A stretch of DNA of 34,796 bases from Bacteroidota bacterium (GTDB lineage Bacteria > Bacteroidota > Bacteroidia > Chitinophagales > Chitinophagaceae). The DNA lies in contig VBAQ01000108.1 in assembly GCA_005883765.1 (NCBI GenBank), positions 1 through 34,796 of the forward strand. Reading direction: 5' to 3'. Below the pieces are notes generated by a model. That model made no database searches, had not been told where the DNA came from, and was given only the letters and a program-made list of their open reading frames with translations. The position numbers and the translations under genes were made by a program. This document shows, in pieces, positions 1-34,796 of this stretch (the stretch's first letter is position 1; each line of letters starts with the position of its first letter).

Positions 1-2
1 AC

Positions 3-1304
3 ATCGGGAATCTTTTCACGGGAACCTTAAGCATCATTGATGAACCAGGCGAACAACAACTAGGCACATACTCGCAACTTGTTTACCACAACACACCGTA
101 TTCGAAAGAAAAAGAAAATCTGTCCAAGGGTGAAGAAGGAAATCCCATTCCTATGCGCGTTGGAGGAAAATCACCGATCAAATATGTGTTCTATATCATT
201 AAAGAAAATAGGACATATGACCAGGTACTCGGTGATCTTAAAGAAGGCAATGGTGATCCTTCGCTTGTCTTGTTTGGCGAAAAGATCACACCTAACCAAC
301 ACAAACTGGCCAAAGAATTTGTATTGCTGGACAATTTCTATGTCGATGGAGAAGTGAGTGCCGATGGTCACAACTGGAGCATGGGTGCTTATGCTACCGA
401 TTACCTGGAAAAGCACTGGCCAACAAATTATAGCGGTCGCGGAGGTAACTATGACGCTGAAGGCACGAGGGCGATCGCAAACAACAAACTTTTTATCTGG
501 GATGATTGCAAAAGAAGCGGCGTGACATACCGAACGTACGGAGAATTCGCCGATGAGTACAAAGCAAACATTCCAATCCTGGAGCACCATTTTTGTCCTT
601 ATTTTACCAGTTGGGATCAAAAGGTAAGAGACACAACAAGGTTTTACCAATGGAGAAAGGAGTTCGATTCCTTGCTGGCGGCCGATGCGGTTCCACAATT
701 CAATTCACTTCGTTTTATTAACGATCACACCGAAGGTTTGGCGAAGAACAGGCCGACACCATACGCTCACGTGGCCGATAACGATTGGGCGGTTGGTTTA
801 TTCGTTGAATATTTGAGCAAGAGCAAGATCTGGCAATCGAGCGCAGTGTTCATCGTTGAGGATGACGCTCAGGATGGCCCTGATCATGTTGACGCGCATC
901 GCACCACCGCCTATGTTGCCGGGGGCTTCGTGAAAAGAAGTTTTGTAGATCATACCATGTACTCCACCTCATCGATGCTGCGAACGATTGAATTGATCCT
1001 GGGCATGCCGCCCATGACCCAGTATGATGCAGCGGCAGAGCCCATGTGGAGAAGCTTTACGTCCACTCCGAATTTGAATCCGTTTACATCAGTGCCTGCA
1101 CGAATAGACATCACCGAAAAAAATATGGCGCTTAATGAATGGCAGCGCCGCTCAGAGAAATTTGATCTTTCCAAAGAAGACGCCGTTCCGGAACTTGAAT
1201 TCAATTTGGTGCTTTGGCATGGACTGAAAGGCGATAACGTGCCCTTCCCAATGCCGAAACGGGCAGCATTTATAAAAACGATGGAAGAACGGTCTGAACG
1301 CTAA
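3..1304 (+). CDS. Phosphoesterase family protein (PF04185-type), 5' end outside the window
   Basis: The reading frame is open from base 3 with no start codon, so 433 C-terminal residues are visible and the N-terminus lies outside. The first visible residues (NLFTGTLSIID) look like the last blade of a YVTN/NHL-type propeller, which in Bacteroidota often precedes this phosphoesterase domain. The domain opens with IKENRTYDQVLGD, the E-N-R-[ST]-[YF]-D signature of the acid phosphatase/phospholipase C-like family. Further on, DDAQDGPDHVDAHR supplies the Asp/His metal ligands typical of the alkaline phosphatase fold. A secreted or periplasmic phosphoesterase is likely; the substrate cannot be told from the sequence. 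It converges on the DinB-like gene, and its stop codon sits in the loop of a hairpin. An internal ATG at 153 exists, but the upstream frame is clearly coding. Confidence 0.85.
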   Translation: MGNLFTGTLSIIDEPGEQQLGTYSQLVYHNTPYSKEKENLSKGEEGNPIPMRVGGKSPIKYVFYIIKENRTYDQVLGDLKEGNGDPSLVLFGEKITPNQHKLAKEFVLLDNFYVDGEVSADGHNWSMGAYATDYLEKHWPTNYSGRGGNYDAEGTRAIANNKLFIWDDCKRSGVTYRTYGEFADEYKANIPILEHHFCPYFTSWDQKVRDTTRFYQWRKEFDSLLAADAVPQFNSLRFINDHTEGLAKNRPTPYAHVADNDWAVGLFVEYLSKSKIWQSSAVFIVEDDAQDGPDHVDAHRTTAYVAGGFVKRSFVDHTMYSTSSMLRTIELILGMPPMTQYDAAAEPMWRSFTSTPNLNPFTSVPARIDITEKNMALNEWQRRSEKFDLSKEDAVPELEFNLVLWHGLKGDNVPFPMPKRAAFIKTMEERSER

Positions 1305-1354
1305 AAGCGGTCAGACCGAACCTTCGCTTCGCTCAGGTCAACATTCAGACCGCT
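1290..1354. terminator. Hairpin between convergent genes, with a third matching arm
   Basis: CGGTCTGAACGC (1290-1301) pairs with GCGGTCAGACCG (1307-1318) over 12 positions with one mismatch; the loop TAAAA contains the upstream stop codon. A third related arm, TTCAGACCGCT, lies at 1344-1354 and overlaps the stop of the DinB-like gene. There is no T-tract, so it is either a bidirectional termination structure or a small repeat element. Confidence 0.45.
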
Positions 1355-1818
1355 ACCAACTTATTTAAATAGACTATCTGGCCAATGTGATAAATATCGT
1401 GTTGAATGATCCCATGTAACAAAAAGCGGAAATTATAATCGCGGTAATCGACTTTCTCCGAAAGAAATTCATCATCTTTTGTCCCTAAAAATTCAATGAT
1501 CAGGTCATGAGTCACCTTGAATTGAGCCATACCTTTTTCCCAGGTATGGTCGGAAGGATTAATTTCTCTCCAGTCCAATTTTTCAAACGAAGCCATATCT
1601 TTTTCTTCATCTTTTTCCAATCTTTTTAAGGCAAACTCTGCCCAGGTGATCATATGATACAGCAGTTCAATTAAAGAATGTGAGTCATCATTTGGTTTTT
1701 TGTAAACATTTTTCGGATCAAGGTTCTGCAAGATCTTCATCACCGGTTGTCCATACCATGGTTCTCCTTCTAATATCGAACGAATGGTAGTAATGAAATA
1801 GTCAGTTTCTTTCCGCAT
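1345..1818 (-). CDS. DinB-family (DinB/YfiT-like four-helix) protein
   Basis: The product is about 157 residues from the ATG at 1818. The frame stays open to 1875, but the extra 19 residues do not resemble the family, so the internal Met (MRKETDYF) is preferred. The fold is indicated by the first metal-ligand His in LLYHMITW and the paired His in HGIIQHDIYHIGQI near the C-terminus, the spacing used by DinB/YfiT metalloenzymes. Family members include thiol-dependent transferases (bacillithiol or mycothiol S-transferases) and many proteins of unknown role; nothing here identifies the substrate. The ending HDIYHIGQIVYL is typical of the Bacteroidota branch. It is monocistronic and converges with the phosphoesterase. 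Confidence 0.8.
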   Translation of the reverse strand: MRKETDYFITTIRSILEGEPWYGQPVMKILQNLDPKNVYKKPNDDSHSLIELLYHMITWAEFALKRLEKDEEKDMASFEKLDWREINPSDHTWEKGMAQFKVTHDLIIEFLGTKDDEFLSEKVDYRDYNFRFLLHGIIQHDIYHIGQIVYLNKLVAV

Positions 1819-1902
1819 GTGAAGGGCATTTGAGCGTGCGAAAATAGATAATAAAAGAGCCTGGGGAAAGCTCAAATTGTATGAGCGGCATTCCTGTAAC
1901 CC

Positions 1903-1934
1903 TTTTCAAAATTCATTTGTCCAATCTACCTTTG
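1903..1934 (+). promoter_or_regulatory. Possible Bacteroidota-type promoter for the DUF2807 gene
   Basis: A -7 box TACCTTTG (consensus TAnnTTTG) lies at 1927-1934. A partial -33 box TTTC lies at 1903-1906, 20 nt upstream. The predicted transcript would have a leader of about 85 nt before the ATG at 2025. Confidence 0.35.
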
Positions 1935-2024
1935 GTAGTCTCCGGCACCGTGTTTTTGAATTAGCGGTATCATAACAGCTATGCCGATCATTGAATCTAA
2001 TCACGCACTTAAACTCTTCATGTC

Positions 2025-2744
2025 ATGAAAAAAATCTTTCTTCTTGCACTGCCAGCTCTTATGTTATTTTCTTCGTGCCGTTTTGTAACCGGTAAAAGGA
2101 TTCGGGGCAATGGTAATGTGAGAACAGAAGTGAGGTCGCCGGGCAATTTTAACTCTGTTGCTTCTCATGGCTCATTCAACGTCTACGTTTCAAGTGGAAG
2201 TCAATCACTAAAAATAGAGGCCGAGGAAAATCTGCTTCCTTATATAGAAACGTATGTAGACGGATCGGTGCTCCATGTTGAAACGAAGGAAGATTTTTGG
2301 CTGCGCCCCAGTCGCGAGGTTAAAATATTTGTTTCTTCTCCTGAGTTCAAAAGCATTCAGTCATATGGCTCTGGCGACATTATCGGCCAGTCAAAGATCA
2401 CAGATTCATCAAAATTAGAGTTGGGAGTCACCGGCAGCGCCGACGTAAAAATGGATGTAGATGCACCGAGCGTGGATGCTGCAATCCACGGAAGCGGCAA
2501 TATTGATTTGAGAGGAGAAACAAAGACTTTCAGCAGTGAGATCCACGGCAGTGGGGATGTAAAGGCCATGGGTCTGAAATCGGAAGATGCCACCATCAGG
2601 ATCTACGGCAGTGGTGATGCGGATCTTTTTGCCAGTGTAAAATTGGATGTACACATTGGAGGCAGTGGTGATGTGCGCTACAAAGGAAATGCACAGGTGT
2701 CGAGCAGTATTGCCGGAAGCGGAACAGTGAAAAAGGTGGAGTAG
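2025..2744 (+). CDS. DUF2807 (head GIN domain) lipoprotein
   Basis: This is a 239-residue secreted protein. The N-terminus is a lipoprotein signal with a lipobox ending LFSSC, Cys18 being the likely lipidated residue, so it is probably anchored in the outer membrane or periplasm. The rest is a repetitive right-handed beta structure marked by the periodic motif GSGD/GSGN (YGSGDI, HGSGNI, HGSGDV, YGSGDA, GGSGDV, AGSGTV), which defines the DUF2807 family widespread in Bacteroidota. The molecular function of the family is not established; an adhesive or structural surface role is a guess. It stands alone between a minus-strand DinB gene and the minus-strand carB. Confidence 0.88.
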   Translation: MKKIFLLALPALMLFSSCRFVTGKRIRGNGNVRTEVRSPGNFNSVASHGSFNVYVSSGSQSLKIEAEENLLPYIETYVDGSVLHVETKEDFWLRPSREVKIFVSSPEFKSIQSYGSGDIIGQSKITDSSKLELGVTGSADVKMDVDAPSVDAAIHGSGNIDLRGETKTFSSEIHGSGDVKAMGLKSEDATIRIYGSGDADLFASVKLDVHIGGSGDVRYKGNAQVSSSIAGSGTVKKVE

Positions 2745-2883
2745 CATTTTTCCCAAACCTACTCGGCGTTCACAGTAGATTCTTGCTAGTGCAAGTACTA
2801 AGAAATTACTTGGAAAAATGAATTGGCTCGTTTGATTGGAAGGGTGATTCCTCAAAATCCTTAAAATCCCACAAATCCTGGTT
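2745..2883. other. Convergent intergenic region with short repeat motifs
   Basis: The 139 bases between the DUF2807 gene and the end of carB contain the small inverted repeat CTTGC/GCAAG around 2784-2797. At about 2854-2884 there is an A/T-rich AAATCC-type motif resembling short dispersed repeats of Bacteroidota genomes (recalled, not searched). No gene is seen. Confidence 0.3.
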
Positions 2884-5082
2884 CTATTTACTCAAGTACA
2901 TGCTTCTGTCCTTATACAATTGCCTGAAGTATGGGTCGCGCAGGTCTTTAATAAATCGAATAGCTTCTCCTGTAGATTTCATCTCCGGTCCAAGTTCTCT
3001 ACTGACTCCCGGAAATTTTTCAAAACTAAAAACCGGTTCTTTGATAGCGAAGCCCTGGAGTTTTTTATCAAACGTAAAATCTTTTAGCTTGTTAGCCCCG
3101 ATCATGATCTTGGTGGCAATATTTAAATAAGGGATCTGGTAAGCTTTTGCAATAAACGGTGTGGTCCTGGATGCTCTTGGATTGGCTTCAATGACATAAA
3201 CTTTCCCGTCTTTAATGGCATATTGAATATTGATGAGCCCTTTTATCTTTAAAGTTCTTGCAATTTTCTCGGCATAAAATTCCATCGTGGTTACTTCTAA
3301 TGGTGTAAGGTTAAATGCTGGCAGTACTGCATTGCTATCACCGCTATGAATGCCTGCCGGTTCAATATGTTCCATCACTCCCATTACGTGAAATTCTTCT
3401 CCATCAAAAATGGCATCGATCTCCGCTTCCTGGCATCTGTCTAAAAAATGATCGACAAGAATTTTGTTTCCCGGGATGTGTTTCAATAGACTCACCACAG
3501 CTTTTTCAAGGTCGTCATCATTAATCACAATTCTCATTCGCTGTCCACCCAACACATAGCTTGGGCGAACCAAGACAGGATATCCAACTTTGTGAGCGAC
3601 TTCAACAGCTTCATCTACATCATATGCAGTTCCGTAGTTGGGATAAGGAATGTTCAATTCTTTCAGCATATCACTGAATCGACCCCGGTCTTCTGCAATG
3701 TCCATGTCATCAAATGCTGTCCCAATGATCTTGATTCCCCTTTCATGTAAAAATCTTGCAAGTTTCAATGCGGTTTGTCCACCCAATTGAACAATGACGC
3801 CATCAGGTTTTTCGTGTTCAACAATTTCCCACAAGTGCTCCCAGTAAACGGGCTCAAAGTACAGTTTATCGGCCATGTCAAAATCTGTGGACACGGTCTC
3901 AGGATTGCAATTGACCATGATCGATTCATAACCACATTCTTTAATGGCGAGCAGACCATGGACGCAGCAGTAATCGAATTCGATTCCCTGTCCGATGCGA
4001 TTGGGACCCGAACCGAGAACAATGATTTTCTTTTTTGCAGAAACTTTGGATTCGTTGGAGGGCACCAGGCCATTTCCCCCTGGAATCGATTGGGCAGGGC
4101 ATTCAAAAGTAGAATAGAAGTAAGGAGTCTTTGCTTCAAATTCGGCACTACAGGTATCTACCATTTTATATACCCTCGTTACCCCAAGCTCTTTTCTTTT
4201 TTTGTAAATATCTTCTTCTTCACCATGCTGCAGTATCCGGTTGATCTGCTCATCGCTGAACCCATTCACCTTTGCTTCACGCAACAATTCAACCGGCATT
4301 GTATCTAACTCATATTTTGCCAGTTCTTTTTCAATATTGCAGATCTTTTGTATTTCATAAATAAACCAGCGGTCGATCCCTGTTGCCTTGGAAATTGTAT
4401 TTACGCTCACTCCCATCATCAATGCATCCTTGATCCTGAAAATGCGATCCCATTTCGGAGTTTTGATATGGTCGAGAACTTCGTCAGCCTTCACCAAACT
4501 TTTCCCGTAATATCCAAGACCCACGGCGTTATTCTCTAAACTCTGACAGGCTTTTTGAATTGCTTCTGTAAAGCTTCTTCCAATGGCCATCACTTCGCCC
4601 ACACTCTTCATTTGGAGGCCAAGTGTATCATTACCTCCTTTGAATTTGTCAAAATTCCAGCGAGGAATTTTTACAATTACATAATCAAGGGCCGGCTCAA
4701 AATAGGCAGACGTAGTTTTCGTGATTTGGTTTTCCAGCTCGTCCAATGTGTAGCCGATGGCCAGCTTGGCAGCGATCTTTGCTATTGGATAACCTGTCGC
4801 CTTCGACGCCAGCGCCGAGGAACGGCTTACCCGTGGATTTATTTCGATGGCAATGATCTCTTCGGTAGAAGGATTTAGTGCAAACTGCACGTTGCAGCCG
4901 CCAGCAAAATTCCCCAGGTCGCGCATCATTGCTATAGCAGTGTTGCGCATGAGCTGCATTGCCGTATCACTGAGGGTCATAGCAGGTGCTACCGTGATGG
5001 AGTCACCCGTGTGAATTCCCATCGGATCAAAATTTTCGACACTGCAAATGATGCAGACATTGTCGGCGTCGTCTCGTTCCAT
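2884..5082 (-). CDS. carB: Carbamoyl-phosphate synthase large chain, C-terminal piece (frameshifted carB)
   Basis: These 732 residues carry the rest of the first ATP-grasp half ([35 protein letters not shown]), the oligomerisation domain and the complete second ATP-grasp half ([41 protein letters not shown]). The protein ends shortly after [17 protein letters not shown], so the C-terminal MGS-like allosteric domain of the roughly 1070-residue E. coli enzyme is absent; short CarB forms occur in many Bacteroidota (from memory). CarB makes carbamoyl phosphate from ammonia delivered by CarA, bicarbonate and 2 ATP, for pyrimidine and arginine synthesis. The apparent ATG at 5082 is not a true start: it falls mid-domain, exactly where the upstream frame loses homology. 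Together with the 4989-5717 frame this is one gene with a frameshift. Confidence 0.9.
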
Positions 5083-5717
5083 CCCACCACCGCTTTTTCC
5101 ACCAGTACTTCATGAATGGGCGATGCCTGCAAGCCACGATTCAGAGCCTCGTCCAGCTCATCTTTGTCATGCACGAAGCCACCACCTGTTCCGCCAAGTG
5201 TAAAGGATGGTCGAATTACAAGGGGAAAACCAATATCCTGCGCAAATTCTTTCCCTTCCAAAAATGAGTTAGCAGTTTTGGCCGGCGCAACAGGCACACC
5301 AAGCTCTATCATCCACTTGCGAAATTTTTCACGATCTTCTGCTTTTTCGATCGCCTTGATATCGACGCCTATCAATCGAACATTGTGTTGCTTCCATACC
5401 CCAAGATCCTCTGCTTCTTTGGCAAGATTCAAAGCCGTTTGACCACCCATAGTGGGGAGTACTGAATCAATCTGATTTTCGTCCAGGATCTGTTCAATAC
5501 TTTCAACGGTGAGTGGCAATAAGTATACTTTATCGGCCATCATTGGGTCGGTCATGATGGTTGCAGGATTGCTATTGATAAGAATTACTTTTACTCCTTC
5601 CTCCCGCAAGCTGCGTGCGGCCTGGGAGCCAGAATAGTCAAACTCGCAAGCCTGGCCAATGACGATAGGGCCCGAGCCAATAATAAGAACCGATTTAATG
5701 GAATTGTCTTTGGGCAT
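4989..5717 (-). CDS. carB: Carbamoyl-phosphate synthase large chain, N-terminal piece (frameshifted carB)
   Basis: The piece has 242 residues starting [21 protein letters not shown], the canonical CarB N-terminus. The first 213 residues contain [30 protein letters not shown] and [12 protein letters not shown] of the first ATP-grasp domain. After VEKAVVGW (Trp213, codon 5081-5079) the family sequence should continue roughly KEYELEV..RD. Instead the frame runs into about 29 unrelated residues and stops, while the correct continuation appears in another frame from 5082. Alignment by eye places a loss of about 22 nt at 5079-5082. No carA lies next to it. Confidence 0.88.
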
Positions 5718-5719
5718 TT

Positions 5720-5899
5720 AAGAAATTAAAAAAGTAAAAACTGAAAAATCAAAATGAAAGACCACGATACAATCGCCCTTTTAAAGGACATAAAAAAACC
5801 GGGCAAATTGCCCGGGTTGCAAAACTAAGGGAATAACCTGTAATAAATTAAAAAGTAAAAGATCAAAATGAAAGACGCTGGTCAACAATTGCTCTTTTT
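5720..5899. repeat. Imperfect direct repeat flanking the terminator upstream of carB
   Basis: Copy 1 (about 5720-5782) and copy 2 (about 5842-5899) share an AAATTAAAAAGTAAAA-type stretch and the identical 15-mer ATCAAAATGAAAGAC (5748-5762 and 5862-5876). Each is followed by a related CAATTGCTCTTTT-like tail. The terminator hairpin lies between the copies, so the carB leader appears to be a local duplication. Confidence 0.5.
5792..5816 (-). terminator. Rho-independent terminator downstream of the small secreted protein gene
   Basis: The stem CCGGGC/GCCCGG (5799-5815, extendable through CCGGGCAA/TTGCCCGG) is preceded on the plus strand by seven A residues (5792-5798). Read on the minus strand it is a strong GC hairpin followed by a T-tract. 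It separates the 5968-6177 gene from carB. Confidence 0.75.
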
Positions 5900-5967
5900 G
5901 AATTTTTCCTTTTTTTCCGAAGGAATGCTCCAAAGGAGTCGTTCGGGCCCTCGGCAGATTTTTGCCT

Positions 5968-6177
5968 TTAACTGTGATAAGTTGACATTTCGATTTCATC
6001 CAGTACAACCTGCGAAGGATCTAGGTTGAGATGCCTTCGGCTGTCCAGTTTTGCTTCGTATTTTATCTTTTTCTTGCTCACCCATCTTTGCCTGGCTTCC
6101 TGCCCTTTGACAATACCGACCACAATACCGATCAGCAAGATCATTCTAAATGTGAATTTGTAAAAAATCGTCTTCAT
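5968..6177 (-). CDS. Small secreted or membrane-anchored hypothetical protein (69 aa)
   Basis: The family is not recognised. The start at 6177 is supported by an unusually good Shine-Dalgarno sequence (GAGGAGA, 5 nt upstream on the minus strand), rare among its neighbours. Residues 1-25 (MKTIFYKFTFRMILLIGIVV and on) form a hydrophobic segment fitting a signal peptide or a single membrane anchor. The remainder is short, basic (RQRWVSKKKIKYEAKLDSRR) and ends with an acidic stretch. A T-tract terminator downstream and the strong RBS argue that the gene is expressed independently of carB. No function is proposed. Confidence 0.6.
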   Translation of the reverse strand: MKTIFYKFTFRMILLIGIVVGIVKGQEARQRWVSKKKIKYEAKLDSRRHLNLDPSQVVLDEIEMSTYHS

Positions 6178-6392
6178 AAGTCTCCTCTATATTATTTTCT
6201 TTTCTAAGTTAAAATTTCATGCCACAAATTTCAATACCACTTTAAGGGTATTTGATGTCTTCGTTAACCAAATGTTTAATCGTCTAGTGTATTTAATTGC
6301 TCAATGAATCCACTGCCAACCGTTCGTTTTTCTAAAGTTATTTTTTTTCCGCCAGTCAAAATTTTAAGGAACTTTAACTGAATACTTCAACC

Positions 6393-6857
6393 ATGGTGAC
6401 ATTGAAAGAAGGCGACAAAGCTCCCGCATTTAAGGGCAAGGACCAGGATGGAAATAAGATTTCTTTATCCGACTACAAAAGCAAAAAACTTGTTTTGTAT
6501 TTCTATCCAGAGGCTGATTCACCCACCTGCACTATCGAATCATGTAATCTTAGAGATAACTATGGCCAGTTAAAGAAAAAAGGCTTTGAAGTGGTCGGAG
6601 TAAGTCCCGACGATGAACGCAGCCAAAAGAAATTTGAAACAAAATACAAACTGCCTTTCCCCTTGATCGCTGATACTACTCATGACATTCTTGAAAAATA
6701 CGGCGTATGGGATCAAAAAAAATTGTTCGGAAGAGAGTACATGGGAGTGCTGCGAACAACATTTGTCATTGATGAAAAAGGCACCATTCGAAAAATCTTC
6801 ACTCGTCCCAAAAACAAAGCCCATGCTGAAGAGATCCTTGCTGCTATGAAAAAATAG
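6393..6857 (+). CDS. bcp: Thioredoxin-dependent peroxiredoxin, Bcp/PrxQ type
   Basis: This 154-residue protein is the usual length for Bcp and reduces H2O2 and organic hydroperoxides with electrons from thioredoxin in the cytoplasm. The AhpC/TSA fold is clear (GDKAPAFKGKDQDGN, LVLYFYPEADSPTCTIESC, VVGVSPDDERSQKKF, LRTTFVIDEKGTI). Cys46 is the peroxidatic cysteine and Cys51 the resolving cysteine, five residues apart as in the PrxQ class. In the PxxxTxxC active-site motif the Thr is Ser43 (PEADSPTC), a substitution tolerated in some peroxiredoxins. It has its own roughly 200-bp upstream region and is followed 90 bp later by the DUF5777 gene. Confidence 0.93.
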   Translation: MVTLKEGDKAPAFKGKDQDGNKISLSDYKSKKLVLYFYPEADSPTCTIESCNLRDNYGQLKKKGFEVVGVSPDDERSQKKFETKYKLPFPLIADTTHDILEKYGVWDQKKLFGREYMGVLRTTFVIDEKGTIRKIFTRPKNKAHAEEILAAMKK

Positions 6858-6947
6858 TTTGCAGGAGCTACAAAGTTGGATTGGCAACCTTTCTTTCCAG
6901 TTCTCCGATGTTGTTTAAAACTGGTCACAATCGCACAACCTAATATC

Positions 6948-7922
6948 ATGAAAGCAACCCTTTTACTGATCTGCTGCTTTGTTACATTGGAACTATTTGC
7001 CCAAAATGACACGACAGTCGTTGACATATCAAAAGACATAGACAAAAAAAAATGGTCCAATGATGAATCCACCATTAAGGTCTTTTATGGTCAACGTTTG
7101 ATCAATGCTAAGACGGTTGAGGTTCTTCACAAGGGAGTAATGGCTTTTACCGTGATCCACACTTTTGGCGACATAGCAGGGAGCAATGGTGGAACTAAGA
7201 ATTTCTTCGGATTAGATGAAGTTTCGGATGCACAGATCGGGTTTCAAATAGGGCTGAGCAATCGCTTCAATGTCTTGCTGCAACATACGGTAGGGTACGA
7301 AGGATTACGGCACTTCTACGAAGCAGGGCTCAAGTATCAGTTTTTAAAGCAGAAAACAAATGGTAGTCCTGTTTCTCTTACAGCTTTTGGTAATGTTGTA
7401 TCTACTGGGAACAAAATCACTCTTGACTCCAACGGGATCGGTGCCTACGTATCTGGTCGAGAGAATTCTTTTCTATCCGCATCGGATAGATTGAGTGAAT
7501 TGATACAATTAATGATCGCCCGAAGATTTGGAAATATTAGTCTGCAGCTCAGTGGAACGTTTCTCCACACGAATCTTGTAATTCCCGGAGACCAGGATAA
7601 TTTATTTGCAATAGGTGGCGCTGTAAGATTGCCATTAAGCAAGAAGATCTTTATCATCTCTGATTATTTTCATTCTTTTCGTTCACAGGAAAGTGCGGAC
7701 CTGTGGAAGAGCCGCGGATTTACGCCTCGTGACATTTTTGGAATAGGCGTAGAAATATTGACTGAAGGGCATGTGTTCCATCTGAACTTTACGAACGCAC
7801 GCGATATTTTAGAGAATCGATTCTTGCCACGCACTTCAGAGTCCTGGGGTGACGGCGAGTTCCGCTGGGGGTTTACACTGACCCGTAACTTCACCCTGTT
7901 CAAGGATAAAAAAAACAAATAG
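6948..7922 (+). CDS. DUF5777 family outer-membrane beta-barrel protein
   Basis: The frame is open from 6876, but the ATG at 6948 begins a normal signal peptide (MKATLLLICCFVTLELFAQ, cleavage after the Ala-Gln region), giving about 324 residues. The mature part has alternating amphipathic strands (VMAFTVIHTFGDI, AQIGFQIGLSNRFNVLLQH, YEAGLKYQFL, ISLQLSGTFLHTN, GEFRWGFTLTRNFTLF) and ends with an aromatic-rich strand, as expected for an outer-membrane barrel. HTFGDIAGSNGGTKNFFGLD and the HLNFTNARDILENRFLPRT region are typical of DUF5777. The family role is unknown. The gene converges with birA, leaving 46 bp between them. Confidence 0.82.
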   Translation: MKATLLLICCFVTLELFAQNDTTVVDISKDIDKKKWSNDESTIKVFYGQRLINAKTVEVLHKGVMAFTVIHTFGDIAGSNGGTKNFFGLDEVSDAQIGFQIGLSNRFNVLLQHTVGYEGLRHFYEAGLKYQFLKQKTNGSPVSLTAFGNVVSTGNKITLDSNGIGAYVSGRENSFLSASDRLSELIQLMIARRFGNISLQLSGTFLHTNLVIPGDQDNLFAIGGAVRLPLSKKIFIISDYFHSFRSQESADLWKSRGFTPRDIFGIGVEILTEGHVFHLNFTNARDILENRFLPRTSESWGDGEFRWGFTLTRNFTLFKDKKNK

Positions 7923-7968
7923 AATAATCGTTGGCCTTTGGTTGTCTTGGATTAATCAATCGAGGCTC

Positions 7969-8742
7969 TTATCGTAACCATTCCACTTCTCCAAAGTCAA
8001 ATCTTTCTTCGATGGCATGCTGAACAATCAGCTGTCCTGTTTCTGCAACGCTTTTAACCCTGGCTTCAAAAATGCGATTGAGTTTTTTGAATTTCGCAAC
8101 CTCATTTTTTTTGTAAAGAAGTTCATTGTATTTGCGAAAGATCGAAGCAAATCCCCGATCCATTAATTTTTTGTAAAAAAGATCTACCGATTGGCAGAGC
8201 TGCCTGCCCAGTTCAACAGTATCAAAACTCTCGGTCGTAATTTGTTTCAGTGAAGTCGCGTTTTTTAGATCACCCGGGAATTTCGTTTGATTAATATTGA
8301 CACCAATCCCGATCACTGCCCAGTCCCAGGTTCCGTCGCCTGCTTGCGATCGCCCAACCACGTTCTCTATCAGTATACCTCCTATTTTTTTGTCTTGCCA
8401 GTACAAATCATTCGGCCACTTAATTCTCAACATGGCATCCGTATACCTATTGAGGAAATGGTGTGTGGCGACGGCTACACAGGTACTTAGCTGAAACTGT
8501 TGAAATACCTGTAAGAAAGCTGGCCTCACAACGATGCTCAGTGTGATGTTTCTTCCTCTTTCTGTGGTCCACGATTTGCCACGTTGACCTTTGCCAGCTG
8601 TTTGCTCATGAGCAAAAAAGCAAGCTCCCGGTTGTGCCAGATTAGCATGGATTTGGGCGAGGGCATAGTTATTGGTACTATCAATAGATTGGAGCTCTAT
8701 GAACGGTGATCCCAGCGAATAGCCGACAGGAGGGAGTGGCAA
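7969..8742 (-). CDS. birA: Biotin--[acetyl-CoA-carboxylase] ligase, class I (no DNA-binding domain)
   Basis: At 257 residues it contains only the catalytic and C-terminal domains, without the N-terminal winged helix of repressor-type BirA. It activates biotin to biotinyl-AMP and transfers it to the carboxyl carrier protein. Motifs are SIDSTNNYA (about 19-27), GKGQRGKSW (50-58, the adenylate-binding loop), KWPND (108-112), KKIGGILIE (118-126) and GIGVNIN. The start is odd: an in-frame stop (TAA, 8745-8743) immediately precedes codon TTG at 8742 and the next Met is residue 104, so a TTG start is the best reading. It is divergent from rsfS. Confidence 0.92.
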   Translation of the reverse strand: MPLPPVGYSLGSPFIELQSIDSTNNYALAQIHANLAQPGACFFAHEQTAGKGQRGKSWTTERGRNITLSIVVRPAFLQVFQQFQLSTCVAVATHHFLNRYTDAMLRIKWPNDLYWQDKKIGGILIENVVGRSQAGDGTWDWAVIGIGVNINQTKFPGDLKNATSLKQITTESFDTVELGRQLCQSVDLFYKKLMDRGFASIFRKYNELLYKKNEVAKFKKLNRIFEARVKSVAETGQLIVQHAIEERFDFGEVEWLR

Positions 8743-8750
8743 TTAATTAG

Positions 8751-8767
8751 TATTTTTGACAAAGATA
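8751..8767. promoter_or_regulatory. Possible face-to-face promoter boxes between birA and rsfS
   Basis: TATTTTTG on the plus strand (8751-8758) and TATCTTTG on the minus strand (8767-8760) are both TAnnTTTG -7 boxes, separated by one base, so the region is nearly palindromic. The minus box would give birA a leader of about 11 nt. The plus box would give rsfS a leader of about 150 nt. Convincing -33 boxes are not visible. Confidence 0.35.
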
Positions 8768-8878
8768 GATGAGCAGCGATAAGTAAATTTAGAACGACGC
8801 AAGCCCGATGTATTGAAATAAAATAAAATAACCGGTCGCTCGTCTCAATATAAATCGCCCTCAAAATAAATTCATTAA

Positions 8879-8898
8879 CCTGTCTGCCGGCAGGCAGG
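8879..8898. repeat. Palindromic repeat CCTGTCTGCCGGCAGGCAGG
   Basis: This 20-nt palindrome has one mismatched pair and lies about 18 nt before the rsfS start codon. The pattern (CCTGCCTGCC with its complement) is one I recall as dispersed in Bacteroidota genomes. In the rsfS transcript it would form a hairpin next to the ribosome entry region. Confidence 0.6.
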
Positions 8899-8916
8899 CA
8901 AAAAATCGTTTGATTA

Positions 8917-9321
8917 TTGGAACAATTGGCATTACTGGCTACCCGAAAAAAGAGAGTCGCTACCCGGTTAACGAAGAGTTCAAAAATCATTAAAACCATT
9001 ATTCACGCAATTCAACAGAAAAAAGGAGAGAATATTATTTCGCTTGACCTGCGCAAGATCCCTGAGGCTGTAGCAGATTTTTTCATAATCTGTGAAGCAG
9101 GTAGCCAACCGCAGATCAGGGCGATTTCTGACTTTGTGGAAGAGCAATTGAAAAAGAAATGTAGTGAAATTCCCTATCGACACGAAGGCATGAAACACTT
9201 GCACTGGGTGCTGATAGATTATATAAATGTTGTCGTACATATTATGCAGCCGGAAATGAGAAAATTTTACAAACTGGAAGAGCTCTGGAGTGATGCGGCA
9301 GCGCAGGAATATTCACAGTAG
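8917..9321 (+). CDS. rsfS: Ribosome silencing factor RsfS (Iojap/YbeB family)
   Basis: The 134-residue product binds ribosomal protein uL14 and blocks joining of the 30S and 50S subunits under nutrient limitation. Family motifs are DLRKIPEAVADFFIICEAGS (about 45-64), QIRAISDFVEEQL, RHEGMKHLHWVLIDYINVVVHIM and the ending RKFYKLEELWSDA. An in-frame stop TGA at 8911-8913 precedes TTG at 8917, and no ATG occurs before the conserved core (the first Met is in EGMKHLHW). Translation must therefore start at TTG 8917 or TTG 8926; the longer form matches the basic N-terminal extension (RKKRVATRLTKSSK) I expect in this phylum. ftsH follows after 103 bp, a common neighbour in Bacteroidota. Confidence 0.9.
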   Translation: MEQLALLATRKKRVATRLTKSSKIIKTIIHAIQQKKGENIISLDLRKIPEAVADFFIICEAGSQPQIRAISDFVEEQLKKKCSEIPYRHEGMKHLHWVLIDYINVVVHIMQPEMRKFYKLEELWSDAAAQEYSQ

Positions 9322-9424
9322 GGCGCTATTTGGCGTCGATTCGAAGTGAAGTATGTTAAATATTCAATAAGATGAAACAATTATTACTTAAAAGCCTTAA
9401 TTAGCAGAGAAGCAGAAAAACTTT

Positions 9425-11497
9425 ATGTCACAAGAACCATATAATAAAAACGATAGATCGAATTTGCCGCGTTTTAATAACCGCCCCACTGGCGACGATA
9501 ACACTCCGCGCAAGGGACCGCGTTTCAGTATTTATTGGATCTATGCTATCATATTTGCTGTATTGATATTAATTCAGATCCTTAATCCTTTTTCGAGCAG
9601 TACCGCGAAAACAACACCCAACGAGTTTAAGCAAATGATCTTGAGAGGGGATGTAGATAAATACACCATCATCTCGAACCGCAATATCGTACGAGTGTAT
9701 TTAAAGCCATCGAGCATTGATGCATATAGAAATAAATTGAAAACAGGACTCGGGGGCAAAGTGAGTACCGAAGGCCCTCATTTCTATTTTAAGTATTCCG
9801 GGGATTTCGAAAAGCAAATGGGCGATTTCTATGTGCAAAACAATAAGCCATTTGACCAGCAGGTCTTTTATGAAGTAGACCAGGAAAGAGATTGGTTTGG
9901 CGGAGCGCTGCAGTTCCTGCTACCCCTGTTGCTTTTTATCGCACTTTGGGTGCTGCTCATGCGAAAAATGGGTGGCAGCGCCGGCGGTGGCGGTGGGCCC
10001 GGAGGAATCTTTAATATTGGCAAATCCAGGGCAACACTTTTTGACAAAGGAACAAAAGTTAGCATCACTTTCGCCGACGTGGCAGGATTAGATGAGGCCA
10101 AGGTGGAAGTAATGGAGATCGTTGATTTTCTAAAAAACCCAAAAAAATATACTTCTCTTGGAGGTAAAATTCCAAAAGGCGCATTGCTGATCGGTCCTCC
10201 GGGCACGGGTAAAACCCTGCTGGCAAAAGCCATGGCCGGTGAGGCACAGGTACCGTTTTTCAGCATGAGTGGTTCTGATTTTGTGGAATTATTTGTGGGC
10301 GTGGGAGCCAGCCGCGTTCGTGATCTTTTTAAGCAAGCCCGTGAAAAAGCTCCTTGTATAATTTTTATCGATGAGATCGACGCCATTGGCCGTGCCAGGG
10401 GTAAAAATGTGATGATGAGCAATGATGAACGTGAGAGTACATTGAATCAATTGCTCGTTGAGATGGATGGCTTTGGTACCGATACCGGCATCATTGTGTT
10501 AGCGGCAACAAATCGTCCAGACGTATTGGATATGGCTTTACTCCGTCCCGGCCGTTTCGACAGGCAGATATCGATTGATAAGCCAGATCTAGTGGGTCGG
10601 GAGGCAATTTTCAAAGTACATCTGAAGCCGATCAAAATCTCCAAGACACTTGACATCCATAAGCTGGCTGAACAAACGCCTGGTTTCGCGGGTGCCGATA
10701 TTGCCAATGTGTGCAATGAAGCGGCGTTGATCGCTGCCCGCAAAGGAAAGGATGCGGTAACTATGGAAGATTTCCAGGATGCTGTCGATAGAGTGATCGG
10801 CGGTCTGGAAAAAAAGAGCAAGATCATTTTACCGGAAGAGAAAAAGATCATTGCCTATCACGAAGCCGGTCATGCTATTTGCGGCTGGTATTTGGAGCAT
10901 GCCTACCCTCTGCTAAAAGTGACTATTGTTCCAAGAGGAACGGCTGCGCTCGGATATGCCCAATACACGCCAAAAGAACAATACCTATATAATATTGATC
11001 AGTTAATGGACCAGGTTTGTATGACGCTTGGAGGCCGTGCCAGTGAAGAAATCTTCTTCAATAAAATTTCCACCGGGGCTCAGAACGATCTGCAGCAGAT
11101 CACAAGAATTGCCTATGCCATGGTTACTGTATACGGAATGAATGAAAAAGTGGGCAATGTAAGTTTTTACGACCCGCAGCAGGAAAATGCTTTTACAAAA
11201 CCTTACTCAGAAGAAACTTCAAAAATAATTGATGAGGAAGTTCGTAAGTTGATTGAAGAAGCTTATGAGAGGACGAAGGCTTTGTTGAGAGAAAAACAAC
11301 CACAAGTTGAAAAGTTGGCAGAGGCTTTGCTTGAAAAAGAAGTATTATTCAAAAGTGCTATTTTGAGTGATGTGGAAGCTTTAATTGGCAAAAGGCCCTA
11401 TGAGGAAAAGAAATCCCTGGAGCCCGAACATGCCGGGGAAATTTCAGAAGGTGTTCCTCCCTATGATAGCGACGTTACCAATAAATCATTGCACTGA
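9425..11497 (+). CDS. ftsH: ATP-dependent zinc metalloprotease FtsH
   Basis: This 690-residue membrane-anchored AAA+ protease degrades misassembled membrane proteins and short-lived cytosolic regulators. An N-terminal cytosolic tail with many charged and Asn residues precedes TM1 (about 34-53). An extracytoplasmic domain follows, then TM2 (about 158-180) and a Gly-rich linker. The AAA module has Walker A GPPGTGKT (257-264), Walker [15 protein letters not shown] and the second region of homology with RPGRFDRQ. The protease domain has HEAGH (479-483), and the third zinc ligand is Asp555 in STGAQNDLQ. The C-terminus ends in a disordered acidic tail. The LUD gene starts 3 nt after the stop, indicating cotranscription. 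Confidence 0.97.
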
Positions 11498-11500
11498 CAG

Positions 11501-12133
11501 ATGAATATTTCTCCCTCAAAAGAAAATATTTTAAGGAAAATAAGAGAGGCGTTGACTCATTCAACGCCTCTTCCTTTTCCACAAAGCGAAGGAAACAATT
11601 CCATATTTCCGCCCACAACGCAGGAACTTGAAATTGAATTTGCAGAGCAGTTTACTAAACTGCAGGGAAAATTTATTTTTTGTTTGAATCAACAGGAACT
11701 GGCTTTCCAATTCAACAGCCTGATAAGAAAACAGGGATGGAAAAAAATCTATTGCAGGGAAGAGGGTTTGTTAAACTTATTCGACTCGCAGTTAACCGAC
11801 TTACTCACGAATGATCTGTCAGGATGTGATATCTCCATCACGAGTTGCGAAGCACTGGTAGCCAGAACAGGAACTATCGTCATGAGTACGGCCAAGGCAA
11901 GTGGGCGAACTGTAAGTGTTTATGCACCCATTCATATATGCATAGCGTACACCAAACAGCTTGTGCATGATGTCAAAGATGCCTTGCAGTCTGTCAAAGA
12001 CAGGTTTGGTGATCGTTTGCCCTCGTTGATCAGTTTTGCCACTGGACCAAGCAGGACCGCCGACATCGAAAAGACTCTTGTTGTCGGAGTCCATGGGCCC
12101 AGGGAGGTCTACTGCTTTTTGGTAGATGAATAA
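11501..12133 (+). CDS. LUD domain protein (LutC/YkgG family)
   Basis: The protein has 210 residues. An N-terminal helix NILRKIREAL is followed by a variable linker and the LUD core: GCDISITSCEALVARTGTIV, then the C-terminal signature GPSRTADIEKTLVVGVHGP. LutC is a subunit of the LutABC lactate oxidase; stand-alone members next to ftsH in Bacteroidota have no lutA/lutB beside them, as here, so a lactate role is not implied. It follows ftsH by 3 nt. A strong stem-loop lies inside codons 15-24 (11545-11571), so expression relative to ftsH may be attenuated. Confidence 0.88.
   Translation: MNISPSKENILRKIREALTHSTPLPFPQSEGNNSIFPPTTQELEIEFAEQFTKLQGKFIFCLNQQELAFQFNSLIRKQGWKKIYCREEGLLNLFDSQLTDLLTNDLSGCDISITSCEALVARTGTIVMSTAKASGRTVSVYAPIHICIAYTKQLVHDVKDALQSVKDRFGDRLPSLISFATGPSRTADIEKTLVVGVHGPREVYCFLVDE
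11545..11578 (+). terminator. Terminator-like hairpin inside the 5' end of the LUD gene
   Basis: AGAGGCGTTGA (11545-11555) and TCAACGCCTCT (11561-11571) form a perfect 11-bp stem with loop CTCAT, followed by the T-rich run TCCTTTTCC. It lies 44 nt after the LUD start and about 48 nt after the ftsH stop. It looks like an intrinsic terminator or attenuator that has been kept within coding sequence. Confidence 0.5.
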
Positions 12134-12160
12134 ATGCTGTCTCCTTAGTACTTTTAATGC

Positions 12161-12592
12161 ATGAATAACCCGGGAGTTTATAAATTATTTGTCTACGGCT
12201 CCCTGCGGAGTGGTTTTAAAAGCCACGCTTATGAATATATCAGCCGATTTTTCTCGTTCGTGGATAATGCCAGGGTGAAAGGAAAACTATTTGACCTCGG
12301 AACGTATGCCGCCGGAGTTCCGACTAATGATGAAAGCTTCATCGTGGGGGAATTGTACACTATCACGCATAAAAATGAATTTTCCTGGGCCATTGGTCAG
12401 CTGGATGATTATGAAGGTGTGTCTGTCGAGTCCGATGAGATGCAGTTATACAAGCGAGAATTAGTTGACGTGATTCTGAATGATGATACAACTTCTGCAT
12501 GGATCTACTGGTATGTAGGAAGTGTTGAAGGAAAACCTGTGATAGAATCGGGCGACATGATTCAATATGTTCAGCAAAAAAGAAATGGCTAA
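12161..12592 (+). CDS. Gamma-glutamylcyclotransferase-like (GGCT/AIG2-like) protein
   Basis: The protein has 143 residues. The N-terminal motif KLFVYGSLRSG (YGSL at 12-15) forms the substrate-binding loop of this fold. Glu85 in LDDYEGV occupies the position of the catalytic acid. VKGKLFDLGTYAAGVP and SAWIYWYVG are also typical. Family members cyclise gamma-glutamyl amines to 5-oxoproline (glutathione or antibiotic side-chain metabolism); the substrate here is unknown. It lies 27 nt after the LUD gene and 15 nt before the hicB-like gene, so all may be on one transcript. Confidence 0.87.
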   Translation: MNNPGVYKLFVYGSLRSGFKSHAYEYISRFFSFVDNARVKGKLFDLGTYAAGVPTNDESFIVGELYTITHKNEFSWAIGQLDDYEGVSVESDEMQLYKRELVDVILNDDTTSAWIYWYVGSVEGKPVIESGDMIQYVQQKRNG

Positions 12593-12607
12593 ATTTGGAA
12601 GATCAAA

Positions 12608-12814
12608 ATGAAAGAAATTATTTTCACAGTTGAAGAAGCATTGGAAGGGGGCTTCATTGCAAAAGCTCTTGGTGAAAGCATTTTTACCGAAGCAGAAACA
12701 AGGGAAGAGCTCCGCAAAAATATGAAAGAGGCTGTGGAATGTCATTTTGATTCTGGTGCCATGCCGAAAATTATCAGGCTACACATGGTAAAAGAAGAGA
12801 TCATTGCAATATGA
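12608..12814 (+). CDS. hicB: HicB-like antitoxin-type small protein
   Basis: The 68-residue protein begins MKEIIFTVEEALEGGFIAKA, the beta-beta pattern of the partial RNase H fold in HicB (E-GGF-A is the usual G-G-Y/F-A motif). The helix REELRKNMKEAVECHF follows, then PKIIRLHMVKEEIIAI. It lacks a C-terminal DNA-binding domain, so it is a short HicB that would neutralise HicA by binding but may not repress alone. It overlaps the next gene by 4 nt (ATGA), indicating translational coupling. The order is antitoxin first, the reverse of classical hicAB. Confidence 0.75.
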   Translation: MKEIIFTVEEALEGGFIAKALGESIFTEAETREELRKNMKEAVECHFDSGAMPKIIRLHMVKEEIIAI

Positions 12815-13041
12815 GGTTGCCAAGAGACATTTCTGCAACAGAACTCATAAGTTTACTTCAAAAATTCAGTTATTTCATTTCACGACAAAAAGGAAGTCAT
12901 ATAAGGTTAACGACTACAATTAATGGCGTTCACCAGAACCATGACCCTATAAAATTGGGAACACTCCCCTCTATTTTGAGTGATGTGGCAGCACATTTTA
13001 ATCAGTCGAAAGAGGAAATTGCTAAACAAATATTCGGATAA
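12811..13041 (+). CDS. hicA: HicA-like toxin (YcfA family mRNA interferase)
   Basis: The 76-residue protein has the double-stranded-RNA-binding-like fold of HicA. ATELISLLQKFSYFISRQKGSHIRLT carries the G-S-H motif whose His (His30) is the proposed catalytic residue, followed by PIKLGTLPSILSDVA, matching the family's LK-GTL-SIL segment. It would cleave mRNA when free of the HicB partner encoded just upstream. Both genes may be retained as a functional module; nothing suggests disruption. Confidence 0.78.
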   Translation: MRLPRDISATELISLLQKFSYFISRQKGSHIRLTTTINGVHQNHDPIKLGTLPSILSDVAAHFNQSKEEIAKQIFG

Positions 13042-13052
13042 TATTTTTTATT

Positions 13053-13835
13053 GTGCGGATTCCCCTTAATAAAAATATCTACTTCATTTCCGATTTCCAT
13101 CTGGGCGCTCCAGATTATAAAAGCAGTCTTGAAAGAGAAAAAACAGTTGTTCAATTTTTGGATGAAATAAAAAAAGATGCAGCGGAGATCTTTATCGTCG
13201 GAGATATTTTTGACTTCTGGTACGAATACAGGCGAGTTGTGCCAAAAGGTAATGTAAGATTATTAGGCAAGCTGGCGGAAATCACGGATTCAGGAATAAG
13301 GATCCACTTCTTTGTTGGCAACCATGACATGTGGATGAAGAACTATTTTCAGCAGGAACTGAATATCCCGGTTTATTTTGAACCGAAAGATTTTGAATGG
13401 AATGGGAAAACCTTTCATCTTGCTCATGGCGATGGATTGGGACCGGGGGACCACAGGTATAAATTTATCAAAAAGGTTTTCAGAAACCGGTTCAGTCAAT
13501 GGTTGTTTGGAATATTCCCACCTTACATGGGCATGGGACTGGCGAATTTCTTAAGCCGGAGAAGCCGGGCACAAACCGGCTCCACCGAGGAAGTATTCCT
13601 GGGCGAGGATAGGGAATGGCTGATCATTTATTGTAAAGAGATGCTGAAGAAAAAAAAATTAGACTTTTTTGTGTTTGGCCATAGACACTTGCCAATCGAT
13701 TTTCGTCTAAACAATGGCAGCCGTTATATCAATTTAGGTGACTGGATAAATTATTATACCTATGCGGTGTTTGACGGGGAAAAGCTTGAGTTGAAATCTT
13801 ATAAAGGAAAAGATGAAAAAATTATCCGCAAATAA
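13053..13835 (+). CDS. lpxH: UDP-2,3-diacylglucosamine hydrolase-type metallophosphoesterase (LpxH-like)
   Basis: This 260-residue protein of the calcineurin-like phosphoesterase fold has metal-binding motifs SDFHLG (13-18), VGDIFDFW (GD at 50-51), GNHD (89-92), AHGDGLGPGD and FGHRH. The FDFWYEY stretch and the RYINLGDW ending are features of the LpxH family, which cleaves UDP-2,3-diacylglucosamine to lipid X at the cytoplasmic face of the inner membrane in lipid A synthesis. The start is GTG at 13053; no in-frame ATG precedes the first motif. The long GLGPGDHRYKFIKKVFRNRF to FFPPYMG region is the membrane-associating cap. It is followed after 3 nt by a secreted protein gene. Confidence 0.88.
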   Translation: MRIPLNKNIYFISDFHLGAPDYKSSLEREKTVVQFLDEIKKDAAEIFIVGDIFDFWYEYRRVVPKGNVRLLGKLAEITDSGIRIHFFVGNHDMWMKNYFQQELNIPVYFEPKDFEWNGKTFHLAHGDGLGPGDHRYKFIKKVFRNRFSQWLFGIFPPYMGMGLANFLSRRSRAQTGSTEEVFLGEDREWLIIYCKEMLKKKKLDFFVFGHRHLPIDFRLNNGSRYINLGDWINYYTYAVFDGEKLELKSYKGKDEKIIRK

Positions 13836-13838
13836 CAA

Positions 13839-14648
13839 ATGAAAAAAATCATCTTAATAATAATAGCATCTATTTTCCTTCTTGTCGTAAGAGCACAAAA
13901 AGATCTTCCTTATAAGCTGATAGCATCTATTCAAGGTGACATAGTTGATTTTGCTGTTGACAATCTTGATAATGTCTTTATTCTAACAGGCACTGACCAA
14001 TTAAAGAAATATAGCGTCAATGGGGATTCAGTGGCGGTATTTAACAACGTAAAAAAATTTGGCAAGGTCTCAACGGTTGATGTTTCCAATCCGCTTAAAG
14101 TTTTGCTTTACTATAAAGACTTTTCAACCATTGTTGTCCTTGACAGGCTGCTAACCATCCGCAATACCATTGATCTGAGGCAGCAGAATATTTTCCAGGT
14201 TAATGCCATCGGCCAGTCTTATGACAATAACATCTGGGTCTATGATGAGGGCAACAGCAAATTGAAAAAAATAAATGACGAAGGGAAGACCTTGCTCGAA
14301 ACCTCTGACTTTCGCCTCCTGTTTGACCAGGCTCCCCATATAAAAAATATATTCGACCAGGATGGATTTGTCTATTTGTATGATCCCCAGCAGAACGTTT
14401 TTGTTTTTGATTACTATGGCGCACTCAGGAATAAAATAATGATCAGTGGCTGGCAGGATCTTAAGGTGGCTGGCAAATTTATTTTTGGGATCAATAATGA
14501 CACGCTGCACCGCTATGAGATCAATACGTTTCGTGTGGGTGAAGAAAAACTTCCGGGACCTCTGAAAAACTCTTTAAAAGTGAATTTCACATCTTCTCGT
14601 TTGTATGCACTAAAAAAAGATCTGCTGGAAATTTATTCTCTTCATTAA
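13839..14648 (+). CDS. Secreted protein with propeller-like repeats, function unknown
   Basis: The protein has 269 residues with a signal peptide (MKKIILIIIASIFLLVVRAQ). The mature part repeats a pattern of short strands around aspartates (DFAVDNLDNVFILTGTDQL, NIWVYDEGNSKLKKINDEG, GFVYLYDPQQNVFVFDYYG), which suggests an NHL/SMP-30-like beta-propeller. I recall similar proteins next to lpxH in Bacteroidota, and the 3-nt gap here supports cotranscription. The function is not known. Confidence 0.78.
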   Translation: MKKIILIIIASIFLLVVRAQKDLPYKLIASIQGDIVDFAVDNLDNVFILTGTDQLKKYSVNGDSVAVFNNVKKFGKVSTVDVSNPLKVLLYYKDFSTIVVLDRLLTIRNTIDLRQQNIFQVNAIGQSYDNNIWVYDEGNSKLKKINDEGKTLLETSDFRLLFDQAPHIKNIFDQDGFVYLYDPQQNVFVFDYYGALRNKIMISGWQDLKVAGKFIFGINNDTLHRYEINTFRVGEEKLPGPLKNSLKVNFTSSRLYALKKDLLEIYSLH

Positions 14649-14690
14649 GGTAAACAGTTTGTTTTAATTTTATTTCAAATTGCGGAGCTC

Positions 14691-15785
14691 ATGAATGATT
14701 TTTTTGACCGGCTTTATTTTGATAACGAGGTTAGAGATTATTTGATCGCGTTTGGGATCATCCTTTTCATTGTTTTAGTAAATCGGGTCATCTCAAAATA
14801 TTTTGCAGGGCTTATTTTTTCATTTGTAAGAAGGATCTGGAGGAATGTTGATAGAAAATCTTTTATTGATCTTGTCATTCATCCCCTTGGAATGTTCCTG
14901 GTTGTGTTTGTGTCTCTTGTGGCTTTGCACAAACTCAGATTTCCGGGCCGGTGGGATATCGAAATCTACCGTTACACGCTAAAAGATATTTTTCATGCTG
15001 TCGGAACTACCGTTCTGATTATTTCCTTTATCTGGTTGTTGCTGAGGGTGATCGATTTCATCGCCACCATACTTGAAAAAAAGGCGGCCGTCACCGAGCA
15101 CCTTACCGATAACCAGTTGATCCTTTTTTTTAAAGATTTCCTTAAGGTCATCGTCGGCATGACGGGGATATTGATGATCCTGCATTTTGCATTTAACATG
15201 CATATTGGGAACCTGTTTACCGGGCTGAGCATCGTGGGAGCAGCCATTGCGCTGTCATTGCGTGAGAGTCTCGAAAATTTAATCGCTTCGTTTGTCATTT
15301 TCTTTGATAAGCCCTTTTCAACCGGAGACCAGGTAAAAGTTCAGAACATTACAGGTACCGTTGAAAAAATCGGCCTTCGCAGTACGCGGCTACGTACAGA
15401 CCAAAAAACCTTCGTCACTGTTCCCAATAAGCAAATGGTAGATAGCATCCTGGATAATTTATCACTGCGCACACAACGCAAAGGCGAATTGAGGCTTGAA
15501 GTAGATCTCAACACGTCATCCCAAAAATTGCAGGAACTTCTAAATGGACTAAAGAGCATTCTGAAGAGAAAAGAAATTGAAAACTCCTCTGTTTTAATGG
15601 ATGCAATTGCGGGAAATGCATTTATGATTAACGCGGATTATTTTACTGCCTCTGTAACGCAAAACGAATTTGACCGCACAAAAGAAGGGATAAATCTTTC
15701 TGTTTTACAATTGATGGAGAACCTGGAGATTCAAATTGCGGGTGCCAATAAAGATATTCGCATTATTGCCCGGGAGCAGGAGTGA
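14691..15785 (+). CDS. MscS family mechanosensitive ion channel
   Basis: This 364-residue inner-membrane channel has five hydrophobic segments at about 15-36, 63-83, 101-125, 149-170 and 175-200. The last (LFTGLSIVGAAIALSLRESL) is the pore-lining Gly/Ala-rich helix. It is followed by the beta domain DKPFSTGDQVKVQNITGTVE and KTFVTVPNKQMVDSIL, the MscS signature, and an alpha/beta cytoplasmic end. It releases solutes on hypo-osmotic shock. Its 3' end overlaps the convergent thioredoxin-like gene by 23 bp. Confidence 0.93.
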   Translation: MNDFFDRLYFDNEVRDYLIAFGIILFIVLVNRVISKYFAGLIFSFVRRIWRNVDRKSFIDLVIHPLGMFLVVFVSLVALHKLRFPGRWDIEIYRYTLKDIFHAVGTTVLIISFIWLLLRVIDFIATILEKKAAVTEHLTDNQLILFFKDFLKVIVGMTGILMILHFAFNMHIGNLFTGLSIVGAAIALSLRESLENLIASFVIFFDKPFSTGDQVKVQNITGTVEKIGLRSTRLRTDQKTFVTVPNKQMVDSILDNLSLRTQRKGELRLEVDLNTSSQKLQELLNGLKSILKRKEIENSSVLMDAIAGNAFMINADYFTASVTQNEFDRTKEGINLSVLQLMENLEIQIAGANKDIRIIAREQE

Positions 15786-16296
15786 TGGATGCCATGATCT
15801 CTGCCAGTTCCTTATCAAATAGACCATACTTTCCATATTCGACCACACGGCCAACTTCCTTTCCGTTATTCATCACAATGATGGTCGGAACATTGATAAT
15901 ATTCAATGCCTCGGAGAGATGACTTAAAGTCTTTTTATTTCTGTCCACACCAATGAGTGTCACCTTATCCTGCGGGAAGCCGGCAACATCAAGAAGAGAA
16001 TAAAACTTCGGAATTATAAATTGAGAGTCATCGCACCATGTTCCCATGAATGCAATGAATTGAAGGTTGGTGTTTTTCTTAAGCTCAGCAACGGCCTGAG
16101 ATTGGGGAGTATAAGCTTTCAAATTTTCAGCCCACCATGCAAATGCAGTATCTTTTTCAACTTCCTGCCGGAAGATAATGCCTTTCAGAATTTTGATCCC
16201 CTTATTATCCCTTGAAATCTCAGCCTGCGATTGAGCAAAAACTGAGCCACTAAGCAAAAAAACGCCGATGATTACAATCAATATTTTCTTCATCAT
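15763..16296 (-). CDS. Secreted thioredoxin-fold protein with single active-site cysteine
   Basis: The product is 177 residues with a signal peptide (KILIVIIGVFLLSGSVFAQ). The thioredoxin core is visible as FIAFMGTWCDDSQFIIPKF and the cis-Pro loop NVPTIIVMNNGKEVGRVV. The usual CxxC is WCDDS: Cys88 remains and the second cysteine is Ser91, and no other cysteine exists in the mature protein. It therefore cannot form the intramolecular disulfide and could act only by a monothiol mechanism or as a non-redox binding protein. Either of the two adjacent Met codons at 16296 and 16293 may start it. It overlaps the mscS-type gene tail to tail. Confidence 0.85.
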   Translation of the reverse strand: MMKKILIVIIGVFLLSGSVFAQSQAEISRDNKGIKILKGIIFRQEVEKDTAFAWWAENLKAYTPQSQAVAELKKNTNLQFIAFMGTWCDDSQFIIPKFYSLLDVAGFPQDKVTLIGVDRNKKTLSHLSEALNIINVPTIIVMNNGKEVGRVVEYGKYGLFDKELAEIMASITPAPGQ

Positions 16297-16380
16297 AGAT
16301 TTTAAATGAATCGTAAAATTACTTCCGATGATTTGTACCGGCTACTTTTTCATGTTAAAAGTTGAAAGGACGCAATAATG

Positions 16381-16436
16381 AATATCGAAATCCGAAATCC
16401 GAAATCCGAATATCGAAACCCGAAATTCGAAATTTC
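16381..16436. repeat. Left inverted repeat (CGAAATC-type heptads) beside the four-helix gene
   Basis: A short-period array of ATCGAAATCCGAAATCC-type units. It ends 7 bp before the stop codon of the four-helix gene. A 17-nt core GAAATCCGAAATCCGAA also occurs in inverted orientation at 16933-16984. Confidence 0.8.
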
Positions 16437-16442
16437 TGGAGG

Positions 16443-16811
16443 TTAAATGTTAGTCGGTAGCTCTAGCTTTCGGTAAATTGAACCAAATATGTTTTCCAAT
16501 TCATGGGCTTCCTGCAATAATTCCAGCCGTTCTTTTTCAATTTCGTCGTTTCCATAAGCTAAAACGTGTTTTAACCATAACCCAGATTCTTTGGCTTCTT
16601 TCCTGGAAATTTTGATGTGCATTTTTTTATCCTGATCGCCCAGGCTTTCGTTCGCTTCGATGTAATTTGCGGGTACAGACCCGGCGGCCTTCACAAGCTG
16701 CTTAATGTATTCGAGATTAATAGTGTCTTTTTTTAGCTTCAAGCAAAAGTTCCGGACGCGTAAAGAGAACCTCTCCGTCCTCGCCTCAAGGTCATATTTT
16801 TTGTCTTGCAT
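16443..16811 (-). CDS. Four-helix-bundle protein (23S rRNA intervening-sequence protein family)
   Basis: The 122-residue all-helical protein is recognisable from FSLRVRNFCLKLKKD, YIKQLVKAAGSVPANYIEANE (the G-S-V/I-xxN-YxEA motif), KISRKEAKESGLWLKHVL and the C-terminal LLQEAHELENIFGSIYRKL. The family is encoded in intervening sequences of 23S rRNA in spirochaetes and others, and as free-standing genes in Bacteroidota; a role in nucleic acid binding or structured-RNA mobility has been suggested but is not proven. It is bracketed by inverted CGAAATC-type repeats, an arrangement resembling an IVS outside rRNA. It sits between the MerR gene and the thioredoxin-like gene and looks like an insertion. 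Confidence 0.87.
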   Translation of the reverse strand: MQDKKYDLEARTERFSLRVRNFCLKLKKDTINLEYIKQLVKAAGSVPANYIEANESLGDQDKKMHIKISRKEAKESGLWLKHVLAYGNDEIEKERLELLQEAHELENIFGSIYRKLELPTNI

Positions 16812-16932
16812 ATTTCAGGAATCCTTCGAATTTCGCTGGTCTGAGTCAATCCGCCAAGAAGATTTGCCGCAACGAGCGAAAGGAAAAAACTGTGATATTT
16901 GGTTGAGATCAAATTTGTGCGTCAGGTGCAGT

Positions 16933-16984
16933 TTTCGGATTTCGAAATTCGGATTTCGGATTTCTTCCCGGATTTCGAATTTTG
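16933..16984. repeat. Right inverted repeat (GATTTCG-type heptads) beside the four-helix gene
   Basis: TTCGGATTTCGAAATTCGG-type units, the reverse complement in character of the 16381-16436 array. It ends next to the stop codon of the MerR gene at 16986. About 120 bp without another gene separate it from the four-helix start. Confidence 0.78.
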
Positions 16985-16985
16985 T

Positions 16986-17558
16986 TTACAGAGTTGCCTT
17001 CAGCTCAAGGAAAAAACCTTTGATTTTTTCCAGCGAGCGAATCATTTCAAATTTCTCTTCGGCTCGCCTGGCATTTTTGAGGTAGTCCTTTGCTCCTTCG
17101 ATAGTAAATTTACGACGGCGGAGAAGGTCGTAGATAAGGAGAAGATTTTTGACGTCGATCGGTCTGAAGAAGCGATCGCCCTTCCTGTTTTTACGTGGCT
17201 GCAGAATATCGAATTCGGTTTCCCAATAACGAACCAACGATTGATTTACCCTAAACCATTTTGCCACCTGGCCAATCGAATAATATTGTTTCTGGAAAAG
17301 AATGTCGTCTGGGGGAATTTGCACAAGGTCGGCGTTGATATCAATTTCTTTTAGAGAGGGCCGCCCTCTTTTCGAAAATGGCTTTTTTAGTTGTTGATCT
17401 GTTGCGACCGGTTGTTCCTGATCAACGATTGGAGCTTGTTCTTCATTCCCGATAGTCATCACGGGTTGGTTGTCGAGTACCACTTCATTTTCTTGCCGCT
17501 TCTTTTCTTCTTCGGCAGCGACAAATTCCATGGCCATTTGTGAAAACTTTGTCTCCAT
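16986..17558 (-). CDS. MerR family transcriptional regulator
   Basis: The protein has 190 residues. Residues 1-60 are acidic and Gln-rich, probably disordered. KRGRPSL (about 64-70) resembles an AT-hook. The MerR winged helix spans about 91-160: YYSIGQVAKWFRVNQSLVRY followed by WETEFDILQPRKNRKGDRFF and DVKNLLLIYDLLRRRKFT. A short C-terminal helix could dimerise. No effector-binding cysteine cluster is present, so this is not a metal sensor. It follows the M23 peptidase on the same strand but is separated from it by a terminator-like hairpin. Its targets are unknown. Confidence 0.9.
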   Translation of the reverse strand: METKFSQMAMEFVAAEEEKKRQENEVVLDNQPVMTIGNEEQAPIVDQEQPVATDQQLKKPFSKRGRPSLKEIDINADLVQIPPDDILFQKQYYSIGQVAKWFRVNQSLVRYWETEFDILQPRKNRKGDRFFRPIDVKNLLLIYDLLRRRKFTIEGAKDYLKNARRAEEKFEMIRSLEKIKGFFLELKATL

Positions 17559-17587
17559 AAACTGATGATTAAAGATACGAACCCTGA

Positions 17588-17602
17588 AGTGTGCGACGCA
17601 AC
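17588..17602. repeat. 15-nt repeat AGTGTGCGACGCAAC, inverted copy at 18888-18902
   Basis: The exact reverse complement GTTGCGTCGCACACT occurs at 18888-18902. The two copies flank the M23 peptidase gene, 1.3 kb apart. Confidence 0.6.
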
Positions 17603-17635
17603 GAAAGTTGAGTATTGTGGAAAAGTTGGGCCCAT

Positions 17636-17664
17636 AAAAAAGTTACCAGTTTCAGGTTACTGGT
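17636..17664 (-). terminator. Probable terminator after the M23 peptidase gene
   Basis: On the minus strand ACCAGT (17664-17659) pairs with ACTGGT (17650-17645) around an 8-nt loop, followed after AAC by six T residues (17641-17636). Confidence 0.55.
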
Positions 17665-17717
17665 TATCTTCATTCGAAAAGCTTTTCAATTGTAAGCACA
17701 AGCAACACGTCCGATCA

Positions 17718-18689
17718 CTAGTCGAAACTCTGATTCGCCGCCGCTGCTTTTTTCAGTAACAGATCGTACTGCTCAGGTGAAAGATCATTATAAAAGAAAT
17801 AAACAGGATCTATTTTCTGCCCATTCTTGTGCACTTCATAGTGGCAATGCGGACCAGTAGATTTTCCGGTGCTTCCTACCCAACCGATCACTTCGCCTCT
17901 TTTTACCTGTTCGCCGGGTCTTACTTTCACTTTCACCATATGGCCGTATAGTGTTTCATAACCATAACCATGGTTGATGACAACATGATTGCCATAACCA
18001 TCACCTGTATTGCCGGCAATAGTGACTCTTCCATTAGCCGTAGCGTAGATAGGAGTTCCTTTCGGCGCGGCAAAATCGAGACCCGCATGGAGCTTTACAC
18101 TTTTATAGATCGGGTCAATGCGATAACCAAAACCCGAAGCAATGCGACTAAGATCTTTGTTGCTCACGGGTTGAATAGCCGGGGTGCATGCAAGCAACTG
18201 TTCCTTGTTTTTTATCAGGCCGCCAATTTCACTATAGGAGTTCTTTTGCGCAGTGACGTAATGAGTCAGGTTATTCAGCGATCCGATAATAGAATTCACC
18301 AATTCGCTTGAGCGCATATTTTCCACGCGTGCGATCTCCTGTTCCTGCGCCAGCGCTCTTGCCCTTGCGCTGTCAGGAATGGGATTCGCCTCAAAAATTG
18401 CGCGGTACACTTCGTTATCCCTTTTCACCAATTCGCCAATTTGCGCCTGGGCCGCTTTTACCCGATCGTTCAGCACATGATATTTGTCTTGCAGTCGTTC
18501 ATTTTCCATGTTCAACAATTTCTCGTTGGGCGAGCCAACAAAGCGGAAAGCAAAAAAAGAAATGATAGCGGCTGTCACGATCGCGGCGGCCATAAAACCG
18601 AAGATGCGCAGAAGTTTAACGCGCAATGGGGTTTCCAGTTTCTCATACCGGAGGGTATTGGTATTATAGTAATACTTGATCTTTTTCAT
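17718..18689 (-). CDS. M23 family (LytM-type) metallopeptidase, membrane-anchored
   Basis: The protein has 323 residues: a short cytoplasmic N-terminus, one transmembrane segment at about 31-52, a coiled coil (about 55-100 and 112-165) and a C-terminal peptidase domain. Zinc and catalytic residues are complete: His201 and Asp205 in HAGLDFAAPKG, His250 in YGHM, and His281/His283 in GPHCHYE. SRIASGFGYRIDPIY precedes the domain as usual. With all active-site residues present it is probably an active peptidoglycan endopeptidase rather than a degenerate EnvC/NlpD-like activator, though the coiled coil resembles those. It is divergent from alaS. Confidence 0.93.
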   Translation of the reverse strand: MKKIKYYYNTNTLRYEKLETPLRVKLLRIFGFMAAAIVTAAIISFFAFRFVGSPNEKLLNMENERLQDKYHVLNDRVKAAQAQIGELVKRDNEVYRAIFEANPIPDSARARALAQEQEIARVENMRSSELVNSIIGSLNNLTHYVTAQKNSYSEIGGLIKNKEQLLACTPAIQPVSNKDLSRIASGFGYRIDPIYKSVKLHAGLDFAAPKGTPIYATANGRVTIAGNTGDGYGNHVVINHGYGYETLYGHMVKVKVRPGEQVKRGEVIGWVGSTGKSTGPHCHYEVHKNGQKIDPVYFFYNDLSPEQYDLLLKKAAAANQSFD

Positions 18690-18734
18690 GGTGGCTGCGC
18701 CTTGACCATAGCATGCGAAATGAAGCCTGAATCT

Positions 18735-18742
18735 TAACTTTG
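18735..18742 (+). promoter_or_regulatory. Possible distal -7 box for alaS
   Basis: TAACTTTG fits TAnnTTTG on the plus strand. If used, the alaS transcript would carry a leader of about 390 nt including both 93-bp repeat units. No -33 box is evident. Confidence 0.25.
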
Positions 18743-18925
18743 CGCTTCATCAATTGGATATCAGGCTGGACGAAAAAGCAAATATAGCCGGATAATTAGC
18801 AAAAATCAATCCCTTTTATGAATTGAAAAATCTATAAACTGTTAATGATTATTATGTTCCAGGCGATCGTCTTACTATTAGGCTTCTGTTGCGTCGCACA
18901 CTTGTGTGCCTGGTTCGCTTTTCAG

Positions 18926-19110
18926 CCGGTCGTGAGTCGTGAGTGGTCAGTCGTGAGTGTCTTCAACTTTTTCGGCTCCCATCTCACGTCTCACATTTCA
19001 CGTCCCACGTCGCATCGCCCGGTCGTGAGTCGTCAGTCGTCAGTCGTGAGTGTCTTTGACTTTTTCGGCTCACATCTCACGTCTCACGTTTCACGGCTCA
19101 CGTCGCATCA
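18926..19110. repeat. Two tandem 93-bp units with internal inverted repeats, upstream of alaS
   Basis: Unit 1 starts at 18926 (CCGGTCGTGAGTCGTGAGT) and unit 2 at 19019 (CCGGTCGTGAGTCGTCAGT); each ends CACGTCGCATC. Within each, a GTGAGTC-rich left arm is complementary to a CTCACGTCTCAC-rich right arm around a central CTTTTTCGGCT, so each unit can fold into a long imperfect hairpin. The second unit ends 28 bp before the alaS start. The 93-bp period equals 31 codons, which explains the open frame 18845-19141 across it; that frame does not look like a protein. Confidence 0.85.
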
Positions 19111-19137
19111 TTCACCATTTACAATTCACCAAACTCT

Positions 19138-21975
19138 ATGATTACCTCCGCCGAAATTCGCCAACAGTTTCTGGATTTTTTTAAATCAAAAGGACATGTC
19201 ATTGTTCCCTCCGCGCCTATCGTGGTAAAAGATGATCCCACGTTAATGTTTACGAATGCGGGCATGAACCAATTCAAAGATTATTTTTTGGGAAACAAGC
19301 AACCAACGAACAAGCGGGTGGCGGACACACAAAAATGCCTTCGTGTGAGTGGAAAGCATAATGACCTTGAAGAAGTGGGAGTAGATACCTTTCATCACAC
19401 CATGTTTGAAATGTTGGGCAACTGGAGTTTCGGTGACCCCGAATCTCCTGACGGTGTCGGGACGGGTTATTTTAAAAAAGAAGCGATCGAATGGAGTTGG
19501 GAATTGCTAACCAAAATTTACAAGATACCTAAGGATAGATTGTATGTGACAATTTTTGGCGGAGACGAGAAAGAAAAACTTCCCAAAGACCAGGAAGCTA
19601 TTAGTGAATGGACCAAATGGTTGGATGAAGACCGGGTATTATTATTTGGGAGAAAAGATAATTTCTGGGAGATGGGAGACACAGGTCCCTGTGGCCCCTG
19701 CACAGAGATCCATGTGGATTGCAGGCCTGATGAAGAAAGAAAAAAAACAGATGGGAAAAAATTAGTGAATAGTGATAATCCCCACGTGATTGAGATTTGG
19801 AATAATGTATTTATCCAATTCAATCGTTTAAAAGATGGAAGTCTTGAACCGTTGCCGGCAAAACATGTAGATACGGGTATGGGCCTGGAAAGATTGACGA
19901 TGGTGTTGCAGAACAAAACCTCGAGTTACGATACGGATATTTTTACAGGCATCATCGAGGCGACAGAAAAAATTACGGGTAAAAAATACAGCCCAACCCC
20001 GACCCTTCCCCAAGGGAAGGGCCACCAGCAGCACAATTCCCCGCTAAAAGAAAATACATATAGTAAAAACGAACCTACAATAAGCGGGGCTCTGCAGCGT
20101 AGCAAAGTCCCTCCTTCGGACGGATTTAGGGAGGCTGTTGCTTTCCGGGTCATTGCAGATCACATCCGCGCCATTGGATTCACGATCGCAGATGGACAAT
20201 TGCCTTCCAACATCGGAGCAGGCTATGTAATTAGAAGAATCCTTCGTCGTGCAGCACGTTATTATTTTTCTTATTTGGATTATAAGCAACCGCTGCTTTG
20301 TCAACTCATGCCATTGCTCGCCCACCAGTTTGAAAATGTTTTTCCGGAATTGCAAAAGCAAATTGATTTTGTGAGTAAGGTCGTGAAGGAAGAAGAGGAA
20401 GCATTTTTGAGGACCCTGGACAAGGGATTGAAAAGAATTGATGATATTATTCAATCTGCCGGCGATAAAATGATCAACGGGAAGAACGCTTTCGAGTTGT
20501 ATGACACGTACGGATTTCCGATCGACCTTACGAGATTAATTGCCACCGAAAAAGATCTTAGCGTTGATGAAAAAGGTTTTGAAGCCGAAATGCAGCAACA
20601 AAAACACCGCTCCCGTTCAGCTACGGCCATCGATACGGAAGACTGGATCACTGTGAATGAATCTTCTGGCAATCAGAATTCATTTGTTGGCTACGATACC
20701 TTAGAAGTAGAAACAAAAATTGTCAAGTACCGGAAAATTAAAGCAAAAGGAAAAGAAAGTTTTCAGTTGGTTCTTGAAACAACTCCTTTTTATGCTGAGA
20801 GCGGCGGACAGGTTGGTGATACAGGAGAATTAATTTTCAAATCTCCCCTCTCCACTGGTGGAGAGGGGTTGGGGGAGAGGATCAAGGTGACTGATACCAA
20901 AAAGGAAAACGAGTTGATCATTCACTTTACCGATTCTCTCCCTCCGGACCTTTCAGGAAACGTTATTGCAAGAGTTGACGCAAAAAAAAGAAGGGACACG
21001 GCATGGCATCATTCGGCCACTCATCTGCTTCATGCAGCATTGAGAAAAGTTTTAGGAACACATGTCACTCAAAAAGGATCATTGGTAAACTCCGAGCATC
21101 TTCGATTCGATTTTTCCCATTTTGCAAAGATGAGTGATGAAGAAATTTCCGAAGTGGAAGAATTGGTCAATGAGAAAATTCGAAATAATATTCCTGTTGT
21201 AATCAAGTTGATGCGAAAGGATGAGGCAATGAGCCTTGGGGCGATGGCTTTGTTCGGTGAAAAGTACGGCGACATCGTGAGGGTCGTTATCATTGATCCC
21301 ATCTACTCCATTGAATTATGCGGCGGCACTCATGTTGGGGCCACTGGCGACATCGGCTTTTTTAAGTTCACCAATGAAACGGCCGTGGCTGCCGGGGTTC
21401 GACGTGTAGAAGCTGCATGCGGCAAACTGGCCGAGGACTATGTGAACGAGAAAATAAAACTGTTAGAACGGATACAAACACAACTTAAGGCTCCGAAAGA
21501 CTTATCTAAAGCAGTTGAAAAACTTATTGAAGACCGCAATGAACTTCAAAAAACAACCGAAAAACTGCAGCGCTTGCAAACGCATGCTTCGGTTGACAAA
21601 TTGATTTCAAAAAAAGAAACAATAAACAACTACGCTTTTTATCATGACATGATTTTGGATGCTGATATAAATCTTTTGAAACTAATTTCGTCTGAGTTAC
21701 AAATAAAAAATGCTAAACATTCCGTTGCTTTATTAATTGGTAAGAAAGATGGGAAGGTGAATATTTTATTGGCGTTGTCGGACGACCTGGCGAAGGCTGA
21801 AAAATTAGATGCAAATAAAATTGTCAAAGAAACGATTGCACCCCTTATCAATGGAGGCGGAGGGGGGCAAAAATTTCTCGCTACTGCTTCAGGAAGTGAA
21901 GTAAGTAACATCGATAAGGTGATAAATCAATTCAAAGAAGTATTAAATAAACCACTTGAGGGTCGGGGCGTATGA
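19138..21975 (+). CDS. alaS: Alanine--tRNA ligase, with in-frame repeat insertions
   Basis: This 945-residue enzyme charges tRNA(Ala). The class II core starts ITSAEIRQQFLDFFKSKGH and has TNAGMNQFKDYFLG, DTGPCGPCTEIHVD and GAGYVIRRILRRAARY. The editing domain has zinc ligands His625/His629 (HSATH) and Cys728/His732 (CGGTH). A C-terminal coiled coil and DHHA1 domain (NGGGGGQKFLATASG) complete it. It is longer than the usual roughly 870-880 residues because of extra segments: residues 285-334 (19990-20139) between TGKKY and AFRVIADH, and a Ser/Gly/Glu-rich stretch from 20843-20880 in the editing region. Both are encoded by palindromic repeat DNA. A smaller extra piece, PESPDGVGTG after NWSFGD, may be a third. 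The frame is intact throughout. Confidence 0.97.
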   Translation: MITSAEIRQQFLDFFKSKGHVIVPSAPIVVKDDPTLMFTNAGMNQFKDYFLGNKQPTNKRVADTQKCLRVSGKHNDLEEVGVDTFHHTMFEMLGNWSFGDPESPDGVGTGYFKKEAIEWSWELLTKIYKIPKDRLYVTIFGGDEKEKLPKDQEAISEWTKWLDEDRVLLFGRKDNFWEMGDTGPCGPCTEIHVDCRPDEERKKTDGKKLVNSDNPHVIEIWNNVFIQFNRLKDGSLEPLPAKHVDTGMGLERLTMVLQNKTSSYDTDIFTGIIEATEKITGKKYSPTPTLPQGKGHQQHNSPLKENTYSKNEPTISGALQRSKVPPSDGFREAVAFRVIADHIRAIGFTIADGQLPSNIGAGYVIRRILRRAARYYFSYLDYKQPLLCQLMPLLAHQFENVFPELQKQIDFVSKVVKEEEEAFLRTLDKGLKRIDDIIQSAGDKMINGKNAFELYDTYGFPIDLTRLIATEKDLSVDEKGFEAEMQQQKHRSRSATAIDTEDWITVNESSGNQNSFVGYDTLEVETKIVKYRKIKAKGKESFQLVLETTPFYAESGGQVGDTGELIFKSPLSTGGEGLGERIKVTDTKKENELIIHFTDSLPPDLSGNVIARVDAKKRRDTAWHHSATHLLHAALRKVLGTHVTQKGSLVNSEHLRFDFSHFAKMSDEEISEVEELVNEKIRNNIPVVIKLMRKDEAMSLGAMALFGEKYGDIVRVVIIDPIYSIELCGGTHVGATGDIGFFKFTNETAVAAGVRRVEAACGKLAEDYVNEKIKLLERIQTQLKAPKDLSKAVEKLIEDRNELQKTTEKLQRLQTHASVDKLISKKETINNYAFYHDMILDADINLLKLISSELQIKNAKHSVALLIGKKDGKVNILLALSDDLAKAEKLDANKIVKETIAPLINGGGGGQKFLATASGSEVSNIDKVINQFKEVLNKPLEGRGV
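19990..20139. repeat. 150-bp insertion in alaS containing two palindromic elements
   Basis: The first palindrome has arms CCCTTCCC (20003-20010) and GGGAAGGG (20014-20021) around CAA; read on the minus strand it is followed by TC and the G-rich arm GGGGTTGGG. The second has TCCCTCC (20108-20114), loop TTC, GGACGGA (20118-20124, one mismatch), then TTTA and a third arm GGGAGG (20129-20134). The insertion is 50 codons long and keeps the frame. Confidence 0.75.
20843..20880. repeat. Palindrome-plus-third-arm element in frame inside alaS
   Basis: CCCCTCTCCAC (20845-20855), loop TG and GTGGAGAGGGG (20858-20868) form a perfect 11-bp stem, followed by TT and GGGGGAGAGG. The 36-nt element (20845-20880) matches the intergenic copy at 26559-26594 at 31 of 36 positions, with the same layout. 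Confidence 0.85.
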
Positions 21976-22490
21976 ATGTGGTCATTGAAACGGATCGTTT
22001 ATTACTTCGCACATTTACTGAAGATGATGCACCGCTTCTCTATGAATTGAATCTTGATCCCGAAGTAACCCGGTACACTCTTGATCCAATGACTGACATC
22101 GACCATGCAAGAAAGGTGTTAGTGGAAGTCATTTTACCACAGTATGCTTTGTACAATCATGGTCGCTGGGCAGTTCATCTGAAACCGGGCCTTGAGTTCA
22201 TTGGGTGGTCCGGTTTAAAATACATTCATGAGCGAAATGAAACTGATCTTGGCTATCGCTTGATTAAAAAATTCTGGGGCAAAGGGTATGCTACAGAATC
22301 GGCTTATTCCTGCGTGCAATACGGTTTTAAAAAATTAAATATTCGACAAATAATTGGACGGGCTTTGCCCGGAAATGTTGACTCAATAAGGGTTCTGGAG
22401 AAATGTGGGATGCGGTCCGTAGGCGAGGAATACATAGATGGCTTGCTTCATAAGACCTATCAGGCAATCAATCCGGCTGTCCACCAATAA
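21972..22490 (+). CDS. GNAT family N-acetyltransferase (RimJ/RimL type)
   Basis: The 172-residue protein starts with IETDRLLLRTFTEDDAPLLY, the opening of RimJ/RimL-like acetyltransferases. The acetyl-CoA loop is in LGYRLIKKFWGKGYATESAY (usual R/Q-x-x-G-x-G/A as KFWGKGYA), followed by VDSIRVLEKCGMRSVGEEYI. Its substrate is unknown; relatives acetylate N-terminal residues of ribosomal proteins or small molecules. The ATG overlaps the alaS stop by 4 nt (ATGA), so it is translationally coupled to alaS. Confidence 0.9.
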   Translation: MNVVIETDRLLLRTFTEDDAPLLYELNLDPEVTRYTLDPMTDIDHARKVLVEVILPQYALYNHGRWAVHLKPGLEFIGWSGLKYIHERNETDLGYRLIKKFWGKGYATESAYSCVQYGFKKLNIRQIIGRALPGNVDSIRVLEKCGMRSVGEEYIDGLLHKTYQAINPAVHQ

Positions 22491-22553
22491 AGCCATTTAA
22501 AAAGGAATTCATTTTAACATTTCCGAAGTGCTTCGTATTTAAATAAATGTCTT

Positions 22554-22561
22554 TATATTTG
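22554..22561 (+). promoter_or_regulatory. -7 promoter box for the PDZ-domain gene
   Basis: TATATTTG matches TAnnTTTG and lies 41 nt before the ATG at 22602 in an AT-rich intergenic stretch. Confidence 0.4.
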
Positions 22562-22601
22562 AACTACGAAATTCAACGTAGAACCCGTAAAAAAATAAAC
22601 A

Positions 22602-23600
22602 ATGAAAAGAAATTACTTACGGCTATCAGCCATTGCGATTGCCACCCTGCTGGTAGCACCTGTTGCGATCCATGCCCAGGATGAAAAAGCAAAGGACAAA
22701 GAGAAGTCCGACAAAAAAGACGTCGAGCAAATTATCATCACCCGCAAAGGTGATAACAAAGAAAAAGTCACTGTTGAGATCAATGGTGATAAAGTAACTG
22801 TGAATGGTAAGCCCATCGAAGATTTGAAAGATGGCGATATCACTGTTAACCGCCATAAAGGTAACTCAGTCTACTCGTACAGCGGTCCTCATGGCAACTG
22901 GAGCTGGAATGATGGCGATGGTATGTTGTTTGGCGAAAATGAAAATACTGCAATGCTGGGTGTTGTTACAGACAAAGTGGATGAAGGCGTGAAAATAACT
23001 GATGTTACCGATCAGAGTGGCGCTGCCAAAGCGGGTTTGAAAGAAGACGATATCATTACAAAAGTGGATGACAAAAAAATTGAAGACCCCGATGATCTTA
23101 CAAAAGCGATCCGCAGTCATAAAGCCGGTGATAAAGTAAACATCACCTATCTCAGGGATAAGAAGGAACAAAAAGCAACGGCAGAATTAACCAAATGGAA
23201 AGGTGCTGGCTTTAATGCTTTCAATATGAAAATGCCAAACATGGATTTTGATGTGATGCCGAAAATGCAAACTGTTCCGAAAACCAGGATAGCTCCCGGA
23301 CAATACTTTGCCTTCGACAATCGCCCCAGACTCGGCCTTTCCGTGCAAGATACGGATGATGGCAAAGGAGTAAAAGTAATTGACATAGATGACGAAGGCA
23401 ATGCAAAAAAAGCCGGCGTAAAAGAAAACGATGTCATCATAGCTGTTAATGATAAAGAAGTAAACAGTGCTGATGAAGTAGCAAAAATTGTTCGCGAGAA
23501 CAAGGACAAACCTTCTGTTATGCTTAAGATCAAACGCGATGGCAAAACTCAAAACATTGAAGTAAAAATGCCGCGCAAATTAAAAACGGCAGATCTTTAA
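22602..23600 (+). CDS. Periplasmic protein with two PDZ domains
   Basis: The protein has 332 residues with a signal peptide (about 1-25, ending VAIHAQ). A lysine/aspartate-rich segment (27-60) follows, then PDZ1 at about 118-197 (MLGVVTDKV, GAAKAGLKEDDIITKVDDKK) and PDZ2 at about 242-328 (RLGLSVQDT, GNAKKAGVKENDVIIAVNDK). The linker between them is Met/Asn-rich. There is no trypsin-like domain with a His-Asp-Ser triad, so this is not a DegP/HtrA protease; it more likely acts as a periplasmic binding or scaffold protein. The gene ends just before a strong rho-independent terminator and has its own promoter-like box, so it is probably monocistronic. Confidence 0.87.
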   Translation: MKRNYLRLSAIAIATLLVAPVAIHAQDEKAKDKEKSDKKDVEQIIITRKGDNKEKVTVEINGDKVTVNGKPIEDLKDGDITVNRHKGNSVYSYSGPHGNWSWNDGDGMLFGENENTAMLGVVTDKVDEGVKITDVTDQSGAAKAGLKEDDIITKVDDKKIEDPDDLTKAIRSHKAGDKVNITYLRDKKEQKATAELTKWKGAGFNAFNMKMPNMDFDVMPKMQTVPKTRIAPGQYFAFDNRPRLGLSVQDTDDGKGVKVIDIDDEGNAKKAGVKENDVIIAVNDKEVNSADEVAKIVRENKDKPSVMLKIKRDGKTQNIEVKMPRKLKTADL

Positions 23601-23624
23601 CTCCATATACATCGAGCATGTAAT

Positions 23625-23653
23625 AGTCCCGCCTCCGGCGGGACTTTCTTTTT
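23625..23653 (+). terminator. Rho-independent terminator after the PDZ gene
   Basis: AGTCCCGCC (23625-23633) and GGCGGGACT (23637-23645) form a perfect 9-bp stem with loop TCC, followed by TTCTTTTT. Confidence 0.9.
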
Positions 23654-23663
23654 GGGCGATTAA

Positions 23664-23682
23664 CCTTCTCCCAGGGAGAAGG
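23664..23682. repeat. Palindrome CCTTCTCCC-A-GGGAGAAGG
   Basis: A perfect 9-bp inverted repeat with a single-base centre, followed by GGAGTGCG. It resembles the palindrome-plus-arm family found in alaS and at 26559. The rest of 23683-23874 has no gene that I can support. Confidence 0.65.
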
Positions 23683-23874
23683 GGAGTGCGTCGTACCAAA
23701 TTATTTGCTGAGATATGTCATCAAATGAAGTTGTTACTGTAAACGATGGGCAATGATTTTTAGCTGGTCTCACACTCCTTTGGAGCGGGATCAAGCGTGA
23801 GGTCGCAAATGTTAAATGAAAATTATAGCTATGCTTCACTCTTTCAAACAACAGCGATTGAGGGCAAGGTTTCC

Positions 23875-23882
23875 TACTTTTG
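23875..23882 (+). promoter_or_regulatory. -7 promoter box for gatB
   Basis: TACTTTTG lies 9 nt before the ATG at 23892. Transcription from it would start close to the start codon, giving a nearly leaderless mRNA. No clear -33 box is seen. Confidence 0.4.
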
Positions 23883-23891
23883 TAGCTTATC

Positions 23892-25370
23892 ATGGCAGTA
23901 GATTTCGATGCATATGAGACAGTGGTAGGGTTAGAGGTTCATGCACAGTTACTAACTCAAAGCAAATTATTTTGTGGTGATAGCACCGCCTTTGGCTCGG
24001 AGCCCAATACGCAAGTCAGCCCGATCACTCTTGCCCATCCGGGCACATTGCCAAAAATGAATAAAAAGGCCATTGAGTTTGCAATCAAAATGGGCCTGGC
24101 CTGTCATTGTGAAATTGTTAAAGAAAATTATTTTGCCCGTAAAAATTATTTTTACCCTGATCTTCCCAAAGGATACCAGTTATCACAACACACAACACCC
24201 ATTTGCAAGGGCGGCTATCTCACGATCAAAATAAATGACCAGGAAAAAAACATCTGCCTCAACAGGATACATATAGAAGAAGATGCCGGCAAAAGCCTGC
24301 ATGATGTTGACCCCGAATATACCTCTATTGATTTTAACCGCGCAGGTGTTCCATTGATAGAAATTGTTTCCGAACCTGACATCAGAAGCGGGGACGAAGC
24401 GTCTGCCTATCTAACTGAATTGCGTAAGCTGGTTCGCTATCTTGAAATTTGCGACGGCAATATGGAAGAGGGAAGTCTTCGTTGTGACGCAAATGTTTCA
24501 GTCAGGAAAAGAGGCGAACAAAAACTTGGAACAAAAGCAGAGATAAAAAATTTGAACTCGATTCGGAATGTCAAACGCGCAATTGAATTTGAAAGCAGGA
24601 GAATGATGGAAATGCTCGCGCAGGGTTTGGAAATTACCCAACAGACAAGAAGCTTTGATGCGGATAGCGGAACAACTTTTTCAATACGGGACAAAGAAGA
24701 CGCAGAAGACTATCGATACTTTCCTGATCCCGATCTTACGAAATTTAGTTTAACAGATGAATTCATCGAAAACATTCGCAAGACCATCCCCGTTCTGCAG
24801 AAAGAAAGAATAAAAAAATACACGAGCGAGTATCAACTTTCTTATTACGATGCTTCTTTACTTACAGAAGAAAAAAAATTTTCAGACTATTTCGAACAAA
24901 TGATAAATAATCTTCCCCCTCCACTAGACGGGGCCAGGGGGAGGCCTTTCAAACCCGCGGCCAACTGGATGCTCGGCCCCGTAAGATCCTGGCTAAATGA
25001 TAACAACCTCGAAATCGATGAATTTCCTCTTGCGCCAACAAAAATAGCTGGCATCATTGAGTTGATTGAAGAGGGCAAGCTGAGTTTCTCCGTAGCTTCG
25101 TCCAAATTATTTCACGAAATAATCAAAAGTCCAAAAAGTGACCCTGGCAAAATTGCAGAACAAAAGAATTGGATGCAGGATAGCGATACTGACCACATTG
25201 AAAATTTGATTGACCAGGTTCTGAATAAATTTCCGGAGAAAGTGAAGGAATATAAAAAAGGGAAGAAGGGTCTGATCGGTTTATTTGTAGGTGAGGTGAT
25301 GAAACTTTCAAAAGGTAAGGCAGATCCAAAGATCACCAACGATATTTTATCCGAAAAATTAAACTCCTGA
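23892..25370 (+). CDS. gatB: Asp-tRNA(Asn)/Glu-tRNA(Gln) amidotransferase subunit B
   Basis: The 492-residue protein begins YETVVGLEVHAQLLTQSKLF. It carries the kinase core of GatCAB, which phosphorylates and amidates misacylated Glu-tRNA(Gln) or Asp-tRNA(Asn). Motifs are FARKNYFYPDLPKGYQLSQ, IHIEEDAGKSLHD, DFNRAGVPLIEIVSEPD and EGSLRCDANVSVR. The C-terminal YqeY-like domain (ANWMLGPVRSWLN to LSKGKADPKIT) is present. Between DYFEQMINN and PAANW there is an extra Pro/Gly/Arg stretch (LPPPLDGARGRPFK) encoded by a GC-rich palindromic repeat; normal relatives have only a short link here. No gatA or gatC is nearby. Confidence 0.96.
   Translation: MAVDFDAYETVVGLEVHAQLLTQSKLFCGDSTAFGSEPNTQVSPITLAHPGTLPKMNKKAIEFAIKMGLACHCEIVKENYFARKNYFYPDLPKGYQLSQHTTPICKGGYLTIKINDQEKNICLNRIHIEEDAGKSLHDVDPEYTSIDFNRAGVPLIEIVSEPDIRSGDEASAYLTELRKLVRYLEICDGNMEEGSLRCDANVSVRKRGEQKLGTKAEIKNLNSIRNVKRAIEFESRRMMEMLAQGLEITQQTRSFDADSGTTFSIRDKEDAEDYRYFPDPDLTKFSLTDEFIENIRKTIPVLQKERIKKYTSEYQLSYYDASLLTEEKKFSDYFEQMINNLPPPLDGARGRPFKPAANWMLGPVRSWLNDNNLEIDEFPLAPTKIAGIIELIEEGKLSFSVASSKLFHEIIKSPKSDPGKIAEQKNWMQDSDTDHIENLIDQVLNKFPEKVKEYKKGKKGLIGLFVGEVMKLSKGKADPKITNDILSEKLNS
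24911..24946. repeat. Palindromic element in frame inside gatB
   Basis: TCCCCCT (24914-24920) and AGGGGGA (24936-24942) form a 7-bp stem with GGGGCC in the loop. It encodes about 10-12 residues without counterpart in the family. Composition and layout match the G/C-rich elements of alaS and 26559-26594. Confidence 0.65.
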
Positions 25371-25377
25371 TACAGTT

Positions 25378-26526
25378 ATGCGAAAAATATTTTTTTCAAT
25401 TTCTATTGTTGTAATTCTGCTTGCTTGCAAGCATGAAGCCAAAAATGAATTCGTTGTGAGTGGGAAGGTCAAAAACGCCGGCGAAAAAATTGTTTACCTG
25501 CAGGAAACACCTCTTGGCTCGGGTGAAAGAATTGTTGAGGATTCTTCGGTGATCGCTGACGATGGCTCGTTTCATTTAAAAGGGAGAGGCACAGAAGAAT
25601 CTTTATTCAGTTTGTCTCTGAAAAACGCCTCCTATCCTTTTGCGTTTGTGATCAATGATGCATCCAAAATTACGGTCAATGCCGATCTCAAGAGTCCAAG
25701 CGGATATGTGGTCAGTGGTTCAGCAGCCAGCAAGTCACTAAAAGAATTTTCCCTGAATGCTTCCAATCAATGGGCAAAACTCTATTCAATCGGCCAGGAA
25801 ATGGATAGTCTGAAAAAAATAGGTGTGCCGGATAGTGTTTTGATAAATGAGAACAACAAAGGAATGTACCAGGTGGGAGAGCTTCGTAATTATGTCAGCA
25901 CATTCATCAAAAGTTCTTCCGATCCGATTACAAGTGTGTGGGCGTTGGGAACCTACTCACAAATATTTACTGCAGAAGATTACCAGGCATTGTTAAATGG
26001 TATTGTAAGCAAATTTCCGGGGCATAAAGGAATCGCTGCTATAAAAGAAATGAGTGACAGACAAGTTGCCCTTTCCAAACAAAAAAATAAGGCGCCAGAG
26101 GAAGTGAAGTGGATCGGCAAGCAGGCCCCGGAACTTTTGTTACCCGACATCAACGGTAAACAAATAAGCCTGAGCTCATTCAAAGGAAAATATGTGCTGG
26201 TAGATTTTTGGGCAAGCTGGTGTCTTCCCTGTCGACGTGAAAATCCAAATGTCGTCCAGGCATACAACAAATACAAAAACAAAAATTTCACTATTCTGGG
26301 TGTTTCACTCGACAAAGAAAAAGGCGATTGGTTAGATGCGATTGAGAGTGATAAGCTGGCATGGACACAAGTCAGCGATCTGCAGGAATGGAATAGTGTT
26401 GCCGTTTCCACATTTAATTTTAACGGCATTCCTTTCAACGTTCTAATAGATCCCGATGGAAAAATAATTGGACAAAGTCTTCGCGGCGGCGAGCTTGATG
26501 AGAAACTGGCCGAGGTGTTGAAATAA
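25378..26526 (+). CDS. TlpA/ResA-like thiol-disulfide lipoprotein with DUF4369-type N-terminus
   Basis: The protein has 382 residues. The lipobox ILLAC gives lipid-anchored Cys17. The N-terminal domain (about 25-115, VVSGKVKNAGEKIVYLQE, DDGSFHLKG) is the beta-rich DUF4369 type, then a helical linker, then an AhpC/TSA-thioredoxin domain from about 245 (GKQAPELLLPDINGK). The active site is WCLPC at 281-285, with both cysteines kept (Cys282, Cys285), and cis-Pro in GIPFNVLIDPDG. It is expected to reduce or exchange disulfides of periplasmic proteins. It follows gatB by 7 nt and is probably cotranscribed with it, though functionally unrelated. Confidence 0.92.
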   Translation: MRKIFFSISIVVILLACKHEAKNEFVVSGKVKNAGEKIVYLQETPLGSGERIVEDSSVIADDGSFHLKGRGTEESLFSLSLKNASYPFAFVINDASKITVNADLKSPSGYVVSGSAASKSLKEFSLNASNQWAKLYSIGQEMDSLKKIGVPDSVLINENNKGMYQVGELRNYVSTFIKSSSDPITSVWALGTYSQIFTAEDYQALLNGIVSKFPGHKGIAAIKEMSDRQVALSKQKNKAPEEVKWIGKQAPELLLPDINGKQISLSSFKGKYVLVDFWASWCLPCRRENPNVVQAYNKYKNKNFTILGVSLDKEKGDWLDAIESDKLAWTQVSDLQEWNSVAVSTFNFNGIPFNVLIDPDGKIIGQSLRGGELDEKLAEVLK

Positions 26527-26558
26527 TTTGCCGCTCCCCGTCGTCGCAAGCGACGCCA

Positions 26559-26594
26559 CCCCTCTCCGCTCGCGGAGAGGGGACGGGGGAGAGG
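26559..26594. repeat. Intergenic copy of the palindrome-plus-third-arm element
   Basis: CCCCTCTCCGC (26559-26569), loop TC, GCGGAGAGGGG (26572-26582), then AC and GGGGGAGAGG. It has the same 11-2-11 stem and 36-nt length as the copy inside alaS; the A-T pair of the alaS stem is a G-C pair here. Confidence 0.85.
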
Positions 26595-26604
26595 AGAAAA
26601 CTCT

Positions 26605-26612
26605 TACTTTTG
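26605..26612 (+). promoter_or_regulatory. -7 promoter box for the deoxyhypusine-synthase-like gene
   Basis: TACTTTTG followed by CCGCCAAAG lies 20 nt before the ATG at 26632. Confidence 0.45.
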
Positions 26613-26631
26613 CCGCCAAAGAATTTTTTCT

Positions 26632-27603
26632 ATGAACAAAGGTCCCATCTCGCAATTCATCCAATATCATTATCGTCACTTCAATGCAGCTGCGTTAGTT
26701 GATGCCGCAAAGGGGTATGAGCAACATCTGCTTGAAGGAGGAAAAATGATGATCACTCTCGCGGGCGCAATGAGTACAGCGGAACTCGGCGTTTCGCTGG
26801 CTGAAATGATCAGGCAGGGGAAAGTTGATATTATTAGTTGCACCGGTGCAAATCTTGAGGAAGATATCATGAACCTGGTTGCACACAGTCACTACAAGCG
26901 CATTCCACACTACCGCGATCTTACACCGGAGCAAGAGTGGGAATTATTGGAAAAGGGATTGAATCGTGTGACTGACACGTGCATCCCCGAAGACGAAGCT
27001 TTTAGAAAAATTCAACACAATATTGTAAAGCTGTGGAAAGATGCCGATGCAAAAAACGAAAGATATTTTCCGCACGAGTTCATGTACAAACTTTTGCTGA
27101 GTAATGTGATGGAGAAGGATTACGAGATTGATCCTAAGGATAGCTGGATGATAGCAGCGGCAGAAAAAAATCTACCGATCGTTGTAGGTGGCTGGGAAGA
27201 CAGCACCATGGGAAATATTTTTTCCTCTTATATCATCAAAGGAGAAATGAAAGCAACGACCATGAAAAGCGGCATTGAATACATGGTATGGCTGGCTGAC
27301 TGGTACAGAAAAAATTCTTCAGGAAAAGGAATTGGTTTTTTCCAGATCGGTGGTGGTATTGCCGGTGATTTCCCCATTTGTGTTGTGCCCATGATGTACC
27401 AGGATCTTGAGTGGCACGATGTTCCTTTCTGGAATTATTTCTGTCAGATAAGCGACTCAACCACTTCATATGGTTCTTCCGGCGCTGTGCCGAATGAAAA
27501 AATTACCTGGGGCAAGCTCGACATAAAGACACCCAAATACATTGTCGAAAGCGACGCCACGATCGTAGCTCCTTTAATTTTTGCCTGGGTGTTGGGGTGG
27601 TGA
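26632..27603 (+). CDS. Deoxyhypusine synthase family protein
   Basis: The 323-residue protein has the DHS Rossmann-type fold: MMITLAGAMSTAELGVSLAE (NAD site), VDIISCTGANLEEDIMNLV, PIVVGGWEDSTMGNIFSSY, GIGFFQIGGGIAGDFPICVV and TSYGSSGAVPNEKITWGKL. Lys295 in WGK corresponds to the active-site lysine that forms the aminobutyl-imine intermediate in eukaryotic DHS. Bacteria lack eIF5A, so the aminobutyl acceptor must differ; some bacterial homologues make homospermidine, and an agmatine-type reaction has also been proposed for relatives. NAD+-dependent transfer from spermidine to a polyamine is the best inference. It has its own promoter-like box and is followed by repeat DNA. Confidence 0.88.
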   Translation: MNKGPISQFIQYHYRHFNAAALVDAAKGYEQHLLEGGKMMITLAGAMSTAELGVSLAEMIRQGKVDIISCTGANLEEDIMNLVAHSHYKRIPHYRDLTPEQEWELLEKGLNRVTDTCIPEDEAFRKIQHNIVKLWKDADAKNERYFPHEFMYKLLLSNVMEKDYEIDPKDSWMIAAAEKNLPIVVGGWEDSTMGNIFSSYIIKGEMKATTMKSGIEYMVWLADWYRKNSSGKGIGFFQIGGGIAGDFPICVVPMMYQDLEWHDVPFWNYFCQISDSTTSYGSSGAVPNEKITWGKLDIKTPKYIVESDATIVAPLIFAWVLGW

Positions 27604-27643
27604 GGAACGTGAGGTGGGAAAACCTCCCAGCGCTTCGCATGGC

Positions 27644-27935
27644 CCAGCGCCTCATTTTTCGCCGATCTGTGGAGATTCTCAATAAGATACTGCAGGCGAA
27701 AAGTGTAGCGCTTGCAGTATTTCTCAAACGTCAGCCGAATCATGTAAGCGATGCCACTCAATTGAAGTGAGCAAACTTTTTAGGAGAAAGCAACTATTCC
27801 TAATGAATTAACAAGACGAATAGTTCAGCAACTTGTGCGTAAGCCATGGCAAAAGCAACGGAGCATTTGCTTTTGCCTGCCCTTTTCTTTGTTTCTTTCT
27901 TTTGGGCAAGCAAAAGAAAGAAAAGTAAGAGCGCT
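27644..27935. repeat. Dispersed structured repeat, copy C
   Basis: The head (27644-27668) is a 25-nt identity with 31815-31839. A middle part, TAGCGCTTGCAGTATTT followed by CAAAC, aligns with 32024 onward of copy B. The conserved AGTTCAGCAACTTGTGCGT motif follows at about 27822, then the hairpin: GGCAAAAGCAA (27848-27858), loop CGGAGCAT (27859-27866), TTGCTTTTGCC (27867-27877), a perfect 11-bp stem. The tail is a second palindrome built on CTTTCTTTT/AAAAGAAAG. It fills the space between the deoxyhypusine-synthase-like gene and the DUF3943 gene; no convincing ORF lies in it. Confidence 0.85.
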
Positions 27936-27999
27936 TTGCCCGGGAACTTTTTTATGGCACGATTCATGAATACAATAGAGAAACTATTTGCAGTTTGTT

Positions 28000-29487
28000 A
28001 TGAAAGTAATTTTACTAGCTGGCTTTTTGTTTTTGTTCTTATCCATGAAAGCACAGGATACTCCACGTACAGACTCCGCATCATATAGCATCGACAGTTC
28101 AAAAAGAAATGTCAGTTACGATACGTTAAAATACGATTCAACACACGATATGTATGGTGATCTGCTCAACGACGATCCCCAATATAATCCAAGGTATAAA
28201 TGGTATATCCCTGCTACAAGAGTTATTATGACCAATGTTTTCAACTGGGCTACTGCGAAATACATCTTCCATTATGACTGGCCCGCTACCAGCATAAGCG
28301 ATTGGAAAAATAATTTAAAGAAAGGCTGGGAGTGGGACTCAGATAAGTTTGGGGTGAATTTTATCGGTCATCCCCATTCAGGGAATTATTATTTCAATGT
28401 CGGCCGTTCGAATGGTTACACATTCTGGGGTTCCTTGCCATTTGCCATTGAAGGCAGTCTGACCTGGGAATATTTTGGTGAGAATACAAGGCCCTCTATC
28501 AATGATTTCATTAATACTCCCATCAGTGGAATGTTTTTGGGAGAAATCATCTATCGCATCAGTTCAAATATTCTTGACGATCGCACGAGAGGGGCTGAAA
28601 GAGTATGGCGTGAAATTTTTGCCGGTATTATCAATCCACCCAGAGCATTGAACAGGCTTACACAGGGGAAAATGTTCCGCGTTACATCGAAAGAAGTTTA
28701 TCAGAAAGAACCGCTGAACATTACATTTTTTGCCGGTGTTCACAAAGTGAATAACAAGATTGGAAAAAACAATCTCTTTGGAACGGGCACTAATAATGCG
28801 ATCGTTCATCTCCAGTTGGATTATGGTGATCCTTTTGAAACCAGGCATCGCAAACCCTTTGATCTTTTCAGGTTGAGGATCGAGCTGGGCTACGGTGCCG
28901 ATGTGCACGTGCTCGACAACGTGAATGGTTATGGAATTTTATTCGGAAAAAATTTCAAGCCAAGCCGGTTGCTGGGCGGCGTATTCCAGCATTTCGATTA
29001 CTGGCGCAATAATATTTTTGAAGTCGGATCATTGGGTTACGGTGGCGGGTTGATTTCAAGAATCCCTGTAAAACGCCACTCAAATATTTATTCTTCTATT
29101 CATTTAGCAGTAGTTCCGCTGGCAGGAAACAATACGCAGTTTGGTCCTGACACGTCGGAGTTCAGGCATTACAATTTCGGCGGCGGCATGGAGGCAAAAA
29201 TGGAAGAAACCTTTAACCTGAACAATTGGGCTACGCTGGGTTTCACTGGATTCTATTACTGGATACATACTTACAATGGCTTACCAGGAAATAGTTTGGT
29301 GGGTATATTAAAGCCTGTTATCACCGTAAAACTTTACAAAAATCTTCGCATCGGTTTTGAACAACTCATTTATCACAATGATCGCTTCTTAAATGATATC
29401 CCTACTCTCCATCTTACAAGAACCGAACAAAAACTTTTTCTTCAACTCTATTTCGAAGATCCGCAGCGCAGGGGAAAATATAATTGA
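28000..29487 (+). CDS. DUF3943 domain-containing outer-membrane protein
   Basis: The frame opens at 27988, but the ATG at 28000 begins a proper signal peptide (MKVILLAGFLFLFLSMKAQ), giving about 495 residues. After a Ser/Asp-rich linker comes the DUF3943 region (ATRVIMTNVFNWATAKYIFH, GVNFIGHPHSGNYYFNVGRS, ISGMFLGEIIYRISSNILDD). Then come many amphipathic strands with aromatic girdles and a barrel-like end (KLFLQLYFEDPQRRGKYN). The function of the family is unknown; an outer-membrane barrel, perhaps lipid-related, is an inference. It sits between two copies of the dispersed repeat and has no obvious operon partner. Confidence 0.85.
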   Translation: MKVILLAGFLFLFLSMKAQDTPRTDSASYSIDSSKRNVSYDTLKYDSTHDMYGDLLNDDPQYNPRYKWYIPATRVIMTNVFNWATAKYIFHYDWPATSISDWKNNLKKGWEWDSDKFGVNFIGHPHSGNYYFNVGRSNGYTFWGSLPFAIEGSLTWEYFGENTRPSINDFINTPISGMFLGEIIYRISSNILDDRTRGAERVWREIFAGIINPPRALNRLTQGKMFRVTSKEVYQKEPLNITFFAGVHKVNNKIGKNNLFGTGTNNAIVHLQLDYGDPFETRHRKPFDLFRLRIELGYGADVHVLDNVNGYGILFGKNFKPSRLLGGVFQHFDYWRNNIFEVGSLGYGGGLISRIPVKRHSNIYSSIHLAVVPLAGNNTQFGPDTSEFRHYNFGGGMEAKMEETFNLNNWATLGFTGFYYWIHTYNGLPGNSLVGILKPVITVKLYKNLRIGFEQLIYHNDRFLNDIPTLHLTRTEQKLFLQLYFEDPQRRGKYN

Positions 29488-29590
29488 ACCTCTCCCCTCC
29501 CCAGTGGAGTGGCGTAGCAAAAACTCTCTGTTCCTTCGTGCCCTCCATTTTCGTCTCTCCCTTCCCTCTCTGTGCACGGAGTTTTTTTAA
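29488..29590. other. Degenerate GC-rich repeat tail after the DUF3943 gene
   Basis: CCTCTCCCCTCCCCAGTGGAG at the stop codon is a partial member of the palindrome-plus-arm family. It is followed by pyrimidine-rich sequence and the palindrome TTTTTTTAAAAAAA near 29582-29595. No gene is seen. Confidence 0.4.
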
Positions 29591-29630
29591 AAAAACAAAA
29601 AAGCTAACAGAATAAAAATCCTGTTAGTTT
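29590..29630 (-). terminator. Terminator of the truncated DGPF copy
   Basis: AAGCTAACAG (29601-29610) and CTGTTAGTTT (29621-29630) pair over 10 positions (one G-T). On the minus strand the stem is followed by CTTTTTTG and more T. It could also stop plus-strand transcription from the DUF3943 gene. Confidence 0.65.
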
Positions 29631-29635
29631 ATTCA

Positions 29636-29845
29636 TTACATACTCGGCATCGGCGCAATTTCCCGCACTTCAATATTGCCTTCGTTTGTAATGTGCGGAC
29701 AAGCCTTTGCTATTTTGGTCGCGTCGTCAAGACTATCTGCTCTGACAATCAGGTAACCGCCAACAATACCCTCTCTTGCCGAAGTCACAGCTTCGGGAGA
29801 AGTTGATTTAGCGAGGGCTCGTATTGCCCTAAAGCAACGAATCAT
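29636..29845 (-). pseudogene. Duplicated 3' fragment of the DGPF/YCII gene
   Basis: Bases 29635-29809 are identical over 175 bp to 30097-30271, the 3' end of the intact DGPF/YCII gene, offset by 462 bp. The fragment encodes the last 57 residues or so (STSPEAVTSAREGIVGGYLI and on, ending PMPSM). Upstream of residue 57 the frame enters the dispersed repeat (copy A) and gives a short unrelated N-terminus. It lacks the N-terminal half and any native start, so it is a gene remnant rather than a functional paralogue. Confidence 0.85.
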
Positions 29846-30050
29846 AGTGCATAACCAGGCGAGCAGTTCAACAACTTGTGCGTGGGCCGTGGAAAAAAGT
29901 GCGGAGCATTACTTTTTCCCTTGAATTTTCCCCGCCCGAACGTACCAGTAGAAAATTTTGAATTGCGTGATGGTTCGGTACGGCGGCTTTGGTTACTTTC
30001 TTTGTTTCAAGACAAAGAAACTGACAAACTTCTCACAGACGAGTGCTCAA
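29810..30050. repeat. Dispersed structured repeat, copy A
   Basis: The copy begins exactly at the end of the 175-bp duplication. It shares GCAACGAATCATAGTGCATA (about 29834-29853) and the CAACTTGTGCGT motif with copy B. The hairpin is GGAAAAAAGT (29891-29900), GCGGAGCATT, ACTTTTTCC (29911-29919), with one unpaired A. The tail has GGTTACTTTCTTTG with an AAGACAAAGAAA complement near 29991-30021. No believable ORF is present. Confidence 0.8.
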
Positions 30051-30061
30051 TAAAACAGGAA

Positions 30062-30091
30062 AAGCTAACAGGAACAAAACTCTGTTAGCTT
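30062..30091 (-). terminator. Terminator of the DGPF/YCII gene
   Basis: AAGCTAACAG (30062-30071) and CTGTTAGCTT (30082-30091) form a perfect 10-bp stem with a 10-nt loop; on the minus strand T-rich sequence follows. A diverged copy exists at 29601-29630. Confidence 0.65.
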
Positions 30092-30097
30092 AACCAA

Positions 30098-30442
30098 TTA
30101 CATACTCGGCATCGGCGCAATTTCCCGCACTTCAATATTGCCTTCGTTTGTAATGTGCGGACAAGCCTTTGCTATTTTGGTCGCGTCGTCAAGACTATCT
30201 GCTCTGACAATCAGGTAACCGCCAACAATACCCTCTCTTGCCGAAGTCACAGCTTCGGGAGAAGTTGATTTTGCCGAAATAGTCTTACCGCCTGACACCA
30301 GTGGTAATCCTCCTGATAGTTGACCTCTTTTTTCAAGATCACCCATATAGGCACCCCAGGCTTGCAATTCAGCCTTGTTTTGTGCTTCGGTCTTGCTTGT
30401 CATTGGCTTTCCGCCACGCAGCAACAATAAATATTCTTTCAT
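30098..30442 (-). CDS. YCII-related (DGPF domain) protein
   Basis: The 114-residue protein begins MKEYLLLLRGGKP. A helix QAWGAYMGDLEKRGQLSGGLPL follows, then a short strand segment and the family core GIVGGYLIVRADSLDDATKIAKACPHI, ending VREIAPMPSM. This ferredoxin-like-fold family is often paired with ECF sigma factors in other phyla (no sigma gene here) and its biochemical role is not known. It has its own terminator and a long upstream region, and its last 57 codons or so are duplicated perfectly 462 bp away. Confidence 0.88.
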   Translation of the reverse strand: MKEYLLLLRGGKPMTSKTEAQNKAELQAWGAYMGDLEKRGQLSGGLPLVSGGKTISAKSTSPEAVTSAREGIVGGYLIVRADSLDDATKIAKACPHITNEGNIEVREIAPMPSM

Positions 30443-30870
30443 GGTTTTTAGTTTTTATTCAACAACGATTTAAAAATGATTTCAGCTAATGACGATTGAG
30501 TGATTCAAACTCGGACAACAAGTTAAAATATTTTTTTTCGACGTAAAGCAGACTCTCCCTTTCCTATTGGCGCTTTCAATAAAAATAAACCGCCACGCAA
30601 TCAAGTACTCAACTTTTCTGCAAATTCCAAATGGAAATTTGCGCGGTGATTCGGGCACAAAAGAACTGTCAGGATTAGCGTAAGGGATTGGATTAAAAAA
30701 TAGGAGATCCGATACTCAAAATAGGGAACATCCCTCAAGTCGTCCTGGCAAAGAGGTTTCAATTTTGCACTGGATCACATTTTGTGATTTTTAAACCTAT
30801 CGCATGAAAGTTTCGATCTGTTGTCTTCACAATAGACAAGTAATTCTTGCAACCCTCAATCCTGAAAGCC
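30443..30870. other. Divergent intergenic region between the DGPF and TauE genes
   Basis: These 428 bp are AT-rich with no ORF that I can support. Two small inverted repeats are seen: GCAAATTCC with GGAAATTTGC (30620-30642), and ATCACA/TGTGAT around TTT (30774-30788) followed by four T. The second could be a weak terminator or an operator. Confidence 0.4.
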
Positions 30871-31665
30871 ATGAATGAGTTAACAGCTATTATCGCTTCG
30901 ATCGTCATCGGGCTTTCATTGGGATTGATCGGTGCAGGCGGATCCATACTAACCATACCCGTGTTTGTCTACGTTTTAAAAAAAGACCCACTTTCTTCGG
31001 GCGTGTATTCCATGTTTGTTGTAGGAATGTCAAGCATGGCAGGGAGCATTCAATCCATGATCAATAGGCTCGTTGACTTCAGAGTTATGCTTGCCTTCGG
31101 TACGACTTCGATTACAGGTGTGCTGATCGCACGGAAACTGATCTTTCCTGCCATTCCTGATCAGTTGTATTCTGTTGGTTCATTTAGCTTATCAAAAAAC
31201 ATTTTGTTCATGCTGTGCTTGGCCGTCCTGATGTTTTTAGCAGCATTCAGAATGCTAAAGCCGGCAATGACGACGGAGAGGGAAACAGCAATTCATAGAC
31301 CCCACATGACACAGCTTTTGTTGCGGGGATTGTTTGTGGGACTCATCACAGGATTGCTGGGAATAGGGGGAGGATTCTTGATTGTACCAGCTTTGTATTT
31401 CTGGGCGATGCTGCCAGTGAAAAAGTCTATCGGCACAGCGTTGCTGATCATCACCGCTAATTCATTCTTCAGCTTTTTAACCAGCTATGGATCGATGAAT
31501 GTTGACTGGCTGCTTCTTCTCAAATTTTCGTTGGGTGCGGTTGCCGGTATTGTTGTCGGCACAAGACTATCTGCAAAAATTCCCGGCGATTACCTGAAAA
31601 AAATTTTCGGTTGGTTTATACTCTGCGTTTCGGTTTATATTTTTTATAAGCAATTCTTCCTTTAA
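30871..31665 (+). CDS. TauE/SafE family membrane transporter
   Basis: The reading frame begins upstream with TTG at 30847, but ATG at 30871 (MNELTAIIASIVIGLSLGLI) gives the normal start and about 264 residues. Two homologous halves each carry the family motif: GLSLGLIGAGGSILTIPVFV near the N-terminus and GLITGLLGIGGGFLIVPALY in the middle. About 7-8 hydrophobic segments are visible, ending ILCVSVYIFYKQFFL. Members export sulfite, sulfoacetate or other organosulfur anions; no sulfur gene is nearby, so the substrate is open. It is followed by a terminator-like hairpin. Confidence 0.9.
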   Translation: MNELTAIIASIVIGLSLGLIGAGGSILTIPVFVYVLKKDPLSSGVYSMFVVGMSSMAGSIQSMINRLVDFRVMLAFGTTSITGVLIARKLIFPAIPDQLYSVGSFSLSKNILFMLCLAVLMFLAAFRMLKPAMTTERETAIHRPHMTQLLLRGLFVGLITGLLGIGGGFLIVPALYFWAMLPVKKSIGTALLIITANSFFSFLTSYGSMNVDWLLLLKFSLGAVAGIVVGTRLSAKIPGDYLKKIFGWFILCVSVYIFYKQFFL

Positions 31666-31672
31666 TTCTCCC

Positions 31673-31702
31673 GTGTCCCGACATAGCGATCGGGACACTT
31701 TC
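31673..31702 (+). terminator. Hairpin after the TauE/SafE gene
   Basis: GTGTCCCGA (31673-31681) and TCGGGACAC (31690-31698) form a 9-bp stem with loop CATAGCGA, then TTTCTCC. The GTCCCGA/TCGGGAC palindrome is also of a repeat-like type, and the T-tract is weak. Confidence 0.5.
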
Positions 31703-31814
31703 TCCGAACGTGACAAGCAGTTATTCAAACCATATGTTCAATTGCCTTGAGCTCTGGTTATCCATCGCCGATCTATCCTACAACCCTGGGAGGGAAGGCG
31801 GAGCCAGGGACCTT

Positions 31815-32210
31815 CCAGCGCCTCATTTTTCGCCGATCTACAAAAATTTTCAGGCGGATTGAAGTCGTTCTATCGAAGAATCTGTGCCGATCGCGGCAAC
31901 CAAACCGATTTGTTGAAAAAGTTTTTTGGTGGAAGATTCTCGTGATTAGTCAGGATGTCCTAGCGCCTTCCCGACGGCCCTGGGAAAAACTCTTCCCTCT
32001 GAAAAGAAAGCGGGGCGTCGGGATAGCGCCTTCAGTATTTACAAACCTTAGCCGTAACATTCAAACGATGCTTGTTAGGGGAAGTGAGTGCCCGTATTGC
32101 ACTAAAGCAACGAATCATAGTGCATATCCAGGGCGACAAGTTCAGGTACTTGTGCGTGAGCCATGGAAAAAAGTGCGGAGCATTACTTTTTTCCTTGAAT
32201 TTTCTTTGAA
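31815..32210. repeat. Dispersed structured repeat, copy B (long form)
   Basis: The head (31815-31839) is identical to 27644-27668. The middle part TAGCGCCTTCAGTATTT starts at 32024. GCAACGAATCATAGTGCATA at about 32106 is shared with copy A. The hairpin is GGAAAAAAGT (32165-32174), GCGGAGCATT, ACTTTTTTCC (32185-32194), perfect over 10 bp. Compared with copy C it carries extra internal DNA, including a 53-nt palindrome-ended segment flanked by a 10-nt direct repeat. The open frame 31747-32436 runs through it but has no protein character. Confidence 0.85.
31961..32033. repeat. 53-nt palindrome-ended segment within a 10-nt direct repeat
   Basis: TAGCGCCTTC occurs at 31961-31970 and again at 32024-32033. 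The segment between starts CCGACGGCCC and ends GGGGCGTCGGGA, so its ends are inverted repeats (with the preceding C, CCCGACG/CGTCGGG). This looks like a small non-coding insertion with target duplication inside repeat copy B. Confidence 0.5.
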
Positions 32211-32220
32211 TTACTCGTCA

Positions 32221-32595
32221 TTACGACCGTTTCACCCGCATTTCCTGTGCCCCTTGTTTGAAATAAAAATCCTTTACCTTCCCGGTTGCATCTTTTTCAA
32301 ACTTGAATTCAAGATTTATATCTCTCGTAAAAAAATCCTCCGACGAAGTAAAATAAATTTTGAATGTTTGTACGCGATTTACGGTCAGAATAACATCAGA
32401 ACCCTGCCGGCTAATCGTTATCGAATCACGATCTAAAAGATAGTTTCCCGCATACGCATCAACTAAGCTGTCTGCAACAGGCACAAGTTTTTTTACGACC
32501 GGTTTATAATAATTTTTCCAGCCATAGACTTTTGCTACGCTGTTCACTACTTCGCCTAAAATATTGCCAACGTCAGAATTCACCATCACAACCAC
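32221..32595 (-). CDS. Serine hydrolase (beta-lactamase-related) C-terminal fragment
   Basis: This 124-residue frame begins VVMVNSDVGNILGEVVNSVA, the end of a beta-lactamase/DD-peptidase-like (PF00144) domain. It continues into the small beta domain often found C-terminal to it (YAGNYLLDRDSITISRQGSD and on). Preceding in-frame codons read SFENGNGV, joining to the 32586-32774 frame across a G-run. The catalytic SxxK and YxN motifs are absent, so this cannot be an active enzyme. It is best read as the 3' end of a decayed gene. Confidence 0.7.
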   Translation of the reverse strand: MVVMVNSDVGNILGEVVNSVAKVYGWKNYYKPVVKKLVPVADSLVDAYAGNYLLDRDSITISRQGSDVILTVNRVQTFKIYFTSSEDFFTRDINLEFKFEKDATGKVKDFYFKQGAQEMRVKRS

Positions 32596-32780
32596 TCCAT
32601 TGCCATTTTCAAAACTCCCCTATAGCTGCTCAGGAATCCTTCATCGGCGCCATTGTGTCCAAAATATTTTTCATCGCCCTTTTTCTCAATAAAAACTCCA
32701 AACGCAGCATTGCTGTCGATATAAGGTGCTAACCGCAGTCTCGTCGATAATACTTTGTTTGATTTTCCCTCCAACGAAGC
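32586..32780 (-). pseudogene. Serine hydrolase remnant, middle part (frameshifted and 5'-truncated)
   Basis: The frame encodes VFIEKKGDEKYFGHNGADEG, containing the GHNG motif of the third conserved element in PF00144 hydrolases, then FLSSYRG. At the GGGG run near 32618-32622 a one-base shift leads into the 32221-32595 frame. Upstream, a stop (TAG) and the palindromic GC-rich sequence around 32776-32792 cut the gene. All of the N-terminal catalytic half is missing within the window. Confidence 0.75.
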
Positions 32781-32840
32781 CGGCTACGCCCGGCATAATA
32801 ACCCTCACTTGGTGTCACCGCAGGTAGGAGACGGGGTCAC

Positions 32841-34706
32841 CTAAAAATCAAGATACTCCTGGAATAATTCCTGCAAGTAGGCTTCGCCTTTTGCTTTAAA
32901 TATTACAAAATCATCCTTTGAAAAAGTATTGGTGGTATAAGCACGACCTGCTTTTTTATCCCATACAAGATTTCCTTTTGGTGTAACTAGGCCATAGCCA
33001 TCGTAAAAAGTATAAAAAGCAAATACGTTAATAGTGTCGAATAAATTTTTGCTCCACCGGTATTGTTGATGTGGGATTTTTAACTGTGACAAAACGGTAG
33101 CTGTTATATCGGTTTGTGACGCGATACGACTGATAACTTTTCCCCGATAGTTCTGTTTCAATACATCACCACAGATAAGCAGCGGGATATGATTGTGCTC
33201 TACCGAGCTGTTCGCATAATTTCTTGGAGAATGGTTACTGTGGTCAGCTACTAATACAAATAATGTGTTTTTATACCACGGCTGCAGTTTTGCCTCTTTA
33301 AAAAAAACGCCAAGACAGCTGTCGCTATAAAAAATACTGGTTACATATTTTATTTCACTGGTGCCCCACAGTGGCTTTTCCTTCATTGGCATATCATAGG
33401 GTGAGTGGCTGCTAAGTGTAAAAAGACAAGTAAAAAATGGTTCTTTCTTTTTATTGATCGCATCCATCCAATTCTTAAACATCTGCTCATCATGTATACC
33501 AAGCTTCCCTGTTGTACGTGGGTTGGCTGAAAAATCAGATTCTTCTTTTACCTCGTCAAACTGATTGTAATATAAATATCTTTTGATGTTACCATAAATT
33601 AATTGTCCTCCATAGTAAAATGAGCTATTATAGCCTTCTTTTTTCAGTTCACGGTTAATACATGAAAACCTGGGATACTTGTTGCTGTTTTGAATGATAG
33701 AAGTGATTGGCTGGGACGGGTACGAACTCAATATAGCCGGTATGCCTTGGTGGCTTAACTGACCGCTCGCATAAGCATTTGAAAACAAAATACCGCTCCG
33801 CGAAAGTGAATCAAACTGCGGAGTAATACCCTTTTCGCCACCGCAAACACTGACTACATCTGCGGTCCAGCTCTCCAAGATCAGGTAAGCAATATTGGGT
33901 CTTTGCGTAGTAAGAAACATATCAAATGCGGAATCAGAAGTAGCATACATATTTTTTACTATTTCCCCTGCCTTTTCTTTCTCCATGAATATATAGGGAT
34001 TGGTGCTGCCAGTCTGGGCATTTTCAATATAACTATGCATCAGTGTCCAACTGGGATTCACGGCAGCATCATTTAGCACCTGGTGGTGCGTATAATATAC
34101 TTTGCTCTCATTAATTGGAATTGGTTGAAATCCCCCCCGTATTCCTGCGCCGATAATTAATCCCAAAATTCCAAAGGAAAGCAATGAAACCAAGACTTTG
34201 ACGTACCATTTATGCGGCGGGGCTTCTGAAAATGTATAAATTTTGAATAACAGCTTACAGTAAGAAAACGTAAAAATCAAAATGAATGAAACCCCTATCA
34301 AAAAAACAGATGTTGGAGCTGACCGAAAGACTTCTGACGGGTGATTCAAGTGATATAATAGTTGGAAATGAATTTTCGTATTCATTGTTTCATAGATCAC
34401 TATATCGGCAACTGCAACGAGGGTAGAAATGAAAACAATGGCACAAAGATATACCTGGTGAATACGATAAATAATCTTCTTATTTGTCGCATATTGAAGA
34501 ATAATCAGGATCAATGATAAAAGGCACACATAGCAAGCTGTTGATAAGTCAAGCGGAATTGCATATCCGAAAGACTCCATGAGCAAGCCGAATCCTTTTT
34601 TACTGCAAATAGAAAAATGATATAAAATAAATAAGAGCCTATGAGCTGTAAACAGCAACATTAATCCCAAAAAAATGAGAATAAGCTTTTTGGGTATATA
34701 AAGCAT
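32841..34706 (-). CDS. LTA synthase family (phosphoglycerol transferase-type) membrane protein
   Basis: The 621-residue protein has five hydrophobic segments in the first 200 residues or so, followed by a periplasmic sulfatase-fold domain. Metal ligands are Glu278 (LILESWTADVV) and Asp488/His489 (VADHSNHSP); SSHSPYDMP supplies the substrate-loop His. The nucleophile region reads NAYASGQLSHQGIPAILSSYP, where relatives I know have N-G-x-x-T-x-x-G. Ser318 sits where the catalytic Thr is expected. The family transfers phosphoglycerol or phosphoethanolamine to glycans or lipids at the outer face of the inner membrane. The product in this Gram-negative lineage is unknown. No operon partner is visible. 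Confidence 0.9.
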   Translation of the reverse strand: MLYIPKKLILIFLGLMLLFTAHRLLFILYHFSICSKKGFGLLMESFGYAIPLDLSTACYVCLLSLILIILQYATNKKIIYRIHQVYLCAIVFISTLVAVADIVIYETMNTKIHFQLLYHLNHPSEVFRSAPTSVFLIGVSFILIFTFSYCKLLFKIYTFSEAPPHKWYVKVLVSLLSFGILGLIIGAGIRGGFQPIPINESKVYYTHHQVLNDAAVNPSWTLMHSYIENAQTGSTNPYIFMEKEKAGEIVKNMYATSDSAFDMFLTTQRPNIAYLILESWTADVVSVCGGEKGITPQFDSLSRSGILFSNAYASGQLSHQGIPAILSSYPSQPITSIIQNSNKYPRFSCINRELKKEGYNSSFYYGGQLIYGNIKRYLYYNQFDEVKEESDFSANPRTTGKLGIHDEQMFKNWMDAINKKKEPFFTCLFTLSSHSPYDMPMKEKPLWGTSEIKYVTSIFYSDSCLGVFFKEAKLQPWYKNTLFVLVADHSNHSPRNYANSSVEHNHIPLLICGDVLKQNYRGKVISRIASQTDITATVLSQLKIPHQQYRWSKNLFDTINVFAFYTFYDGYGLVTPKGNLVWDKKAGRAYTTNTFSKDDFVIFKAKGEAYLQELFQEYLDF

Positions 34707-34796
34707 ATTAGACTTGATTCAACAAATCGAATATAGGAATAAAGAATTTGTGGCTTATTATTTCTGCAGCGGACAAAGAAGGTGACAAAACTTACT
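34707..34796. other. Upstream region of the LTA-synthase-like gene
   Basis: Ninety AT-rich bases up to the window edge. No gene and no clear promoter box were recognised. Confidence 0.3.

Follow-up and report, generated by a model that had tools for sequence, protein, structure and literature searches.

The question raised by this locus is what the similar hairpins scattered along it are, and how they came to be there. The locus lies in a 34,796-nucleotide stretch of DNA from a Chitinophagaceae bacterium, analysed whole and referred to here as the window. An earlier note had read the hairpins as a three-copy family under selection as a folded single strand and spread without a transposase gene beside it, possibly by a REP-associated (Y1) transposase. 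All three 11-8-11 hairpins are indeed present, with the same loop CGGAGCAT, at 27848-27877, 29891-29920 and 32165-32194 (copies A, B and C in the following), and the motif ACTTGTGCGT precedes each of them as described. The five compensated pair changes that had been listed are real and distinguish the first copy from the third, but they were credited to the wrong copies: what was printed as "copy B" belongs to the copy at 32165, and what was printed as "copy C" to that at 27848. The statement that every stem change is compensated holds for these five changes and fails in the middle copy, whose 3' arm, TACTTTTTCCC, makes one of the 11 H1 pairs an uncompensated A.C mismatch. Single hairpins of this shape are not in themselves rare in the window (the + strand has 29 with 10 or more pairs, against a shuffle mean of 15.1, n = 50), and significance rests on covariation.

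The 30-nt hairpin, real as it is, turned out to be just one part of a longer unit. The core consists, in order, of this hairpin (H1), a strand S1a, a pyrimidine linker L1 and an A/T-rich hairpin H2. The earlier note had missed H2, the pseudoknot, the triplex-like mirror relation of the linker and the occurrence of the element across the phylum. The parts found in the window are as follows.

27644..27681, + strand: 5' part of element A (CCAGCGCCTCATTTTTCGCCGATCT...), common to element C (repeat D5)
27792-27799 and 27818-27825, + strand: candidate extra stem of copy A, arms AACTATTC and GAATAGTT, from reading the sequence
27830..27847, + strand: conserved stretch of copy A, AACTTGTGCGTAAGCCAT, upstream of H1
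27848..27877, + strand: H1 of copy A, GGCAAAAGCAA-CGGAGCAT-TTGCTTTTGCC, 11 of 11 pairs, backed by covariation
27878..27882, + strand: pseudoknot strand S1a of copy A, TGCCC, with its complement GGGCA (S1b) at 27904-27908
27883..27891, + strand: linker L1 of copy A, TTTTCTTTG, mirror of the H2 purine strand AAAAGAAAG
27892..27923, + strand: H2 of copy A, with S2a at 27892-27904, loop GGCAAG at 27905-27910 and S2b at 27911-27923
29873..29890, + strand: conserved upstream stretch of copy B, including ACTTGTGCGT
29891..29920, + strand: H1 of copy B, with the one A.C mismatch and one G.T
29920..29924, + strand: S1a of copy B, CTTGA, pairing with TCAAG at 30007-30011
29931..29987, no strand: 57-nt insert of copy B with palindromic ends CCGCC...GGCGG, interrupting L1, from comparison with loci L016/L015
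29992..30025, + strand: H2 of copy B, GTTACTTTCTTTG-TTTCAAGA-CAAAGAAACTGAC, with TCAAG inside the loop
31815..31852, + strand: 5' part of element C, matching 27644-27681 (repeat D5)
32147..32164, + strand: conserved upstream stretch of copy C, including ACTTGTGCGT
32165..32194, + strand: H1 of copy C, GGAAAAAAGTG-CGGAGCAT-TACTTTTTTCC, 10 Watson-Crick pairs and one G.T

In copy A, the outermost S1a/S1b pair is in competition with H2, and L1 matches the H2 purine strand in a run of eight consecutive T.A/C.G positions. Locus L012 has a linker identical in sequence to that of copy A (run of 8 at offset 0/3), and its alignment with element C is 364 nt long. By eye, AACTA..TAGTT arms like those of copy A occur in some other copies of the same genome; AGCGCC-flanked hairpins are also found in other own-genome copies. 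S1a of copy B shares its first base with the last base of H1, and its H2 is a weak model match (G000:C348:29987-30025, E 0.8). Copy C has CTTGAATTTTCTTTG directly 3' of H1 and no H2 after it, H2 being lost in locus L014 as well.

The H2 loop is complementary to the bases right after H1. The paired words are TGCCC/GGGCA in copy A and, most commonly, CTTGA/TCAAG, and further words likewise have their exact complement in the H2 loop (TGTGC/GCACA, CGTGC/GCACG, GCTCC/GGAGC, TCGCC/GGCGA and TGTCC/GGACA). H1, H2 and the pseudoknot all covary. Across nine own-genome copies, double-sided changes were found in 32 cells, compared with 11.1 ± 2.7 after shuffling (0 of 500 shuffles as high); across 61 multi-genome matches there were 333 compared with 92.2 ± 8.9, although here the alignment had been fitted to the model and is biased towards this result. 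In the same 61 model-fitted matches, 92.5% of cells were paired, against 66.3 ± 0.8 when shuffled. The corresponding values were 95.0% and 75.4 ± 0.8 for 54 pseudoknot+H2 sequences (alignment A4: 48 CTTGA records minus two removed by script plus nine non-CTTGA records, giving 55, minus L196, removed by hand), with 95.9% in the pseudoknot and 94.7% in H2, and with double-sided changes at 2 of the 5 S1 pairs and 11 of the 12 S2 pairs. The fold is almost certainly real, and its covariation lends strong support to selection on a folded single strand. On the + strand, nearly all of the H2 loop lies in the pseudoknot and no linker is left on the 3' side, so that the three-dimensional fold needs a kissing-loop-like geometry.

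The pyrimidine linker is the mirror of the H2 purine strand, to which it runs parallel with T.A-T / C.G-C matches in register. We quantified this relation in the CTTGA class, to which 87 of 211 descriptor hits belong (the full set of 211 includes other registers or antisense hits of the same module): the length of the linker T-run equalled that of the strand A-run in 81 of the 87 distinct modules, whereas permutations reached 42 at most. Run lengths were also equal in 67 of 69 modules after removing loci picked by a sequence pattern, in all 41 from loci numbered L270 and above, the majority of which were fetched with model R2, and in 41 of 48 in a smaller set (permutation mean 12.2, maximum 24). 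In 14 modules of the class, a linker C stands opposite a G of the H2 strand. Read from the sequences, this is the pattern of a T.A-T / C.G-C triplex, as in H-type pseudoknots with a major-groove triplex such as telomerase RNA and SAM-II, and the mirror linker probably means that a triplex forms. Should it be confirmed, bacteria would offer a natural triple-helix pseudoknot in many naturally covarying sequence versions, from which triplex rules could be learned.

Searching the genome and its relatives with a covariance model, as the earlier note had proposed, revealed that the family is not confined to three copies: the window's own genome contains 12 or more (12 matches to the model at E<1e-6), and a pseudoknot+H2 model matched 116 of 392 Bacteroidota genomes. 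Presence is patchy, with no match in a same-genus relative (G001, 75% complete) and between 15 matches and none among members of genus g67. Rfam gave no match at threshold for the whole window and five module loci (the best by E-value was ylbH, E 0.012, scoring 22.2 bits where the threshold is 50), and viral contigs gave no match to the 40-mer. The open-licence literature, in the portions consulted, yielded no description of the family, nor did the parts examined of a Flavobacterium psychrophilum transcriptome study (PMC9723704). This is apparently a large, unnamed Bacteroidota family of mobile-looking intergenic repeats, and what had been scattered intergenic "noise" in many of these genomes becomes one testable structural family.

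Copies are intergenic, some form tandem arrays, and own-genome copies include paired inverted modules. Terminal inverted repeats are present in three genomes. In G014 the terminal repeat had 9 matches compared with 0 in a reversed control, and a target duplication is clear in two of five both-ended copies (9 bp at L086, 8 bp at L085). In G031 such repeats bound 6 of 9 loci, the other 3 having no pair of ends, and an exact 10-bp duplication accompanies 2 of 7 elements (L175 and L179). In Pontibacter, where all 15 copies were examined, 9 have the repeats and 6 miss one or both ends. In G322/G433 and G204, by contrast, no terminal repeats were visible by eye and the element limits fall at or near the fold ends; this inspection of repeat limits and arrays took in 58 among 87 matches. 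A search of G014, the sole genome searched for a parental IS with matching ends, found none, in a draft assembly that could hide one; all 9 near-matches to the terminal repeat lie on contigs with element copies, and no longer element was seen. Between G322 and G433, intergenic regions are highly diverged and full of repeats, and an empty-site comparison gave no clean junction. An integron-like cassette array was considered for the same-orientation clusters of G322 and G380 and rejected, as the intervening genes look by eye like ordinary host genes in either direction. Nor did four one-contig genomes (13-15 copies each) show an obvious two-block replichore pattern of orientation by eye. We consider it very probable that the element is mobile, and its spread without an adjoining transposase gene is strongly supported; the best reading is of MITE-like elements, mobile but non-autonomous, that contain a structured core.

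What spreads them is a question sharpened by the fact that one carrier in five has no Y1 match. The suggestion that they are REP/BIME-like and moved by a Y1 (RAYT, TnpA-REP) transposase recognising the hairpin on single-stranded DNA is unlikely to be right. It fits a short, palindromic, intergenic repeat with many copies and inverted module pairs, and Y1 is commoner in carriers: Y1_Tnp matched (E<=0.001) in 93 of 116, against 174 of 276 non-carriers (p = 0.0009, odds ratio 2.37). Y1 elements, however, are not known to have the terminal inverted repeats and target duplications seen in G014 and G031, the latter in some copies. The covariance model found the module at none of 30 Y1 loci (17 in carriers, 13 in genomes without a match), and the structural descriptor found none at those loci nor in another 20 regions of carrier genomes (12 surrounding additional Y1 matches and 8 surrounding genes already counted in the 30; no score >=26 in L115-L164). 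By eye, several of the examined Y1 genes have hairpin repeats beside them that clearly differ from the module. The other 23 carriers had no Y1_Tnp match; among them are G291, G402 and G417, each of which has 14-15 matches to the module. At the 5' foot, nine own copies of the hairpin read ATGG (5), CTGG (2), GTGG (1, copy B) or ATGA (1), and the guide tetranucleotide GT[AG]G does not characterise this position. According to the parts consulted of Quentin et al. 2018 (PMC6006769), subclass 2.6 is also without GT[AG]G, and its Bacteroidetes genes have atypical flanking structures that recur at other places in the genome, a point in favour of Y1.

A host cis element (intrinsic terminator, 3' UTR stabiliser or leader) spread along with operons is likewise improbable. 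H1 together with the T-rich run after it is terminator-like, and several G322 copies lie between co-directional genes that resemble surface-polysaccharide genes (by eye, from translations only). Yet copies lack a gene-orientation preference: among 160 modules with both neighbours called, 58 were co-directional with both, 51 opposed to both, 27 convergent and 24 divergent (seven pseudoknot words, leaving out L001-L074 and loci <2,500 bases), although a smaller earlier count had leaned co-directional (28 vs 13). A pseudoknot and a mirror linker would, moreover, be superfluous for a terminator. We also give little credence to a free-standing small RNA gene family, multiplied and serving the host in trans; strong folding would suit it, as would repeats that in G322/G433 and G204 end with the fold or close to it, while the patchy presence inside genera and the tandem arrays argue against it.

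Mirror repeats are the classic H-DNA pattern, and L1 with S2a forms one, in copies that are intergenic and orientation-neutral. A double-stranded DNA signal of this kind (H-DNA or a cruciform), bound by a chromosome protein, would nevertheless need neither the conserved covariation of H1 nor the loop-to-strand pairing of the pseudoknot, and is quite improbable. An orphan guide-RNA scaffold of a TnpB/Cas12-type nuclease, whose guide RNAs also contain triplex pseudoknots, would match the hairpin with a 3' triplex-like pseudoknot followed by unique flank, but is nearly refuted by the near absence of PF07282 (2 of 24 chosen carriers, 1 above the curated cut-off). As for a retroelement RNA, the reverse transcriptase family RVT_1 was found in 12 of 24 chosen carriers.

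For the MITE-like element with a structured core, we lean slightly towards a fold that acts as RNA rather than single-stranded DNA. Folding energy was lower on the + strand in 61 of 72 elements, an effect gone under a shuffling control; composition-controlled folding was strong and alike on both strands (z -4.62 vs -4.72, a mean of about -4.6, in the 58 of 72 elements left after thinning). G.U exceeded A.C modestly at outer H2 pairs (70 vs 44). The counts were 95 vs 36 in hairpins of R1 matches and 15 vs 7 in the fixed A4 columns (S1 pairs alone 4 vs 5), both in sets chosen with G.U-favouring tools.

The explanation that we favour for the whole, with some confidence, is a non-autonomous MITE-like element whose conserved core folds on one strand: H1, then a pseudoknot in which the strand after H1 pairs with the H2 loop, with the pyrimidine linker able to sit in the H2 groove as a triple helix. 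DNA transposases, differing between hosts, would move it in trans, and in the transcript the fold may provide a compact structure on the 3' side, either withstanding decay or being bound by a protein, by analogy with the triple-helix elements that stabilise plant transposon RNAs. RNA stabilisation as the job of the fold is possible but doubtful. A bolder reading, which we hold to be less likely than not, sees in them a family of selfish nucleic acids spanning the phylum. What is transmitted at its core would be a folded RNA or single-stranded DNA in which a hairpin stacks upon a triple-helix pseudoknot; elements would be defined by this fold and not by their terminal sequence, and varied transposases or host enzymes would be recruited for their spread. 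If true, bacteria would have their own equivalent of the triple-helix elements found in transposon RNAs of eukaryotes.

Among known systems, REP/REPIN sequences with their RAYT (TnpA-REP), including Bacteroidetes subclass 2.6, are similarly short, palindromic, multi-copy, intergenic and geneless, with inverted pairs. The present family differs in its pseudoknot and mirror linker, in its absence from the examined Y1 genes and presence in genomes without a Y1 match, and in the terminal inverted repeats and occasional target duplications of G014 and G031. MITEs, such as MITECca01 of Cardinium (PMC9769881, in the part consulted), share a length of about 300-400 bp, the lack of coding sequence, terminal inverted repeats and, in G014 and G031, target-like duplications. 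Here, unlike in MITEs, an internal fold is conserved across the phylum while terminal repeats vary by genome and were not seen by eye in G322/G433 and G204, and the search of G014 found no parental IS. ENE elements of transposon RNAs, as described in the part consulted of PMC12501189, place a protective triple helix in mobile-element RNA, as is predicted here; ENE works with a poly(A) tail, whereas here the third strand would be an internal pseudoknot linker, and the hosts are bacteria. Finally, compared with H-type pseudoknots with a major-groove triplex, our module has almost no 3'-side loop linker and is a dispersed repeat rather than a riboswitch or RNP core. As in SAM-V (PMC6061858, in the part consulted), linker 1 and the stem 2 purine strand are parallel and in register; stem 1 and stem 2 of our module covary.

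All three CGGAGCAT hairpins (H1) described earlier were confirmed in the window, contig C348 in a 4.67-Mb draft genome comprising 403 contigs, with positions agreeing to within about one base. The sequence labels of the copies in the earlier note had been swapped. The copies and neighboring features are as follows.

27848: start of H1 in copy A, all pairs formed
27846-28088: open frame MAKATEHLLLPALFFVSFFWASKRKKSK..., reading through both hairpins of the element, H1 and H2, and probably spurious
29891: start of H1 in copy B, the middle copy, with a single A.C mismatch in the stem
29931-29987: 57-nt palindrome-ended insert that interrupts copy B's linker and appears to be a further small repeat
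29610-29812 and 30072-30274: a 203-nt stretch, 94% identical between its two occurrences, flanking copy B on both sides, as a tandem duplication or a very long target duplication
30098-30442, minus strand: gene whose 3' end is contained in the duplicated stretch
32165: start of H1 in copy C, all pairs formed, including one G.T

The plus strand of the window holds 29 single hairpins of this shape, compared with a mean of 15.1 in 50 shuffles. Such hairpins are thus not rare, and the weight rests on covariation between copies. We aligned nine copies from this genome and found AACTTGTGCGTGAGCCATGG followed by H1 and then by a linker rich in pyrimidines; six copies continue with an additional, A/T-rich hairpin (H2; for example, GTTACTTTCTTTG-TTTCAAGA-CAAAGAAAGTGAC). 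H2 of copy B sits past its insert, and copy C and the copy at locus L014 are without one. Across the nine copies, 94.4% of cells were paired in H1 and 95.1% in H2, with 6 of 10 and 6 of 14 pairs, respectively, changed on both sides. A covariance model built from these copies (R1) recovered 12 matches in the same genome at E<1e-6, more than the family of three previously claimed, and 20 of 59 genomes, this one included, had a match at E<=0.1. Among 61 model-aligned matches, 92.5% of cells pair (66.3% after shuffling), with double-sided changes at 22 of 24 pairs, although this alignment was fitted to the model and is biased in its favor. The hairpin and its compensatory covariation are both real. 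By eye, H1 comes in distinct types: a short stem with a GGA-centered loop, in this genome and in genome G014, and a long stem with the conserved internal-loop letters CTGTTTGAG...CGAGTTT, in Pontibacter, genome G322, and others. Loci L011-L016 of the window's genome carry a further hairpin 5' of the module, its stem changing between constant AGCGCCTTC ... GTAGCGCCTTCAGTAT flanks, again as judged by eye.

The five bases that follow H1 are complementary to the loop of H2, and the two change in step. The commonest pair of this pseudoknot is CTTGA/TCAAG; copy A has TGCCC/GGGCA, and we also observed TGTGC/GCACA, CGTGC/GCACG, GCTCC/GGAGC, TCGCC/GGCGA, and TGTCC/GGACA. In 54 pseudoknot-plus-H2 sequences, paired cells amounted to 95.9% in the pseudoknot helix and 94.7% in H2. 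A structural descriptor demanding only H1, pseudoknot, and H2 gave 38 matches with a score of at least 26 in 215 kb of module loci, and none at that score once the same 215 kb had been shuffled in 100-base blocks. At least one of the 38, at window 29520-29633, is spurious.

A pyrimidine run links the pseudoknot strand to H2. Read from two bases past CTTGA, it matches, base for base and in parallel, the purine strand of H2 read from two bases past TCAAG, with T opposite A and C opposite G; this 2/2 register scored highest among 16 offsets. T-run and A-run lengths were equal in 41 of 48 distinct modules (permutation mean 12.2, maximum 24; 5000 permutations) and in 81 of 87 in a larger set (mean 31.2, maximum 42; 2000 permutations). 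Removing loci chosen by sequence pattern left 67 of 69 equal, and loci from L270 onward, mostly obtained with a model of pseudoknot and H2 alone (R2), gave 41 of 41 (permutation 22.7, maximum 31). A linker C faces an H2 G in 14 modules, several of which are asymmetric (such as TTTTCTTT versus AAAAGAAA, or TCTTT versus AGAAA), which makes this a mirror relation rather than a direct copy. These pairings follow the pyrimidine-motif triplex code (T.A-T and C+.G-C), in which, as known from triplex pseudoknots, the major groove accommodates the third strand. Judging from the sequences, the linker may form a triplex with H2. The predicted fold would need a kissing-loop-like geometry, since the pseudoknot takes up nearly the whole H2 loop.

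The module is also widespread. A 40-base pseudoknot-plus-H2 pattern matched 84 stretches of named genomes and no viral contigs. The 80 of 84 matches listed include Pontibacter, Botryobacter, Arcicella, Adhaeribacter, Mucilaginibacter, Ferruginibacter, Flavobacteriales, Dysgonamonadaceae, Ignavibacteria, one Calditrichaceae, and a 'Williamsia' MAG, among others. This MAG (JADCRZ contigs; L188, L191, L192, L196, and other loci) holds many copies, several near contig ends. Typical Williamsia G+C is far higher than the 47-51% of its 13 measured loci, so it is probably a mis-binned Bacteroidota. R2 searches, which scored no more than 15 candidates in each genome and gave rough E-values, found matches at E<=0.001 in 116 of 392 Bacteroidota genomes. 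Presence is patchy inside genera, and Rfam yielded nothing above threshold. The earlier note's account departs from these findings in the second hairpin, the pseudoknot, the mirror linker, and the taxonomic range, and also in the element's extent, copy number, and transposase.

None of 191 descriptor-found modules in the loci used lay inside an open frame of at least 150 codons; in a smaller earlier count, 13 of 91 lay within frames of at least 100 codons. Among 160 modules with both neighbors called, 58 ran in the direction of both genes, 51 against both, 27 sat between convergent genes and 24 between divergent ones (the co-directional classes stood at 28 versus 13 in the smaller earlier count). 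The module therefore has no clear tie to an adjacent gene. Copies occur singly, in tandem, or as inverted pairs with H2 sides outward, and upstream of the copies in L012, L013, L015, and L016 of the window's genome lies such an inverted partner module. A different intergenic repeat, represented by CGCCGAGGTTGGTGTTTCCTTACTTAATCTGCTTTAGCAGAGG and its relatives, recurs in L305 (genome G433) at about 2450, 2974, 8991, and 10318, three of the four near module copies.

The ends of the element differ among genomes. In G014, it is flanked by a 23-base terminal inverted repeat (nine matches with at most three mismatches; none for the reversed control); five of eight copies examined have both ends and span 348-359 nt, and duplications are clear in two of the five, measuring 9 and 8 bp. 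Six of nine loci in genome G031 yielded seven elements with terminal repeats, two with exact 10-bp duplications and one with a 9-of-10 match. Flanking CAAGTTGTGCGGTAG and its inverse (at most three mismatches each) occur at 9 of 15 copies in Pontibacter beigongshangensis, where one further copy is truncated by the end of the sequence stretch. In G322/G433 and in G204, similarity between copies ends at or near the fold ends (no more than 55 bases from where the pseudoknot begins in 29 of 36 G322/G433 pairs). Terminal repeats thus vary by genome while the fold persists. Our interpretation is a MITE-like element in which the fold is the conserved portion, and the earlier idea of a folded element mobilized in trans is probably right.

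The mover proposed earlier, a Y1 (REP-associated) transposase, fails the tests available. In its favor, its domain is commoner in module-bearing genomes (93 of 116 versus 174 of 276 others, p = 0.0009), but 23 of the 116 have no Y1_Tnp match, R1 detected no module at 30 Y1 loci (17 in module-bearing genomes), and the descriptor detected none at these 30 or in 20 regions from module-bearing genomes, 12 around additional Y1 matches and 8 around genes already among the 30. Several REP-type transposase genes in Chitinophagales (L145-L160) adjoin, as judged by eye, other short hairpin repeats, such as CAGTCGGAGACTG and GGTCAGGAGACCGG, possibly atypical REPs of subclass 2.6. Among 24 chosen module-bearing genomes, TnpB occurred in 2 and reverse transcriptase in 12; no IS with G014-type ends was found in G014.

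Folding energy was lower on the plus strand in 61 of 72 elements, a bias that composition explains (z-scores -4.62 versus -4.72, 58 elements). Outer H2 pairs include 70 G.U versus 44 A.C, weak evidence for the plus strand. On balance, our analysis leans towards an element that acts as RNA, since its fold resembles RNA pseudoknots and since an Arabidopsis transposon RNA is reportedly protected by a triple helix (PMC12501189).
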